This document shows, piece after piece, positions 1-64,000 of a stretch of 64,000 nt of DNA; position 1 is the stretch's first letter, and every line of letters begins with the position of its first letter. Both the position numbers and the translations under genes were made by a program. Origin of the DNA: a virus; IMG/VR virus record IMGVR_UViG_3300026488_000024, positions 1 through 64,000 of that record; one strand, written 5' to 3'. Under the pieces are notes generated by a model that saw nothing but the letters and a program-made list of their open reading frames with translations, ran no database searches and was not told the origin of the DNA.

Positions 1-2988
1 GAAGCTTTAAAAAATCTATATCATAATTCAAGTGGATTTTTTGATACCGTCAAGTTAATTCAAACACAAGGAGCATTTGATGTACAAAAAGCTGAATTCT
101 TAAATAACTTCTGGAAGGAAAGTTACAATTATTTCCGGAACTATACGCTTACACTCCATCTTGACGAATACTGCAATACAATACATCAACTTTCAAATTT
201 CCACGAGTGTATTTTACCACTTTCTTACCTAAATTTTGAAGCATTAGAAAAGCTAGAGCAAATTTTACAATTCTTCGATATCAATAAGATTGATAAGACT
301 ATTTCAGAGCTTTATACTTATGCAAGAAACCTTTCAAGTATAGATGTCAATTTGATTACTGATAACTATGAAAAACTTAAGGAGTTAACCCTTGAACCAT
401 TTTCGTATAACGAGTGGAATCTAATTTTAAACCAAATGTATGCTCTATCCTTTTTAAAACATGTATTGCCATATAGTGAAATAAATTCATCTCCCGAAAA
501 TTTATACCTAACTCTAAAGCAAATTGTACGTACGGTATCTAAGTTAAGCTTCATTTCTCCTAAAGTATTGGAGACTCTTGTTCAAAGTTACAATCAAAAT
601 CGCTATGACATCAAACAATTTTACCCAATCCACATAATTATTACAAACCTAAAGAGAACTCTTGCAAAATACTTTGTACATACGCTTGGTTTAAATGATA
701 CTTACGTAGATATTATTGTTGGATCAGTTAAATCATTATCTGAACTGTATGAGGTATGCCCTACACTTGGATACAATGAAAGTAAGTTTGCAAATGCTCT
801 CGCTCTCTTTAAAAGACTGTGCGATATCGAGAAAAAATTTGAAGCGTTATTTAAATTCTGTAATACAAGTAATTTGCCAGATACTTTAGAACTTGATACC
901 AATGAGATTCCTAATGTCAACTATAATGCTTTAAAGCAATATATTATCTCACTATTTGAAATGCTTGATAAGGAGTGGTGGCATCTATTTTTCGATAAAG
1001 CAAAGTATCATTATGAAGCCTTTATCCAACTTTTTGCAAATAATGTATTGAATGTAGAGTTTGAGTATGACTTTGCGTTAAGCGATATTGTTTTATATGA
1101 AGTAAATCCAATGTATGATTATCACGACTCTGCATTTGGTATTATCTATCTAAATGAATCGGAAGTAAGCGATGAATTACTTGGTACTAATACTTATATC
1201 CTAAGTCAAGTTGTAAATTACGGATTAAATGAAATTGGATCCGACTTAGAAACCATATTGCAAGATATTCAGGAGTATCTTACGTATTTGCAAGACATCA
1301 TAAAGTTTACAGAATCATATTCATGTAAATTATTTGTGGAATTTATACAAGGTAATCGAGATTTCTTATATAGACTTCGAAACTATAGCTCGTATTACGA
1401 CTTTTATAAAGCAACTCCAAGTTTTTTAGAGGAAATAAAACTCAAAATTAATCCAAATATGCTTCCGCAACTAGCCGCAAAACTAAAATGTTACCAAGAG
1501 TATTGCGAAATTTTAAAACAGCTTCGTGATAAATTAAAACAGTGGGTTGAAACATATCCAAATCAAGAATATCTACTTGCAAGTCAACAAATGTCTCAAA
1601 TAACTTCAATCACTGACGACTTATATAATCTATTAACCCAGCTTTATGCAAATTCAAGCATTCTTACCATTATAGTACTACTTAAGCATGTATACAATTT
1701 AATTCAAACGGTTATAGAACAACTCCGACAAATTTTACAAAACCTTCTCGATTTTATTCAAGCATTCTACGATAATCTAGCAAGTATCCTCGTGACATAT
1801 TTAAATTCACTTGCTTCAAATTATCTTTTGGCATCTCTTTTATTTAATCCGAATGCATCATCAAGTTTACTTACATTGCTCGGATTAAGCTTATTTACTA
1901 CATTATGTAACCAAGACGTTATAGCGCAGATAAATGAAATGTTTTCAAATTTAGCATCCGATGGAAATGTAGGTACTTTAACAGCATATCTATACGAAAA
2001 TAACTTAATCACAAAACCTGAAGTTGAGTTATTTGATGAATCTATATTTGAAACTTATCCATATCTTGAAGTAATCCAAGTTAATGAAAATTTAGCAATC
2101 GATTATAATGATTCAAAAATCACCTGGTTTAATGACAAACCAATTTTAACCTTCCGAATTTATGCAGTACATTATCATAATGATCGCAAAGTTTTACAAT
2201 CACTAGGTTACGGAGTTATCGACAAGGATAATTCAATATACTTACTTGAGAAGAATCCGACATATCCAAAATTGTATCCGTGGAATTTATATGAAATGGT
2301 ATCACTTGAAAACGCATATTTCCGAGTATTACCAATCAATGAAACCTACGGTTTACTATTTAATGGAACAATTCCACTTTGTATATACAATTTTGAAACA
2401 AAACAAGTTTATGTGGATCAAAGTTGGAATGATGTATCCTACTTAATTCCAAAAGTTGATTTTAGTAATGCAATTGTTTCTAAGTTTTATGGCCCATTTG
2501 GGATTGCAGTAAATAAACAAGCCTACTTAACTGACAAAACCTTTAAAGACAAATCTATTTATCTGGTTGACGTAGGTTTCGGTTTTTATTTAATTGACTC
2601 CAATGGCAAGGCATTTTACGATTCCTCTATCCTTATGAATACCTATAGTCAATTGTATGTGGATCTTGACAATACGTATCAAGTTAATAGCTATACATAT
2701 TACGGAGTAAAACTGCTAACTGGCTTAAATTTGACACATGAAACATATGGTCCATTTGCTATAAAACTTGGTAATCAATGCTTTTTGGTATTTAATACAT
2801 CGCTTATTGCTTCTCAAAACGTTGATCCAAAAGTTTACCTTGGTAATAATTTACTTGTAGATAATGATAAACTATGGATTGGATTTATTAGAGGAAGCCT
2901 AAATTATATTGCCGATGAAAATCTTCATACATTAAAACTCGGTACAAAAGAATATAGTCTTAAAATTAGAGCACCCGTGTTAGCCTAA
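1..2988 (+). CDS. Very large helical virion-type protein, 5' end outside window
   Basis: The reading frame is open from base 1 with no stop or convincing start, so this is the last 995 residues or so of a longer protein. The first two thirds are helix-rich with many Leu/Ile/Tyr. A long hydrophobic, Leu-rich stretch lies at about bases 1660-1920. The last 250 residues change to beta-type sequence and contain at least three related blocks around a TYGP/FYGP motif (near 2340, 2485 and 2740), which look like small beta repeats. There is one D-S-N motif (IDSNGK). No family is recognised. Its size and the tail genes downstream make a structural or tail protein likely, and a tape-measure role is possible but not supported by a motif. 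The gene ends 17 bases before the next start. Confidence 0.85.
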   Translation, partial: EALKNLYHNSSGFFDTVKLIQTQGAFDVQKAEFLNNFWKESYNYFRNYTLTLHLDEYCNTIHQLSNFHECILPLSYLNFEALEKLEQILQFFDINKIDKTISELYTYARNLSSIDVNLITDNYEKLKELTLEPFSYNEWNLILNQMYALSFLKHVLPYSEINSSPENLYLTLKQIVRTVSKLSFISPKVLETLVQSYNQNRYDIKQFYPIHIIITNLKRTLAKYFVHTLGLNDTYVDIIVGSVKSLSELYEVCPTLGYNESKFANALALFKRLCDIEKKFEALFKFCNTSNLPDTLELDTNEIPNVNYNALKQYIISLFEMLDKEWWHLFFDKAKYHYEAFIQLFANNVLNVEFEYDFALSDIVLYEVNPMYDYHDSAFGIIYLNESEVSDELLGTNTYILSQVVNYGLNEIGSDLETILQDIQEYLTYLQDIIKFTESYSCKLFVEFIQGNRDFLYRLRNYSSYYDFYKATPSFLEEIKLKINPNMLPQLAAKLKCYQEYCEILKQLRDKLKQWVETYPNQEYLLASQQMSQITSITDDLYNLLTQLYANSSILTIIVLLKHVYNLIQTVIEQLRQILQNLLDFIQAFYDNLASILVTYLNSLASNYLLASLLFNPNASSSLLTLLGLSLFTTLCNQDVIAQINEMFSNLASDGNVGTLTAYLYENNLITKPEVELFDESIFETYPYLEVIQVNENLAIDYNDSKITWFNDKPILTFRIYAVHYHNDRKVLQSLGYGVIDKDNSIYLLEKNPTYPKLYPWNLYEMVSLENAYFRVLPINETYGLLFNGTIPLCIYNFETKQVYVDQSWNDVSYLIPKVDFSNAIVSKFYGPFGIAVNKQAYLTDKTFKDKSIYLVDVGFGFYLIDSNGKAFYDSSILMNTYSQLYVDLDNTYQVNSYTYYGVKLLTGLNLTHETYGPFAIKLGNQCFLVFNTSLIASQNVDPKVYLGNNLLVDNDKLWIGFIRGSLNYIADENLHTLKLGTKEYSLKIRAPVLA

Positions 2989-3005
2989 GGAAAAGGAGGG
3001 TTATT

Positions 3006-3437
3006 ATGCAACCTATGGAAATTCCAGAGGAATTACTAAAAAAATATTCTCGTTTTATGAGACATCCTAAAGCTTTGTACTTTAAACTGGTTCAAATTCC
3101 CTTTGAACCTGAGTTAATTGATTTATATGCTGACAAATATGGTACAATTGCATTTTGGTTGGATCAACTAGAAAAATTTCCCAAAGATTTCCCAGAACCT
3201 CTTGCAATTTATATACAACAAGAAAAACAAAAGAGTTTGAGTTTTTTTAAACCAGGGATACATGTAGTTTTAACATCGCCTTTTCTTCCTTTTTACCGCG
3301 GTTGGATTTTAGAGGTTTTTCATACGGAAGATGCTGAAAGCTTTGCACAAACTTTACTACAATATGATATAATGGTATATGGTTATAACGTGCATCGTAT
3401 TAAAAACCTACAGTTTGAATCGCTTTTTAATTTCTAA
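3006..3437 (+). CDS. Conserved-looking hypothetical protein, 143 aa
   Basis: The ATG follows an AAAGGAGGG ribosome binding site at about 2992-2999. The protein is soluble and rich in Phe, Pro and Tyr, with no cysteine, signal peptide or membrane segment. It is probably a single small alpha/beta domain. It sits between a giant structural protein and a 47-aa basic peptide in the same rightward operon. I do not recognise the family, and the context alone does not define a job. Confidence 0.8.
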   Translation: MQPMEIPEELLKKYSRFMRHPKALYFKLVQIPFEPELIDLYADKYGTIAFWLDQLEKFPKDFPEPLAIYIQQEKQKSLSFFKPGIHVVLTSPFLPFYRGWILEVFHTEDAESFAQTLLQYDIMVYGYNVHRIKNLQFESLFNF

Positions 3438-3464
3438 AATCAACATTGTAAAGAGGTACACCCA

Positions 3465-3608
3465 ATGAAATTCAAATCTCTACGTGAGTATTTATTGTAT
3501 ATGATGCAAAACAAACAACTTCCAACTGGACCGAAAGATAATTTCTCAATGTCTGAATCAGTTTCTCGCAAAATCATCCGCGTAAATAAAAATAAGAAAC
3601 AAAAATAA
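3465..3608 (+). CDS. Small basic protein, 47 aa
   Basis: This short open frame begins at an ATG preceded by AAGAGGT (about 3451-3456) and ends in TAA at 3606. The product is strongly basic, ending in a Lys/Asn-rich tail (NKNKKQK), and has a Met-rich N-terminal half. It fills what would otherwise be a 197-base gap between two real genes and has its own ribosome binding site, which supports it being translated. The function is unknown. A basic tail of this kind could bind nucleic acid, but nothing else shows it. Confidence 0.6.
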   Translation: MKFKSLREYLLYMMQNKQLPTGPKDNFSMSESVSRKIIRVNKNKKQK

Positions 3609-3634
3609 AACTGTAAAAGGAGGTACTCTTAACA

Positions 3635-4378
3635 ATGAACGATATTGTTTATATAATTGCATTTGTAGGAAGAAAAGGATCCGGAAAAACAACTGCAGCA
3701 CAATATCTAGTGGAAAAATACGGTTTTCATAAAGTATCTTTTGCCAAACCTTTAAAAGATTTAGTTGCAAGTCTTGGAGTTAATAAAGAAGGTGAACTTT
3801 TAAATCCTGCTCTTAAAGATTTCTCAATGCAAAAACTAATTGATTATGTAATTACGGGTTTAAGAAATTTTGAACCAAATTTACCAATTTCTCATAGTGT
3901 AGCTTCAATTATTGCTGCAAGTATTTATCATTATTACCACTCCGATAATATTGAAGATAGAAAACGCATTGCTAGAAAACTTTTGCAATTTATCGGTACA
4001 GATGTATTTAGAGCATGGCGTTCAGATTATTGGGTAGCTAAAGCAATTGGTATGATTCAAACTCTTATAAAACAGGGAATTACTAAGATAACTATTGACG
4101 ATATGCGATTTCCAAATGAATTCCAAGCTATTTTAGAATTTTCAGATGTTTACGTAGTTAACGATAAAATCTACAATGTTTTTAGATACATTGTGGGAAT
4201 TATTGGAAAAACAGATAACGACGAGCATCCATCTGAAACTGAAGTTGATAAATTAATTCCGAAATGTCATAGTATTATTCATAATACCTATGATGAGAAA
4301 TTTTTTGAGCATCTAGATAGACTGCTTGAGGAGGTTAATATAAAAGTACGAAATGTAGAAACTGCAGATGGAGCTTAA
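3635..4378 (+). CDS. Deoxynucleoside monophosphate kinase (T4 gp1-like)
   Basis: This P-loop kinase should transfer phosphate from ATP to a dNMP, feeding triphosphates to phage DNA synthesis. A Walker A motif GRKGSGKTT is at residues 12-20, followed by the family's F-A-x-PLK element (36-41). LLQFIGTDVFR (116-126) and DDMRFPNE (155-162) are the conserved substrate-site blocks of phage dNMP kinases, and HPSE (198-201) is the late conserved motif. The length of 247 aa is normal for T4 gp1 relatives. The start has a clean AAAGGAGGT 12-13 bases upstream. The gene overlaps the next one by 11 bases. In T4 this enzyme also phosphorylates a modified nucleotide, which is of interest given the deazaguanine genes nearby, but the substrate here is not known. 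Confidence 0.85.
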   Translation: MNDIVYIIAFVGRKGSGKTTAAQYLVEKYGFHKVSFAKPLKDLVASLGVNKEGELLNPALKDFSMQKLIDYVITGLRNFEPNLPISHSVASIIAASIYHYYHSDNIEDRKRIARKLLQFIGTDVFRAWRSDYWVAKAIGMIQTLIKQGITKITIDDMRFPNEFQAILEFSDVYVVNDKIYNVFRYIVGIIGKTDNDEHPSETEVDKLIPKCHSIIHNTYDEKFFEHLDRLLEEVNIKVRNVETADGA

Positions 4379-4667
4379 AGAACGCGATCTTCAACTTTTA
4401 GAAAAGTATTTAGGTAAAGACGGTTTAAAGGAATACTTATTCAAGCAAACTCAACTGGAAATTATCAGAGCATCTGTACGTCCAATTCTTACGATTTTAA
4501 TAATTGGACTCTTTATGATTGCATTGATCATAGGATTATATACTCATCAGCTTTCGTATAAAGAATTTCTACTTTCAATTTCAGGAACCGTATCCACATT
4601 AATTGGCTTTTGGTTTGGAGAACGTGCAGCTTTGAAAAATCCAAATGCAAATAATACTCTAGATTAA
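4368..4667 (+). CDS. Two-helix membrane protein, holin-like
   Basis: The 99-aa product has a charged N-terminal helix (residues 1-30) and two hydrophobic segments, about 38-58 (ILTILIIGLFMIALIIGLY) and 66-84. A short hydrophilic tail containing GERAA follows. The second segment, with a GTVSTLIGFWFGERA pattern, resembles small phage membrane proteins often annotated as holins of the three-TM gene-transfer-agent type. The start lies inside the end of the dNMP kinase gene, implying coupled translation. The holin role is an inference from size and topology. No endolysin is directly adjacent. Confidence 0.75.
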   Translation: MELKERDLQLLEKYLGKDGLKEYLFKQTQLEIIRASVRPILTILIIGLFMIALIIGLYTHQLSYKEFLLSISGTVSTLIGFWFGERAALKNPNANNTLD

Positions 4668-4696
4668 TCAATCCTTAAATTTTCAATGGTAAAACA

Positions 4697-5434
4697 ATGA
4701 GTGCAATTCGTACTTATGACAACATTAGTTTAGATGATGTGATTGAAAAATGGGCTCAAGATGTAGCAGAATATTGGTTTCCTTCGTATCGCGACAGGTT
4801 TATTAGTTTACTGCGCTACTCTGAATTCAGAACCTATCAATTTACCGATTACGTAAATGAAATCATGCAGTATTACTTTGAAAACTGGAGTGAAAAGCGG
4901 CTAAAAATTTATTTCTTCGAGTTTTTTAGAAAGCAAGTGTTTATTCAAACAGAAGATTCCGAAGGAAATATTCATTATATTCCAGTTCAATCATGGTGTA
5001 ATTTTACCCCAGATTATATTATTTTCCATTACAAGTATAACAAAATAACTATCCCACGAAAAACTGCAGAGGATTTAATACCAGAGGAATATGTAAAAGG
5101 TTTCCTTTATGCTCAAGCAAAAAATAATGTGAGAGTTCCAACGTTAGCATTCGGAATTCAAGAAGTATACGATGTGCTCTACAGATATTATCAAGGATTT
5201 GCTACATTACAAGATGTTGATAAAGTTTTAGCTAAACATTCAATCAACTATTTCCCTTTTCCAAATTTAATTCAACCAAAATCTAAACTCGACTGGGAAT
5301 GGATAAAGAAGTACGTCTATCATATTGCGTGGGTTAATTTATATGAAAGTGAAGCTTGTACATTTGAACGACTTGTTGAAATCGGGCCAAAATTTTACCG
5401 TCATGAAATTTACAACTTTGTATATTTACTTTAA
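4697..5434 (+). CDS. Hypothetical protein, 245 aa
   Basis: The product is soluble and rich in aromatic residues (Tyr, Phe, Trp), with a predicted mainly helical N-terminus and no recognised motif. There is no good ribosome binding site before the ATG. Instead a four-codon frame ATG-GTA-AAA-CAA-TGA (4686-4700) overlaps the start codon, which may allow re-initiation, though this is only an observation. The gene lies between the holin-like gene and the cysteine-rich CCG-domain gene. Its aromatic-rich composition matches the structural proteins of this genome. Confidence 0.8.
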   Translation: MSAIRTYDNISLDDVIEKWAQDVAEYWFPSYRDRFISLLRYSEFRTYQFTDYVNEIMQYYFENWSEKRLKIYFFEFFRKQVFIQTEDSEGNIHYIPVQSWCNFTPDYIIFHYKYNKITIPRKTAEDLIPEEYVKGFLYAQAKNNVRVPTLAFGIQEVYDVLYRYYQGFATLQDVDKVLAKHSINYFPFPNLIQPKSKLDWEWIKKYVYHIAWVNLYESEACTFERLVEIGPKFYRHEIYNFVYLL

Positions 5435-5454
5435 AGAGAAGGTGGTATGTAAAA

Positions 5455-6135
5455 ATGAGCTGTCCCTGTAGAAAATACAGTCGTGTAAATAAACCAACTG
5501 TACAAAAAAAGCTATATGTGTATACTGGATGCTGCGGATCTTACAACAAAGACTATCTTGATGCATGTCTTAAGATGCTTTCTCGGTTTTTCAAAATTAT
5601 TATTGCAGATTTACCATGTTGCGGAATGAATACTTGGTATCTTAATCCAAATTTAACTATAGCCCGTCTAGCAAATCTAAACAAAATCATTATTGATCAC
5701 ATTCCCATTGTTAGCTTATGTAGTTCATGTACATTGAGTTTGGGATTTGTATTTGCACTTCATTATAGCGAAAAATTCGGTTTACTAAAGGATTTGCTAT
5801 CCATATGTACTCAATATTATATGCCAAATATAGTACGAGCATTAAACGCAAAAAGAACTCTATTGGTTGTAGGTATGCATAATTTATATACTTTTGGTAT
5901 TGAGTACTACAAATTTCAACAAAGTAAATTACGTGCATTCATACCAACTATTTCAATTTTTGAACTCAATACTACATTAACAACTGAAATGTATTACAAA
6001 GAACCATATAACTCTCAATACATAGAAACTCTAAAGCGAATCTCTAGACAGTATGATCTAGTTGTAACTACGGCAATTAATATCGCAAATGAATTGGATT
6101 TTACAGTTTACTTACCAACTTTATTATCTGCATAA
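5455..6135 (+). CDS. Cysteine-rich CCG-domain protein (HdrB-like)
   Basis: A YTGCCGSY block (residues 24-30) is followed by about 25 residues and then LPCCGMN (54-58), then by LCSSC (88-92). This spacing of CC...CCG...CxxC is the signature of the CCG domain found in heterodisulfide reductase subunit B, LutA and GlpC-like proteins, where paired cysteines hold an unusual iron-sulfur cluster. Extra cysteines are present at residues 3, 5, 38 and 118. Only one full CCG repeat is visible, whereas HdrB has two. The C-terminal half (Tyr- and Ile-rich) lacks the second set. The gene has a weak GAAGGTGG site and is directly upstream of the GAT/QueC-like pair. In a phage it may be a redox partner or a metal-binding protein. 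The family match is from pattern alone. Confidence 0.6.
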   Translation: MSCPCRKYSRVNKPTVQKKLYVYTGCCGSYNKDYLDACLKMLSRFFKIIIADLPCCGMNTWYLNPNLTIARLANLNKIIIDHIPIVSLCSSCTLSLGFVFALHYSEKFGLLKDLLSICTQYYMPNIVRALNAKRTLLVVGMHNLYTFGIEYYKFQQSKLRAFIPTISIFELNTTLTTEMYYKEPYNSQYIETLKRISRQYDLVVTTAINIANELDFTVYLPTLLSA

Positions 6136-6172
6136 ATAATTCATGACAAAAAACATAAAGGAGGTATTTTTT

Positions 6173-6814
6173 ATGTGTACTACTATCATGTATCACGGAA
6201 AGCTTTCACTATTTAAGCAAATCATTCCTACGCCAGAAAAATTAAAACGTATTTGGTTTTATCGCGGATATGATGCTTTGGGACATCTATTTATCAACTA
6301 TAGCACAAATTTTGCAAAAAAATACGTTGGTCATTTTTGGGATAAAGAGCATAGTTCAGAAAATATAAAGGAGGTTTTTGAGAAAGCAGTTTACAATATT
6401 TACGAGCGAAAGCATAAAGGCGATCCCGAAGTACTAATTGCTTTATATGCACGTGCAATTCCGGAAACTGAACCAATCGATACCCATTTACCTTTAATTC
6501 TAGAAATTCAACCACTGGATTTACGCGACTATATTTTTTTACATCATGGTATAGTATACGAGTTTGATAACGTAAAGGTAACTGACGAAATAATCGATAC
6601 TCAACTTGTTGCATTTTATATCGACTCGATGTCTGAAAAACTTGAAGTATCTGAAATAGCAAGACATCTAAAAGAGAAAACCAAAGGAATGTCTCTATAC
6701 ATTCTCTACCACAAAATGCTAAAGAAAATTATCGTCGTGGAAGCAGGGTTAAAAGCATTTACTTATCAGTTTAAGGATGGAATGCTCGTATCAAATTTTG
6801 CACTCTTTGTATAA
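6173..6814 (+). CDS. Class II (Ntn) glutamine amidotransferase-like protein
   Basis: The start is taken at the ATG at 6173 because AAAGGAGGT lies just upstream; an in-frame ATG at 6143 has none. This choice puts Cys at position 2 (MCTTIMYHG), the N-terminal nucleophile of class II glutamine amidotransferases after Met removal. ARAIPETEP (93-101) resembles the conserved Arg-containing loop, FLHHGIVY (122-129) the HNG oxyanion block, and IDTQLVAFY (141-149) the late Asp block. Asn of HNG is His here, which is unusual. The domain would release ammonia from glutamine for a partner enzyme. The next gene is a QueC-like ATP-pyrophosphatase, so the pair resembles a split GAT-QueC. The 213-aa length fits a stand-alone amidotransferase domain. 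Confidence 0.65.
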   Translation: MCTTIMYHGKLSLFKQIIPTPEKLKRIWFYRGYDALGHLFINYSTNFAKKYVGHFWDKEHSSENIKEVFEKAVYNIYERKHKGDPEVLIALYARAIPETEPIDTHLPLILEIQPLDLRDYIFLHHGIVYEFDNVKVTDEIIDTQLVAFYIDSMSEKLEVSEIARHLKEKTKGMSLYILYHKMLKKIIVVEAGLKAFTYQFKDGMLVSNFALFV

Positions 6815-6845
6815 AAAAGAAGAAGGAAAAAGGAGGTATATAAAA

Positions 6846-7553
6846 ATGCTATATCGAAATCTTACAGTACAAGTAGATCCTATTGAAAGAAAATTTTATC
6901 TTGAGGGAAATGTAAACTGTAAAACTGCACTTGTTTTATACTCCTCAGGATTGGAATCAATCACCAACGTCTATCTTTTATTACGCTTGAATATAAAACC
7001 ATACTTGCTTCACTTTACATACAATCATTTGGCCGCAGAAATTGAACTCATAAAAACAAGAGAGCTTGCAAAAAAATTAAATCTACCGCTTTACATCATT
7101 GAAATGCCTGAATTGGCACCTATCTCTAATTTTGATGAAGAAGAAGCAGAATCTAGTTCACATTACATTCCTGTTCGTAATACGCTTTTTATTACTTACG
7201 CTCTAAAAATTGCTGAAGAAAATCAATTGGACGCAGTAGTATTGGGAGCAAATTTATCAGAATCTATGACTTATCCTGATAACTCCTACCCATATATATT
7301 TGGATTCGGATATGTTGCAAATTACGCAACGCAATTTCCAAATACTGTGACTATCTTAACCCCTTTAATAAACCTAACGAAAACATATCTCGTAAAATTG
7401 GGCGAACTACTAAATGTAGATTATTCAATGTCAAATTCATGCTATTACCCAAATAAAAATGGAGAACCATGTAATAAGTGTGGTTCATGTATTTTACGAA
7501 ACATAGCATTTGAGCGTGCAGAAGAACTCGGGAGGTTTACACTGACTTTCTAG
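6846..7553 (+). CDS. QueC-like ATP-pyrophosphatase (7-deazaguanine pathway)
   Basis: The start is the ATG at 6846, preceded by AAAGGAGGTA; the frame extends 23 codons further upstream, but that part overlaps the previous gene. The PP-loop reads LYSSGLES (31-38), where QueC has SGGxDS. YIPVRNTLF (107-115), TYPDNSYPYIFGF (142-154) and the zinc site C199, C209, C212, C215 ending CGSCILRNIAF all match QueC closely. QueC turns carboxy-deazaguanine into preQ0. When joined to a glutamine amidotransferase (GAT-QueC), the known product in Crenarchaeota and phage 9g is archaeosine or deoxyarchaeosine. The D-to-E change in the PP-loop is notable. The likely role is DNA guanine modification against restriction. 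The DNA transglycosylase DpdA is not in this window. Confidence 0.8.
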   Translation: MLYRNLTVQVDPIERKFYLEGNVNCKTALVLYSSGLESITNVYLLLRLNIKPYLLHFTYNHLAAEIELIKTRELAKKLNLPLYIIEMPELAPISNFDEEEAESSSHYIPVRNTLFITYALKIAEENQLDAVVLGANLSESMTYPDNSYPYIFGFGYVANYATQFPNTVTILTPLINLTKTYLVKLGELLNVDYSMSNSCYYPNKNGEPCNKCGSCILRNIAFERAEELGRFTLTF

Positions 7554-7591
7554 TAGGTGTATAAGTTCAAAGGACGGCAAGCAATTGTAAA

Positions 7592-8008
7592 ATGCTTGAT
7601 AGGGAAACAATAACTGCGTTCAAAGTATTTGTTGATAGCTATCCATTACATTCTCTATTGTTTTTAATAGCGATAATTATTTTTGGATTGATAATTCTTA
7701 TTTCAAAATTAGGACTGAAATTTGGGAAAAAGTCTAGCTCTAATGATAATGAACAAAGCAAAACTAAGGATGTAGATATTGATGAACTCATCAAGGAATT
7801 GCGCGAGACATCAAGCAAACTCGAAGCAATATTAAATCAAATGAGACAAGAAATGCAAACTGATACCAAATTAAGGGATAAGGATTTTAATCGCATTTTC
7901 GACGAGTTTAAACACATTCATGAGCGTTTAGATAAAATATATCTACAGGTGGAGGTAATAGTTACAAAGCTTGATTCATTGCTTAGAACCGATAAGTTTT
8001 TACGTTAA
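7592..8008 (+). CDS. Membrane-anchored coiled-coil protein
   Basis: The 138-aa product has one strong hydrophobic helix at about residues 20-40 and a basic/Ser-rich linker (KKSSSNDN). A long charged heptad-rich region (about 58-130) is predicted to form a coiled coil. The arrangement, N-terminal anchor with a helical tail, resembles phage holin-accessory or i-spanin-like proteins, but there is no lipobox or partner gene to prove this. Only a weak AAAGGA site precedes the ATG. Confidence 0.7.
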   Translation: MLDRETITAFKVFVDSYPLHSLLFLIAIIIFGLIILISKLGLKFGKKSSSNDNEQSKTKDVDIDELIKELRETSSKLEAILNQMRQEMQTDTKLRDKDFNRIFDEFKHIHERLDKIYLQVEVIVTKLDSLLRTDKFLR

Positions 8009-8052
8009 TCAAAGGATGGTATTATTAAGTACATATTAATAAACGGGTAACA

Positions 8053-8856
8053 ATGAAGTTACGTTGTAAGGTAGATTGTAATTTATGTAGGGATCCTGGG
8101 GATTTTTACTACGTCCTTAAGGAATTAGAAATCAAATCAGTTAATCAATCCGAATTACTATTAAAGTTTGACTCATTTAGGTTATTCAGATTATTTGTGA
8201 AAATTGATACGCATAAAGCGGACTTGTATAAATTTCGCTCAAAAATTTTCGAGTCTTTAATTGCATTTGATCATAAGTTTAAAGAGAATACGTACGCAAT
8301 AGTTTATACTCTGCTACAGCAACTTATTAACATATACGATATTTTAAGCCGACTTATTGTATATTACAATGGTCATATTTGGAATGAATGTGAGTATGCT
8401 CAGTCTTCCATTTTTATACGACTGTGTGAATTTGTATGTAAACAGATTCGCACTATTCTTGAAAAATGTGGTTTTGAGTCAGATATTTTTAAGGAGCATG
8501 TTGAGGAATTATATCTAAAACCATTTCAACTAGTATTCAAACATCTAGAGCAGGAACGCCATAAACTTACAGATATTGATTTTTTAGATACACTTGTTAC
8601 ATACATTTTCTACCTTGCAGAATTCTACTTCTATTGCACTGTGAATTTTGACTTTTACATTAGTAATCTATCCGTCATCTATATTGGACCATCATTTTTA
8701 TACTTTAAGAAAACATTTGAGATTGATTACGTGCAATTCTTTATAGACATATTTACTGCGCGCTTTAAAAACATTGTGATTAAAACTAGCGAATATGATA
8801 TTCTTACAAAATTGCAAGAATATGAAACTGAAACCGTTAAAGTTTGTTTAATGTAA
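8053..8856 (+). CDS. Hypothetical protein, 267 aa
   Basis: The protein begins with a cysteine-containing stretch (CKVDCNLCRD, residues 5-14) and continues as a helix-rich, aromatic-rich sequence with scattered cysteines. The N-terminal CxxxCxxC could bind a metal, but no family is recognised. The nearest purine-rich site is AAAGGATGG about 30 bases upstream, so initiation may be inefficient. It is the last gene before the tail/baseplate operon proper. Confidence 0.75.
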   Translation: MKLRCKVDCNLCRDPGDFYYVLKELEIKSVNQSELLLKFDSFRLFRLFVKIDTHKADLYKFRSKIFESLIAFDHKFKENTYAIVYTLLQQLINIYDILSRLIVYYNGHIWNECEYAQSSIFIRLCEFVCKQIRTILEKCGFESDIFKEHVEELYLKPFQLVFKHLEQERHKLTDIDFLDTLVTYIFYLAEFYFYCTVNFDFYISNLSVIYIGPSFLYFKKTFEIDYVQFFIDIFTARFKNIVIKTSEYDILTKLQEYETETVKVCLM

Positions 8857-8884
8857 AATTAGTAGAAAAAGGAGGGTACTAGTA

Positions 8885-9739
8885 ATGCCTATTAAAGTAA
8901 AACATCCTACTTACGAAGTTATAACTCCGGTTTTTGGAAAAAAGGTACTCGTACGTGGTCTCACATTCAAAGAAGAAATAGCATTGCGTGAATCCGTTAC
9001 TATGTACAACAAACAAGCATCCTATTTATATCTTCATGCAATTTACAATTGCATCGAAAACAAAGAAGTTTATAAAAATGACTTTGAGTACTTTTTAACC
9101 CATACAATTGATGATGATCTTGCCGCAATCGTACTTGGAATTGCAATATTAACCGTACCCGAAAAGAAATTGAGTTTTTCAGTAACTTGTCCCAATTGTA
9201 AAAAAGAAAATACATATTCAATACCCTTTGAAAATTTGATAACCGATATAAAAGTAAATCAAAACAATGAGCCAATTTTCGATGCAAAATCCGTAATTTC
9301 ACTCCCCGAAAGAGATATCGAAATCAGTGTATCCTTCCCAAATTATAAGAAAGCTATTATAATAAATGACATTATAGGTACGCTTTCGTCAGATAAAAGC
9401 CTTTGGCCTAAATACAATATAACCGAAATCAATTTACCTCTAATTACAACTGCATTACTTCAATGCTTAATTATTGATGGGGTAAAACAGATATCTACTG
9501 GCGAATCTGTTACAATTAGCTGGAATCAAGAAGATCCAAATTTCTTAGATACCATAATGGAATTAGTTAAAGTTATCGCTGAATTTGATGCTGAAATCTT
9601 GGAAAAGGTAAACTCTTGGGCACCTTTAAACAAATACTACTTAAAGATGGAGTTTAAGGCAAATTGTAAAAATTGTAATCATGCGTTACAGGGGGATCTA
9701 AAATCCACTGTTATAAATCTTTTTCGTCCAGGATCTTAA
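8885..9739 (+). CDS. T4-baseplate-family protein (gp26/gp51-like chaperone)
   Basis: The N-terminus (HPTYEVITP..GKKVLVRGLTFKEE, written here with a gap) follows the pattern of the T4 base plate protein family, with TP-x-YE, a GK turn and a K-E-E helix start. Two CxxC pairs, CPNC (102-105) and CKNC (261-264), could together form a zinc ribbon, as in many members. T4 relatives help assemble the baseplate hub rather than staying in the virion. The start has AAAGGAGGG upstream. The next reading frame overlaps the end of this gene without a proper start, so part of the product may be extended by frameshifting. A gp25-like gene follows, as is usual near this family. Confidence 0.7.
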   Translation: MPIKVKHPTYEVITPVFGKKVLVRGLTFKEEIALRESVTMYNKQASYLYLHAIYNCIENKEVYKNDFEYFLTHTIDDDLAAIVLGIAILTVPEKKLSFSVTCPNCKKENTYSIPFENLITDIKVNQNNEPIFDAKSVISLPERDIEISVSFPNYKKAIIINDIIGTLSSDKSLWPKYNITEINLPLITTALLQCLIIDGVKQISTGESVTISWNQEDPNFLDTIMELVKVIAEFDAEILEKVNSWAPLNKYYLKMEFKANCKNCNHALQGDLKSTVINLFRPGS

Positions 9740-9779
9740 GAATTTTGAAACTACTTTATTTGCAGAAGTTTTATACTTT

Positions 9780-10031
9780 TTGGGAGTGGATCCTACGTTT
9801 CTATATAAGCTTCCGCGAAAGAAAATTGTTAAAATTATGGAGAAAATTTACAAATTTGAAAAACAGTTTAAATTCATTGCTTCTAAAATGGCAGATCGGT
9901 ACATTCTTTTACAAGATGGTACACTTGAAGCTGGTGAAGATGTAAGCGATATACAAAGAAAGCTATCGCAAGTTGAAACCGTATCAAATCACTTCAAGAA
10001 ATTTGAAAGGAGAATTCCTAAGAAAGAATGA
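9780..10031 (+). CDS. Small ORF downstream of baseplate chaperone, possible frameshift extension
   Basis: The only ordinary start in this frame is a TTG at 9780 with no ribosome binding site. The frame is, however, open back to 9717, and the upstream part (DLKNFETTLFAEVLYFLG) reads like real protein. It overlaps the end of the preceding gene at a T5 run (9720-9724). I therefore think the frame is entered by ribosomal frameshifting (+1 or -2) and not by TTG initiation. The conserved-looking core is FLYKLPRKKIVKIMEKIYKF followed by charged helices. Its TGA overlaps the next ATG (ATGA), so the reading frame is clearly used. A competing frame starting at 9745 looks less protein-like. Confidence 0.6.
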   Translation: MGVDPTFLYKLPRKKIVKIMEKIYKFEKQFKFIASKMADRYILLQDGTLEAGEDVSDIQRKLSQVETVSNHFKKFERRIPKKE

Positions 10032-10429
10032 TAGATCTTCAGCCTTTCATTCAACCAAATGCAGTAGATTTGCAATGTCTTACTGATTATACTCAATTTA
10101 TCGTAAGGGATATTTTAACTCTACTTACATATCCAAAGGGTGCTAAAATTTACGATCGTCTTTTCGGTTCCGAAGTTTTAAATAGAGTATTTGACAATCT
10201 AGATGACTTACTACGAAAACAACTTGAATCCGATTTGACTTATGCATTATCACAAAGTCAAATTTTTGACTTAGTAAATGTAATTGTAAAGCGCATTGAA
10301 AATAAAGAATTATATGCTGAAATTACGCTGAAGTTAAAAACAAAGGATTTAACTTATCGAATCCTTTTGAAAATTGCTGACAAATACGTATCTATACTAA
10401 ATATCGAAAAAGTACTCGGGGTACTCTAA
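10028..10429 (+). CDS. Baseplate wedge protein, gp25-like
   Basis: The 133-aa product fits the GPW/gp25 family of contractile-tail baseplates. It has VRDILTLLTYPKG (about 27-39) followed by RLFGSEVLNRVFDN (44-57), matching the IxxxLxTxPGER...FGxxL..L.FE pattern. Helix and strand elements with an acidic first Asp/Ser region follow. gp25 joins sheath and wedge and starts sheath assembly. The start overlaps the preceding stop (ATGA), typical of coupled translation. The canonical Arg of PGER is missing (PKGAKIYDR), a mild divergence. Confidence 0.7.
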   Translation: MIDLQPFIQPNAVDLQCLTDYTQFIVRDILTLLTYPKGAKIYDRLFGSEVLNRVFDNLDDLLRKQLESDLTYALSQSQIFDLVNVIVKRIENKELYAEITLKLKTKDLTYRILLKIADKYVSILNIEKVLGVL

Positions 10430-10432
10430 AAT

Positions 10433-11347
10433 ATGATTTTCAATCCACTTGATTATCAACTAGACTATTTAAAAGCATTGCATTTGATTTATAGTGCATT
10501 TCCAGCTCCTATTAAATGTCAGTATTTCCAAGCGCAAATGCAACCTAACCTAACAACTCAAACTTCACTATATTCTCATGAACTCGACTCCTACTCAAGC
10601 TTGCGCTATTTACAATTTGTAGACTTACCAGTATATATGATTGATTCTGGATACACAAAAACTCAAGAAGCAAATGAAACTGGAGTAATTTTCCGTCAAG
10701 ATGAAATTAACATAGTTTTTCCATCTCATTTTGGTATTGAGCCTACAAATGCTGATAAGATTGCTTTCACAAGCGTTAATCATAATCGCTTGTTTAAAGT
10801 AGTAAATATTCAAATTTCAAATTTCTTTGAAAAAGCTCCATTACGTTTCTACCGTCTAACTCTACAGGTTGATAAATACGAAATATCTAAAATTTTTGAA
10901 CGTGTAGATAAAAAGTACATTTTAAACTATGACGTTTGGTACTTTTTTGAAGAGTCCAAGTTCAAACGATATACGGCATTTTTAAATTTTCTCGACACAT
11001 GTCTAAAGGCTTTAGATATGCAGGTTGATGAATGCGTTAACAATGTACTTGCATATTTATATGAGCAATACAAAGTAATCTGGAATATATTACTTGCAAA
11101 ATACATGTACAATAATTTCCAACTTTTAAGCTATGACTCATTAAATCCATGTATCTTGATTCTTAGGGGATTACCAAGTGATGATCCAAATGCTTTAACC
11201 TTTAAGCAGTACTTGGAAGATCGTAAAATACAGGCAACTAAAGATGGACAAATACCATCATTGACAAGCAATGATAAATTCTACTTACTTGCATGTACAT
11301 ATTATGCATTTCAATATTTAGATACGCTATTAAAAAATCCAAGGTAG
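10433..11347 (+). CDS. Putative virion structural protein, 304 aa
   Basis: The N-terminal 150 residues look like an alpha/beta domain with a run of beta strands (GVIFRQDEINIVF, then a DKIAFTSVNHNRLFKVVNI segment). The rest is helical and cysteine-containing. This first half resembles small head-tail or baseplate adaptor proteins in style but no family is recognised. It is 3 bases after the gp25-like stop and 3 bases before the next start, so it is certainly part of the baseplate operon. Confidence 0.8.
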   Translation: MIFNPLDYQLDYLKALHLIYSAFPAPIKCQYFQAQMQPNLTTQTSLYSHELDSYSSLRYLQFVDLPVYMIDSGYTKTQEANETGVIFRQDEINIVFPSHFGIEPTNADKIAFTSVNHNRLFKVVNIQISNFFEKAPLRFYRLTLQVDKYEISKIFERVDKKYILNYDVWYFFEESKFKRYTAFLNFLDTCLKALDMQVDECVNNVLAYLYEQYKVIWNILLAKYMYNNFQLLSYDSLNPCILILRGLPSDDPNALTFKQYLEDRKIQATKDGQIPSLTSNDKFYLLACTYYAFQYLDTLLKNPR

Positions 11348-11350
11348 TAG

Positions 11351-13234
11351 ATGGCATTAACTACTGATACTTTTATCAAACAGTATATCGATTACGTTAA
11401 TAATGCTGATTCCTCGTTAACTCTTGATTTTATCCTATCACAATATCCTGAATACTACAAATCCTTTAAGTTTGCAAATGTTTTAGCAGAATTTCTTGCA
11501 AAACGAAGTGTTGGTATTATAAATTATGCGACATCCTATTTTGAGCCTTCCTATTTAACAGGTAAAAACTTTCTCAAAACTATGTCATTTTTATACATTG
11601 ATTACCTTTTTGATGTTGAAGCAGTTGATATCTTACAACAACGAATGGTTTATCAAATTAGACATCTATTTTCAAGGCTTGCAATTAATGAGCTTATAGA
11701 AAATATCCTGTCAATTTTAAAAGTCTATCAATTGATATGTGATCAAGTTGTTTTAGTTAACAAAGATCCAATAACGTTTGTAACAAAAGATACTGGTTTG
11801 CTACTTGATACAAACACCGTTTTAAAAAGACTTCGCTTGGATCCTAAGGTTATCGAGCAACTAACAGTACCTACATTTACATCCTTATACTTTATCGGGA
11901 AAATTGAGTATGTAAAAGAAATCCGTACGGAGTTATTTTTTCTCAATACATTGGCATATGTTGCATACTACAACTATAAACGCCACGGTATACTAGAGAA
12001 AACTTTACAGCCTTTTACAGAAACAAACGAACTCTACTCGTTTTTAGAAATTTATTTGGCTCGTCAGTTTATTTTACATTTGATAGGCGTAAATGTCGAT
12101 TTTCAGCAATTTTTACTACTAACTGAAGACAATGAGTATTTAATTTCGGAGTACATTAAATATACATATGCTGGCTACTTTACAACTCCAGAGATTAGAG
12201 ATAAAGTAGTTCAATTATGCGTTGAATATGTAAAACAACGTATTTTCGAATATTTAGATTTTCGTACTTATTTGCAAGAACATGTAGAGCTTGATCCATT
12301 ACTTGAAAAATTTGCAAGCAAGTTTTATGAAGAATGTAAAGGTTTTAAGATTTTAGAGCATGCGGCGTATTTCGCCGCAACTACATTTTACGATAGGTAT
12401 ACTACACAATTAGGATTTGAAGAAAATCTAACGGAAAAGTTTAATGAGTTTGTTAGTTATTATACTGTTGATTTAACCAAAACTCATAAAGAAGAATTTG
12501 AAGTTTTTACCAACTTTGAGTTGTTAAAAGAAATCAATTACGACTTGTATCTCATTACCGTAAACATAGCATATTACACATATGTAGTAAAACAGTTTCC
12601 AGAAAGTGAGTGTTTTAAATTCATTGCCACATTAATTGACGCGATAAACTACTATTTAATTCAACTTAAATACGAAAAATGTCTTCTTACGAACTACTAT
12701 AATTTTAAAGAGTCAATTGCTAGTTTCTTGCAAATTTATCGTAAGATTTTTCCATATTATGTAACTTTTTATTCCGACGAGTCTATATATTTGCAATTTG
12801 AGTCGGTATTTGAAACTTTGAACATTACGGATTTACAAAGAGCTTTAACTATTTTAATTTACCCATTTGAAAGACTTCCCCTTCAAGAACATTGCGAAAA
12901 ACTAATTGAGAAATACAACAATACTTTTTACGCATATTTAGATCGCATCATTTGTTATCTTCCTTACACCGGGGTAATTTATTACGATCAATCTAAATTT
13001 GTATACAACTGGACTCTAGATGGTGTAAAGCCAGATTCTAGTGCAATTGATAATACAAAGTGTCAATCGTTTAATACAATTTACGAAGATATTATTTTGG
13101 GAGAGTATAGCGACTGGATTTTATTTGAAGAGTTTGGATTGTTTAAAGATATGAGCGTTGACTATAGTATTAAAACTTTTGATTCAAATGGAACTCTTTT
13201 AAAGGAAGTAACTTATACACGAACCAGAATCTAA
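11351..13234 (+). CDS. Large helical structural protein, 627 aa
   Basis: The sequence is almost entirely helix-forming with very high Tyr, Phe, Leu, Ile and Glu. It has no transmembrane helix and no known motif. The C-terminal 80 residues turn to beta-type sequence and include one FDSNG motif. The gene is close-packed between two tail genes. Its composition is like that of the 934-aa protein at 20637, and both may be baseplate wedge scaffolds, but this is inference from position only. Confidence 0.8.
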   Translation: MALTTDTFIKQYIDYVNNADSSLTLDFILSQYPEYYKSFKFANVLAEFLAKRSVGIINYATSYFEPSYLTGKNFLKTMSFLYIDYLFDVEAVDILQQRMVYQIRHLFSRLAINELIENILSILKVYQLICDQVVLVNKDPITFVTKDTGLLLDTNTVLKRLRLDPKVIEQLTVPTFTSLYFIGKIEYVKEIRTELFFLNTLAYVAYYNYKRHGILEKTLQPFTETNELYSFLEIYLARQFILHLIGVNVDFQQFLLLTEDNEYLISEYIKYTYAGYFTTPEIRDKVVQLCVEYVKQRIFEYLDFRTYLQEHVELDPLLEKFASKFYEECKGFKILEHAAYFAATTFYDRYTTQLGFEENLTEKFNEFVSYYTVDLTKTHKEEFEVFTNFELLKEINYDLYLITVNIAYYTYVVKQFPESECFKFIATLIDAINYYLIQLKYEKCLLTNYYNFKESIASFLQIYRKIFPYYVTFYSDESIYLQFESVFETLNITDLQRALTILIYPFERLPLQEHCEKLIEKYNNTFYAYLDRIICYLPYTGVIYYDQSKFVYNWTLDGVKPDSSAIDNTKCQSFNTIYEDIILGEYSDWILFEEFGLFKDMSVDYSIKTFDSNGTLLKEVTYTRTRI

Positions 13235-13254
13235 CAGTTATTAGGAGGAATGCT

Positions 13255-14001
13255 ATGTATTTTAAAGGCGAAGTTATTAGAAAAATATATGAAAACGGAA
13301 AACTCTTAGATGTAAGACATGAAAAGAACTTAATTGTACAAGTAGCAAATGAATTAGCATTAGTGAAGTTTACCCCTGGGCCATTAACTCAACCTGCAAA
13401 TTCTCTAGTACCTCCAACTGTTTGGGAAAAAGCAGACAACTACAGAATCATTTTATTTGGAGCAGGTACTGATAATTCTTCGCAAGTATTATTATCTTCA
13501 TCAGATTCATCAAGTTCATCTACTTCAAGCGATACTACAACTGATTCAAATGCGAGTTCCACTACAACAAATACTACAAGTACAGAAACATCAAGTAGCG
13601 AAAGTACAGTTACTACCGCATCTGCATATACTTTAACAAAATTAATTTCTCCATTACCATTTAAAGCATCTGACGATACTTCAATTGATACTTCAATTTA
13701 CTACAAAGATCCCGAAATGCCCGATTTAGGATATATCTACAAACGCATTGGAACTTATCAAATTGTAACAGATGATACTTTAGGACCAGTTATAACTGAA
13801 TTCCAAATAAAAGTAGAAACTGACGATATTTCTTACGATCCAACAATTGCAACGTCAATTGGTGAATGGGGATTATTTATGGCTTATCCCGATGACATTA
13901 CTGGATATCCAATTGTATTATTCTCTAGACTTATTGAGCCTGAGCCAATTCCAAAGAATGATTCAATTGCAATTGAATTAACATGGCGTGTAAGATTCTA
14001 A
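13255..14001 (+). CDS. Virion protein with Ser/Thr-rich linker
   Basis: An N-terminal beta domain (about 1-75) carries a NLIVQVANELAL motif of the kind seen in phage tail-fibre or baseplate accessory proteins. A linker of about 45 residues made almost wholly of Ser, Thr, Asp and Asn follows (about 80-123). The C-terminal beta domain (130-248) ends in a pattern like LFSRLIEPEPIPKNDS...ITW, common in phage fibre-anchor domains. The start has TTAGGAGGAAT just upstream. The linker contains a D-S-N motif. The gene precedes the sheath gene. Confidence 0.8.
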   Translation: MYFKGEVIRKIYENGKLLDVRHEKNLIVQVANELALVKFTPGPLTQPANSLVPPTVWEKADNYRIILFGAGTDNSSQVLLSSSDSSSSSTSSDTTTDSNASSTTTNTTSTETSSSESTVTTASAYTLTKLISPLPFKASDDTSIDTSIYYKDPEMPDLGYIYKRIGTYQIVTDDTLGPVITEFQIKVETDDISYDPTIATSIGEWGLFMAYPDDITGYPIVLFSRLIEPEPIPKNDSIAIELTWRVRF

Positions 14002-14002
14002 T

Positions 14003-14032
14003 TTGACATACAATTAGAATTTTAGTTTGAAT
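14003..14032 (+). promoter_or_regulatory. Candidate promoter for tail sheath gene
   Basis: A perfect TTGACA (14003-14008) is followed after 18 bases by TTGAAT (14027-14032), a poor -10 box. It lies in the 56-base gap before the highly expressed sheath gene, which makes a dedicated promoter reasonable. The weak -10 keeps confidence low. Confidence 0.3.
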
Positions 14033-14057
14033 ACGTAGAAGTGGAGGCGCATATAAT

Positions 14058-16049
14058 ATGGATATGATATCCCCAGGTGTTTACGTACGAATTACAGATT
14101 TATCAACATATTTACAAGAGATTCCAGGTACAATAGGGTTTATTCCATTTTTAAGTGAACGTGGTGAAGATAACGTAATGTTATTTGCATCAAGCATTGA
14201 TTTACCTGTATACTTTGGAGAACCAAACCTCCATAAATACGGACAAGGACTATATAACGCTATCAACTATAAGAAGGCATCTACCTGGCTTTACGTAATG
14301 AGAGTATTACCAGTTCAAGAAAATATTCCTGAAGACTATGCTCACCCTGTAGTGAGCGGTGAAGTTCTTCCAGCACCTACTTTTGCTCATATGACTTTAG
14401 GTGTAGTATATCAAACTGACTCAAATGGAAATCTTGACAGAGTTGCTCCATTTGTAAGATACTTTGATCCACTTTATGGAGTACCAGAAGATCCAGATGC
14501 AACACTCGACTTAGATGAACAATTTGGATATGTTACAAAATCCATTTCTGCAACTACAATTAGAACTGACGATATCGACTTAGAATACAACCCACTTATT
14601 GTAAAAACTGATACAACAATTCCTGCACTTTTAACTGAAACCAACTGGGAAGAACTCAAAATCGACGCAATCTTAGATCCAAGCAACGGATTTACTGATA
14701 AATATTTCCCTGGTTATACAGATCCATCTTCTTACTGGTATAACTTTAATCCAGCTGCAGACTCTTTCAAACCACTATTTGTAATTTACGGGGTTGGAAG
14801 AGGACCTTGGTATAACTCACTTAGAATTGGAATTATACCAGATGTAACAAATCCAGGTTATTACAAAGTTACTGTATTTAGATATGATGATACAACAAAT
14901 ACACTTTCTCCAATTGAAGGTCCATTTGTAGTATCCTTCGATCCAAAAGATACAGACTACTCTGGAGAATCCATCTACATCGGTTATGTACTTAATAAAT
15001 ACTCTAAATACGTAAGAATTCAAGTAAACGCTGATAATTTAAAATGGGCTGTTGAAACTCCAGATCCTAAGGATCCAAACAAGAGAATTATTGATAGAGT
15101 ATTAGAGCCATTTTATGAATACAATCCAGGATCTCCATTCCCTAACGAGAGAGTACTTATTGAACTTAGAAACGGTTCATTTGGAGCATTATACGACGAA
15201 AAAGGTAGACTTGATCAAGTTGTATTTGCAAATGCAATGAACTACGCACTTTCTGGATATTTTGATGATAGAGTTGTAGATATTTACGATAACGACATTT
15301 CCTTAATCTTTGACGCAGGGTATCCTCTTAACATCAAACTTAAAATACTCGACTACGTTTTAACAAGAGGAGACTGTTTTGCAGTAATTGACTTACCTAG
15401 ATCTAAAGATCCTGATGAAGCAGTAACTATCAGAAATAATGAAATGGCATCCTTCAACCACTGGCAAGCAGCAATTTATGCACCATATTCCAAAATCTAT
15501 AGTGAACATGAAGGAAAAGAATTATGGGTAGCTCCATCTTATCATATGGCTTACGTAATTCCAAGAAGTGATAAGATGGGTGAATTATGGTTTGCTCCTG
15601 CAGGATTTAACAGAGGTACATTCCAATGTCTCGAATTACAATACGTAGTTAAAAATGCAGACTTAGATAGATGGTACCTCAATCAAATCAACCCACTTAC
15701 AAAAAGAATGGGAACTTATGTAGTTTGGGGTAACTTAACCTCTCAAAGAAAACCATCTGCATTACAAAACGTAAACATTGCAAGACTTGTATTATATATT
15801 GCAAAATCCTTAAGAAAATTCTGTGAATACTTCATTTTTGAACAAAACGATCCAATTACATGGCAACAAATTGAAGCTGGAATTAGATCATTCCTTGCAG
15901 AAATTCAAGCAAGACGCGGTTTAGAGCTATTCAACGTAACTGTTGGAGCTACAGAATACGAAAAGAAACAAAAGATGGCTCATGCTACAATTTTACTTGT
16001 ACCTGTAAGACCATTGGAAAAAATTCTTCTCGACTTCATTATCAAGTAA
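14058..16049 (+). CDS. Contractile tail sheath protein
   Basis: The 663-aa product opens with ISPGVYVRITDLSTY, the hallmark N-terminus of phage tail sheath proteins. The central region is beta-rich and variable. The C-terminus has the conserved sheath domain, including a YVVWGNLTSQRKPSALQ-like block near residue 558, a helix with RKFCEYFIFEQND, and a strand ending ILLVPVRPLEKILLDF. It polymerises around the tube and contracts on infection. The chosen ATG is 10 bases after GTGGAGG. Nearly all Arg codons after the first 40 residues are AGA, unlike neighbouring genes that use CGT/CGA, indicating very high expression. A strong terminator follows. Confidence 0.95.
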   Translation: MDMISPGVYVRITDLSTYLQEIPGTIGFIPFLSERGEDNVMLFASSIDLPVYFGEPNLHKYGQGLYNAINYKKASTWLYVMRVLPVQENIPEDYAHPVVSGEVLPAPTFAHMTLGVVYQTDSNGNLDRVAPFVRYFDPLYGVPEDPDATLDLDEQFGYVTKSISATTIRTDDIDLEYNPLIVKTDTTIPALLTETNWEELKIDAILDPSNGFTDKYFPGYTDPSSYWYNFNPAADSFKPLFVIYGVGRGPWYNSLRIGIIPDVTNPGYYKVTVFRYDDTTNTLSPIEGPFVVSFDPKDTDYSGESIYIGYVLNKYSKYVRIQVNADNLKWAVETPDPKDPNKRIIDRVLEPFYEYNPGSPFPNERVLIELRNGSFGALYDEKGRLDQVVFANAMNYALSGYFDDRVVDIYDNDISLIFDAGYPLNIKLKILDYVLTRGDCFAVIDLPRSKDPDEAVTIRNNEMASFNHWQAAIYAPYSKIYSEHEGKELWVAPSYHMAYVIPRSDKMGELWFAPAGFNRGTFQCLELQYVVKNADLDRWYLNQINPLTKRMGTYVVWGNLTSQRKPSALQNVNIARLVLYIAKSLRKFCEYFIFEQNDPITWQQIEAGIRSFLAEIQARRGLELFNVTVGATEYEKKQKMAHATILLVPVRPLEKILLDFIIK

Positions 16050-16075
16050 TCCAAAAAATTGAATATTGTGAATTT

Positions 16076-16107
16076 AGCTCCCAGGGGTTAACCCCTGGGA
16101 GCTTTTA
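16076..16107 (+). terminator. Rho-independent terminator after sheath gene
   Basis: A perfect 28-base inverted repeat (16076-16103, arms beginning AGCTCCCAGGGG) is followed by TTTT. It is 27 bases after the sheath stop. The next gene starts only 24 bases beyond it, so some read-through is probably needed. Confidence 0.85.
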
Positions 16108-16131
16108 TTACTACGTGTAATAGGTGCCTCA

Positions 16132-16848
16132 ATGCCGAATGTATTTAAAAATGTCTTAACTAGACAAGGTGGTGTTGATTGGTATAATGTCAATGGAAAC
16201 TATGAACCGCAATATCAATTTGAACCTGCAGTAGCCGGATACTTTTTTGCATGGATTGAACATCTACCTCCTATTTCTCAAACTTTTCTATCTAACTATG
16301 ATTTGGTGAATGTACAAGATCAACAAAATGCTGTTGCAACGTTAATACGCTCGGTAACGTTAGGTGATTGGACTTTAGATATTACAACATGGGATGGATT
16401 TCTGCAAATCAAAACGCCTGGTAAAATTCAGCAAACTACTAACATTACAATTCGCTTCATTGATTCACAATACATGTCACTTACAAAATTTTTTAGAGCA
16501 TGGCATCAAGCAATAAGGCCTATTAGCTATGATATATACTCAAATGCAACTCCAGGATTAGTTGAAAGTTATGGTTCCGGATACAAAGCAAAATATAAAG
16601 CGAATATGGTTTTATTCACAACTGATCCACAGGTACATACAGTTACTTTTGCAATTGCTTTAATAGGAGTATGGCCTGTAAACGTACCTTTAGATATTTT
16701 TACAATAGATACTGGAAACGTTGAGCTATATACATTTACACAACAATTATCAGTTGATTTTATCTTTTCAGATGAAGAATTAGAAAACAGATGTCAAAAT
16801 CTACTTTCTACTTTATATGTCATGGATATCTATAAAAAAGAACAGTAA
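16132..16848 (+). CDS. Tail tube paralogue (minor tube or tube-end protein)
   Basis: This 238-aa protein is clearly related to the next gene. Shared blocks include EPAVAGYFFAW, ITIRFIDSQYMSLTKFFRAW and TDPQVHTVTFAIALIGVWP, which align with EPLVSGYFFIT, FTVEFWETFNGRVMSVIRQW and TDPNIDRIIFAIEFLGIWP. Its position directly after the sheath is where tail tube genes lie in myoviruses. Unlike the second copy it uses ordinary CGT/CGC as well as AGA codons, so it is probably made in smaller amounts, as expected for a tube-initiator or tube-terminator component. That assignment is inference. Confidence 0.7.
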   Translation: MPNVFKNVLTRQGGVDWYNVNGNYEPQYQFEPAVAGYFFAWIEHLPPISQTFLSNYDLVNVQDQQNAVATLIRSVTLGDWTLDITTWDGFLQIKTPGKIQQTTNITIRFIDSQYMSLTKFFRAWHQAIRPISYDIYSNATPGLVESYGSGYKAKYKANMVLFTTDPQVHTVTFAIALIGVWPVNVPLDIFTIDTGNVELYTFTQQLSVDFIFSDEELENRCQNLLSTLYVMDIYKKEQ

Positions 16849-16881
16849 CTCTGGATCCTGAAAAGGGAGGAATTTTGAGTC

Positions 16882-17661
16882 ATGAAACTTTACGGTGATA
16901 CAACTGCTTTAGGAGTTAGTAATTTTAATTCCTTAAACAACATTTTTAACAGGATTTTAGTAAGAGACGGATTGCAATATGAAGATGAACCTCTTGTTTC
17001 CGGTTATTTCTTCATAACCTGGAACCTACCAAAAACTATCTTTACTGACAACCAAGACGATTCTCACGGTAAAATTACAAAAGATATTGCAGATAACATC
17101 TTCAACGTATTTAACACAAAAATCGATATTCCACAACCAACAATTACTCAAGTTACTATTGATGGATTAGGTGGAACTTGGAACTCTGTTCCTGGAAGAC
17201 TTGAAGTAGATAAAACATTTACCGTTGAGTTCTGGGAAACTTTCAACGGTAGAGTAATGTCTGTTATTAGACAGTGGTTCTTCCAATTAAGATCCATGAG
17301 ATCTGGAGCTGCAAGAGTTAAAGGTTTAAATCAACCAGCTTCTACTTCCTCTCCTTATGCTCAAGACTTATATAAAGGACAATGTTGGTGGTTTTTAACA
17401 GATCCAAATATTGACAGAATCATCTTTGCAATTGAATTTTTAGGAATCTGGCCAACAAACTTACCAATCAATATTTCTAACGATATTGCAACAAATGACA
17501 AAGTAATGCTTTCTTTAACCTTATCTTATGATAGATTCTTCTTCTACCCAAAAACAGTAACCCATTGTACAAACAACTATCTTAAAGCAAGATACGATCA
17601 AATGCTTGCAATTGAATCCGATCAAGGGGACAAGGTTGGTGGAGGAACAACTGCATCTTAA
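16882..17661 (+). CDS. Major tail tube protein
   Basis: This 259-aa protein follows the sheath and its paralogue. It has the beta-rich tube pattern: a strand pair with ITQVTIDGLGGTWNSVPG (about 93-110), a helix with IRQWFFQLRSMRSG, and C-terminal strands ending in ATNDKVMLSLTLSYDRFFF. Arg codons are almost all AGA and Phe/Tyr codons are mostly TTC/TAC, as in the sheath gene, so it should be an abundant protein. The ribosome binding site is AAGGGAGGAA. A strong hairpin terminator follows. It should form the rigid inner tube through which DNA passes. Confidence 0.8.
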   Translation: MKLYGDTTALGVSNFNSLNNIFNRILVRDGLQYEDEPLVSGYFFITWNLPKTIFTDNQDDSHGKITKDIADNIFNVFNTKIDIPQPTITQVTIDGLGGTWNSVPGRLEVDKTFTVEFWETFNGRVMSVIRQWFFQLRSMRSGAARVKGLNQPASTSSPYAQDLYKGQCWWFLTDPNIDRIIFAIEFLGIWPTNLPINISNDIATNDKVMLSLTLSYDRFFFYPKTVTHCTNNYLKARYDQMLAIESDQGDKVGGGTTAS

Positions 17662-17675
17662 TTTTGATACATTGT

Positions 17676-17709
17676 GTAGGCCTGGAAGCTTCCAGGCCTA
17701 CCTATTTTT
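17676..17709 (+). terminator. Rho-independent terminator after major tube gene
   Basis: A perfect 26-base palindrome (17676-17701, arms starting GTAGGCCTGGAAG) is followed by CTATTTTT. It lies 14 bases after the tube stop. It is followed at once by an ACTCGC element (17710-17715). Confidence 0.85.
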
Positions 17710-17737
17710 ACTCGCTGAACTACTTTTTTAGTATAAA
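17707..17737 (+). promoter_or_regulatory. Candidate promoter for gp6-like wedge operon
   Basis: TTTACT (17707-17712) and TATAAA (17732-17737) are spaced by 19 bases, directly after the tube terminator and 24 bases before the wedge gene. The spacing is long, so this is tentative. Confidence 0.35.
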
Positions 17738-17761
17738 AACTTTTTCAATGGGGTATACTAG

Positions 17762-20635
17762 ATGAATTTTACACCATATATTGAGCAGATAAAAGAAAAC
17801 ATTCTGGATAACTTTGAGAAAGCTATTGGCCAAAAGATTGATAGAAGTCCTTCTTCATTTATCTCAATTCTCGCGCATATCATTGCACTTGCTGATCAAA
17901 ACGTTTTATTTTACTTGGCATACCTTTTTAATGAAACAAATCTTCTAACTGCAACAATTCCTGATAATATTCTTAGAAATGCACGACTACTTGGATATAA
18001 ACGTAAAAGAGCTGTTCCTGCATCGGGAACTGTATCGTTTTACATAAACATTGATCCTAGTCAAGATTTCGAAACCGTTATTTCTCCAAGTGAGCATTAT
18101 TTTACATATGGAAATACTGTTTACTATCCAAAATACACCTACGTTATAAAGTATTATGCAGGTGATAAAAGTCTCGTTGTTTACTATATTGATGAAAATG
18201 AAAACTGGTTTTTAGGTACTGGACAATTTCAGCATATTGATGGAAATACATATATTGTAGCAAATATTGAAGTAGTTCAAGAAGAATTTGATAAACATGA
18301 ATTTACTGTAACCGATTATGCGGAAGGAGACTTTTACCGTCTCGTATTAAGGAAACCTGATTATTATGTAACTCAGTATAAAGTATATGTAAACGGCCAA
18401 CTTATAAATGAGGTTGAGGATATTACATATGCAAATCCAAATGAGTACTGTTATGTAGTAGAAGAACTTGATACAACATGTCTCTTTGTATTCTCAAACG
18501 GAGTATTTGGCAAAAGAGTTAAACCTGGGGACACTGTTGAAATCCATGTTTATTATACTCGAGGATCTAAAGGTAACTGTCCCGAAAATTCTCTACAACT
18601 TGCAACTACATGTACAAACTTACTTACCGGCGAAATTCACGATACTTTTTGTAAAAACTATGCATTTACAAATGGAAAAGACGAGGAAGATGTCTTTTCA
18701 GTTAAACGAAATGCATTATTATATTTTTACTCCAAAGACAGAATTATCTCAGTAAATGACTTTGAAAATATTGCAAAAATTCTTAATTACGATGATGTAA
18801 CTGCAACTTGGAATTACGCGTTAACTTTGCAAACCACTTTATATCCAGTTTTATACTACAATTTCAAACCGCTTAAAACTAATACAATTACACTAAAAAA
18901 TGTACTACAAACAGAAATTCCTCAGGGATCAATTGTATATACATTTGACAAAAAATATAATAGAGCTTCATTTATAGACTCCTCGCTCTTTACAGATACT
19001 CCTAACTACATTCAATTTAACGAATCTGGAGTAATACCGTTTGCATTACGTTACGATAGTAAGCTTAAAATCTTCAAGTATTATCGATATTTACATGGTA
19101 TTTCATTACCATGGCATTTTCTAATTTCCAAACCTTCTGAAACGGATGGAGTTTCATTAATCCAACCTTCAACTCTGGCAATCCAATATAATCAGGGATA
19201 CTATCAACATCAATTAACTTTACAATTTTTCTCATTAGATTTAAGCGAGGAAAATTATCAAGATGATCTTGAAATTCATTTAGCACTCTATAATCAAGAC
19301 ACGGGTGAGTTAATTACGCAATTGGATAATTCTGACTACAATATATCTTTTGATCCAAATGGTTTTATCTACATAAACTTTACAATTCCATCAAATCTTT
19401 TAAAGGAAAAAGTAAGATATAAATGGCAATGCTTGATTTTCTATAAGGGAGAACAACTTGTATCCGCATACATTGATAATATCCAATATATCTACGAATT
19501 CCCATATATTTGGAGCTATGTCGATGAATATACAGTATCCTATCTACAGTTGCAATATAATATTTACAGTACCGATCCAACAATTAAACCAGATAAATGC
19601 TTTTTATTTTTCACAAACAATGAACCTGAGGAAATTTCAGTATACTCTGACATGAAATTTGATCCAGATAACTATACGCATTATCTAATTACAACCAATT
19701 ATGAGTATGCACAAAAGCAATATATTGTACTTGACTCAAATTATTCCCTTGAGGAATCTAAAGAGTATTATCTATATCAGGCTGAGAATACTTATTTGTT
19801 TGATAGAAAAACCAACAAAATGATCCCTGTTGTTGAAGGGCAAGGAACTACCGTTACAATTATTGGTAATGTATATAAAGGAAACGTTGAAAGTTTTTAT
19901 GCCGGTAGATTAAGAGTGCAATATCCAAAAATTGAGCTAAAAGAATACAAAGAAGTAGCTTTAGTTAAAGTTTTAAATATTGATCCTAGCATTTATATTG
20001 AAGCATTTAAAATCCCAGCTGACTTAAAAAATATTCCTAGTCAGAAGGCATATACAATTTATGGAGTACCAATTCTAGAAATTGGAGACTACTATACTCT
20101 AACTGCAACAAATAGCTTTGAAACAATTTACGCAACGTTTGATAAACTCTACTCTAACGCATATAGCAAACTACCATTTTCAACACAATGTATCCTTAGA
20201 TTTGCAAAAACCTGGGGTTACATTTCAAATATACGCTTTAACTCTTATCGCTCACCAATTACATATGATCCTCAGGTAATCGATAGTACAAATATTGAAT
20301 TACCCTTAAAACTTACCGTTACGCTTTTAATTGATCGTAATTTCAAAGTTTCACTCTTGGATACTATTAAAAACGACCTGTTTGAATTTATGAAAACTAA
20401 ATCAGGTTTTGATGCATCAATATATCGCGATGAAATTAGAAGCATTCTATTGAAATATCCTGGAGTTGTAGAGGTAGTAAATATTAGTTTACCATTTGAT
20501 ATAGTCTATAGATATAAGCTTGATGATGTTGCAAATCAAAAAGAATATGTGCCAGAATATATATCTATTCAAGATGTAAATGACATTGAAATTAAACTCC
20601 AACATATATATCGAGTAACGGAGGATTCTTGCTAA
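17762..20635 (+). CDS. Baseplate wedge protein, gp6 / baseplate J family
   Basis: The 957-aa product begins with a helical region in which DNILRNARLLGYKRKRAVPASGTV (quoted with no break as a position, residues 73-96) carries the ARxLGYxxxxAxPAxG signature of gp6/baseplate J proteins. A central beta region follows. The C-terminal block, with LKLTVTLLIDRNF and DEIRSILLKYPGVVEV, is also typical of the family. In T4, gp6 dimers form the ring that joins the wedges of the baseplate. The length is larger than T4 gp6 (about 660 aa) because of a beta-rich insertion in the middle. It begins a new unit after the tube terminator and abuts the next gene. Confidence 0.85.
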   Translation: MNFTPYIEQIKENILDNFEKAIGQKIDRSPSSFISILAHIIALADQNVLFYLAYLFNETNLLTATIPDNILRNARLLGYKRKRAVPASGTVSFYINIDPSQDFETVISPSEHYFTYGNTVYYPKYTYVIKYYAGDKSLVVYYIDENENWFLGTGQFQHIDGNTYIVANIEVVQEEFDKHEFTVTDYAEGDFYRLVLRKPDYYVTQYKVYVNGQLINEVEDITYANPNEYCYVVEELDTTCLFVFSNGVFGKRVKPGDTVEIHVYYTRGSKGNCPENSLQLATTCTNLLTGEIHDTFCKNYAFTNGKDEEDVFSVKRNALLYFYSKDRIISVNDFENIAKILNYDDVTATWNYALTLQTTLYPVLYYNFKPLKTNTITLKNVLQTEIPQGSIVYTFDKKYNRASFIDSSLFTDTPNYIQFNESGVIPFALRYDSKLKIFKYYRYLHGISLPWHFLISKPSETDGVSLIQPSTLAIQYNQGYYQHQLTLQFFSLDLSEENYQDDLEIHLALYNQDTGELITQLDNSDYNISFDPNGFIYINFTIPSNLLKEKVRYKWQCLIFYKGEQLVSAYIDNIQYIYEFPYIWSYVDEYTVSYLQLQYNIYSTDPTIKPDKCFLFFTNNEPEEISVYSDMKFDPDNYTHYLITTNYEYAQKQYIVLDSNYSLEESKEYYLYQAENTYLFDRKTNKMIPVVEGQGTTVTIIGNVYKGNVESFYAGRLRVQYPKIELKEYKEVALVKVLNIDPSIYIEAFKIPADLKNIPSQKAYTIYGVPILEIGDYYTLTATNSFETIYATFDKLYSNAYSKLPFSTQCILRFAKTWGYISNIRFNSYRSPITYDPQVIDSTNIELPLKLTVTLLIDRNFKVSLLDTIKNDLFEFMKTKSGFDASIYRDEIRSILLKYPGVVEVVNISLPFDIVYRYKLDDVANQKEYVPEYISIQDVNDIEIKLQHIYRVTEDSC

Positions 20636-20636
20636 T

Positions 20637-23441
20637 ATGGTATTTGAGAAAGCTTTAAAACGCCTATTATTTCCATTTGATGAGAAATCTTTCTTTGAAG
20701 GCGATCCTAATGAAAGCTTATTTGAGGATTATTTAAATGCTCGAATCTTAGATATGCAAAAACAATTTATCCAACAATATCTCGATAATTACGATAGAAA
20801 ATTCTCACTCACTCTCCCATTTCTCATATACCTATGGATCTTTCTACTCAATTTAAAATACATTGAGAATCTGGATGATTTCTGCTACTTTTTATTCAGA
20901 TACGTAATTCATAAAAATGATTTAGAAAATCGTATACCAACCTACTTAATCAAACAATATGCCCAGTATTTTCGTAAATTCATAACGTCCTTCAAATTTT
21001 TACTTGCCAATGGAAACTTGTATAACGTGTATTCAAAACATAATCAGTTTTTTAAGAGAATTACATTACAAGAATTTTTCGTAGTGCTATTTAATGAGCT
21101 TTTAACCGAAGTATTAGGTAATAAATTGGATACTGACTTAATTGCATCTCATTACTGGGAATGTGTATCAAAATTTGCAGACTTTACATCAATTTCATTT
21201 TTGGACTACATTCAAATTTTTATGATTCATTTTTTAAAGCATCAGGCAAAATTTTTGAGTTCCGTTGATTATAATGAGTTTGTCTCCTACTTTGTAGGTA
21301 CAAAACAAACTTCATACTATGCATCAATAGTTAAAAAGCTACTAGATGGACAGTATGATACTGACGTTGAAAAATTCATAGATTTTGCTAATGTATATCT
21401 ACAGCTACCGTTTGAAAGGAAATTTAATTTTGATATAGATGCATCTTCACTTCCTGCAATTAGCAATATCTTTTACAATGCACTGGAGTATTATAAATAC
21501 TATCTTCAATTGCAGTATGATGAAAGCTTTACAATTTATCTTACCGATAAGTTGAATTTATCGATTGACTCCAACATTTATGCAAGTAAAATAAACAACG
21601 ATTTTCATTTCAAATATCTCCAAAGCCATTTTACATTTAATCGCGAGTTATTCCAAAGAATAATATCTCGATACAAAGAATTACTAACTACAAAATTCAT
21701 TGAGAATCTAGCGGATTATGGTGCAAAAGCAATCGCTAGCGCATATTATAATACTTTGATGGAAATGTTTCAGAATCCACATGTTTCACAACTACTTGAA
21801 AAATACAAAATCAATGTAAAAATTTTTACGCGGAAAATAAAAGAATATCTCTACTCGATATATCGTAATAAATTTTTAGCATTACTTGCAAATTCTATTT
21901 CTCTTGATACATTTATTTCATTTTTAGAAACAGGTAATCGTCAGTTTTTACAACAGTATAAAAAGGCAATAGAACGCATTGATAAGCTTATTAACGAAAT
22001 TGATATTTCGTTTTATGAATTCGATGTAATTAAGGAGCTATCAGATTTACTTTCAGGTTTCCAAAAGGTAAAATTTGAAAACGAAGCTAAATCCTATGCA
22101 TACTACTTTGACTTATCACAATATAACAATACATTCATCTATAACAAAAATAATTTCTGGAAACACTATCGTTCCCAACTTGTTGCCTTCCTTAGAAAAC
22201 ATCTATACCAATTTATCACATACTTGGATTTTATATTTACAATGTATTACTTTTTCACTCATAACTTCAAGAATTTTGCCGAAAATATCACTCGTCAATT
22301 AATTAATCACATTAATTATTTTCTCGATGTATTCATCAAGCAATTTCCAAATGAATATCATGATTTTATACACATGCTATTTGAAGCAGTTCTCGACAAA
22401 ACTTTCCCAATTTACGGATATCAATTTAAACTATACTTTACATGGCTTGCTTTAAGTTCATTTTTCTTTGATTTACCAACGTACAAAAACAAAAGTTTTC
22501 TCCAATTTCTTATATACGATGATTACACAAAACCTGTAAATATTCGCGATGTAATTTATGCATCTATTGCAAGGAAGATTCCAGTTGTTTGTCAATCCTT
22601 AGATGTATCGCAAATTCAGTATGTTTTCAATAAAGCTTTCCTAGTACAACTTTATATTGATGAGCTTTTGAAAAATGATAATGTCTTCTACTATACAAAC
22701 AATGAGAAGTATAAGATATACCCTATGCTACGAAAAATCTTTGTAAATAAAGATGCGTATTTAAGTCAAATTGACAATCAAGTAATTTATAGATGGCGAC
22801 AAGCGGGATATTCTCTTGAGTATTTCTCATCAAGAGAATTTGCAAATCTTGAAACTGTCTATGATTTTTCAAAGTGGAAGAAAATTTTTGGAATTTTCAT
22901 GCATAACATTTCGATTTTAGATTTATTCCCAGATTACACTTATCTTGATGTAATTGATAATAAATACTACTTGAAGCCAAAAATACTTACACTTTTAGAT
23001 ATCATTCAAATTATAGAGTATCAAACATATCTTTCAACCCTTATCCCAGAAGCATTAATTATCTACAATCTTTCACTTACCGAGCAGATTCGAATTTTAC
23101 CAAATTCATTCAAGTATTTTATAAAAGATCCAACAATTTTGTATAACGATAAGTTTTTCGCAAGTCTTCATCAAAAATGTGATAAAACTTATCTTGCAAG
23201 TTTTATAGATGTTGAAAGTCTTAATGCATTATGCGATTCTGATTTTGAATTTTGGTATTTGTTGAGCTACATTCCCTATCACAGCTACATCTTTGCGCGT
23301 TACCTGAATATAGACGAAATTGTTGATAAATTCTTTATTTCCACCTTAAAATACAAAATAAAGGATATGTATAAAACAAAACTAATTCCGAATACTTTTT
23401 ATGACTTTCTAATAAATGCATTTGTTAATTTAAATCCATAG
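20637..23441 (+). CDS. Very large helical protein, possible gp7-position wedge protein
   Basis: The 934-aa product is nearly all helical, with extreme Tyr, Phe, Lys and Asn content and few Gly or Pro. No motif is recognised. Its ATG is one base after the gp6-like stop, so translation is coupled. In T4 a large wedge protein (gp7) follows gp6, so position suggests a similar baseplate scaffold, but sequence does not prove it. One D-S-N motif is present (SIDSNIYAS). Confidence 0.8.
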   Translation: MVFEKALKRLLFPFDEKSFFEGDPNESLFEDYLNARILDMQKQFIQQYLDNYDRKFSLTLPFLIYLWIFLLNLKYIENLDDFCYFLFRYVIHKNDLENRIPTYLIKQYAQYFRKFITSFKFLLANGNLYNVYSKHNQFFKRITLQEFFVVLFNELLTEVLGNKLDTDLIASHYWECVSKFADFTSISFLDYIQIFMIHFLKHQAKFLSSVDYNEFVSYFVGTKQTSYYASIVKKLLDGQYDTDVEKFIDFANVYLQLPFERKFNFDIDASSLPAISNIFYNALEYYKYYLQLQYDESFTIYLTDKLNLSIDSNIYASKINNDFHFKYLQSHFTFNRELFQRIISRYKELLTTKFIENLADYGAKAIASAYYNTLMEMFQNPHVSQLLEKYKINVKIFTRKIKEYLYSIYRNKFLALLANSISLDTFISFLETGNRQFLQQYKKAIERIDKLINEIDISFYEFDVIKELSDLLSGFQKVKFENEAKSYAYYFDLSQYNNTFIYNKNNFWKHYRSQLVAFLRKHLYQFITYLDFIFTMYYFFTHNFKNFAENITRQLINHINYFLDVFIKQFPNEYHDFIHMLFEAVLDKTFPIYGYQFKLYFTWLALSSFFFDLPTYKNKSFLQFLIYDDYTKPVNIRDVIYASIARKIPVVCQSLDVSQIQYVFNKAFLVQLYIDELLKNDNVFYYTNNEKYKIYPMLRKIFVNKDAYLSQIDNQVIYRWRQAGYSLEYFSSREFANLETVYDFSKWKKIFGIFMHNISILDLFPDYTYLDVIDNKYYLKPKILTLLDIIQIIEYQTYLSTLIPEALIIYNLSLTEQIRILPNSFKYFIKDPTILYNDKFFASLHQKCDKTYLASFIDVESLNALCDSDFEFWYLLSYIPYHSYIFARYLNIDEIVDKFFISTLKYKIKDMYKTKLIPNTFYDFLINAFVNLNP

Positions 23442-23451
23442 GCAGGTGGTT

Positions 23452-25494
23452 ATGCTTCAGCTTACACTAGATGCACTTAAAGCAAAACTCAGTGCATTCA
23501 AACAAGAGACAGCAAGCTTACAATCAATGATTGATGATTACGATACCAGGATTAATGCAATTAATGATCAGCTCCAAGTGCTGAAAGCGCGTAATCTTAC
23601 AAACACTGATTATTACAATGAATTACAGTCACAACTTAAATCTCTCGAGCAAGAAAAATCTCAGCTTAAATCAAAATTAGATGATGTTTTAAATAAATAC
23701 GATTCTACATTTAAAACTTATGAAAAGCTCGCCCAATTTAATCAATATATCGACTCGGTTGATAAAGCACTTGAAGAACTCGACTCGATATCCTTTCCAA
23801 AATATAATCCTTATCCTCCAGGAACTGATCTCCATAATGAATACGACAATCTATTACAATTGGCTGTTGATGCAAAAATTACTCAAACAAAACTGGATTT
23901 GCTAAAAAATGCAAAAGAGACTTTAGAAAAATATGTCGATGATCCAAATCTAAGTCCCTATATAGCTCCAATTCTATCTCAATTGGATAGCCAAATAAAC
24001 AGTTTGTCTTCAATGCTTGATAATACACTTGCACAATACAAATCAAATTTGCAACGCTATAATACAGATTTCAACGAGCAAATCCTACAGAATCCTAATA
24101 TTCCCGATTCTCTAATTCAAATGCTCCAAAATGTTTTACCTTCGCCTGAAAACATATCGCTTTTAAATAAACAGGTGTATCTAAACGATAAACCGCTTTC
24201 TGAATATGCTACAACAGGTCCAATGTTAAGTGCTATTCCAAGTCCCGATTTAAAAATTATTCCTACTAAGACTGAACCAACGCATGGTTCACCAAGTGCT
24301 TCAAGTTCTGCTACAGATACTAGTGCTTACAACACTCCTGATACGAATACTACCTACGGATCTCCTGATTTACCCGGTAGTAATACGCTTTTACCATCAA
24401 TTCCAAGAGCACATGCAGCAACGCAAAGTCCAACTGAAAACATCTTAGCACAACCTGATGTTCTTACAAAGGCATCTACCAATTACTCTCAAATTCCATT
24501 ACAAGAGGTAATATATGGACTTCCAGAAATTGTAGAGCTACAGGTGTTGGGAGAGCAAATTCCATTTAAGTGGGATAATAATTTTGTTGTAGCTGAAATC
24601 TTTGTAGGAGAAATGAAATACAATGGATCCTCATCAATGCTTAACGCTTGGGACTTTGTTGACTATTCATCAAAATTCCTATCAATTGTAATGCAGATAC
24701 TTAGTTATGCAGGAGTATCTCCTAGTAAAATAGGACATGCTCCATTTAAATTTGCACTACAACATTTCTCAGCCCAGGACGTAATTACGAATAGTTATGG
24801 AGAATCTACATTCCAAGAAGTGAATAATACAATTGGTTCACTTGCTCGAGATTTTGCATATTTAAGTGGTGGTAATTGGGATGCATTTAAAAAGATGCTT
24901 TCCTCAAGTTTAAAGGAAATGTTTGGTCCTTTTGGAGAAGTTGCAACCTTTATGGGTTCAACTTTAGATAAGATATTAGGTGCAATTCCTATGACTTCCG
25001 AATTGCGTCAAAAATTTGCAAATTCTTTTGCAGGACAATTGCTTTCTGGTAAAAGAGTTGACGTACCAAAAGTATGGCATGACTCTACATGTTCTATGAC
25101 ATACAATATGAAAATCAGATTAAGTGCATCAATTGAAAATAGACAAGAGTTAATAGATATGGTAATTACGCCATTGACAATGCTTCTTGTTATGAGTGCT
25201 CCAAGGGCAGATAGAACTTATATGTATCGTTGGCCTTGGGTGTTGAATGTTAATATCAAAGGACATGGATATATTCCTATGGGAGTTGTAACAGAAATAC
25301 AAGTATTACGTCCTGGTGATTTACAAATCTTTACACATCAAGGACGTTTTCTAAATATTGATGTCATCTTGAGTATCCAACCAATTTACAATACACTATT
25401 TACTTATACAGCATCCGGTTCTCCAGGATCTGCACGTTGGATGCTCACTGTCAACGAAATGATCAAGAAAATCGTTGAAGGTCTCAAATTATAG
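23452..25494 (+). CDS. Coiled-coil virion protein with C-terminal baseplate-type domain
   Basis: I take the ATG at 23452, five bases after AGGTGG; an in-frame GTG at 23446 is possible. Residues 1-90 and 120-210 are coiled coils. A Ser/Thr/Pro linker (about 275-325) leads to a globular C-terminal half. It includes VPKVWHDSTCSMTYNMKI and a run of strands (WPWVLNVNIKGHGYIPMGVV, as residues about 596-615), resembling phage baseplate or tube-junction domains in style. No exact family is recognised. The gene is the last long one before a 104-base gap. It might act like gp48/gp54 as a tube-baseplate adaptor, which is inference. Confidence 0.8.
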   Translation: MLQLTLDALKAKLSAFKQETASLQSMIDDYDTRINAINDQLQVLKARNLTNTDYYNELQSQLKSLEQEKSQLKSKLDDVLNKYDSTFKTYEKLAQFNQYIDSVDKALEELDSISFPKYNPYPPGTDLHNEYDNLLQLAVDAKITQTKLDLLKNAKETLEKYVDDPNLSPYIAPILSQLDSQINSLSSMLDNTLAQYKSNLQRYNTDFNEQILQNPNIPDSLIQMLQNVLPSPENISLLNKQVYLNDKPLSEYATTGPMLSAIPSPDLKIIPTKTEPTHGSPSASSSATDTSAYNTPDTNTTYGSPDLPGSNTLLPSIPRAHAATQSPTENILAQPDVLTKASTNYSQIPLQEVIYGLPEIVELQVLGEQIPFKWDNNFVVAEIFVGEMKYNGSSSMLNAWDFVDYSSKFLSIVMQILSYAGVSPSKIGHAPFKFALQHFSAQDVITNSYGESTFQEVNNTIGSLARDFAYLSGGNWDAFKKMLSSSLKEMFGPFGEVATFMGSTLDKILGAIPMTSELRQKFANSFAGQLLSGKRVDVPKVWHDSTCSMTYNMKIRLSASIENRQELIDMVITPLTMLLVMSAPRADRTYMYRWPWVLNVNIKGHGYIPMGVVTEIQVLRPGDLQIFTHQGRFLNIDVILSIQPIYNTLFTYTASGSPGSARWMLTVNEMIKKIVEGLKL

Positions 25495-25598
25495 ATCCGT
25501 CTAAATAAATATTGAGCAAATTCCCATAAAAAATTCCCATGTTATCCAAAGTAAAAAGAAAATAGTTTTAAAGATGAGGAAAAAAGGAGGTGTGATAA

Positions 25599-27197
25599 AT
25601 GGTTACAGTAAACGGAAAGTACATTTACATTGAGGGTCCCATTTTATTCCAACAATTTATTTCAAAGTACAAGTTGTATTTTGCAGTTAGACTTTGGTTT
25701 ATAAAACCAAAAATTAAGCTTCCAAATTATGCTGCAAAATTATCCTTTGGCTTGTACTCAAATTTGGATACAAGTGTTCATGGTGATAAATTCATGCTCA
25801 CTGCTTCCCTTGAGCAAGTATATGCATTTTATATTCAGCTTCAGAAACTCATAAATCAAAGTGACTCATATGCCACTTTAACTATTGTGAATAATCGCAA
25901 AAATCAAGAGGTAAGTATATCTTGCATTCATAAAAACTCTCATATTCTTTTCAAATTAAAGCAACGTAATTTAAGTAACAATAAAACCAATACCTACGAA
26001 TTTGAAATAGATTTAATACAATTCCACTTGTTTGTAAGCATGATATCTAGTTATATTGCAAATTACCCAGTACTTGTAAATCAATTTACATTAATTTCTC
26101 CTCTTCTACAAATGCTTGAAGTGTATTTTGATAAGAAATTTGAAAATCTTCAATTATATGCTAAAGCAAAACAAACAACTGTTGATACAAACCCGATAAT
26201 TCCGGCTATTTCAAATCCAGTAAATATAGAACCTATCATTCCTCAAAATATCGTAAATAAACCCGAGGAACCAGAAATTCCGCAAATTAACGAAATTGTA
26301 AGTCCGAAGAATTCCAATGATGTAGAACCCGAAATTGAACCCGAAATTCCTACAAATTTAATATCAGTAAATAGTAGTAGCCAGGAATCTAATGTAGATT
26401 CAGATTTTGATGCATTACCATTAAGCTTTCAAAAATTAATTGATGAATGCGAGTCAAATAAGGAGGAGCCGCAACAGGCTCCTCCTACATTTGAAGATCA
26501 AGATGTATCTGATAACTTGAATACATTGAATGCTGAGGAAAAGCAAGAGACTAAAGACACTGAGGATTGGCAAGAGGTTTATTCATTTTTAGAAAGTCAA
26601 AATGTACCAAAATTAAAACAGGATATGCTTGCTGCATTGAATATTTACAATACAAAATGTTTGGATAAATTTCATTACGAATTTCAATTTGAAGAGTATT
26701 TTAAACCAAGTGATATTCTAGCTATCATCAGAGAAAACAATATAACTCGTTTACCTACAATTATAACTCTACCAAAATTGGATTTTGAAAAAGCAAGTAA
26801 AATCCTTGACATCATTTGGAAAAATGTATCTACACAAGGATACTATAACATCTCGTTGCTATCATACAACTTACTACTTCCGAATCTAGATATTCTCTTT
26901 CAAAACCTTGAGAAACTAACTGACAAACAAAAATTTGCATTGTTTGCAGTTTTAGATACCTTAGGATACACTTCAAATTATCAAGCTGCAAATATTATTC
27001 GTCAAGCATTCAACGAAGGGCAAATATATGATGAATTAATTGAGGAATTACTTTTAGATTTAAGTAAAACACTTACACTAAACTTCAACGAAAATATTCT
27101 TGAAATCATATATAAATACCTTGTTGAGAAAAAACCTCTTCCAAGTCATCTTATTCCGATATTTAAATTGCATTTTGCTACCAAGGACGGCGTTTAA
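25599..27197 (+). CDS. Virion-type protein with acidic Pro/Glu linker
   Basis: AAAAAGGAGGTG precedes the ATG. The N-terminal domain (about 1-185) is alpha/beta with aromatic residues. Residues 190-320 form a disordered linker rich in Pro, Glu and Asn, with EPEIEPEIP and related repeats. The C-terminal 200 residues are helical. A 10-bp perfect hairpin with an SD-like arm lies in the linker coding sequence (26461-26486). The gene overlaps the convergent gene on the other strand by 20 bases at its 3' end. The function is unknown. Confidence 0.8.
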   Translation: MVTVNGKYIYIEGPILFQQFISKYKLYFAVRLWFIKPKIKLPNYAAKLSFGLYSNLDTSVHGDKFMLTASLEQVYAFYIQLQKLINQSDSYATLTIVNNRKNQEVSISCIHKNSHILFKLKQRNLSNNKTNTYEFEIDLIQFHLFVSMISSYIANYPVLVNQFTLISPLLQMLEVYFDKKFENLQLYAKAKQTTVDTNPIIPAISNPVNIEPIIPQNIVNKPEEPEIPQINEIVSPKNSNDVEPEIEPEIPTNLISVNSSSQESNVDSDFDALPLSFQKLIDECESNKEEPQQAPPTFEDQDVSDNLNTLNAEEKQETKDTEDWQEVYSFLESQNVPKLKQDMLAALNIYNTKCLDKFHYEFQFEEYFKPSDILAIIRENNITRLPTIITLPKLDFEKASKILDIIWKNVSTQGYYNISLLSYNLLLPNLDILFQNLEKLTDKQKFALFAVLDTLGYTSNYQAANIIRQAFNEGQIYDELIEELLLDLSKTLTLNFNENILEIIYKYLVEKKPLPSHLIPIFKLHFATKDGV

Positions 27198-29505
27198 TTG
27201 CTTCAGCTAAATTTTCTGCAGCATATCTTAGTCTATCAATTGAATCTAAATATCGTTGTCCCTCGTTAAATAGAAACTCAAGATATGCGCTATAAAATGC
27301 TTTGTAAAAGACTTTTAGTACTCCGAAGTAGTATGCAAATACCTTTGGAGTTGGATTATTTGCAACTTCTAACGCGCATTTGAAATAGTAATTCCATACA
27401 AGCGATAGATGCCCCTCCCAGGGGCATTGGGCCCATACTTCCATTAATCCATTGTAAAGTGTAAATCTGAAAAAGTTGTTTGGATATCTGGGATCCTGAA
27501 TCTTTAGATATTGATACTTTCTCTCGCGCCCAATAGTTTTAATATGCTCGTAAAATGTATCAAGTATTCGATAGTCCACATAATTATCGTAAATTCCATA
27601 GTATTTACGTAGCCATTTAGGAAACTTATCAGTTATCCTATCTAAAAATGCATCAAATGTGTAATTGAAAAGATACTTAATGTCATTTGATTGCAAACGA
27701 ATTACATCGTAGTAAAATTTGTAAGCTAAACCTGGATTTGGAGTTGGACATACTTTAGGACAAGAACCATTATAACGTGGAGGATCATCCCAGCCTCTAC
27801 AGGGTATACACCATGGATCAATACATGGAGAAAATGGAGCTGAATACCATTGCCACAATTGCCAACCATATCTAGTAATTGCAGTTATATATCTGGAGAT
27901 ATTCTGAGTACACATTATATACAAAATATGAAATGTTGATTTAAATAAATGTAAAGCAAATGAGCAAGGATACGGATAGCAGTTATAGGTAATGAAGTGG
28001 AGTTTCGTAATTGTATCCCAAACGTGTAGAATATACCAGTATCCTTCATCATTTGGAACTATTCTATATTTTGTATGAGCCTCACGCCAGTAATATATCA
28101 TAGTATCAGTATCATATAAAAACCACTTGAGTGGAAAAGAGTAAAGTCTTGGATTTTCACTTGCTCCGTAATACCACTTGTATAAAGCCTTATAATATGC
28201 ATCGTCATTGAATATAAGCCAGAGAATCATATGAATGAGGTTTACAGTATTTTTTCCAAGTTCAACTAAACCTGGAACCCAATTAAACCTTTGAATTTGA
28301 TCTTTTAAAAAGGTAACTAACTCTTCATAATACTTGTAATCATATTGCGTTTGCCAGTATCCAAGTTCATAGAAAATACGAAAGAGAATTAATGCAAACA
28401 ATAGGTTTCGACTATCATAATTATCTGGATCCAAATCTGAAACCTGTAGATTCAATTGGAATCTATTTTTAAACTCATTGTATGCATTCTTTAATCGCTT
28501 TTTACCAATTTCCTGGAGTACTTTTAAAAACGAGTATAAATAATAGTCACTTTCTTCATCTAAATCTATTTCAGTTGCTCTATAAACCTCATACTCATTA
28601 TTAAAGGTATACTGATAGTTGCCATACAAATCAATTGCCTTTAGATTATCAAATTGCAAGTCATAATAAAACTTGAAGTATCCATAGTTTGTAGTTGGGT
28701 TTAAACGTTTCCAGTAAAACTCTTGTTTTGAAAGATTGACATTTAAAACATTTGTTGCTTTTTTAACAACTGGGAAAATATCGAGACAAGTGCGTTTATT
28801 ATCATCGACGATTCCTAAATCAAATACGTGATTTTCAAGGTATAATTTCAAGTAGGTTTGAAGCTCTGATTTAAAGTCGATAAAAAGTGGTTTTTGCATA
28901 AAATTGATTTGAATAGGCTGTGAGAAATCCTGAAGAATATCAAACTTATAAAAGCAAACATTTGGTAAGATATTTGCTTTTGTTTCATCATCAAGATTAT
29001 CCCAGTTGTTTTCAATGTATGCATATAATTCTTCACAAAGTCTATTTAAATTTTCAGGCAGTTTTATTTGTAGCAATTCTGCAAATTTTTTGAGAATTAG
29101 TAAATAACTTTGTATACTTAAATATGCCTTATCAAACTCAAAGTCACAATCTTGCAGTGTATTTCCTTTGAGCAAATTATTGTACTGTGTTATAAAGTAA
29201 TTTAGGAAAACATCAGGATCTTCTTGAGACTGCAGGATTCTAACGCGAATATCCTCATTAATCACTTTAATACAATTTGCATTATCTGGAAATAATCTTG
29301 CCTCAATGACGTAGTCTAAATATGAGGAATAACGTTTTGGATCTGCATTTATATCTTGCGCAAATGATTTGAGATTAAATTGCTTAAAAATATATTTTGC
29401 GCATAAACTTGCTTCATAATCGTATAATCCAAATAGTGTAATACCTTTAGCATCGTAATCGTAATGCAGATATAAGTAGATTAGGATTTTAGTTTTCAAA
29501 TCCAT
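27178..29505 (-). CDS. Large aromatic-rich protein with cysteine cluster
   Basis: The 775-aa product is very rich in Tyr, Phe and Trp. A cluster of five cysteines at residues 561, 566, 569, 582 and 586, with many Pro and Trp between them, interrupts an otherwise helical sequence and might bind a metal or form disulfides. There is no known domain. It starts inside the end of the upstream leftward gene (17-base overlap), and its 3' end overlaps the rightward neighbour by 20 bases. Composition matches the structural proteins of this genome, so a virion role is likely. Confidence 0.8.
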   Translation of the reverse strand: MDLKTKILIYLYLHYDYDAKGITLFGLYDYEASLCAKYIFKQFNLKSFAQDINADPKRYSSYLDYVIEARLFPDNANCIKVINEDIRVRILQSQEDPDVFLNYFITQYNNLLKGNTLQDCDFEFDKAYLSIQSYLLILKKFAELLQIKLPENLNRLCEELYAYIENNWDNLDDETKANILPNVCFYKFDILQDFSQPIQINFMQKPLFIDFKSELQTYLKLYLENHVFDLGIVDDNKRTCLDIFPVVKKATNVLNVNLSKQEFYWKRLNPTTNYGYFKFYYDLQFDNLKAIDLYGNYQYTFNNEYEVYRATEIDLDEESDYYLYSFLKVLQEIGKKRLKNAYNEFKNRFQLNLQVSDLDPDNYDSRNLLFALILFRIFYELGYWQTQYDYKYYEELVTFLKDQIQRFNWVPGLVELGKNTVNLIHMILWLIFNDDAYYKALYKWYYGASENPRLYSFPLKWFLYDTDTMIYYWREAHTKYRIVPNDEGYWYILHVWDTITKLHFITYNCYPYPCSFALHLFKSTFHILYIMCTQNISRYITAITRYGWQLWQWYSAPFSPCIDPWCIPCRGWDDPPRYNGSCPKVCPTPNPGLAYKFYYDVIRLQSNDIKYLFNYTFDAFLDRITDKFPKWLRKYYGIYDNYVDYRILDTFYEHIKTIGRERKYQYLKIQDPRYPNNFFRFTLYNGLMEVWAQCPWEGHLSLVWNYYFKCALEVANNPTPKVFAYYFGVLKVFYKAFYSAYLEFLFNEGQRYLDSIDRLRYAAENLAEAIKRRPW

Positions 29506-30613
29506 CGAGTAATTCCTGAGCTTTACCTTCTTTTATTTTTGGAACGAAATCTGGATGAACTAAAACAAGCTCTAGAAAACCTTTTCTAGAATCCACATTT
29601 TTAATTTTAAAATGAATTAGGCGATCGTCGATATATTTTTCAACGTTATCTAAAATAATTTCCTTTCCAGTTTGATATTCAACGTAATATATTTGTAGTT
29701 GATTAAGTGAGTAGTTTTTGAGAATGTTTTTAGATATAGATAGTATGCATGGATCGTCAAAGTCAGTTGCTTGAAGTAAAGCAACTCCAAATTTACTTGG
29801 ACGGTAGTTGTACCAGTATATATCGGAGTATGCAATTTGATTTTCTACACCAAGTTCAAGTCTGATAATATCAAGCTTTGGACGGTAGCTAAAGTAAATT
29901 TCATTTGGTACATTAAACATGCACTCACATGCGCATTGAATACGATACGTTGGTAATTCTTGTTCACCCATATAATTACTACCATCGGTAATATCAGTAA
30001 TTCTAAAGAAAATCGAGTATGGCATTAAATACATATACAAATGCTGATTGTATTTATTTTCGTAACGAAATAGAAACTGAGGATGTTCAAGTAATGCATC
30101 CATTGGAATATCATATTTTGCAATGATGTCTTTTATTGCGTCTGTAAGATATATGTATCCAGGAATATTGTTGAAGTATTTGTAATATCGCGTAAATTTT
30201 CGGTAAAAGGCATTTAATGCGTCAATAATTTCAAAATGAGACTCTCCAAGGTAGAAGACATCAAACGTCATTCGATACATTAATGTAGTGTATAGAATTT
30301 CAAAGTCACCAAATTTTAAAATTCCCTTTTGAGGACGTAAGGCATAAGCAGTCATACGATTTCCAAAGCGCCATAAATTATTCACCTGCTCATCCAATGT
30401 ATAAGAATTTGGCTGTAAGATAAGTAAAGGATATTGTAGAGCATACATATCTTGATTTAAACTTTTTTGATGTAACATTTGGATTGCTTTTTGATACGTT
30501 GTTACAACGAGTCGGTAAGGTTTTCTAGGACATACTTCTGCAAACTGTCTGAGAATAAACTGATACATGTTTATAAAAAAGTTATGTACAAACTTTGGGC
30601 TAAATGCTATCAT
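29489..30613 (-). CDS. Putative virion structural protein, 374 aa
   Basis: This mixed alpha/beta protein is rich in Tyr and Phe. The N-terminal 100 residues are helical and the C-terminal half has many strands (for example KEIILDNVEKYIDDRLIHF). A CACEC motif lies near residue 226. There is no strong ribosome binding site. The gene is the middle member of a three-gene leftward island inside the rightward tail operon. I do not recognise a family. Confidence 0.78.
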   Translation of the reverse strand: MIAFSPKFVHNFFINMYQFILRQFAEVCPRKPYRLVVTTYQKAIQMLHQKSLNQDMYALQYPLLILQPNSYTLDEQVNNLWRFGNRMTAYALRPQKGILKFGDFEILYTTLMYRMTFDVFYLGESHFEIIDALNAFYRKFTRYYKYFNNIPGYIYLTDAIKDIIAKYDIPMDALLEHPQFLFRYENKYNQHLYMYLMPYSIFFRITDITDGSNYMGEQELPTYRIQCACECMFNVPNEIYFSYRPKLDIIRLELGVENQIAYSDIYWYNYRPSKFGVALLQATDFDDPCILSISKNILKNYSLNQLQIYYVEYQTGKEIILDNVEKYIDDRLIHFKIKNVDSRKGFLELVLVHPDFVPKIKEGKAQELLDGFEN

Positions 30614-30642
30614 TGCTTTCTACACCACACTCACTTTTTTTT

Positions 30643-31170
30643 TTATTTTTCGTATACTTTCTCAAGTAAATTTTTTGGAAATCTAATTTTATAATCTGCA
30701 ATTGTTTCTAAATACTCGATAGTATCATCAAGAATGTAGCAATCTAGAGCTACAGAATATGACACTTTTACATTGCTTTTATATGGAACCATTACTCTTT
30801 CGGCAATTATAAGAAACTGATTATTTTTAGAGAATACATAAACGCTTAGCATATTCCTGAATTTCATATTGTTGCTTTGAATCGTTGACATAATGATTTC
30901 TTCATTTGCAACGAGATTTTCCTTATTGTATCCAGTATACTGTCCATAAATTCTTAAATGTGTAGAATTTATAGTTTGAGTCTCAATGTTCCAAGCATTG
31001 CAGAGTTCTTTATATTCCTCTTCATTAAAGCATGGTACAAAGTTGCTTACCATATTGCTAAATTTACTTTTAACAAGTATTTCATAATCCAAACTTACTT
31101 TATTTAAAATGAACTCTATAATCAATCCATTGTATTTTCCAAGATACAGCGTATAGATACGTTTTTGCAT
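30643..31170 (-). CDS. Hypothetical protein, 175 aa, first gene of leftward island
   Basis: The start is preceded by AGAGGTACG on the minus strand. The product is an alpha/beta protein with no membrane segment or motif. It is the first gene of the leftward island. The 72 bases between it and the divergent gene at 31243 must hold promoters for one or both directions, but I see no clear -35/-10 pair there. Confidence 0.75.
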   Translation of the reverse strand: MQKRIYTLYLGKYNGLIIEFILNKVSLDYEILVKSKFSNMVSNFVPCFNEEEYKELCNAWNIETQTINSTHLRIYGQYTGYNKENLVANEEIIMSTIQSNNMKFRNMLSVYVFSKNNQFLIIAERVMVPYKSNVKVSYSVALDCYILDDTIEYLETIADYKIRFPKNLLEKVYEK

Positions 31171-31242
31171 CTGTTGCGTACCTCTTTTCTTGCTTTAATT
31201 TTTTGGTTAAAAATAAAAAGAAAAAGGAGTGTTTGCGGCATA

Positions 31243-32712
31243 ATGGGAGTTCCTGATTATATTACTGAAATTCAAAGTTGGCAACAATATAGTAGAGCGC
31301 AATTTTTAAAAGTTTATCTTGATGATTATTATGTACGAAATATTGCTACTCTGATTATGCCATACAAGTATTTAACAATTTTCGATTGTACTCCGAAACT
31401 TATTGCAAATAATAAAATCGAATTTAGCCCTGGTTATTTATACTTTGATGGGGCATTTATCAAAGTAAATGATTCATTTACTGTTCAATATTATACACGT
31501 GATGAACTTCGTCAAAAAACTGTTAATTTCTTCTATATCTATACGAATGCTAGATTTTGGTTACGTATTTTAATTAATAGTCGCCAAATTCCAGAAAAAC
31601 AATATGTCAAGCTTGATTCAATTGTAATTCGAAATGATTTAGTTCCTTTTGTTTACAAGTGGGATCAATTAAAGTCTATGATTAAAGTTCTAAAAGGCGA
31701 TGAATTTGTAGAGTTTAAAGATGATGGACTATATGTATACTCTGGAAATGAAAATGTAATTTTGGAAATTAAATTTGATATCCTAAAGGCTCCACAATGG
31801 TTTTTTGGAATTACAGAACTTGGACTCAAATATTCTTCAATCTTTCCTGCGCCATTTATTGGACTTTCCTATTCATACAACTACTTTCAATGGATTCGAT
31901 ATTTGAATCCAGGATTTGAAATAAAGCTTTCGACAAATTTTGATGACGGTTCATTATATTCATACTACAAGCCTTATCTTAATCTAAATCTGCTTGAATG
32001 CTTTTACAATGGTCCTCTGGATACTATGCAATCTATCGTTGCATATCGTAAACCAATGTTTGACTACATGACAAATATTTACAAAATATATGCTCGTCCA
32101 TATACAATCCTAGATATCTATAGAGACTTACAAGAAGACACTTTTGATAAAATGATTTTGGCTACATTAATATGGTATCCAAATATCAAATGGCGAATTT
32201 ATTATTATCAACCACATCTGCCCAGATTTCTTATGCACATTCTATATCCACCTGGTAACATGCTTGATGAAGAAGTATATAAAGTCTTCAAGAAATCTAT
32301 TACGAAACGTATTGTTACAAACGTTGGTACGCTATCACTTTTAAATTACGATATGGATTATCTGAAGGCTTACTTTGAAGATGAACCAAAAATTTTAAAA
32401 CCTGGAATGATTATTACAAAAACTCTAACTATTGATAAATGTAGGGAAGTAGCAATAGTTCCAGTATGTTCATTTAAATACATTTTGATTGTTGGTAATC
32501 AGTATAATCATGACATCATTTTCTTCCGTAATGTTGAAGTACCTACTCAGGTAAACATTACGTTAATTCCTCTTGAAAGTGGGCATTTTTATGGATTCTC
32601 AGTAATTTATAATCGCGATAGAATTATTCCAATTGAAGCAGTCCATATGAATTACACTGCACCTTTTGGTTCCACAAATAATCCGAAAATCCATGGAGTC
32701 GATATTAAATGA
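31243..32712 (+). CDS. Putative tail-fibre or baseplate protein, 489 aa
   Basis: I choose the ATG at 31243, which follows AAAAAGGAGTG; an in-frame ATG at 31165 would overlap the divergent gene's start and has no site. The early region has IEFSPGYLYFDGAFIKV, the xPGxxxFxGxxV pattern found near the N-terminus of phage fibre and baseplate proteins. The rest is beta-rich with helical stretches. The stop overlaps the next start (ATGA). A receptor or baseplate attachment role is likely. Confidence 0.78.
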   Translation: MGVPDYITEIQSWQQYSRAQFLKVYLDDYYVRNIATLIMPYKYLTIFDCTPKLIANNKIEFSPGYLYFDGAFIKVNDSFTVQYYTRDELRQKTVNFFYIYTNARFWLRILINSRQIPEKQYVKLDSIVIRNDLVPFVYKWDQLKSMIKVLKGDEFVEFKDDGLYVYSGNENVILEIKFDILKAPQWFFGITELGLKYSSIFPAPFIGLSYSYNYFQWIRYLNPGFEIKLSTNFDDGSLYSYYKPYLNLNLLECFYNGPLDTMQSIVAYRKPMFDYMTNIYKIYARPYTILDIYRDLQEDTFDKMILATLIWYPNIKWRIYYYQPHLPRFLMHILYPPGNMLDEEVYKVFKKSITKRIVTNVGTLSLLNYDMDYLKAYFEDEPKILKPGMIITKTLTIDKCREVAIVPVCSFKYILIVGNQYNHDIIFFRNVEVPTQVNITLIPLESGHFYGFSVIYNRDRIIPIEAVHMNYTAPFGSTNNPKIHGVDIK

Positions 32713-35120
32713 TATATGCTAGCAAGAGTTTAAAACTTGGTTTTAGAGTTTTATACAGAATAAAAGATTACCCAGTTGATTTCGGATTCTTCTTATCCGC
32801 ATTAATGGATCCTTATCATAAATCTTGTCTTGCGGGACTAGGTTTAGATATTACTTCAAAAGGCTATCTTAGAGTTGATAATGGTACGTTTGCATACAAT
32901 GGTTATGTTGTTGAATTCTTTGATCCTATTTACTTTGATTTAACAAGTCTATATGACTCAAATACTCCTCTTGAGTTTGCATTAAATGATTATAAACCAG
33001 CATTATCAGTTAGATTTAATTTACCAGAAAACGAATTTGCATCAATAAAATACTTAAGAACCAAAGTAATTTTAAGTCCAAGCAATGAAGAAAAAGAAAT
33101 TACATTAGACTTCAGAGATATTGATAATCTTGTATCGCTATATAATACTCGTAACTGGGTTAAACTTGATCGAGAAAAAGACGTTGTAAAGCTTATAACT
33201 ACACAGCATCTTAATGTAATTGAGGATCCAACTTTTACTTACGATAGTAACACAAATACATTTTACTTTACTGATGAAAACCAGGTGGATCGATTTGTAA
33301 TTTCACTTGATACTAATTCAAATCAATTGTATGCAGGTGTAGTTTCAGTTTCGGATACAAAATTTACTTTATCTGGTAAACCTGAAACATATAAGGCATA
33401 TATATCATTGGCTGATAATCTGGTAACCGATAATCTTTATGGACTAAGGTTAATTGATAATCGACATCGAAATTATCATACTGCAGTCTTTACAATTGCT
33501 GATGACTTCTATCAAATCAAGGATATAAAGGAAATTTATCTAGAGGCAGATGCGAGAACTTTACCTGCAGATAATCTAGGATTTTCGCTTTCACTTGATG
33601 GTGGTAAACATTGGATTGTTATTAACAATGTAGGTGCTCCAAATTACATTGGATATTGTGAAGATAATCCAGTTTTCGAAAAACCATATTCATTACAATT
33701 TATTAACGAGGAGTTACTTCCAAATCTTAAAGACTTTTTAATTTCCTGGTATATGTCGATTACTCCTAGAAAGTATGCAGTTACAATTCAATATGATTAC
33801 GAAGCAAAAGAAATTCGGTTTTACTTGAAAGACAAGGAATCCTTAACGCATGAAGATTTAATCTTAGGTTGTATATTACAGGAGCAAGGGCGTTATAAGA
33901 TAACTTACCATGATTGGGAAATGCCCCGAATGATCCCTTACGCCGAGTGGAAAGATGACAATGTATATACACTTCTTGAAACGTATGGTATTGATCCATT
34001 TAGTCAGCTAATTTACTACAATAATATTGTATCAGTAAATAATGCACTCGCAAATACTTTGAATTTTGATTACGATGTATGCAAAGTTATTCTTCCAAAG
34101 AATACGCAAGATTACATTTTGGAAAATGGTTTTCTATATGGACCACTTATCTGGCTCAGATACAATGGAAAGATGAAATTTACAATTGATCCACCACCAA
34201 ATGCAAAATCTGTTATAGTTGATGTAGGCGCAGTGAATGGAGAATTCGATGTATATTTAAATGGACAAAGTATTCCCTTAAAATACGAAGTTCCTTTAAG
34301 AACGCGAAACATTCCTATTGAATTTGAAATCAAACCAAGAGTACCACAGGAGAACGTAGATACTGAGTTTCCATATCTTTTGACAAGTGTAAATGTGTAT
34401 TTTAATACAGATCAAATCAATCTTAGAATTAATAACATTAATCACTACAAACGTCCGGTAATTGAATTCTTTGATATTGAACCTAAACATGTAGTTGTTT
34501 TCGATGACGATTTAGCTGAATTTCAACTTCCCGAATTTCCATTTAAGATTTCATATAGAGTATCAAATCCAAATGGACTTCCTGTAAGAGTATCATTATT
34601 TGCAGAAGATAATCTACTTTTATACACATCTGACGACCTTGAAGAATATAACGTTGGAGTTGTACTTCCAACAGCAAATCTGCAGTATTTTGATTCAAAT
34701 ACTAAAACAATTCCACTTACTTTTGAAGCATGTGACAATAGCGCATGTACACGCTATAGCATAGGCTTAGAAGTTATACATCCAAAGGATTCACCAATAG
34801 GTTATGGAAAAATTCTAGGATTTGATTACTGTTGGATTTACGATACGTTGGTTAAGTTTAATATCTCAGGTTATACTCCAATTCCAGTTGATTGGTTTGA
34901 TATGCGTGTTAAAATAGTATTTGATACAAGTAAAGATGAAAATGATCCTGATAACTACACTGAATTTTCTTTAAAGGAAAATGCTTTCGAGTTCAAAGAT
35001 ATAGGGTACGCATATCCAAAAGCAGGAACGACTTATACTGCTAAAGCCGAATTACGAATTTATAGCGGTAAAAGATATAAGGTAATCGATACACGATACT
35101 TACCAGTCGAAATTCCATAA
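32709..35120 (+). CDS. Tail-fibre-type protein, 803 aa
   Basis: The product is strongly beta-rich. An early LRVDNGTFAYNGYVVEFFD block parallels the preceding gene's fibre-type pattern, suggesting related N-terminal domains. Three D-S-N motifs occur (YDSNT at two places and FDSNT), all in loop-like contexts between strands. The C-terminal 300 residues look like several immunoglobulin-like or carbohydrate-binding modules in series. The start overlaps the upstream stop by 4 bases. Confidence 0.78.
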   Translation: MIYASKSLKLGFRVLYRIKDYPVDFGFFLSALMDPYHKSCLAGLGLDITSKGYLRVDNGTFAYNGYVVEFFDPIYFDLTSLYDSNTPLEFALNDYKPALSVRFNLPENEFASIKYLRTKVILSPSNEEKEITLDFRDIDNLVSLYNTRNWVKLDREKDVVKLITTQHLNVIEDPTFTYDSNTNTFYFTDENQVDRFVISLDTNSNQLYAGVVSVSDTKFTLSGKPETYKAYISLADNLVTDNLYGLRLIDNRHRNYHTAVFTIADDFYQIKDIKEIYLEADARTLPADNLGFSLSLDGGKHWIVINNVGAPNYIGYCEDNPVFEKPYSLQFINEELLPNLKDFLISWYMSITPRKYAVTIQYDYEAKEIRFYLKDKESLTHEDLILGCILQEQGRYKITYHDWEMPRMIPYAEWKDDNVYTLLETYGIDPFSQLIYYNNIVSVNNALANTLNFDYDVCKVILPKNTQDYILENGFLYGPLIWLRYNGKMKFTIDPPPNAKSVIVDVGAVNGEFDVYLNGQSIPLKYEVPLRTRNIPIEFEIKPRVPQENVDTEFPYLLTSVNVYFNTDQINLRINNINHYKRPVIEFFDIEPKHVVVFDDDLAEFQLPEFPFKISYRVSNPNGLPVRVSLFAEDNLLLYTSDDLEEYNVGVVLPTANLQYFDSNTKTIPLTFEACDNSACTRYSIGLEVIHPKDSPIGYGKILGFDYCWIYDTLVKFNISGYTPIPVDWFDMRVKIVFDTSKDENDPDNYTEFSLKENAFEFKDIGYAYPKAGTTYTAKAELRIYSGKRYKVIDTRYLPVEIP

Positions 35121-35142
35121 TTCTTTTTGAGGTTGTATAAAA

Positions 35143-35436
35143 ATGGTTACTATTGCAAATTTAATGGAGAACTTATTTCCAAAGCGTATGCAAAACCTTG
35201 TAATTTATGCCAAAACTGAACCTCAAATTCTTACAGAAAATCCGCGAAAGTCATACGTAATAAGAAATATGAATGAAAATAAGATTGCATTTCTTGGTGG
35301 CCCAAATGTAACACCTGAAACTGGATTTCCTCTTCTACCCGGTGAAGTACTTTATTTAAATACTGCAGCTGATATTTATGCAGTTGCCGAAGATGAAACA
35401 GAAGCAGTTGAACTTCGTGTAATTGTACTATACTAG
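35143..35436 (+). CDS. Small beta-barrel virion protein
   Basis: This 97-aa protein is nearly all beta. The pattern SYVIRNMNENKIAFLGG, then PLLPGEVLYL, then DIYAVAE fits the small beta proteins common in phage tails and capsids, in which a G-F-x-L-x-PGE turn precedes a strand. It may be a decoration or baseplate accessory protein. TTGAGGTTG precedes the start. Confidence 0.7.
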   Translation: MVTIANLMENLFPKRMQNLVIYAKTEPQILTENPRKSYVIRNMNENKIAFLGGPNVTPETGFPLLPGEVLYLNTAADIYAVAEDETEAVELRVIVLY

Positions 35437-35457
35437 AAACGTAAGGAGGTAGCATGC

Positions 35458-35784
35458 ATGGAAGTTGAAGCGCCAAATATAGTATTAGAAATCAAAATTA
35501 ATGGAAACGATGTTGAAATACTAACAAATGTTGATCGCTATACATTAATTGGTATACTCGAAGCATTAAAGCATCAGCTTATAAACGAAACAGATGCAGC
35601 TTACGAAAAAGCAACTTCTGATAAATCCGAAACTAAAAACGCATCCAAAGAAAATAAACCTAATGTAAAACAGGCAATTGAAGGTAAGCCAATTTATGGC
35701 GATCCAAATTTATTTAAAGTAGAGAAAGAGATTTCAGGTCAAATCTGCGATGTTATGAAAAAAATTGAATCCATAATAAAATAA
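35458..35784 (+). CDS. Hypothetical protein, 108 aa
   Basis: The N-terminal 50 residues form a small alpha/beta unit (a strand pair and a helix). A charged, disordered linker rich in Lys, Glu, Asn and Ser follows (50-80), then a C-terminal helix. Two ATGs are close together (35454 and 35458), and only the second is in the long frame. GTAAGGAGGTA provides a strong site. The function is unknown. Confidence 0.75.
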   Translation: MEVEAPNIVLEIKINGNDVEILTNVDRYTLIGILEALKHQLINETDAAYEKATSDKSETKNASKENKPNVKQAIEGKPIYGDPNLFKVEKEISGQICDVMKKIESIIK

Positions 35785-35823
35785 AAATGCCTTTGGTAAA
35801 ATTTAAAGGAGGATTCGCAGGGA

Positions 35824-36930
35824 ATGAATTTAATTGCATATGGTGGAACATTTGTTTCTGCTAGAGATTTGTATGATAAAATTGTAGCCGCAATTGCAAA
35901 TGTATTTTCAAAAGAGTGGGATATTACTATAATTGATGATTCACATGCAGTTTTACATTCTCGAGGCGAAGGTGGCCTCGATGATATGTACTACATGATT
36001 GAGTATAACGGTGGTGAAGATTCTGTTTATATGAAAGGAATGCAATTTTATGATTTCACAAACAATACTCCTTCAACATATGGGTTAACAAACTTACCTT
36101 TCTATGGAATCAAGAAGTTTGACTTATCCGTTTTTCCAGGATACTTCTGGATATACGGGAATGCAGACTATCTTCATATTTTCTACAGAGGTACAGGATC
36201 TTCAGCGGTTCCAGAGTATTTAATTCCAAAACTTATTACCATTGGTAAATTCATTCCATCTTATTCACCAGCGGTAACTTGGGTAAATCAAGATGAAATT
36301 TTACCTGGAGTTAACGTAACTGTTAAAGTTAATAACGTAGCAATCTTTGAAGTAAACAGATATGTAACAATATCTGGTTTCAATACCTGGGAAAAGAGTT
36401 TAGTTGTAGCTATAGATGAAACAGCTTCTACTATTACTCTTGCATCTGTTGTAGAGCATCATCAAACCCTTTACGATGAAAATGGAAACATTGCAAATCC
36501 AATTATAATTGGAGAAATGGCTAAACCTTATTTCATTTTCCAAGACTCCTACTACAAACAAGGAGCAATTATTTGGGCATCTGCAATGGTTTTCCCTAGA
36601 ATCTCAGGTAGAGCTTTAGGACTTAATGCTAAAGACTATGGTACAAATCAGGGTTCAGGCGTTAGAGTAGATGTATTCAAAGCAGTGAGAACTCTTGCTG
36701 ATGCATCCGCTTTAGATATGCTTAACTACGATAGATATCTCTTTGAATATTACCTCTATAAACTAGATGGAGATAACAGAGGATTCTACGGAAAATTACC
36801 ATATCTATATGCAGTAGGAGCAAATGATATCAACTCTGAAACTACAATGATTTGTGATAATACATATCTTTATAGATGCTTCTATGTTTATGGACTTGGA
36901 ATGAGTGCAGTTAGAGAATCTAACGCGTAA
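35824..36930 (+). CDS. Abundant virion protein of unknown type, 368 aa
   Basis: The N-terminal domain (about 1-125) has a helix starting ARDLYDKIVAAIANVF and strands with HAVLHSRG and YFWIYGNADYLHIFY, a pattern seen in phage virion proteins. A beta-rich middle follows, and the C-terminal region contains GRALGLNAKDYGTNQGSG. Arg codons are almost all AGA, as in the sheath and major tube genes. A 13-bp-stem terminator follows directly. I infer that it is one of the most abundant virion proteins, possibly the main fibre or receptor-binding subunit. There is no sequence proof of which. Confidence 0.8.
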   Translation: MNLIAYGGTFVSARDLYDKIVAAIANVFSKEWDITIIDDSHAVLHSRGEGGLDDMYYMIEYNGGEDSVYMKGMQFYDFTNNTPSTYGLTNLPFYGIKKFDLSVFPGYFWIYGNADYLHIFYRGTGSSAVPEYLIPKLITIGKFIPSYSPAVTWVNQDEILPGVNVTVKVNNVAIFEVNRYVTISGFNTWEKSLVVAIDETASTITLASVVEHHQTLYDENGNIANPIIIGEMAKPYFIFQDSYYKQGAIIWASAMVFPRISGRALGLNAKDYGTNQGSGVRVDVFKAVRTLADASALDMLNYDRYLFEYYLYKLDGDNRGFYGKLPYLYAVGANDINSETTMICDNTYLYRCFYVYGLGMSAVRESNA

Positions 36931-36933
36931 TTC

Positions 36934-36968
36934 AAGCCACCCTGGGGATATTCCCAGGGTGGCTTTTT
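36934..36968 (+). terminator. Rho-independent terminator after abundant virion gene
   Basis: A 13-bp perfect stem (36934-36946 with 36953-36965), a 6-base loop and a TTTTT run ending at 36968 lie 4 bases after the stop codon. It is immediately followed by TTGACTCGC. Confidence 0.9.
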
Positions 36969-36996
36969 GACTCGCAATTTTCCCAAACATTAACAT
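36967..36996 (+). promoter_or_regulatory. Candidate promoter for fibre operon
   Basis: TTGACT (36967-36972) is followed after 18 bases by TAACAT (36991-36996), directly after the terminator and 39 bases before the next gene. The good -35 match and sensible position support it. The -35 overlaps the ACTCGC element shared by other terminators. Confidence 0.4.
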
Positions 36997-37034
36997 AGAA
37001 AAACTCTATGTTAAAAGGAGTTATAGTGTAGGCA

Positions 37035-39938
37035 ATGCATGGTGATACAACTTACTTCCAACATGGTTATCCGTATACTCCAGATTTACCACGTATTAAA
37101 AAATATCATCCTTTACCAAAAGTTGAAAAATATATACGGGGAAAAATTTACCCGTTAACTAGATTTCATGGTATTCCTAATAAGCAGATTACTCATTTTT
37201 TTAAGCTTAAAGCGCAGCGTTTAGTTCCTATAAATTCCAAAACATATCCTCCGCTCAAGATAGGAAAACTTATTTCACTTTGTAACAGACGATACGATCG
37301 GCGTTTTACTTTTCCGCATTTATACATGAGTCCTTCGCTTCCTAACTTTCATAGACTCTTTTCAAGGGTGTATAATGGAGTTATCCAACCTCGTCTAATT
37401 TGTGCATTTGTCGATATGAATCTCTTTAAAAAAGTATTGCAAGAATTATTTGAACTTTCCGTTGAGTATCAATTTGTATGTATTCCCTATATTTACATTG
37501 ATTTAGATCGCCCTTGTTTTAAAAGATGTCTCGAACCTGGACAAAACTCCTACATGATTTTAGATATCTCAGATTTATTTGACTGGATTGTTAGAAACTA
37601 TAAGGCATTAGTAATCTCTAAAATTGAACGTGATCGTTTTGAAGCAGAATCAGAGTTGGAAGCATTTGTTGATATTCGTTGTCGTTCTGGTTTAACATAT
37701 GGAGTAAGAGATCACGTTCCAAAGGGAACTGAATTAGTATCTGGCCAATTAACTTTTCAATGCGATAACTGTCAAAGTAATATAATCCTTGATGGATATT
37801 TTCTTGCTCGTTTATGGGACTTTTTAACTCCACTTGATGAAATTGATATTCAACCAACAACACTTGTAAATTATACTAAAGTTTGGTTTTCCAATGAAAT
37901 TCCCGAGCATGCAGTTTACGCTCCGCGTCTTAAAGAAAGACTATTTTACAATTCTGATGATAACTTTACACGTTGGTATATTACTAGCATTACTGATTCC
38001 TGGTATTATTTTAGAGACAGTACATATATTGCATACAATACTAAAAAGAAAACAACTACTCTCCTAGAAATTGGTGAGATTATCGATGAATTCCACAAAG
38101 CAAAATTTAGACATGCCTCTCCATTGGCACCTCGAAGAAAAGAAGATCTCTATGTTGCAAATGCAATATTTACCTTCGATTTTCTCTATTTAAAACATTT
38201 GGACTACTATCATAGACGCTATCTATTTACACATGATCTTTTTTACCAGCATAGTATTCTCTACATTCATCCAATAATTCTACAAATTCCAATTGTTTTT
38301 AAGACAGGTAAAGAAGTTGAATTTGATATGGAATCTGAGATTTCATTTTATTTTGTAGCTCCGCTAAGTAATGAATTTACTTGTGAATATGGAGTATTTG
38401 ATGCTGGAACTACAGTTTACACTTCAGAATATGAAGATTTAAAACTTGATAGAAAGGTTTTTGAATATAGTGAAATACCTGATAAACATGCTCTATTTCA
38501 ACAAGTATTTATAACACCAAAAACTCAATACCTACATAAACGCTTTCTATTTTCTTGGGATTTCTGGTACAGTAGAACCGATTATAAAAATACACGTTAT
38601 GTATTTTTATGGGATTTTCCTGATATCAAAAATCGTCATGTTACATATTTTATAGACTTACCAGGACCGTCTTATCCTGCATTAGGTTCAATTATTCCAT
38701 TTCCTAGTACATCTACAAGATATTACAATACACGCTATGATAGAATTTTCCAATTCAAGAGAATTTATATAGAGCTTTTTGCTGGAAAACTTTTGACTTT
38801 TGAATTTCCATATATTGAAATTCACAAACGTTTATGTGATTTAAAGTCATACTTTTGGAATATTAATAGAGCATTTACATTTGGAAAAGCTGATTATAAA
38901 AACCTAGATCCGATTAAAAGAGCATGGGAAGGTACATACTGTACTGAATCATTTTGGCAACTTTATCTAGAAATATATGCTCCATTTTTAGGATTCTGGG
39001 GAACTTACAGAATCAATCAAATTGTTGATTACGTAAAACAAAACTATCCACATTGGGGTTGGACTAAGAATCTTCCAAGCGATCCTGATAAAGCATATCA
39101 AGAAATTGTAAAGCATATCCCATGGGTTAACGATTGTTTACCTAGATATTCTCAAGTTAAAAATCTCTTAATTCCTGGTAAAAAAATGTATAAGAATGCT
39201 CCTTTATTCTTACCTGGAATGCATGATGAATATTATGATGCAACATTTTTCAAAGACGGACGTCCTTTTACATTACATAACTGGAAGCATTTAGATTGGG
39301 AAGAAATTTATCACATATGGCCTGATATGGGATTATATATTCCAGTGCAACCATTAAGGGGTGGGCTTGGTGGAGGACTTCCGGAATATAAAAAAGGAAA
39401 TTTAAAAGCATTGTGGTATATCAATTGTCCGTATACTCCAAGACATTACATTTATAGAAACTTTTTAATTGCTCCCATCTCACCTAGACACTATCTATAT
39501 CCTATGGGTAAACGTGTTAAAATGTATTGCATCCATCTTAGAAATATCGTAGTCTACTGGGAGCAAAAGGCATGGTTAATCGATAAATTTCATATGCCTA
39601 ATTTAGATGAAATTCATGTAAGGCAGCATCCTTATCGTTACACGCGTCACACTAGATTCTTTACTGGTACTCGTGATTTTGGAATGTCTACCGTATTGCA
39701 ATTTAGAAAATTATCTGCAGATACCCAAGAATTGCGAGTTTCATTACAAAGTAATCGCATATTAAATCCTTGGAAAGATATTGATGATACTAACCTTGAA
39801 ATGTATAAACTTAAATTAAGCACTGACTATACTTACGATTCAAATGCAAAAGATACATTGAATATAGAATTTGATGAACCTCAAGTTCAAGACTTATTTT
39901 TAGAATATTATAAACCGGAGTTAGATTCCAATGATTAG
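37035..39938 (+). CDS. Very large tail-fibre or baseplate protein, 967 aa
   Basis: AAAAGGAG lies upstream of the ATG. The protein is rich in Tyr, His, Arg, Phe and Pro, with an unusual N-terminal basic region. A CDNC motif is near residue 241. Large stretches are beta-type with aromatic pairs. Two D-S-N motifs occur at the very C-terminus (YDSNAK and ELDSND). The gene opens a tightly coupled run of five fibre genes; its last 8 bases overlap the next gene. No family is recognised. Confidence 0.78.
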   Translation: MHGDTTYFQHGYPYTPDLPRIKKYHPLPKVEKYIRGKIYPLTRFHGIPNKQITHFFKLKAQRLVPINSKTYPPLKIGKLISLCNRRYDRRFTFPHLYMSPSLPNFHRLFSRVYNGVIQPRLICAFVDMNLFKKVLQELFELSVEYQFVCIPYIYIDLDRPCFKRCLEPGQNSYMILDISDLFDWIVRNYKALVISKIERDRFEAESELEAFVDIRCRSGLTYGVRDHVPKGTELVSGQLTFQCDNCQSNIILDGYFLARLWDFLTPLDEIDIQPTTLVNYTKVWFSNEIPEHAVYAPRLKERLFYNSDDNFTRWYITSITDSWYYFRDSTYIAYNTKKKTTTLLEIGEIIDEFHKAKFRHASPLAPRRKEDLYVANAIFTFDFLYLKHLDYYHRRYLFTHDLFYQHSILYIHPIILQIPIVFKTGKEVEFDMESEISFYFVAPLSNEFTCEYGVFDAGTTVYTSEYEDLKLDRKVFEYSEIPDKHALFQQVFITPKTQYLHKRFLFSWDFWYSRTDYKNTRYVFLWDFPDIKNRHVTYFIDLPGPSYPALGSIIPFPSTSTRYYNTRYDRIFQFKRIYIELFAGKLLTFEFPYIEIHKRLCDLKSYFWNINRAFTFGKADYKNLDPIKRAWEGTYCTESFWQLYLEIYAPFLGFWGTYRINQIVDYVKQNYPHWGWTKNLPSDPDKAYQEIVKHIPWVNDCLPRYSQVKNLLIPGKKMYKNAPLFLPGMHDEYYDATFFKDGRPFTLHNWKHLDWEEIYHIWPDMGLYIPVQPLRGGLGGGLPEYKKGNLKALWYINCPYTPRHYIYRNFLIAPISPRHYLYPMGKRVKMYCIHLRNIVVYWEQKAWLIDKFHMPNLDEIHVRQHPYRYTRHTRFFTGTRDFGMSTVLQFRKLSADTQELRVSLQSNRILNPWKDIDDTNLEMYKLKLSTDYTYDSNAKDTLNIEFDEPQVQDLFLEYYKPELDSND

Positions 39939-41145
39939 AGCATACTTTACTCAGTATGGGTTAGAAGCAGTTAATCGCTCACTAACTGATGATGACTATC
40001 GAATCAAATTTGCAAAAATAAAGTTAAATGCTACTGCGCATATCACTGATCCGATTATGGAAATTGATTTTAAAGCAACTGATATTCCTGCTCCATCTGT
40101 TGAAGGATATGTAAATAAGATTTACTATGACAAGGATAATCATGGACTTGTCATTCAAGCAGTAGTACCTAGAGGACAACCTGAGGTTTACGTAAATGGA
40201 TTTGGAATTTATGATGATGAAGATAATTTGCTAATTATAGGAGCATTTCCTTATGTATGGCGTTACCATACATTCTCAAATTTAAACGTATTTGTATTTG
40301 TCCCACTCTTTTCCAATATGGAAATTCCTGTTGATAAAATCTTTATCAATCCCCCAGAAAATTACGTTGTATTGCAGACGCATATCTTTTCAGACTATGC
40401 ATATAAATGGATTGTGAGACATGCGCTCCTACGTTCCGACATTGTCTATAAAGTATTTAATGAAAACGATGAAGAAATTATTCCATGGCGTGCAAAATTA
40501 AATCCTGGTTATTTAGAGCTTGAATTTGAGCAGCCTACTAAAGGAAAAGTTGTTGTTATAGGATATGGAACCGCATGTACTGAAATTCCGAGTAATGATG
40601 AAACTGAAAATCCGCCAGATCTATTGTATACCCAGCGTATTCCTGAGTATCCTTACGAATTCCTAATAAAAGATCAACTTCTTACAGAAACTCGTCTGAC
40701 TTATACTTTAACTTCAGGAAACAAAACTTATTTCCTTGAGTTACTTAAGAATCTAAATAACGTCGTTACATTTGATAAAATCGAATATTTAAATCTAGCG
40801 CGTACTTTAATTTTTGCACCTACGGATAATACAGAGGCATATTGTATTTTCAGATTTGAAAAACCAATTACTGGTATTAAAAACGTAAAGTTTATTTCAA
40901 AGGTTTCAACTGAAGAAAACTTGGTTTATAAAAGTGGAATTGATTTCAAAGCATATCTTACAGATTCCAATTATGAACCTATAACTGATCCAATTTCATT
41001 GAATGCAATTCAGACGGTAGACTCGAATGTAGCATATTATGGTTGCAAAATTGCAACAAGTACCAATTGGGTACGTTGCTATGGATTTTCACTTATAATG
41101 TCTGACGATACAATTTACGATGAGATTCCAAATGAGGTTTACTAA
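39931..41145 (+). CDS. Tail fibre protein with fibre-anchor N-terminus
   Basis: The first 150 residues follow the pattern of phage tail-fibre N-terminal domains (DUF3751 type). They begin YFTQYGLEAVNRS, with a strand/loop series and YVNGFGIYDDEDNLLIIG corresponding to the usual EIGLFDEDG-like turn. This domain normally fixes a fibre to the baseplate. The rest is beta-rich with two D-S-N motifs. The start overlaps the upstream gene by 8 bases and the stop overlaps the next ATG by 1 base. Confidence 0.7.
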   Translation: MIRAYFTQYGLEAVNRSLTDDDYRIKFAKIKLNATAHITDPIMEIDFKATDIPAPSVEGYVNKIYYDKDNHGLVIQAVVPRGQPEVYVNGFGIYDDEDNLLIIGAFPYVWRYHTFSNLNVFVFVPLFSNMEIPVDKIFINPPENYVVLQTHIFSDYAYKWIVRHALLRSDIVYKVFNENDEEIIPWRAKLNPGYLELEFEQPTKGKVVVIGYGTACTEIPSNDETENPPDLLYTQRIPEYPYEFLIKDQLLTETRLTYTLTSGNKTYFLELLKNLNNVVTFDKIEYLNLARTLIFAPTDNTEAYCIFRFEKPITGIKNVKFISKVSTEENLVYKSGIDFKAYLTDSNYEPITDPISLNAIQTVDSNVAYYGCKIATSTNWVRCYGFSLIMSDDTIYDEIPNEVY

Positions 41146-43001
41146 TGAAGTTTGGTCCTTGTGATCCTCAAGCTTTAAATAAAAAACAAAAGGTTTATAG
41201 AGCTTTCTTCTTAAAACCACAAGATTATAGAAATCTTGCATTTGATAGACCAGATTATTCTGAACCAGTATTTTCCTATTGCTACAACATTATTGATATC
41301 TGTCCTAATATAACCTATGAAATATCAGTCCTCGATTCAAACTACGTGCATTTTGACTCAAATTGGACGGTTGATACAAACACCAAATGTCTCTACTACA
41401 ATTTAACTGATTTAGGCTATTTTGAATCTTATACAATAACTGGATACATGATGCAGCGCTATTTTGAATCTGAATTTCATACAACTACTACATTTATTGA
41501 CTCGAATGGTTATCTGAATATTTACAACAATAAAACTCCAGTTATCGATCAATGGTCGTTGCACTACGTTTTTCGCGACTATCAAAAAATACATTTTATA
41601 GTGGAAAATTGGGGTTACGAATCGTTTTATACTATAATGGAAGCCGGTTCTTGGAGAGTATACTGGAATATTGGAATTAATGGGTTCTCAATCTATTTTG
41701 AAAAAGATAGAACTGAGTATTTACAGTTTATCATTGACTCCAATATTTCTATTGATGTTGGCCGTTTTGAATTTCTAATTGACAGCACTAGTATAAATCT
41801 TGGCATTTACAAGTGGGATGAAGATGAAAAGGAATTTGATTCAGTAGCCTCCTATCGTTTCAAACGTTGTATTTTAGGAAATGAATCCGTTACGCAACTT
41901 TCATTTTCTCTTGCAACATTTGAACCAACTGACAAATATGTGAAAATAAGTCCTATAACGGTTGAAAATAGTCGTATTTACTGTCCAACAAATTTTGATT
42001 CAAATGCAGAGTCTATTTCTTTGGACGTAACTATAAATATTCCGTTGCAATTAATCTACAATACAAAATCGTCTTCATTGATTTTTTCATCTACTGACTC
42101 AGTCAGATTAAGACATGCCGAGCAAATTCTTATTGATAATGAAGTATTTACATTAGGGGATATGCTTATTGATTATTACTTTATACCTAAGGATTATAGT
42201 ATTACAGTTCACTTTAAAGACGTAAAATATGCATTTATTGATAAGTTTTACCTAATAAATCATGATTTACCAGGCGTTGAATTTTATTTTGGAAAGTCGA
42301 CTCCTGATTCAAATATTACCATGGATGAGTTTATTATTAAAAACGTCTCAGATGAAACCAAATTATTGCTTGCAATAATAACTCCTCTCAAAGATAAATT
42401 TTACATGGATGAATTGACAAAAAGTAAATGTGGACGCTATAAGCTATCTCGTATTACAAATTTTGGACAGTATTTCTTACGTCATGAAATTCTAGGATTA
42501 AGTAAACATGAACTTACCAATTTCGCATTTAAATTAATTACAGGAACTGACTACTTTAAAAATGCATTCATAAATCAGAATATGGATTTGCAGTATTTAC
42601 TTCTTGAGGAAAATACACATATGGGTTTACTACTTACGCCAGATAATGTAGAGTTTTGGAATACTACATTATTTGGTAAAGGAATTCTTTGGGAAATTGT
42701 AACGAAACAGTTATTTGAATATTACATTACTTTTCCTATTACGATATATGGTGTTGAGGTTTTATATAGATACAATGGAGAGTATAAGGTTGTTGCACGT
42801 TCATTTTACAATAAACCTCAATTAATTCCTCCGGAAACCTACTTTACACTTAATTACTTTTTAAAATTTGGACATTATTATTATGACAGTTTAACTACAA
42901 CTGAATTTAAACCTGAGTTAGACTCCAATGGATATCTAGATTTACACTATGAAGATGCAGGAGAGCTTTTAATAATTCGCGATGATATTGAATTGAAATA
43001 A
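41145..43001 (+). CDS. Fibre-type protein with seven D-S-N motifs
   Basis: The 618-aa product is beta-rich and contains seven D-S-N tripeptides, for example VLDSNYVHFDSNW, FIDSNGYL and ELDSNGYLDL, always in apparent turns between strands. No enzyme motif is seen. The position and the coupled start place it in the fibre operon. It may be a fibre shaft or a baseplate appendage. Confidence 0.75.
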   Translation: MKFGPCDPQALNKKQKVYRAFFLKPQDYRNLAFDRPDYSEPVFSYCYNIIDICPNITYEISVLDSNYVHFDSNWTVDTNTKCLYYNLTDLGYFESYTITGYMMQRYFESEFHTTTTFIDSNGYLNIYNNKTPVIDQWSLHYVFRDYQKIHFIVENWGYESFYTIMEAGSWRVYWNIGINGFSIYFEKDRTEYLQFIIDSNISIDVGRFEFLIDSTSINLGIYKWDEDEKEFDSVASYRFKRCILGNESVTQLSFSLATFEPTDKYVKISPITVENSRIYCPTNFDSNAESISLDVTINIPLQLIYNTKSSSLIFSSTDSVRLRHAEQILIDNEVFTLGDMLIDYYFIPKDYSITVHFKDVKYAFIDKFYLINHDLPGVEFYFGKSTPDSNITMDEFIIKNVSDETKLLLAIITPLKDKFYMDELTKSKCGRYKLSRITNFGQYFLRHEILGLSKHELTNFAFKLITGTDYFKNAFINQNMDLQYLLLEENTHMGLLLTPDNVEFWNTTLFGKGILWEIVTKQLFEYYITFPITIYGVEVLYRYNGEYKVVARSFYNKPQLIPPETYFTLNYFLKFGHYYYDSLTTTEFKPELDSNGYLDLHYEDAGELLIIRDDIELK

Positions 43002-45500
43002 GTGGAAAGGGTAGTTGTTTTAGAGATGTATTTTAAAGAAAGTGAAATTCCTGCATATCAAAAATTTATCACCGGATATAATTACGGCGAATACTTTACA
43101 GATTATCTACCAGATTTGATTGATGTTGCAATTTATTGTGCAGGTAGTCTTTGGAAACATTGGGAAACTCCAGAATATGATGCAAAAGTAGAACCTAGTT
43201 ATTATACAACAGTCCCATATCGTATTGAGTATCCTTGGAATCCATGTCATGAAGATTGGTATAACCCAAAAATGTCCTGGGAAGAAGCAATTATCACAGT
43301 CTTTCCAAAAACTGACGACTACATATTCAATCAATGCTACTATCATCCTATAAAATACGAATCAGTATATCGTGAAAGGTTATTTTGGGACGTACCTTAC
43401 AACTACAATACTGAAGAAAGCAAAAAATGGGATAAATACGTAAATATTGAATACGAAACCTTATCTAGCTTTACCTATAACTTTCTAGTACCAGATACGC
43501 TTAATGTAGATGCAACTTTTGCAAATAATATTGGAAAATGCTGTTTTAAGTATATTTCGGATCCAAGTAACTGGACTCCTATCTACGACTCAAATACTAA
43601 AACTGACTCAAATGGAAATTATATCGTTACATCAAATTCCAAGATTGTCGACTATAATTACAATACCCAGGTTCAGGTTCCAGTTTTTAAAATTGATGTT
43701 AGTAAACGACAAAAGCTAGATGAATTTTCAATTACCTTTACTTTCCATGATATTCAAAGCAAAAACAATGAATTTAAAATTGACAGAAGAGGTATTTCTT
43801 ATCGTATCTGGGCAGATACTAGTCCATTTAGTGCAGTACTTCCATTTGAAACTGAAAAGAAATATATAGTTCAATTTGAATACCATTATGACAGTAATTA
43901 TACTAAGCAGCTATATCTTTATTTACGCGATTCAAATAACAATGCTCTTGCATATTCTCTAATTGAAAATCCCAAAAGCGTAACTACATTATCAATTTCT
44001 TTTGAAACCGATGATAAACTCAATTATCCACATTTTTTAAAAGATGACGCCTTATTATTTGAAATAATTGATTGCAGTTTAGAGCCTGAAGTTCATGTGC
44101 ATCCTAGGATTGAACGCTACGTTCGTCCTATGCGAATGGCTGAATTTATGAAATTTGAATTTGAGTTTCTTAACGATGGAAAATACAACCCAAGTCATCT
44201 TAGAATTCTTTTTGTGAAATTCTGGAACCAAGGGTTTATAACCTATAGAATTTTCTTAGATGGTTTGGATAACTTTCTCGATTTAGAATTTGAGGAAGAA
44301 AATGACGAATTTGTCGAAAAGTTTGTCTTAAATATGCTTCCTAACATTAAAGGAGTGGTTTTCGATAGCAATTTCATTAACAAAATGAAATTTGAATGGC
44401 GTATCTTTACAGATATCTACGTTTGGGCATATAATTTACCAGTTACAGGTTCAAAGGATAAATATGGTTATCATATTCCAGTAACCACAAATATTAAAAA
44501 CTGGGTATTAATTGGTTACGATATAGGAGCTGATCGTTATAATATAACTGACTATTTTGAAGTAAATGTAGGAGATCGTTGGGTTCCTTGGAAGGAAATT
44601 AATTTTAGATTGCCATGTCCTGGTTATAAGACACGTGATGGACGTTGGCATGATATACCTTGTAATTGCGGTGGAGATATATTTTATAGTTGCTACTCAG
44701 TATATACTCGTAAACTATTTACATTCATTCGTCCCATTGGTTATAGCCCTCATCTTAACAAAAACGTCATGCGCTTTTTAAAAGTGCTTGCGCAAAGTTT
44801 TAACATCAATGTTAAAATACGCCCTAGATACATTAGGTTACTTAAACAAGCTAGCCCTCCAATTCTTGAGGTAACTAAAAAAGTATATCTGCAACCTAAA
44901 TACCATACTAAATTTCGAGAAACCTTTGACATTGTATTTGCAAATAGATTTGATAAAGCATGGCAATCTGTAAGACGTATTGATTTTATCTACGAGTTTT
45001 TATTTGGACATAACACAGTAGGCTTTTACAACAAGTATACAGATACATATTATCATTTCAGAGATAGAATTTTGTATACAAAGGACTTTGAAAATCCGAT
45101 TAATCATACAAAGGTTTATAGACGTTACATACAATACTTACCATTGTATATTATCGATGATTTCTCAGTAAGCGAATTCAAAATGTACTCCACGTTAATT
45201 CACTTTACTTTCGAAAACATTGAGTATCACTCTAATGCAAATCTTATACTTGAAGACGTTGTAAAATTACTTGAAGAATATAACTCTAAGTGGAAATCCA
45301 AAGAATATCCTCCAAAGTATCCCTATAAATGTCCCGATATTTCCTATCATGTCCCACCATCAATAAATCGAGAACTTGCATTTAAATGGCCAAATGTACC
45401 ATTTTCTCCTCAAATGTATGATAACTACTACTTTATTCCAGAAAATGAAAATTACTTTGCAAACATAATAACTCCATACCCTTCGGAGTATTCTGAATGA
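43002..45500 (+). CDS. Fibre or baseplate protein, 832 aa
   Basis: The GTG start follows the previous stop directly (TAAGTG), which suits re-initiation. An in-frame ATG at 43026 is the alternative and neither has a strong ribosome binding site. The first 170 residues are rich in Tyr, Trp and Pro. A beta-rich middle carries five D-S-N motifs. Near residue 540-570 a short Cys-containing loop (CPGY...CNCGGDIFYSCY) may bind a metal. The C-terminal part is basic and aromatic. The stop overlaps the next gene. Confidence 0.75.
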   Translation: MERVVVLEMYFKESEIPAYQKFITGYNYGEYFTDYLPDLIDVAIYCAGSLWKHWETPEYDAKVEPSYYTTVPYRIEYPWNPCHEDWYNPKMSWEEAIITVFPKTDDYIFNQCYYHPIKYESVYRERLFWDVPYNYNTEESKKWDKYVNIEYETLSSFTYNFLVPDTLNVDATFANNIGKCCFKYISDPSNWTPIYDSNTKTDSNGNYIVTSNSKIVDYNYNTQVQVPVFKIDVSKRQKLDEFSITFTFHDIQSKNNEFKIDRRGISYRIWADTSPFSAVLPFETEKKYIVQFEYHYDSNYTKQLYLYLRDSNNNALAYSLIENPKSVTTLSISFETDDKLNYPHFLKDDALLFEIIDCSLEPEVHVHPRIERYVRPMRMAEFMKFEFEFLNDGKYNPSHLRILFVKFWNQGFITYRIFLDGLDNFLDLEFEEENDEFVEKFVLNMLPNIKGVVFDSNFINKMKFEWRIFTDIYVWAYNLPVTGSKDKYGYHIPVTTNIKNWVLIGYDIGADRYNITDYFEVNVGDRWVPWKEINFRLPCPGYKTRDGRWHDIPCNCGGDIFYSCYSVYTRKLFTFIRPIGYSPHLNKNVMRFLKVLAQSFNINVKIRPRYIRLLKQASPPILEVTKKVYLQPKYHTKFRETFDIVFANRFDKAWQSVRRIDFIYEFLFGHNTVGFYNKYTDTYYHFRDRILYTKDFENPINHTKVYRRYIQYLPLYIIDDFSVSEFKMYSTLIHFTFENIEYHSNANLILEDVVKLLEEYNSKWKSKEYPPKYPYKCPDISYHVPPSINRELAFKWPNVPFSPQMYDNYYFIPENENYFANIITPYPSEYSE

Positions 45501-45880
45501 TAACAATTATTAACTATGCCAAACAAAAGAGACATCTAGAGGAAACGATTTTGGCAGCTGTTCAACTTGCACCGCTTGATTATGGCGTGAATATAAAACT
45601 TGATCCATGTGGATCTCCTCAATCATTTAACGTAACTGTTAAAGGTGAACCTGTATTATCCGTTGATTGTATGAAAGATTTTTACGGTCAAATCTATGGA
45701 TACAAATTTGATGGAATGTACAATGGGGTTCAATATTTAAAAAGAGATATTGATTCTTATGCAATACAAGATGAAGCAACTCATGTAATGGAAACACTAT
45801 ATACTCAAGACTATATAGAAAAAATAAAAGCGGAGGTTTTAGGCGATGAAGAAGATACACAAGATAGTACCAGTTACTAA
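45497..45880 (+). CDS. Hypothetical protein, 127 aa
   Basis: This small alpha/beta protein is acidic at the C-terminus (GDEEDTQDS). Its ATG overlaps the preceding stop (ATGA), and its end overlaps the next gene by 35 bases. The context of fibre genes suggests a chaperone or small virion part. No family is recognised. Confidence 0.72.
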   Translation: MITIINYAKQKRHLEETILAAVQLAPLDYGVNIKLDPCGSPQSFNVTVKGEPVLSVDCMKDFYGQIYGYKFDGMYNGVQYLKRDIDSYAIQDEATHVMETLYTQDYIEKIKAEVLGDEEDTQDSTSY

Positions 45881-46160
45881 TGCTAGAGTATCCTGGACTG
45901 ATCCTGAAACACATGAAACCTACATTATTCCAAGTCAAGGAGTATACCTTGACGAACTTCCCGAACATGTGGTAAAATTCCTTCAAAAATTAAAACTTGT
46001 AAAAATTGTTGAAGTTGAGGAAGAAGAAGCTAAAAATAAATTGAAAGAAGAACTTCAAAAATTAAATCCGTTTGCTTCTGAGAAAAAAGAAAAAGCAGTT
46101 AAACAAGATGCGCCAAATCATTTGACAATCGTAGCTGAAAAGAAAAATCCTGAAGCATAA
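45846..46160 (+). CDS. Small protein with charged C-terminal helix
   Basis: The N-terminal 50 residues form a compact beta-type domain (NARVSWTDPETHETYIIP). They are followed by a charged helix rich in Glu and Lys (about 55-85) and a disordered tail. The site GCGGAGGTTTTAGGCG lies inside the preceding gene. The domain plus coiled-coil arrangement is seen in phage neck or baseplate accessory proteins, but this is only a resemblance. Confidence 0.72.
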   Translation: MKKIHKIVPVTNARVSWTDPETHETYIIPSQGVYLDELPEHVVKFLQKLKLVKIVEVEEEEAKNKLKEELQKLNPFASEKKEKAVKQDAPNHLTIVAEKKNPEA

Positions 46161-46180
46161 AAAAGTAGAGGCAAAAAGTT

Positions 46181-46804
46181 ATGAGTACTGCAACTCTCGA
46201 AAAAATCAAATTACCAATTGCCTCGGATACAGAAAAACTCGAAATCAAAAATGTTCATACTGACATTTATCTACCTTTATTTATTACGGAATTTGCCGAT
46301 GAAAAACATTATACCAAATTTATAAAGAATGTAGAACGCGTTGTTCGTGCATCACTTGAATACAAAATGTGGCTTAAATTTTTACGTGAAAATTTGGGTA
46401 TGACAAAGTGTGTATTTACTGGAGAAACTCTTGAAGAAACTGATGATATCGAAATCCATCATCATCCCTTTACATTATATGACATTTGCAAAATTGTTGT
46501 AGATACTTATTTAAAACAAGGTAAACCATTTTGTACATTTACAATCGCTATGGAAGTTATTCAATTGCATTTTCAGTTAAATGTAGGTTTTGTACCGATT
46601 GCGGGCACTTTGCATAAAAAATTCCATAATGGTTATTTGGAAATTCCTCGCGAGTACATTTACGGAAATCCAAAATATCTAATTGACAATTATTACGTAA
46701 CAGAATCGCTTATTGAAAAATATGAAAAGTATATGTCTGTTACTTTAGATGCAGATATCTATCAAAAATCCTGGAATCTAAAGGATAGCGAAGATGGTTT
46801 ATAA
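46181..46804 (+). CDS. HNH-like phage protein
   Basis: The middle of this 207-aa protein has CVFTGE, then DIEIHHHPFTLYDI, then VGFVPIAGTLHKKFHNG. The order Cys, His-His-His-Pro-Phe, and a later His-x-x-x-His-Asn-Gly resembles HNH nuclease folds with part of the zinc site lost. I associate this pattern with conserved proteins of large myoviruses. Only one Cys is present, so the usual structural zinc is doubtful. If active it would cut nucleic acid. It could also be a non-catalytic virion protein. The stop overlaps the next gene by 11 bases. Confidence 0.6.
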   Translation: MSTATLEKIKLPIASDTEKLEIKNVHTDIYLPLFITEFADEKHYTKFIKNVERVVRASLEYKMWLKFLRENLGMTKCVFTGETLEETDDIEIHHHPFTLYDICKIVVDTYLKQGKPFCTFTIAMEVIQLHFQLNVGFVPIAGTLHKKFHNGYLEIPREYIYGNPKYLIDNYYVTESLIEKYEKYMSVTLDADIYQKSWNLKDSEDGL

Positions 46805-47990
46805 TAGATTTTACGTCAAAAGTAGACTCTATGAAACTCCAAACTATAAATTCTACGATCTACGAAATCTATTTTTGACAAGTCATGTATATTATGCACT
46901 TAAAGAAACTAGTACCGCCAGTTTACTCGAGAAAAACTACTCTCTGGATATAATAGCATCACTTTTTTATTCAAGTACTGATGTAGACTATATTATCGCA
47001 ACAATCTCAGGTTTCTCACGTTTTTATCTTGATGCACTCAATGAAAAAGAAATCTATTTACCTGATGAAACTCTAATTTCAGAAATTACCATTTTATACG
47101 ATCAATTTTTCGACGACGTATATTATACTCAATTAACATTTGATCCACAGGATACCTGGTTTACTAAACAAACTAGCTCAAGGAGTTCACTTTTTACTAA
47201 ACTCCTAAATAAAGAGCTTATACTATATGATTTGAATTACGAAGAAGTTGCAGGATTAATTTCGAACGATCCTGTGCAAATTTTCAACGTATACTTTAAG
47301 CAAAATAATATTCCAGCGTATGCCCAATGGAATACTAATCGTTCAAAAATTGAAATTATTTCAACGGTTCCTTTAACATCATCAATTTTACTGCAACTGC
47401 TATTGAATGCAATTAAAAAATACAATGTGACAAAGTATCCGCTAGAGAATATAGTAATCCGTACTCAAACTCAACTTATGAGTCAGCTATATACTATCAT
47501 CACGGATTACTCCTATAAAAGCGAAACCAATTATCTGCTTGAGGATATTCCAGAAAATAAATACGATATCTTAATAAACTACCTTTTACAAAAGTATCCA
47601 GATTTAAAATTGGCGCAATATGAATTTGTTGGTGATTGTTTGCATTTACGCTTTCTAAAAACAAGCGAAAGTTTACCTGCATTTCTACTTGAATTATACA
47701 TGATAATTCGTCAGAAATATAAGCGGATTCGAGTTTACGTAATCCCAGCGTTAAATAAAGAGTTTTACATTGGAGCTCACTCCGATGTACTACAATTTTC
47801 ACTGTTATGGAATGAAGATGATGTACTAAATGAAATTCTAAATTACCTAAGGGCTAAATATGGTAACTTTACACTTGAGGAAACTGATACTACAATTTAC
47901 CTTACCAATGTTGAAAATCCAGAAAATATGCCACTGTTATTATTAATTCTAAGCAAAATCTTTCAAAAACCAGTAATTAAAAAGGACTAA
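46794..47990 (+). CDS. Hypothetical protein with three internal repeats
   Basis: The 398-aa protein has three similar blocks in its second half, each with a helix ending in a Y-L-L-x-K-Y or related sequence, a strand pair, and a helix rich in Leu (LLLNAIKKYNV, LLELYMIIRQKYK, LLLILSKIFQK). Each is about 90-100 residues. The repeats suggest a duplicated alpha/beta unit. There is no known family. It lies directly before a fibre gene and starts inside the previous one. Confidence 0.72.
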   Translation: MVYNRFYVKSRLYETPNYKFYDLRNLFLTSHVYYALKETSTASLLEKNYSLDIIASLFYSSTDVDYIIATISGFSRFYLDALNEKEIYLPDETLISEITILYDQFFDDVYYTQLTFDPQDTWFTKQTSSRSSLFTKLLNKELILYDLNYEEVAGLISNDPVQIFNVYFKQNNIPAYAQWNTNRSKIEIISTVPLTSSILLQLLLNAIKKYNVTKYPLENIVIRTQTQLMSQLYTIITDYSYKSETNYLLEDIPENKYDILINYLLQKYPDLKLAQYEFVGDCLHLRFLKTSESLPAFLLELYMIIRQKYKRIRVYVIPALNKEFYIGAHSDVLQFSLLWNEDDVLNEILNYLRAKYGNFTLEETDTTIYLTNVENPENMPLLLLILSKIFQKPVIKKD

Positions 47991-47994
47991 ATAA

Positions 47995-49914
47995 ATGGCA
48001 AATTTTGGAACTCTAATCCTAACCAATAAAGGGCGCGAGCTGATTGCAAAATCTATAGTTGAAGGATTTGATTTGCAATACTTGTATGGTAAAGTTGGTG
48101 ATGGTATTTGGCCTGATAACATTGTACCTGAATTGCTTGAGGATTTAATTTCTCCAAAGGGTATTGCTAAATTTTTAACCTATCCTTACATTGAAGACAA
48201 TGTTATACACTGCGAATTAGTATTTGATAATACAAATGTAACTGAGGGGTTTTATTTACGTGAATTTGGTATTTTTGTAAGAGATGAAAATGGCGAAGAA
48301 GTTTTGTTTGCAGTTGCTTATGACGATGAGCCTACATACATTCCGCCTTCCTCTAGTATGTATTTTGAGGAACGCTTTGAGCTTAAAATCCTCATAAGTA
48401 ATACTTCAGATGTTAAAATCAAAGTTGCTCCTAGCAATAACTTTGTAGTTGCCGACGATTTTAATCGTTTGGTTAATATTTGTAATAAATACGGAATTCA
48501 ATGGAATGAAGGTTCATATATTCCGAAAATACAAAATTGTATTCTCTATTTGCCTATTGCTGACGAGTATGAATTAGGTACGCCCCTGGAGTACGATCCT
48601 TTAACAGGATATTACCAAAAGGCTCTAAATTACGAGAATGTAAACTGGTATTACGTCGATAAAGATATTGTACAATTAACTGGTCCATTTCAAACTTTCG
48701 ATACAAACTTATTAAACCTTCCCGCCAATACATTTTTATATCTCGATTCAAATGGATCGTATACTCCAAATGAAGTTGGAAAATATCCAATTGCATATTA
48801 CTTACGCGACGGGATTATTTATACCTTCGGTCCTATTGCAAAACTTTCTTATTTCCTAGCAGATAAATATGCTAAAACTTATAGCGACAAAGTTGAGCAA
48901 GATTTATTAACTAATTTAGCAAATGTAAAAAGCGAATTACAAACATCAATCGACAACCTAAATACAAAACTGGATACTGTTGATTTAAATCATACAAATA
49001 CGGAAAATGTAATCTTTTCAAAAATTGAGGATTTGCAATATCAAATTATCGATATTAAGAATATTTTTGGAAGCTATGAGATTACAGTTGATAGTAATAA
49101 TGCTGAGACATTTGATATAAACGAAGTTCTCTCAAAACCTTATAGCACAATTACAATCTATTTTGCAACAGATATAGCTTTTGAAAACCAAACAATTGTA
49201 GTTTCAAAGAAAAATGTATCACTTATCGGGCAATTAAAGAGCGATGGAACTATTCCTAACATTTCATTTTTAAACACTACAATTTCATGTACTGAAGGTA
49301 GCCTCACGCTTAAAAATATGAATCTGGATATCAAAAATTTAGCATCGCTTGATGTATTTGCATTTATTAATGCAGCGTATGCAAAAATTTATCTTGAAAA
49401 CTTAAATATTCAATGTGGATATGAATATCTGGTAAATCTAAATGAAGACTCTCAAGTATACTTTAAGTATGTAAACTTACCAGTTGAAATTCCAGTTAAA
49501 CTATGTAACATAGATACCTTTGCAAAAGTATATTTGGAAAACTATGAACCGTATACCTTTGTAGAAATTGATAGTAACGCAAACGAACCTAAACTAGATT
49601 CAAATGGCGATGTTATTGTCAATACATATTTCCTTTTAGATTTATGTAGCGGCGTTACATATAGTGATTTAGGTGTTCCAACAAATATTCTGTATAAGGA
49701 AGTATATGTAGGAACACCTGAGGAAACAGTTTACGATTCTAATGCAACTACAGATTCAAACTCTACAACTACTGATTCCAATTCAAGTACTACGGACTCA
49801 AATTCTACAACCACTGACTCGAACTCTAGTACAACCGATTCTAATGACGTAACTACGGATTCAAATTCTAGTACTATAGATTCAAATAGTACTACTACAG
49901 ATTCTAACGCATAG
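47995..49914 (+). CDS. Tail fibre protein with D-S-N repeat tail
   Basis: The N-terminus (LILTNKGRELIAKSI, then a VGDG turn and FYLREFGIFV) is a typical tail-fibre anchor domain of the DUF3751 type, about residues 1-150. A coiled coil lies at about 300-355, followed by a beta-helix-like region (about 365-500). The last 60 residues are a tandem low-complexity tail in which D-S-N recurs nine times, separated by Thr/Ser-rich spacers such as ATT, STTT and SSTT. In all the protein has 13 D-S-N motifs. The tail could be a flexible linker, a glycosylation substrate or a site for an extra fibre part. AAAGGA precedes the ATG. Confidence 0.85.
   Translation: MANFGTLILTNKGRELIAKSIVEGFDLQYLYGKVGDGIWPDNIVPELLEDLISPKGIAKFLTYPYIEDNVIHCELVFDNTNVTEGFYLREFGIFVRDENGEEVLFAVAYDDEPTYIPPSSSMYFEERFELKILISNTSDVKIKVAPSNNFVVADDFNRLVNICNKYGIQWNEGSYIPKIQNCILYLPIADEYELGTPLEYDPLTGYYQKALNYENVNWYYVDKDIVQLTGPFQTFDTNLLNLPANTFLYLDSNGSYTPNEVGKYPIAYYLRDGIIYTFGPIAKLSYFLADKYAKTYSDKVEQDLLTNLANVKSELQTSIDNLNTKLDTVDLNHTNTENVIFSKIEDLQYQIIDIKNIFGSYEITVDSNNAETFDINEVLSKPYSTITIYFATDIAFENQTIVVSKKNVSLIGQLKSDGTIPNISFLNTTISCTEGSLTLKNMNLDIKNLASLDVFAFINAAYAKIYLENLNIQCGYEYLVNLNEDSQVYFKYVNLPVEIPVKLCNIDTFAKVYLENYEPYTFVEIDSNANEPKLDSNGDVIVNTYFLLDLCSGVTYSDLGVPTNILYKEVYVGTPEETVYDSNATTDSNSTTTDSNSSTTDSNSTTTDSNSSTTDSNDVTTDSNSSTIDSNSTTTDSNA
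49735..49911 (+). repeat. Tandem Thr/Ser-Asp-Ser-Asn repeat in fibre gene
   Basis: Nine D-S-N units in about 59 codons, with spacing of 6-7 codons. Codons for Ser and Asp vary between units (TCA, TCC, TCT; GAT, GAC), so the repeat is old or selected at the protein level and is not a fresh DNA expansion. Confidence 0.9.
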
Positions 49915-49930
49915 TGCGAGGTAACTTAAT

Positions 49931-50491
49931 ATGCTTGAAGAAAATTATGTTTATGTAGGGGCATCGATTGGAATTTCTTTTGTTTCAAAACTGATTCGTT
50001 TATATCAATGGGGTTATCCATATACTCATATCTTTGTGATTGATGATAGAGAACTTGAAAGTTTCGATGATTTATTTGATGGTTCAAAAATTGTGGTTTA
50101 TGAAGCATTTCCAAAGAAAAATCCAAAACCTGGCTTTAACAACGTATATCGCGATAAATTTAGCGCAATGCATTCAAAAAATACAAAGTATTCTGTCTTC
50201 AAACTAAATGTAAAAAACTACCATTATAAAAAAGCAATTTTTAAGGAACTTGATAGACATTTAGGTAAAAAATACGACTGGTTAGGAATTTTAGGATTTA
50301 TTACACGTAATAAAAATCTTGAAGATCCCGATAAATTATTTTGCTCGGAATATGCATTTATGTGTATAAATCCATATTTTAAACAAGCGCATAATAAACC
50401 ATTATTGCGAGATACTAAACCCGCTGAAGTATCGCCAAGACTCTTTCTAAAAATACCTTTTTTAGAATATGTGGGTGATGGAAAATGTTAG
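49931..50491 (+). CDS. Permuted papain-fold (YiiX-like) cysteine hydrolase
   Basis: YPYTHIFVIDD (29-39) has the catalytic-type His after a Thr. VVYEAFP (55-61) contains an acidic residue. KYDWLGILGF and DKLFCSEYAF (134-143) match the late W-x-G and FCSE blocks of YiiX/YebB-like permuted NlpC/P60 proteins, where Cys138 is the nucleophile. Such enzymes can cut peptidoglycan peptides or amide bonds. The position between a fibre gene and the spike region suggests a tail-associated wall enzyme or a lysis protein. There is no signal peptide. CGAGGT precedes the start. Confidence 0.65.
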   Translation: MLEENYVYVGASIGISFVSKLIRLYQWGYPYTHIFVIDDRELESFDDLFDGSKIVVYEAFPKKNPKPGFNNVYRDKFSAMHSKNTKYSVFKLNVKNYHYKKAIFKELDRHLGKKYDWLGILGFITRNKNLEDPDKLFCSEYAFMCINPYFKQAHNKPLLRDTKPAEVSPRLFLKIPFLEYVGDGKC

Positions 50492-51507
50492 TATTAACAT
50501 TTGAAGGCGAGAAATTTTACAACGGATTTGTAAATTATTTAGAAACAGTTTCCAAATATCAAGATGAATACGAAACTGTATTAAAATTACTCGAAAGAAA
50601 GTATATTAAAAATGTAAACCTAATTTATTTGCTTGTTGATGATCCTGAGGTTGGAAAACTACTAACTCTAATACCTAATGCATATCTTGCACATAATTTA
50701 GCTATAGTATTTGATGAAGTTTTTCCAACAGATGCCTCAGACTTAAACAAACTCAAGTTAATTATTGAAGGAAAATCCACATTTACCTCATCAATATTTA
50801 GTAATCTTGCAATATCCATTTGGAGTACTGCTCCTTTTTACTGGTGTATCGGAAAGGAAAACTACTGGACAGATACAGTGTATGACTCATTATATTTTGC
50901 AGCAGGTTTAATTGCAAATGCAATATATAAATTGGTAGTACGTTTACAAGGTGATGAATATCGCGATAGAGAGCATTACGAGCAAATTTTAGCATTAACT
51001 ATATTTTACTACTTCTACAGAATCTTTAAGCTTGGTTATAATCAAGCTCTCGTATATACTGCAGATACGATCATTAGAAATAGCGAGTTGAAGCTAGATG
51101 TAGATATTACTGAATTCAAACTTGATAAATTTAAAGGACGCGTTGACGTTTCAATTTTCTTAAGACGCTACACTTCTAAAAATATTACATCTTTATATGA
51201 ACTGCTTGCGAATGCAGGATATCTAGTTGATCTACAGACTAATAAAAACTTTTGGAGAGCACTTGCAAATATTTTGGGAGTTACAATTTTAAGAGTTCTA
51301 CTGGTCTTTAAACATGGAAACTATAAACTTAATGCTTCAAGATTGGCATATCGTTGTATTAAGCTAGTTTTAGGAGATTATTTCCATTTGTATTCCGATT
51401 TTAGAACTATAAAACGTCTTTTAAATAAAGCATACATTGAGTATATTAAACGGGTATATCTATGGATAGGAAGATTCGAAAAAACTCTAAAGCAATTGTA
51501 TCGTTAA
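50485..51507 (+). CDS. Hypothetical helical protein, 340 aa
   Basis: The sequence is mostly helical with several moderately hydrophobic helices (for example SLYFAAGLIANAIYKLV), but none is clearly membrane-spanning. There is no known motif. It overlaps the gene before it by 7 bases and the membrane protein after it by 46 bases, so the three are probably co-translated. Confidence 0.72.
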   Translation: MLVLTFEGEKFYNGFVNYLETVSKYQDEYETVLKLLERKYIKNVNLIYLLVDDPEVGKLLTLIPNAYLAHNLAIVFDEVFPTDASDLNKLKLIIEGKSTFTSSIFSNLAISIWSTAPFYWCIGKENYWTDTVYDSLYFAAGLIANAIYKLVVRLQGDEYRDREHYEQILALTIFYYFYRIFKLGYNQALVYTADTIIRNSELKLDVDITEFKLDKFKGRVDVSIFLRRYTSKNITSLYELLANAGYLVDLQTNKNFWRALANILGVTILRVLLVFKHGNYKLNASRLAYRCIKLVLGDYFHLYSDFRTIKRLLNKAYIEYIKRVYLWIGRFEKTLKQLYR

Positions 51508-52619
51508 ATAGATTATCAGAGTTTAAAATACCAGACTTTAACTCACTTGTAAAAGATCTATTGATTAACCCTTTGAAGACTACGCTGGGACGAGTTTCAG
51601 CAGTACGTGTAATTCTCTATATTACGAGACTAGGAATTGTAATTGATACAGCATTTACAAATAAAGATTACATTGCGGGAATTGGGTTAATTATCCTAGT
51701 ATTATCATTATCCTTCACCATTATTCCTATTTTAATTGCAAACAGAATTCATCATTTGGAAGATGCATTAACAACTGGCAATTATAAAGTATTACAAACA
51801 CCAATTCTAAGATCAGGAACAGTTAGATCTATTATTGATAGAATTTTAAAGAAGGCAATTAGTAATAAGTTAATTGCTCTCATTGTACGTCTAATTGTAA
51901 AAGGGCTTATTACATTCTACAACTATTGTACTCAGCGAATTGTAGACAATCCATTTGTGCTTTTCATTTTTATGATGCTCTATGCTCCTATAAATGGTAT
52001 AATGCTTTTGATTGCGAGACAGTTTGTAAATCTTGCAAAACGTCAAGAACAAATCGCAATGCAACAATCTACACTTTTACGTATTACTCGAAGTTTTAAT
52101 GAAAATATAATTGATGAAATTGTTGAGGCATACGATCAACTTATTATTACATTTGGAAATGCAATAAAAGAGAGAATTCCAATTATTGGTAGATTTATTG
52201 CTGCAGTTCAACGTGTTTACTTGACATTAAAACGTAAAGTAGTTTCTCTTTTTCCAAAACGCTCTCTCACTGAAGCATTATATCCACTTCGCGAATTTAT
52301 CGATATTAACCCAATTTCAATTCTACTTTCAATTCTCAAAAAATTGATAGGCTGGGCTCTACATAAGTTAAAACTTGGACTACTACTGGGTACTCTTATT
52401 GCATTAATGCTAAAAATTCCAGCAGTAAGAAATATTTTATATCGTATACCAGGATTTGCAAGATTCTGGGGACAAATTCGTACTCAAGCGCAACGTTTCG
52501 TTACATATACGCGTCTAGATAAAATCATTGAACTTGGTAAGAAAATCGGTCAAGAATTGAAACAGCTCGCTATGCTAAATAAACTAACAAACCTTTTTAA
52601 AGGAGCTGAAGCTAAATGA
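51462..52619 (+). CDS. Multi-pass membrane or tape-like protein
   Basis: At least three strong hydrophobic segments are visible (about residues 70-92, 165-186 and 308-322), separated by basic helical stretches (RILKKAISNK, KRKVVSLFPKR). The product is strongly basic. It might insert in the membrane during DNA delivery as tail tape or hub proteins do, but it could equally be a plain membrane protein. It overlaps the upstream gene by 46 bases and the nuclease gene by 4 bases. Confidence 0.68.
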   Translation: MDRKIRKNSKAIVSLNRLSEFKIPDFNSLVKDLLINPLKTTLGRVSAVRVILYITRLGIVIDTAFTNKDYIAGIGLIILVLSLSFTIIPILIANRIHHLEDALTTGNYKVLQTPILRSGTVRSIIDRILKKAISNKLIALIVRLIVKGLITFYNYCTQRIVDNPFVLFIFMMLYAPINGIMLLIARQFVNLAKRQEQIAMQQSTLLRITRSFNENIIDEIVEAYDQLIITFGNAIKERIPIIGRFIAAVQRVYLTLKRKVVSLFPKRSLTEALYPLREFIDINPISILLSILKKLIGWALHKLKLGLLLGTLIALMLKIPAVRNILYRIPGFARFWGQIRTQAQRFVTYTRLDKIIELGKKIGQELKQLAMLNKLTNLFKGAEAK

Positions 52620-52984
52620 ATTTCGAAGAATACTTGTATGTTTACAAAGGAAAGGTTGTAAAGGTAGTTGATGGCGATACTATGGATATTGAATTTGATT
52701 TGGGATTTAACGTAAAGATTAAAGAGCGAGTTCGTATTATCGGAATAAACACACCTGAAGTTTACGGAAAACATGCCTCTGAAATCGGCAAGGAGTTTAA
52801 AAAATTTGCACAATCTCTTTTAGAAAATCAAGAGGTTTACGTTAAAACTTACAAAGATCGAAAAGGAAAATATGGTAGGTATCTTGCAGAAATTTATCTT
52901 GACAATATCAACTATATTGAATACTTAAAAGAATTCTGCATGCAAATTGGATATCCATTTGAAGAAATTATTTACTCGGAGTAA
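52616..52984 (+). CDS. Staphylococcal nuclease-like (TNase) protein
   Basis: This 122-aa protein carries the SNase fold signatures: VVDGDTMDIEF (17-27), RVRIIGINTPEVYG (38-51) and DRKGKYGRYLAEI (81-93). The two active-site arginines (R40, R88) and Glu48 are present. The Asp after the first Arg block in S. nuclease (Asp40) is Asn45 here, as in many INTPE variants. The C-terminal helix is shorter than usual. No signal peptide is present. It would cut DNA or RNA using calcium. It lies between a membrane protein and the gp5-like spike gene and is translationally coupled (ATGA). Confidence 0.85.
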   Translation: MNFEEYLYVYKGKVVKVVDGDTMDIEFDLGFNVKIKERVRIIGINTPEVYGKHASEIGKEFKKFAQSLLENQEVYVKTYKDRKGKYGRYLAEIYLDNINYIEYLKEFCMQIGYPFEEIIYSE

Positions 52985-52990
52985 TAAATC

Positions 52991-54049
52991 ATGATTCATA
53001 TGGATAAGGATTTTTATGCAAAGGGTGCAAATCTTGCAAATCAACATGTACCGCATTTTAACAAGTTTTATCGAGGATATGTACTCGATGTACTCGATCA
53101 TTATAACAACGGACGTGTTAAAGTATACATTCCAGAGCTAATGGCAATTAATCCTAAAATCAAGCCAAATAAAGATGGCATCTGGGTAAATCCTGTAACT
53201 CATATGGAAGGTCAACATCTTCCAACCTATAAAAACTTTTGGGTATTAGTTTACTTTGAAGACAATGATCCAAATAGAGGTTTTTATTTAGGAGCAATCC
53301 ATTTAAATGACTGGCCATTACTTGAATTAAGAAAGGAGTCTAAGCGTAAGTATAGTGAATCATATATTAATGCATTTCCAGATAAATCAAAAACCTTACC
53401 TCCCGAGAAAAACAAAAAGAAAATTGAACTTGCTGCATGTGATTATGTAATGCTTAGAACTCCGCGAAGAGCACATTTTATCACTGCTGAAGATCATAAG
53501 GAAAATAAATTTATTGAAGCTAGAACTGGCGATAAAATTTACTTTACAATGCATGATACAAAAATATATGCTGAACTTCGTACAAAAGGACAAAACTGTC
53601 TTGTAATGGTTGATAAAGGTAAATGGGCAATTGGAAAATTTAATCCAGAAACATTTATTACACTTGCAACTCCTAAAAACATTCATTTAACTTTTAAAGA
53701 GGAACGAGATTTAAGTGTATATGCGCACAAATCTTCAAGTACAATTTTTATGGACGGCAAAGCAAAAACCCATGCGTTTGTTTATCAAATGGGATCAGTA
53801 CCTCGAGATAAATACAATAACCTAAAGTTACCATATCCTAATAATGAGTATGATGTCTGGTATCAATTCCGTTATGAAATGAACGATCAGAAATATCAGC
53901 AACTTTTACAGAAAGTTGAATCTATGGCAAAAACTGGACAAGGCTTTTCAATTTTAGGAAAAACCAAAAAAACAAGAATGCATGCATATAGTGCTGAAGT
54001 AATATGCGATGGAAACTCAGGATTTGTACATTTAAATCCGAGGAGTTAG
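52991..54049 (+). CDS. Baseplate hub/spike protein, gp5/VgrG OB-fold type
   Basis: Residues about 27-105 match the gp5/VgrG N-terminal OB domain: NGRVKVYIPEL, GIWVNPV, NFWVLVYFEDNDPNRGFYLG. This domain joins the hub to the tail spike. The following 200 residues contain strand-rich sequence (ITLATPKNIHLTFKEERDLSVYAH), possibly a short spike. There is no lysozyme domain as in T4 gp5. The protein ends with HLNPRS. It is close-packed with the nuclease gene upstream and a helical protein downstream. Confidence 0.7.
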   Translation: MIHMDKDFYAKGANLANQHVPHFNKFYRGYVLDVLDHYNNGRVKVYIPELMAINPKIKPNKDGIWVNPVTHMEGQHLPTYKNFWVLVYFEDNDPNRGFYLGAIHLNDWPLLELRKESKRKYSESYINAFPDKSKTLPPEKNKKKIELAACDYVMLRTPRRAHFITAEDHKENKFIEARTGDKIYFTMHDTKIYAELRTKGQNCLVMVDKGKWAIGKFNPETFITLATPKNIHLTFKEERDLSVYAHKSSSTIFMDGKAKTHAFVYQMGSVPRDKYNNLKLPYPNNEYDVWYQFRYEMNDQKYQQLLQKVESMAKTGQGFSILGKTKKTRMHAYSAEVICDGNSGFVHLNPRS

Positions 54050-54052
54050 TAT

Positions 54053-54991
54053 ATGAATATCAAAGTCGATAAATTACTAAAAAACACATTACAATTTCTT
54101 GATATACTTGAAAAAACCGATTTTAAACTTGATATTGGATATTTACAGTTTAAGAATGCAGATGAAAAGCAGTTTTTCGAAGATCTTATAGCATCATTTT
54201 TATTAACAGTATTTACTATTCGTTTTTTAGATGAATCCAATTTTGTTGAGGATAAAAAATTAAAAGCCTATATAAAAAAGGTAAACCAAAAGCTAACAAA
54301 CGCAATCAAAAAACATGGGTTAAAGAAACTCGCATTCTTATATGCTTTCATTCAATATATGTCTGCACAACTGGATAAAGAATACAAACGAATTCTTATA
54401 AAAGAAATAGAGCACCTAAAGAAATCCTTTTTAATTATCCAAGAAGAATTACAAAAGCTTGAACCTAAAATACGACTGAAGGATTCTCTGGATCTACTGG
54501 ACGAAGGAATTACCGATGCCATTTTATCTATACTAGGAAAATTCGTAAAACATTTTCTACGTGTTGCAAACTTTTTACTTGAAGGTTGGTTAGAAATTAT
54601 ACGTCCGCTTAAAAAAGTTATAAATCGCATCCTTAAGAAATATCAACAAATATCGCGTATGGTTGAAAAAGCAGCGCTTGATGTATTAACACCACTTCTC
54701 GAACCAATTTTTGGACAATATGCTAAAACCGCAGCATATTTTGCATTCAATTTTATTAAAGCAAAATTTCTATTTCTACCAGGCTTTCTGAAAAATTCCC
54801 ATGCGTTGTATATCAGTACCGTTTTAACCACAGTTAGAAATACAGTTCAAAAACTAGAGGATATTAAATCTAAAGCTGAGAAAATTGAGGAATATGCATC
54901 GCTTGTTAAAACTGCAAACGCCTTAGCAAATATGGTTGAAGAAGCAGAAAAACTATCAGATGAGATACTAAAAGATTTTGAGGCAGCATAA
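54053..54991 (+). CDS. Hypothetical helical protein, 312 aa
   Basis: This is an all-helical, Lys/Glu/Leu-rich sequence with amphipathic helices and one moderately hydrophobic region (about 155-185). There is no family match. The last 70 residues are coiled coil (LEDIKSKAEKIEEY). It begins 3 bases after the spike gene stop. It could be a spike or hub chaperone, or a DNA-ejection protein. Confidence 0.72.
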   Translation: MNIKVDKLLKNTLQFLDILEKTDFKLDIGYLQFKNADEKQFFEDLIASFLLTVFTIRFLDESNFVEDKKLKAYIKKVNQKLTNAIKKHGLKKLAFLYAFIQYMSAQLDKEYKRILIKEIEHLKKSFLIIQEELQKLEPKIRLKDSLDLLDEGITDAILSILGKFVKHFLRVANFLLEGWLEIIRPLKKVINRILKKYQQISRMVEKAALDVLTPLLEPIFGQYAKTAAYFAFNFIKAKFLFLPGFLKNSHALYISTVLTTVRNTVQKLEDIKSKAEKIEEYASLVKTANALANMVEEAEKLSDEILKDFEAA

Positions 54992-55014
54992 AAAATATTT
55001 AGGAGGTATACTTG

Positions 55015-55317
55015 ATGGAAAGACTTGTAGTAATTGCACTTGACAACTCTCAACCTGAAATTTACATTGGTAGATTGCGCCAGGAAACTGAAACTACACT
55101 AGAATTAACTCATGCTTTACAATTATTCCCAACAATGAGTGCATCTGGATCCTTCAAAGTAATTGCAGCTGCACTATATGGATCTTTTATTTGTAAAACG
55201 CTTCAAATAAATAAACAATATGTTAAGTGGATTGCATATGATGTTGATGATAATATAAAACAGCTGTATGAAAATGCATATAAAGAATTTACTGAAAAGG
55301 TAAAATCCTTGGTGTAA
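55015..55317 (+). CDS. Small alpha/beta protein, 100 aa
   Basis: The ATG at 55015 is seven bases after AGGAGGT; a TTG one codon earlier is possible but less likely. The beginning, MERLVVIALDNSQPEIYIG, is a strand-turn-strand. The rest is alpha/beta with a C-terminal helix. It is the last rightward gene before the convergent terminator. The function is unknown. Confidence 0.75.
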   Translation: MERLVVIALDNSQPEIYIGRLRQETETTLELTHALQLFPTMSASGSFKVIAAALYGSFICKTLQINKQYVKWIAYDVDDNIKQLYENAYKEFTEKVKSLV

Positions 55318-55340
55318 AAGCAAAAAAAAAAGAACGAGGA

Positions 55341-55371
55341 AAAAATGGGGCTTCCCAAACTAGGAAGCCCC
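55341..55371 (-). terminator. Hairpin terminator between converging operons
   Basis: A 9-bp stem (55347-55355 with 55363-55371) has a run of A on its left side, which gives a T-run for leftward transcription. Rightward transcription meets only TAATTTG, so it is better as a leftward terminator but may serve both operons. Confidence 0.75.
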
Positions 55372-55383
55372 TAATTTGACTCG

Positions 55384-55809
55384 CTAATTTGCTTGCATTT
55401 GAGTTTGTTGTTGCTGTTGTTGCAACATAAAAGCTTTTAGATCAAGTTCTACACTTTGAAATAGACTTGATAATAGAACCATAGCACGTTTTTCATCATC
55501 TTTAAAATACTCAAAAAGTTTTTTCGATAAGTTAGGTAAATATCCATCATCTTCAATTTTCTCAATAATTGATAGCATGCATAAAGCATATTGCGATGCT
55601 AAACCTTTACCCAATGCAATCGTAGTTACAAATGCTGCAAATTGATCTAGGATTTCTTGACTTGACTTAATATCTTGAATACATTGCTTAAGTAGTTTTT
55701 CGCGTTCCTGAGGATCAAATGTTGAGAGAAATTGTTGTACATACTTTTCAAAGAATTTCTCTGCTTGTGCTCTAAGTGCTTCAAGTTGTGCATTATTTCC
55801 ACCTGTCAT
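55384..55809 (-). CDS. Helical protein with poly-Gln C-terminus
   Basis: The 141-aa protein is helical throughout and ends in a run of Gln (LQQQQQQTQMQAN), coded by a mix of CAA and CAG. An N-terminal charged helix contains FDPQEREKLLKQ. AGGAGGTAT lies upstream on the minus strand. It is the last gene of the leftward cluster and has the same style as the two helical genes upstream of it (56069 and 56475), which may form one family of small helical proteins. Confidence 0.75.
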   Translation of the reverse strand: MTGGNNAQLEALRAQAEKFFEKYVQQFLSTFDPQEREKLLKQCIQDIKSSQEILDQFAAFVTTIALGKGLASQYALCMLSIIEKIEDDGYLPNLSKKLFEYFKDDEKRAMVLLSSLFQSVELDLKAFMLQQQQQQTQMQAN

Positions 55810-55837
55810 AATACAATATACCTCCTAGTTATTTTTT

Positions 55838-56053
55838 TTATTTGCTGCAAATTATTTTTCTGATTTTCTCAACTTCCTCTTTTTCAAGTGTAGCATTAAT
55901 TTCGATAATTTTACCAATTGGTGATTCTACTAGACGAACGGTTCCTCTGTTTCCAATTATTCTTTTTAAATCGTCTAAAATTGGTTGGGCTTCTTTTGCA
56001 TCTTTAAATACGCGACATGGATAGCGTATTATAAATACATCTTTCTTTTGCAT
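55838..56053 (-). CDS. Small protein, 71 aa
   Basis: Two in-frame ATGs lie near AGGAGG. I take the inner one at 56053 because its 7-base spacing is good, while the outer ATG (56059) is only one base from the site. The protein is alpha/beta: FIIRYPCRVF, then KEAQPILDDLKRIIG, then RLVESPIGKIIEIN. The pattern resembles a small ferredoxin-like fold. The function is unknown. Confidence 0.7.
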   Translation of the reverse strand: MQKKDVFIIRYPCRVFKDAKEAQPILDDLKRIIGNRGTVRLVESPIGKIIEINATLEKEEVEKIRKIICSK

Positions 56054-56068
56054 AAGCATTTCCTCCTT

Positions 56069-56452
56069 TTAGCTGAAATTTGAAATTTCATGAAGTCGTT
56101 TCATGCGTTCGGGAATTGGATCAATTTGCGCAAGTGTAAGTAAATACATCAAAACATGAAATCTTTCTGCTTCACCTAGATTTTGCATTGCTTTATCTAT
56201 TACATGTGATGCAAGAGTAAGAACAACTTGATCCTGCATGGATTCATGCATATCCATACATTTTCCTATAAAGTAGAGTAGTCTTAAAACTTCTTGATAC
56301 ATTGTACATGCAAAAAGCATTATTTTTCTGAATTTTTCTTCATCTTTGGCAACTTCAAAAAGTAAGTCAATATTTCCACTTTGAGTTAAATCTGTAAATA
56401 TCATAAACCCTTCATATGCCTGATCCATTAATTTTTCGATATTTTCCTGCAT
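56069..56452 (-). CDS. Helical protein, 127 aa
   Basis: An all-helical sequence with Met-, Leu- and Glu-rich helices and two cysteines. It has a strong AAAAGGAGGTAA site. It appears related in style and length to its neighbours at 55384 and 56475, though I cannot align them reliably by eye. No known domain is seen. Confidence 0.75.
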   Translation of the reverse strand: MQENIEKLMDQAYEGFMIFTDLTQSGNIDLLFEVAKDEEKFRKIMLFACTMYQEVLRLLYFIGKCMDMHESMQDQVVLTLASHVIDKAMQNLGEAERFHVLMYLLTLAQIDPIPERMKRLHEISNFS

Positions 56453-56474
56453 AACACTTTACCTCCTTTTTATT

Positions 56475-56915
56475 TTAGTGAAAATGTTTACCTTGAGAGT
56501 CATCGTCATCGAAAAATTCATCAAAAGCAACATTCGGATTTATATATTGTTGAAATCTATTTACAATCTTTTTAAGCAGTGTAGTCTTTATAAGAATTGC
56601 TTCGAGACACATTTCTACAAAAAGCTCTTTATCCAGAGTACTTAACTCTTTGTACTTTTGTAGGATATCCTCAAGCGTAATTTTCTCGGGATCCTTACCA
56701 ACCATTTTTATAATTGGAATGTGAATGTAAGGACTTAACGTAAGCGCAGCAACAATTAAGTCTGATACAAATTGTATATCTTCAATTTTTTGAAAAACAT
56801 CTAAATTCACTTGCTTTGAAATTTCAAGTACAACTTTTTTTGCAAGTTCGGGATCTTCAATAGGAATCAATTTAATTTGAGGAATTTTTTCGATGAGTTC
56901 TAGAAAGTTGTCCAT
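56475..56915 (-). CDS. Helical protein, 146 aa
   Basis: I take the ATG at 56915 (MDNFLELIEKIP), eight bases after AAGGAGGT; an upstream in-frame ATG would overlap the HAD gene. The sequence is helical and acidic with a C-terminal DDDDSQGKHFH tail. It is similar in character to the other small helical proteins of the leftward cluster. The function is unknown. Confidence 0.72.
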   Translation of the reverse strand: MDNFLELIEKIPQIKLIPIEDPELAKKVVLEISKQVNLDVFQKIEDIQFVSDLIVAALTLSPYIHIPIIKMVGKDPEKITLEDILQKYKELSTLDKELFVEMCLEAILIKTTLLKKIVNRFQQYINPNVAFDEFFDDDDSQGKHFH

Positions 56916-56937
56916 AGCATTATACCTCCTTCTTTTT

Positions 56938-57468
56938 TTATTTTGGTAGATTTTGAAAGTTTGGTACATATATCATAAAATCTGGCGTTACAAAGATTTT
57001 AAATGGAATGTGTGGAAGTAAGTATCTATTGTAACGCCATGTTGTAGCAATTACCTTTGGATAAGTTTTCAAAGCATATTGCAATGTAATTGGATTGTCA
57101 TCAATTAAATAAGCATCTAGCTTTTTTGCAAAATCGACGCGTTTAATTGGATCAATCAAATCAAATTGAAAATCCAAAAATGTAATGTAGTCTTTTAAAT
57201 ATTGTAGCGTATCCTTGTAAATCGATTTGTCACGCGCCGATACAAAGTACACTTTATATTTTTCTAGTGTTTTGAGAAATTCTAAAACTGATTTTGGGAT
57301 TGGATTTTGCAACTGTACTTTGTGTACCTGTAGTATTTCATCTTTTGAAATATTCCATTTATAGCTTACAGGATCCCAGTGGAATTTATCTGGATACAAT
57401 TTATACGCATAATAAGAAAATGGTAAAATTGTGTTATCCAAGTCAATGACTATATTTTTCGTACTCAT
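56938..57468 (-). CDS. HAD-superfamily 5'-nucleotidase-like phosphatase
   Basis: The catalytic DxDxT motif is VIDLDNTI (7-14) with Asp9 as nucleophile and Asp11 as acid/base. Motif II is YFVSARD (74-80, Ser77) and motif IV is YLIDDNP (120-126). A Lys for motif III lies around 115. The 176-aa length suits the 5'(3')-deoxyribonucleotidase branch of HAD enzymes. It probably removes phosphate from a nucleotide, in line with the dUTPase and dNMP kinase. The start is next to the previous gene's stop (TAAATG). Confidence 0.78.
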   Translation of the reverse strand: MSTKNIVIDLDNTILPFSYYAYKLYPDKFHWDPVSYKWNISKDEILQVHKVQLQNPIPKSVLEFLKTLEKYKVYFVSARDKSIYKDTLQYLKDYITFLDFQFDLIDPIKRVDFAKKLDAYLIDDNPITLQYALKTYPKVIATTWRYNRYLLPHIPFKIFVTPDFMIYVPNFQNLPK

Positions 57469-58077
57469 TTACAACCCCTCTCCATCTACAATTTTTTCAA
57501 AGTACTTTAGATTACATGCATTTACATTTTTCAATTTTTCTGAAAAGAGTCTCAATATTAAACTTTCCAAAATCTTGTAATCTCCTTTTAAACCTTTTTC
57601 AAATAAATGCAAATCATTTTCATCATTTACAACATGTTTATACGTTTTCAAAGCATAATTACGCACATGCTTTGTATGTAAAAGTAACGAAAACAGAGAT
57701 TTCCTCGTTTCGTAAACCAGTTTATCTAAAAATAGAATGACTGGAAATAGTTTCTTTTCAGGTAGATAAAGCGAAACTGGAATCCGTTCTTTATCTGGAT
57801 ACAGCGAAATAAAGATAAGGTTTACGTTACGTCTAAATTTGTACAGTGGTAGTCTTTTAATGTCATTTATAATGTTGCAGTAGGTGAGAAATGCAAGCAT
57901 GTAGATGCACGATGCATTTGCTTGCATCGTTGAAATACTCAGTGTATCTCTTTTCTTTTGTAGATAAGTGTAAAGATGCTCAATTACATTTTTTGCTTTA
58001 AGTTTTCCGTTTAATGCTCCGTATACTAGACATGTGAGAGTTTTGAGATTTTCAATTTTGTCAAGTTTGAAAGCCAT
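57469..58077 (-). CDS. Hypothetical protein, 202 aa
   Basis: This helical protein has many Leu and Lys and four scattered cysteines. A central section (YKFRRNVNLIFISLYPDKERIP) looks like a strand-turn. It ends exactly at the start of the HAD gene (TAA followed by ATG), so both are made together. AAAGGAGGTAA precedes the start. No family is recognised. Confidence 0.72.
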   Translation of the reverse strand: MAFKLDKIENLKTLTCLVYGALNGKLKAKNVIEHLYTYLQKKRDTLSISTMQANASCIYMLAFLTYCNIINDIKRLPLYKFRRNVNLIFISLYPDKERIPVSLYLPEKKLFPVILFLDKLVYETRKSLFSLLLHTKHVRNYALKTYKHVVNDENDLHLFEKGLKGDYKILESLILRLFSEKLKNVNACNLKYFEKIVDGEGL

Positions 58078-58098
58078 TTTCTGAAATTACCTCCTTTT

Positions 58099-58962
58099 TT
58101 AGAAACTGCCTGTTACAAAAATCTGTATGTTATTTGTATTTGATACTCTTAGTATTTCTTCCCATAGAGTTTTAAAAGTGGACGGCTGTACTAGGTTTTC
58201 AAGTTCATCTATAAAAGCATACCCATTTTGAATGCTATGAAGTGCAACAAATATGGATAGTGCATTTAGTGTTTCACTGCCCAGTATATTTACAGGAATC
58301 AAACGTTTTATCCCTTTTATATTGCAGTAAATTATATTGTCAATTACATATAAATCTTCAATTCTATTTTCCAGTTTCTTTAAAGCTTGTACGATTTTCT
58401 TTGTTTGCTTATGTTCTTGAATTTCTTTTAGTCTTTTTATAATTTCAGGCATATTTACTCTTGGTGAAATGAAGATAGAATTTCTATACTCTCGGTTTTC
58501 TAGTTTTTTGAAATCTGAAGTTTCCCTTAAGCTTACATTTACAATATTTGGTTGCTCTACTTCTATTTCCCAGCATACTTTCATATTTTTCCGATTACAA
58601 TTCTTGGAAATGATGTACTCCAAAATATAGCAGTAGGAGCCTATCAATTTAGGCTCCTTTTTTATACAAAGCTTTCTTCTTTCACCATTTTCTAAGTATC
58701 CGACAATTTCTATGCATTTTTCCGTATCCAGATTGTAAAACATTGAGTCAAATACATCTCCGTTAATTTCTAGAAAGCCTCGCACTCTAGCAATATCCAA
58801 TATACTATGGGGATACATGTAGTTGCACAGTAGATAAATTGCTTCTAAAATTGAAGTCTTTATGCAAGTACTTTTTCCGTATATCAAGTTGATTTTTTGT
58901 AGATTATTGATTTCTAGATTGTCAACTCCTCTAAAATGCTGAATTTTTACTTGCTTGAGCAC
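58099..58962 (-). CDS. OLD/RecF-like AAA ATPase with altered P-loop
   Basis: The 287-aa product begins VKIQHFRGVDNLEI, the standard start of OLD/RecF-type ATPases. The Walker A position reads YGKSTCIKTSILEA (29-42), where a Gly before the Lys is Ile. The signature region is ILGSETLNALSIFVALH, Walker B is AFIDELENLVQPS (about 249-261), and the end is IFVTGSF in place of the usual TTHS. There is no TOPRIM nuclease domain. The changed P-loop raises the chance of weak or lost ATP hydrolysis. The start is GTG with AGGAGGTGA. A terminator-like hairpin lies inside the gene on the opposite strand (58635-58663). Confidence 0.72.
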   Translation of the reverse strand: MLKQVKIQHFRGVDNLEINNLQKINLIYGKSTCIKTSILEAIYLLCNYMYPHSILDIARVRGFLEINGDVFDSMFYNLDTEKCIEIVGYLENGERRKLCIKKEPKLIGSYCYILEYIISKNCNRKNMKVCWEIEVEQPNIVNVSLRETSDFKKLENREYRNSIFISPRVNMPEIIKRLKEIQEHKQTKKIVQALKKLENRIEDLYVIDNIIYCNIKGIKRLIPVNILGSETLNALSIFVALHSIQNGYAFIDELENLVQPSTFKTLWEEILRVSNTNNIQIFVTGSF

Positions 58963-58978
58963 TTTTTCAAATCACCTC

Positions 58979-59482
58979 CTATTTTACAATATGTGCACTC
59001 AAAATAAATTCCTTTTCAAATGTAGATTTAGAGTCAATAAGTAAATACGGATAATCTATGTACCAGATGGTTTCTTCTTTAAATGGTAGAAGTTCATTTA
59101 TTTCTTTTGGTTTTTTACGTAATCGTACTTTGTAGGTATTTAGAAGCTTTAGAAGTTTACATGCATTATCTTCACTGTGTACTAAAATTCCAATTTCACC
59201 TGCAAGAATTTGCCCAATTACTTTTTTACTATTACTAGATATTTTTTCTATAGATGCAATATTAGACTTCTTTTGTTTTTCTTCTTTTGCTGCAGTTTTA
59301 ATTCCTCTAATCCTATAGCCTTTGGATTTAAGATACTCGATTACTTGATTTAGGTTTTCTAGTTTCTTGATGTTTTCTAAATCCTCCTTTTGCACTGTGA
59401 AATATTTTTGTTTATCTCCATCAATTACAAGAATTCTGATTTTACCATCTTTTGTAGTACCTTTACGATACACTTTGAGCAT
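58979..59482 (-). CDS. Hypothetical protein, 167 aa
   Basis: The N-terminal third is a beta-type unit (IRILVIDGDKQKYFTV). The middle is a Lys/Ser-rich linker and the last 70 residues are alpha/beta. The charge pattern could allow nucleic-acid binding but no motif shows it. AGGAGGTAT lies upstream. It is the first gene after the terminator at 59543. Confidence 0.7.
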   Translation of the reverse strand: MLKVYRKGTTKDGKIRILVIDGDKQKYFTVQKEDLENIKKLENLNQVIEYLKSKGYRIRGIKTAAKEEKQKKSNIASIEKISSNSKKVIGQILAGEIGILVHSEDNACKLLKLLNTYKVRLRKKPKEINELLPFKEETIWYIDYPYLLIDSKSTFEKEFILSAHIVK

Positions 59483-59534
59483 ATTTAAAAATACCTCCTC
59501 TATTTTCTAAGGATATGTAAAGACATATTACAAG

Positions 59535-59558
59535 AGAAAATAGCCGGGATTACCCGGC
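59535..59558 (-). terminator. Rho-independent terminator in leftward cluster
   Basis: A 6-bp GC stem (GCCGGG with CCCGGC, 59543-59558) and a 4-base loop are followed on the minus strand by ATTTTCTC. It stops the transcript after the small membrane peptide. Confidence 0.75.
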
Positions 59559-59561
59559 CAT

Positions 59562-59642
59562 CTAAAGAGCAAGTCCAACATAAAGCGTTGCAAATATTAG
59601 AATTAGTGTAACTACTGATTCAATCCACTCGTTCTTATTCAT
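59562..59642 (-). CDS. 26-aa single-helix membrane peptide
   Basis: The ATG lies inside the end of the gene at 59635 (8-base overlap) and follows AAAAGGAGATTG. The peptide has a short charged start (NKNEWIE) and then one hydrophobic helix (VVTLILIFATLYVGLAL). A terminator begins four bases after its stop. The good site, the coupling and the clean helix support a real micropeptide, perhaps an inner-membrane regulator. Confidence 0.6.
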   Translation of the reverse strand: MNKNEWIESVVTLILIFATLYVGLAL

Positions 59643-60189
59643 TTTCAATCTCCTTTTCTGTATTTTTGCTTGTAAGATAGAATGCGAGACTAGGTAAATC
59701 TACAACTGTAGTTTCCTTTTCTTTTATGTATTTAAGTAGAGTTTCAAGAATTTCGTACATAGAAAGAGAAGTTATAATTCCATTATTTTCTTGCACGTAA
59801 TTTCTAATCCTTTTGATTTCCTCTTCTGTAAACTCTTTGTCTTTTTCAAATTCGAGAGCATAAAACATCAATCCAGTATTGTATTCGAAAACTAACTCTA
59901 AATATCCCTTTAAGTTTTCATCTAGATACACCCAGCCAACAAATTTCTTTTCTACACGATACTTCATGTCGCTCATCTTATGCTTAAGCCTTTCTATTTG
60001 CATTTCCTTTTTATTTCCTGCAGAGCCTACAATATACCACTTGCTTAGAGTTCTACTATCATAATCATACTTAAAACGATACCTCGTGTTACTATCTAAA
60101 TACAAATCCATCATATCTGCTGCGCCATCTAATTCATAAACAACAGATGCAGGCTGCTCAAAAAATATTGCTTTAATTTCGTGATGCAT
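59635..60189 (-). CDS. Hypothetical protein, 184 aa
   Basis: I take the ATG at 60189, eight bases from AGGAGGT. Part of the sequence (VGWVYLDENLKGYLELVFEY) resembles a VGWFYFEYRSYKS-type segment in the next gene upstream (60217), so the two may be distant paralogues. It has one D-S-N (LDSNTRY). The C-terminal half is helical. The function is unknown. Confidence 0.72.
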   Translation of the reverse strand: MHHEIKAIFFEQPASVVYELDGAADMMDLYLDSNTRYRFKYDYDSRTLSKWYIVGSAGNKKEMQIERLKHKMSDMKYRVEKKFVGWVYLDENLKGYLELVFEYNTGLMFYALEFEKDKEFTEEEIKRIRNYVQENNGIITSLSMYEILETLLKYIKEKETTVVDLPSLAFYLTSKNTEKEIENE

Positions 60190-60216
60190 TTTCAACTACC
60201 TCCTTCTTTATTTTTT

Positions 60217-60807
60217 TTAGCATTTTTCAAATAAAACTGGGTATTCAAAGTTTTTCTTAAAGTGAGCATACAAAATATATGGCAAAATATTTACAGTTGC
60301 ATTCATAAATATCAGATATTTATTGTCATTAAGATACTCGCTGAATTTTTCAATAAGAGCTTTAGTTGCACTAGAAATCTGTGCTTGAAAAACAATTGAA
60401 TTTAAATTTGCATAAAATCTGATGAAGTCAATATAAGCTACATCCGAGTGTATAACAAAATTTAACCTAAGAATGCTTTTGTATGATCTATATTCAAAAT
60501 AAAACCAACCTACTCGTCTTTCCTCTTTATTATCGTAAACAAGTAGAGTTTTATGAAAATCAGAATATTCCACATATAGAAAATCAAGCTTGTATTTGAG
60601 ATATAGATTTTTGAGTACGTAGTGAAACTCATCAAGCGCTGCATCTAAAATAAGCTCGTATATTTTCTTGACATCTTCATACAATCGATTTAAATATTCA
60701 TATACGCCATCGATTTTGGAAAGTATAGCATCTCTTTCTTCTACAAGCCAGTCTACAGTTGACATATATCTTTTTGCAGTCCCATAGTTACATAGCTCTG
60801 ATGGCAT
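60217..60807 (-). CDS. Hypothetical protein, 196 aa
   Basis: An N-terminal helical region (1-85, with WLVEERDAIL) leads to a beta-rich part (YVEYSDFHKTLLVYDNK, then VGWFYFEYR) and a C-terminal helix. It may be related to the genes at 59635 and 60838, which share strand patterns. AAAAGGAGGTAT precedes the start. No known motif is seen. Confidence 0.72.
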   Translation of the reverse strand: MPSELCNYGTAKRYMSTVDWLVEERDAILSKIDGVYEYLNRLYEDVKKIYELILDAALDEFHYVLKNLYLKYKLDFLYVEYSDFHKTLLVYDNKEERRVGWFYFEYRSYKSILRLNFVIHSDVAYIDFIRFYANLNSIVFQAQISSATKALIEKFSEYLNDNKYLIFMNATVNILPYILYAHFKKNFEYPVLFEKC

Positions 60808-60837
60808 TTTCTATAAATACCTCCTTTTTATTTTTCT

Positions 60838-61317
60838 TTACCTATAGCATGCGTAAAAATCTAAATACAGCTCCTGTAGAAATTTTTCAATAGTTTCAAA
60901 TTTAGCAGATACAGTTTTTATTAAAAGTACTGGATGCAGATTTTGATGCTCCAGAATACGTAAAATTTCAAATGGAAAAGTCCTATAATTTTCTGTGACA
61001 AAAAGTTTTATATATTGCTCTTTGCCATTGTATTCAAAAAGTAGTCTTCTGTCGTCATATAAACTGAATTGTATACCTTTTAACTCCAAAGTATTTTTAC
61101 TTGATATTTGTAAAAGAAATTTGTACTCTTTAACTACATGTAGCAGGAGTTCATAGGAAAAGTAATTAGGAAATTTCCACTCTCTGAGATTTTCTTCAAT
61201 TTTTAAATTGCATTTTCTTAGATTAACTACTTTTTCAAGTTTTGATGCAATTTTAGAGTAGTCCAAGTAATAAGTATTTTTAAGAGTGAGATAACGTCCG
61301 TCAAATTCAGCATACAT
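60838..61317 (-). CDS. Hypothetical protein, 159 aa
   Basis: This alpha/beta protein has a strand-rich centre (FSLYDDRRLLFEYNGKEQYIK) and helices near both ends. It starts after AGGAGGTGAAAG, directly downstream of the terminator at 61345. Its strand pattern resembles those of the two downstream genes. The function is unknown. Confidence 0.72.
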   Translation of the reverse strand: MYAEFDGRYLTLKNTYYLDYSKIASKLEKVVNLRKCNLKIEENLREWKFPNYFSYELLLHVVKEYKFLLQISSKNTLELKGIQFSLYDDRRLLFEYNGKEQYIKLFVTENYRTFPFEILRILEHQNLHPVLLIKTVSAKFETIEKFLQELYLDFYACYR

Positions 61318-61344
61318 CTTTCACCTCCTACAAAATTACGAGAC

Positions 61345-61382
61345 AAAAAAGGATTCCCGGGCTTTACCTTACCCGGGAATCC
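61345..61382 (-). terminator. Rho-independent terminator after 61394 gene
   Basis: An 11-bp perfect stem (61351-61361 with 61372-61382), a 10-base loop and a TTTTTT run on the minus strand. It lies 11 bases after the stop of the leftward gene ending at 61394. Confidence 0.88.
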
Positions 61383-61393
61383 CTAAAACTCTT

Positions 61394-62146
61394 TTATCCT
61401 CTTTCCAAATAAACTTTTTCTACAAATGCTTTTGCATTTTCAAGTGTTTTATGGAAATTGGTTTTGTAGAATACATTGTATGATAATCTTTCTTGAGCAT
61501 ATATTTTATCGGATACAACATCTTTTATCGCAACGCGAATATTATGTCTACGAGGAATTAAATGTAAAGCATACCATTTTCCTTTATATTGAATAAACTT
61601 GTATGGATAATGAAGAACTGCGCGATCGTAAAAGATTCTTACTGGGCATGAATTATCGATATAGGATCTTACAATTCTTCCACTTTTTGCAATTAGAAAT
61701 GGAATGTTATCATAGTAAGCTGCAACAACATGGCTTGGAGTTCTTAATTTGAGAAGTGGATAAGTTATACTATGCTTCTTAAACGGTTCAATTTTGATAC
61801 GGATTTTTTGAGAATCGAGAGATAGAGTTTCTACAATTTTCTTTTTCAATTTGAGGAAAGTTTGTTTTGAAAGTCTTTTTCTGCTATTTTTAATCATTTC
61901 ACGGAATGCTTTTGAAAGTTCGTTTACAAGGGTATTACGTTTTGCATATGCATCTGCAAGTACGTAGTAGAATGCTGGAAGTCTTACACTTCCTGTTTCG
62001 TAAAGTACAAATGTAAAGAATTCATCGTAGCTCATTTTCTCTACAGGTTTTGTGAAGTTTTTAACAATGGTTACTGGTTGGTTTGCGCGAATTTTGTTTT
62101 GGAATGCAACAAATGAGAATCTGCTGAGTACTTCTAGTACCTTCAT
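61394..62146 (-). CDS. Basic protein, 250 aa
   Basis: The protein is strongly basic, with a helical, Lys/Arg-rich middle (about 90-112) and a beta-rich C-terminal half. The strong ribosome binding site AAGGAGGTAT, the strong terminator after it and its own isolated unit suggest high expression. The basic middle could bind DNA or RNA. No known family is recognised. Confidence 0.75.
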   Translation of the reverse strand: MKVLEVLSRFSFVAFQNKIRANQPVTIVKNFTKPVEKMSYDEFFTFVLYETGSVRLPAFYYVLADAYAKRNTLVNELSKAFREMIKNSRKRLSKQTFLKLKKKIVETLSLDSQKIRIKIEPFKKHSITYPLLKLRTPSHVVAAYYDNIPFLIAKSGRIVRSYIDNSCPVRIFYDRAVLHYPYKFIQYKGKWYALHLIPRRHNIRVAIKDVVSDKIYAQERLSYNVFYKTNFHKTLENAKAFVEKVYLERG

Positions 62147-62190
62147 CTTACAATACCTCCTTCTTTATTTTTCTTTAGATTTTTTTGTTT

Positions 62191-62469
62191 TTAGCAATCT
62201 TTTAAACTCCAAAATCCATTTTTAATAAGATTCGCAATATTTATTACTTCGTTTTGTTTTAGGTGATCTACAATGTACTTTATAAATGCTTCAACTTTAT
62301 TTATGAACATCGGATATTGCATATCAACTTGCATTGTGTAGTTTATTTGCCGAGCGTGAATTTCAACTATACATCTTTTATATAAATCGGGATAAATCCT
62401 GATGTACAAATTACCAAAATCAATAATTGTCTGATTTTCATCGCATACATAGAAAACTTGCAAATTCAT
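62191..62469 (-). CDS. Hypothetical protein, 92 aa
   Basis: The protein is alpha/beta with strands FYVCDENQTIIDFG and LYIRIYP and helices in the second half. It lies just after the dUTPase gene (7 bases). The function is unknown. Its ribosome binding site is unclear, so translation may depend on coupling to dUTPase. Confidence 0.65.
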   Translation of the reverse strand: MNLQVFYVCDENQTIIDFGNLYIRIYPDLYKRCIVEIHARQINYTMQVDMQYPMFINKVEAFIKYIVDHLKQNEVINIANLIKNGFWSLKDC

Positions 62470-62476
62470 TTTTCTA

Positions 62477-62989
62477 CTACTTTAAACCTGAACTTCCGAA
62501 ACCTCCTAAGTTTCGATTGGTTGTAAAGAGTTCTACACCTACTTTTTCAAAGATATCTTCATCAACAAGAAGGTAAATTTGCTCAACATATTGTCTGCAT
62601 ACAAGTTGAGAAATTCTCATTCCTTTTTCTACCTTAAACTCATTTTTACTATGATTTATTAGAATTGTACCAAGTTCGTTTCTGTAGTCCCAGTCTACAA
62701 AACCTGGAGCATTCAATACAGTAATTCCATGTTTTAATGCAAGTCCTGAACGTGGAACTACAAACCAGTCAAATCTAGAAACTATTTTAACTCCATTTGG
62801 TACAAGCTCCCAAGCTCCAGGTTTTAGTACAGTATCAGTTGTTGCTCTTAAATCAATACCATTGCTTTGATAGGAAATTTTTGGGATAAAATCTTCATGT
62901 TTACAAATAAAGAGCGCTACATTTTCGTTTTCAATTTCGTTTACAATACTTTCAAGTTCTTTTACATTTATAAACTTTGTTGCAATCAT
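62477..62989 (-). CDS. dut: dUTP diphosphatase (dUTPase)
   Basis: All five dUTPase motifs are present in the 170-aa product: NGIDLRA (43-49), PRSGLALKHGI (79-89), NAPGFVDWDYRNELG (93-107), EKGMRISQLV (121-130) and RNLGGFGSSG (159-168). It hydrolyses dUTP to dUMP, keeping uracil out of DNA and feeding dTMP synthesis. The ATG at 62989 is chosen because AAAGGAGGT lies upstream; a start further upstream adds 18 residues without a site. It fits the nucleotide-metabolism genes nearby. Confidence 0.93.
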   Translation of the reverse strand: MIATKFINVKELESIVNEIENENVALFICKHEDFIPKISYQSNGIDLRATTDTVLKPGAWELVPNGVKIVSRFDWFVVPRSGLALKHGITVLNAPGFVDWDYRNELGTILINHSKNEFKVEKGMRISQLVCRQYVEQIYLLVDEDIFEKVGVELFTTNRNLGGFGSSGLK

Positions 62990-63014
62990 AGCGCTACAAA
63001 TACCTCCTTTATTT

Positions 63015-63329
63015 TTATTCAGATTTTGAAAATGCAGATACAACTAATCCTATTGCTGAAACGAGCATAAGCATAGGTAAAAGTCCTGTTACAAAAAAGA
63101 GTACTGGAATGTAGGTTAAAACATCGTTTTCAACATCTAATTGCATAAGTAAGACATCAAGAGAAAATGGTACTCTTTTGTTTTCCACAAACTCTAAAAT
63201 TGCTAAAGCAATTAATGCAATAACTATTGAAAGCACGTGAAAATAGATAAAGTACTTTAAATCTAGATAAAATGCGTAGAGTAGAAATATTGCAAAGAGT
63301 ATCCGGGTTATTCTTTGCATAACTCCCAT
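63015..63329 (-). CDS. Small membrane protein, 104 aa
   Basis: Hydrophobic segments at about 9-24, 27-47 and 75-98 surround a short acidic loop (VPFSLDVLLMQLDVENDV). The last segment contains GLLPMLMLVSAIGLVVS. The neighbouring gene has a closely similar layout and motif, so they are probably tandem duplicates. AAGGAGGTG precedes the start. The function is unknown. Confidence 0.75.
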   Translation of the reverse strand: MGVMQRITRILFAIFLLYAFYLDLKYFIYFHVLSIVIALIALAILEFVENKRVPFSLDVLLMQLDVENDVLTYIPVLFFVTGLLPMLMLVSAIGLVVSAFSKSE

Positions 63330-63354
63330 TGTTTCTATTACACCTCCTTATTTT

Positions 63355-63762
63355 TTATCGCATAAAAACTGAAATTCCATGAATTGCCAAGAGTGCTGGA
63401 AATAATCCTAAAAGTAAAGCAATTGAAGCAATCAATGCAGATACATCTTTAAGTACAATTGTTTTTGAAATACTTGGAATAATTATCTGAAATTCAATTA
63501 AAGAATTTTGCATTGTGAATACTGGTACAGCAATAATTTCCTCAATTTTCTTAACTGGCAAATCATCATTGATTTTCTGCAGATACTTATGAATTTCGTC
63601 AACTTGTATTTCTTCAACTTTACCACGTATCGCAAGTATCATTATTCCAATAATCAACATCACTAAAAAGAAATGCATAAATTTGATGCTTAAAAATATT
63701 GCAATACTAATACATAATGCAGCATATATCAACTTTCCAATAGTCTTTATAACCTTTTCCAT
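63355..63762 (-). CDS. Small membrane protein, 135 aa
   Basis: Two hydrophobic segments lie near the N-terminus (about 8-25 and 29-45), and one lies at the C-terminus with GLFPALLAIHGISVFMR. A soluble loop with KVEEIQVDEIHKYLQK lies between. The layout mirrors the neighbouring 104-aa protein. AGGAGGAAACG precedes the start, and the start overlaps the end of the gene before it. Confidence 0.75.
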   Translation of the reverse strand: MEKVIKTIGKLIYAALCISIAIFLSIKFMHFFLVMLIIGIMILAIRGKVEEIQVDEIHKYLQKINDDLPVKKIEEIIAVPVFTMQNSLIEFQIIIPSISKTIVLKDVSALIASIALLLGLFPALLAIHGISVFMR

Positions 63763-64000
63763 ATCGTTTCCTCCCAGTTCTTTACATACTTAAACTCGTA
63801 TTCAGTGTTTGCTACTTTCTTAAAATCATTGAGGATTATTGCTGTATCTGGAAAAGAAATTTTGAGTTCTTGTTTTAGATATTGATTGTAACCTTTGTAC
63901 ATATGATTCTTTGCAGCAACAATGTCTGCAAATAAGATTGAGTTATCTTCGCGTATAGTTAGTCGTTTTGAAATTCTTTTGATACTTTTACCATTATGTT
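63747..64000 (-). CDS. Partial gene at right edge, C-terminal 83 aa
   Basis: A frame open to the right end of the window on the minus strand ends in TAA at 63747 and overlaps the next gene by 16 bases. The visible 83 residues are mixed alpha/beta (REDNSILFADIV, then KVANTEYEFKYVKNWEE). No family is recognised. The start is beyond the window. Confidence 0.7.
   Translation of the reverse strand, partial: HNGKSIKRISKRLTIREDNSILFADIVAAKNHMYKGYNQYLKQELKISFPDTAIILNDFKKVANTEYEFKYVKNWEETIWKRL

Follow-up and report, generated by a model that had tools for sequence, protein, structure and literature searches.

The question raised by this locus is whether two neighbouring viral genes, one resembling a class II glutamine amidotransferase (GAT) and the other the PP-loop ATPase QueC, together constitute a divided GAT-QueC protein, and whether their product is destined for the DNA of the virus itself. 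The window, meaning the whole stretch of DNA that was analysed, comprises bases 1-64,000 of virus record G000 (80,039 bases). A second record (G001; 106,051 bases) overlaps the first, at 99.5-99.8% identity in the pieces compared, and gains 47,965 bases to the left; a third (G003; 77,831 bases), matching G001 at 100% over 2,005 tested bases, gains a further 43,995. The assembled phage totals ~172 kb and is incomplete, with both ends open; its right end and the left end of G003 had no match in any further contig. Because the contigs bear two sample numbers, it represents a composite of near-identical strains.

By Pfam, the phage encodes a T4-type terminase, a fusion of UDG with polymerase B, and several RNA polymerase proteins. 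Judged from these genes, the source, an uncultivated virus, is a large tailed bacterial phage, with two beta-prime-like and two beta-like proteins (L021:15008-18058 and L022:1728-7499, by Pfam) indicating a multi-subunit RNA polymerase of its own. The polymerase fusion (L023:548-3124) joins a family B DNA polymerase to a uracil-DNA glycosylase domain. At L010:10274-12569, a resolvase-like gene is followed by a TnpB-like gene (Cas12f1-like TNB domain, 1.2e-14), and the two probably form an IS607-type element.

Two adjacent genes and their assignment

Table 1. Features of the locus and of the assembled phage. Positions are those of the window unless another sequence is named.
Feature	Position	Strand	Details
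Neighbour, deoxynucleoside monophosphate kinase (DNMK)	3635..4378	+	phrog_139 1.2e-31; Pfam DNMK 4.7e-11; 1.8 kb before pair
Neighbour, 245-aa protein	4697..5434	+	no usable family match (Pfam, PHROGs, NCBIfam)
Neighbour, 226-aa cysteine-rich protein	5455..6135	+	C26/C27, C55/C56, C89xxC92; weak GlpC match
Shine-Dalgarno AAAGGAGGT of GAT gene	6157..6165	+	
GAT half (P0001, 213 aa), predicted class II (Ntn) glutamine amidotransferase	6173..6814	+	Cys2 nucleophile, R94, H124-H125-G126 replacing HNG, D142
Shine-Dalgarno AAAGGAGGT of QueC gene	6829..6837	+	
QueC half (P0002, 235 aa), predicted PP-loop ATPase	6846..7553	+	SSGLES 33-38, R111/N112, YPDN 143-146, K179, zinc C199/C209/C212/C215
FolE	G001:39279-39890		Pfam 2.2e-53; ~14 kb left of pair
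QueD	G001:20381-21073		PTPS 8.2e-20; TIGR03367 4.1e-17 (under cut-off); ~33 kb left of pair
Radical-SAM gene, the only one found in the phage	G001:14713-15411		
HGPRT homologue	L012:5020-5538		TIGR01203 1.9e-28 (under cut-off); ~2.4-2.9 kb left of window start

Both ORFs are intact, and lie in different frames with a stop in between, separated by a 31-base gap (6815-6845). The longest ORF of the GAT gene begins at 6143, yet the start behind AAAGGAGGT is the better one; that of the QueC gene begins at 6777, and its start too was placed behind AAAGGAGGT. A preliminary description had pointed to a GAT-like gene with Cys2, ARAIPETEP, HHG and IDTQ, a QueC-like gene 31 bases on with a full zinc site, and a Shine-Dalgarno sequence of its own for each, all of which were found. 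GAT-QueC proteins are one polypeptide; here there are two separate ORFs, likewise in two further virus records, in which P0001 and P0002 are 100% identical to those of the window, with 7 and 3 base differences over the 1381-base stretch. As the same arrangement recurs in these records, the split is not the assembly error of a single one. The cysteine-rich protein encoded just 5' of the GAT gene matches GlpC at E 4.5e-6 over residues 12-96, far below the cut-off, and perhaps contains an iron-sulfur CCG-type domain; the structure model of P0003 (pLDDT 35.5) was of no use.

P0002 matches Pfam QueC at 1.3e-38 and ThiI at 1.6e-5, and matches the QueC family TIGR00364 at 2.7e-28, yet under its cut-off. 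Matches at E 1e-5 or better number 248 among 50,697 phage records. Annotations such as archaeosine synthase or amidotransferase/QueC are frequent among the best of them, and all five that were retrieved for checking (9g, Megan, PSTCR7, R7M and V07) proved to be fusions. Identity to GAT-QueC proteins is about 28-34%. Three comparisons support placing P0002 nearer to these fusions than to canonical QueC. Firstly, twelve columns separate 78 fused proteins (70 viral and 8 genomic, after leaving out six of 76 viral ones with a short GAT part and one duplicate of nine genomic ones) from 10 canonical QueC proteins, and P0002 has the fused residue at seven, the canonical residue at one and neither at four. 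Both N146 (Asn in 78/78 fused vs Cys in 10/10 canonical proteins, giving YPDN vs YPDC) and E139 (Glu in 78/78 vs Asp in 10/10) are of the fused type. Secondly, the median BLAST score is 101 bits to fused proteins vs 61 to canonical QueC. Thirdly, a 64-row tree sets P0002 apart from the 10 canonical proteins (support 100/99); the 53 fused rows likewise exclude it (96/87), and its branch is so long (5.17) that its exact place is unsure. Two scores are contrary to this placement: a small canonical-phage profile scored 115.1 bits on P0002 vs 107.7 for a small fused profile, and PHROGs put the QueC-like phrog_1550 (4.8e-37) above phrog_10428 (1.7e-26), the best-matching family of phage 9g GAT-QueC.

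The GAT half has 15-24% identity to GAT-QueC proteins. P0001 falls below the cut-off of Pfam GATase_6 (E 0.0063; 17 bits vs 27), had no match in PHROGs or NCBIfam, and gave nothing useful by phage tblastn; its sole PDB sequence match, a designed protein at E 0.71, is meaningless. Because single-sequence searches were of so little use, the assignment rests on a lineage profile and on the fold. With a profile built from 70 GAT domains of viral GAT-QueC fusions, P0001 came first among the 1187 stop-to-stop ORFs of the phage, which formed the search set for GAT and DpdA profiles, at E 1.6e-4, the next being 1.7. Smaller GAT profiles were weak on P0001 (E 0.063 and 0.0087), and each again ranked it first. 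An AlphaFold2 model with 54 GAT domains of GAT-QueC as its alignment (pLDDT 84, pTM 0.84) agrees with the solved folds of GlmS (1jxa; Z 14.5, rmsd 3.4 over 180) and EgtC (4zfl; Z 14.3, rmsd 3.0 over 172), and Foldseek matched it to GFAT-1 at E 2.6e-6. The best viral fold match (E 1.6e-8) was a 487-aa Pantoea phage Vid5 protein named 7-cyano-7-deazaguanine synthase. As the alignment held GAT-QueC domains, this agreement is partly built in, and P0001 is supported as, rather than independently found to be, a divergent class II GAT domain of the GAT-QueC lineage. The earlier proposals that the first gene belongs among class II amidotransferases, and that the pair is a split or altered GAT-QueC, are in this way supported, for the GAT half by the lineage profile and fold, and for the QueC half by diagnostic residues, BLAST and tree.

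Aligned to the 78 fused relatives, P0001 keeps Cys2, R94, A95, P97, E100, P114, G126, D142 and G172, with 22 of 40 conserved GAT columns differing. P0002 keeps R111, N112, Y143, D145, N146, K179, C199, Y200, C209, C212 and C215, with 35 of 79 conserved QueC columns differing. By alignment, its Y59, R111, Y143 and Y200 would be the counterparts of Y35, R99, Y131 and Y189 of E. coli QueC, where alanine is reported to abolish function (PMC13329287). Two key positions had been described as changed. The first, HHG for HNG (N125H), is indeed odd, with Asn in 78/78 fused relatives; so is D37E in the PP-loop, where 78/78 have Asp. The SS of SSGLES is less so: S33, G35, L36 and S38 are usual, and the second G of SGGxDS is Ala in 10/78 and Ser, as at S34, in 4/78. 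As the Asp-to-Glu and HNG-to-HHG changes fall at invariant positions, either activity, or both, could have been changed or abolished. It is conjectural that the substituted residues remain functional, with Glu preserving an acidic side chain in the PP-loop and His possibly supplying a hydrogen bond to the oxyanion hole.

Fused relatives and the origin of the split

Scanning viral contigs with an alignment gave 124 relatives, and the results here cover 80 of them. Fusions account for 76 of these 80 loci; of the remaining four, two are records of this same phage, and two (L058 and L072) are QueC fragments cut off by the end of a contig. All nine genome loci returned were likewise fused; they came from Thermoproteota, Marsarchaeota, Thaumarchaeota/Nitrososphaerota, two Anaerolinea and one Paraburkholderia. 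The earlier statement named GAT-QueC proteins of Crenarchaeota and phage 9g as single fusions; another split arrangement, with separate GAT-like and queC genes, does occur in nt-1/KVP40-type Vibrio phages.

The ends of the two proteins bear on where the division lies. The C-terminus of P0001 falls short of two columns conserved in 76/78 and 77/78 relatives. P0002 has 32 residues before its PP-loop, where the distance from PYS to SGG in 77 fusions has a median of 34 (range 26-56), and nine canonical phage QueC proteins have only 7-20 residues. Since P0001 ends early and the head of P0002 is of fusion-like size, a cut inside the GAT tail is suggested. Against this, the sequence of the P0002 head matched fusion linkers no better than shuffled heads did (48 of 300 shuffles scored as high), and the tree puts P0002 on its long branch beyond the fused proteins. 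The pair is a candidate for either the fission of a fused ancestor or a survivor from before the fusion.

Among titles and abstracts of open-licence PMC text, there was no publication on separately encoded GAT and QueC. The GAT-QueC family and its role in phages are established, and split queC and GAT genes with a different ancestry are also on record. Within the reach of the searches, the novelty lies in members of the GAT-QueC lineage proper being encoded by two genes, with substitutions at two positions that are otherwise invariant, in a phage predicted to have its own RNA polymerase.

Pathway partners and the search for a DNA transglycosylase

The preliminary description had called for a search for the partners of a deazaguanine pathway, and FolE and QueD were found; QueE and DpdA were not recognised in the ~172 kb of this incomplete phage. 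Profile matches among the 80 viral loci number 66 for FolE, 65 for QueD, 65 for QueE and 58 for DpdA1. In relatives, the pathway genes lie mostly inside 6-kb flanks; FolE and QueD of this phage are scattered.

The radical-SAM gene gave mixed scores. NCBIfam favours NrdG2 (3.6e-22) vs QueE (9.5e-9), the reverse of a control, 9g QueE (QueE 1.6e-26 vs NrdG2 7.3e-13); PHROGs place the QueE-like phrog_2076 (1.1e-11) above the NrdG phrog_626 (1.9e-6), and a QueE profile matches at 1.6e-12. The gene has CHN where 9g QueE has CDT, and is flanked by the two pieces of a split NrdD; for these reasons it is called NrdG. The anaerobic ribonucleotide reductase NrdD is itself encoded by two genes here (516 + 171 aa), with the NrdG2-like activase gene between them (L010:13055-15951).

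The search for DpdA covered the types for which a test was available. Neither phrog_887 nor phrog_7068, the DpdA families, was matched in two records (G003 not included); over the 1187 ORFs, a DpdA1 profile reached at best E 0.18, HVTV-1 gp69 at best E 3.2, and the single sequence of nt-1 ORF390, a probable DpdA2, at best E 0.016 (L009:15204-15857). The only match of a DSG-type regular expression was an RNA polymerase gene, and a second expression carries no weight, having missed every positive control. The silence of Pfam TGT (PF01702) is uninformative, because three phages with an actual or possible DpdA (9g, CP21 and Cellulophaga phi38:2) also escaped it.

DpdA1 is lacking at 22 of the 80 loci. 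Two of these belong to this phage, and several of the 15 others are cut by contig ends; the remaining five have a second DpdA-like family (phrog_19058/phrog_20335) near GAT-QueC, at L108:3027-3959, L051:4387-5151, L117:2650-3423, L047:4382-5191 and L107:4383-5144. CPT_0056 of Campylobacter phage CP220 (L026:4675-5451) belongs to the same family, which in a profile-profile comparison including CP220 matched DpdA1 with a probability of 92.6. The family is possibly the DpdA3 that Cui et al. reportedly named in 2023, and which is said to allow full replacement. With CPT_0056 in this family, CP220 was dropped as an example of a phage lacking DpdA; its DNA is 100% dADG (Crippen 2019, cited in PMC8306585).

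The HGPRT homologue was tried as a DpdA-like protein. It matched the family of the five loci at E 3e-4 as a single sequence and at 1.7e-37 in an iterated search; family profiles built without it gave E 0.022 and 0.018, as their sole match in the phage. The resemblance is spurious, the protein fitting HGPRT at 1.9e-28 and being without the family's C-terminal part.

Proposed function and comparison with known systems

The fold, family and lineage of the pair are supported; its function we infer. We lean, a little beyond an even chance, towards a split, divergent GAT-QueC pair making a preQ0 or archaeosine-type base, whose likeliest use would be as a deazaguanine in phage DNA that hinders host restriction. 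The pathway would begin with the phage's own FolE and QueD. The N-terminal cysteine of the GAT half would release ammonia from glutamine, to be handed to the QueC half within a putative two-protein complex. With ATP, the QueC half would convert 7-carboxy-7-deazaguanine (CDG) to preQ0, and/or combine preQ0 with ammonia, yielding the formamidine (archaeosine, G+) base. The host may supply QueE and the DNA transglycosylase; otherwise these may be encoded where the phage sequence is still missing, or have escaped recognition. Modification of its DNA by this phage is plausible: the modified base shields viral DNA from host restriction enzymes in relatives, and gat-queC of 9g, together with dpdA, placed dG+ in E. 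coli DNA, with the source (PMC6884629) leaving unsettled whether the conversion of preQ0 precedes or follows insertion.

The changed residues may instead mark a new reaction, in which another substrate is amidated, or a protein is modified as in Cap9/QatC, in place of deazaguanine synthesis. D37E and N125H are each absent from the 78 relatives, the conserved columns of both halves have changed as extensively as described above, and QueC relatives have reportedly been repurposed before (PMC13329287). However, the substrate-pocket and zinc residues and the YPDN of GAT-QueC are kept, and FolE and QueD are present, making a new reaction unlikely, even as the foremost of the alternatives.

Next in rank, and also unlikely, is that the pair, with FolE and QueD, raises the supply of preQ0 or queuosine for host tRNA during infection, leaving phage DNA unmodified. 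No DpdA of the testable types was found, and Hutinet et al. propose this role for phages that have preQ0 or G+ genes and no DpdA (PMC6884629). For such a purpose a canonical QueC would suffice, whereas the pair resembles the GAT-QueC lineage, which is accompanied by DpdA in 58 of 80 viral loci and by the DpdA-like family in five more; moreover, the phage sequence is incomplete.

There is a slim chance that the genes are decaying remnants without activity, as changes at invariant residues and a long branch might suggest; but both frames are open behind strong Shine-Dalgarno sites, most active-site residues are kept, and the two proteins are identical in all three records despite the few base differences.

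Poorest of all is a DpdA-independent route, very improbable although the phage lacks a recognised DpdA and encodes an HGPRT homologue that could form a deazaguanine nucleotide, a reductase (split NrdD with the NrdG2-like gene) and the nearby DNMK to bring this to a dNTP, and a polymerase to insert it: the phage is incomplete, fully modified CP220 has the DpdA-like CPT_0056, such that this route is unneeded for full replacement, and HGPRT, ribonucleotide reductase and DNMK are ordinary nucleotide-salvage genes of large phages. In its strictest form, a phage without any DpdA would insert the base made by its split GAT-QueC as a nucleotide, through HGPRT, the anaerobic reductase, DNMK and polymerase, with the altered residues adapted to this, which is hardly to be expected. 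We know of no earlier replication-coupled 7-deazaguanine DNA, of which it would, if true, be the first case.

The favoured reading, that of a split GAT-QueC pair, extends the lineage to a phage with, as predicted, its own multi-subunit RNA polymerase. In a single-chain GAT-QueC, the route of ammonia from one half to the other is concealed, as is the half that decides between preQ0 and G+ as product; in a natural two-gene version, each half can be made, changed and assayed alone.

The closest comparison is with phage GAT-QueC of Enterobacteria phage 9g (gp06) and Pantoea phage Vid5. These have the same two domains, the four zinc cysteines, the GAT signature ARAxPxTE / QP / HxG / ID and the QueC signature of YPDN and NLxE, and 9g likewise has FolE and QueD in the same phage. 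The present pair differs from both in being two genes, and in having HHG for HNG and SSGLES for SGGxDS, with scattered pathway genes and no recognised QueE or DpdA. Archaeal GAT-QueC has the same domain pair, but is fused at each genome locus returned; the crenarchaeal protein is reported to make G+ and to act on tRNA (PMC5485725). Canonical QueC, such as that of E. coli, shares with P0002 the PP-loop, a VPxRN-type loop, YPD and the zinc site, but has YPDC, Asp in place of E139 and, in phages, a much shorter stretch before SGG.

The nt-1/KVP40-type Vibrio phages are a second case, brought out by this comparison, of separate GAT-like and queC genes. In nt-1 (VPFG_00172/00173), queC and a stand-alone putative GAT are adjacent, likewise as two genes; however, the queC gene is the first of the two, its product clusters with canonical QueC in the tree, and the GAT has HNG and gave no phmmer match to P0001. 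This GAT gene, ORF392 (L029:6420-7028), encodes 202 aa, including MCG and HNG, shares one base with the end of the canonical queC, and is annotated as hypothetical; its motifs read as those of a class II GAT. Relatives of ORF392 occur in 51 of 50,697 phage records, Vibrio phages accounting for 49, and among the 25 matches listed, mostly annotated as hypothetical, 20 also touch an annotated queC or exsB. The DNA of nt-1 is reported to contain dPreQ0, dADG and a little dG+, which the authors ascribe to an ArcS (PMC6884629).
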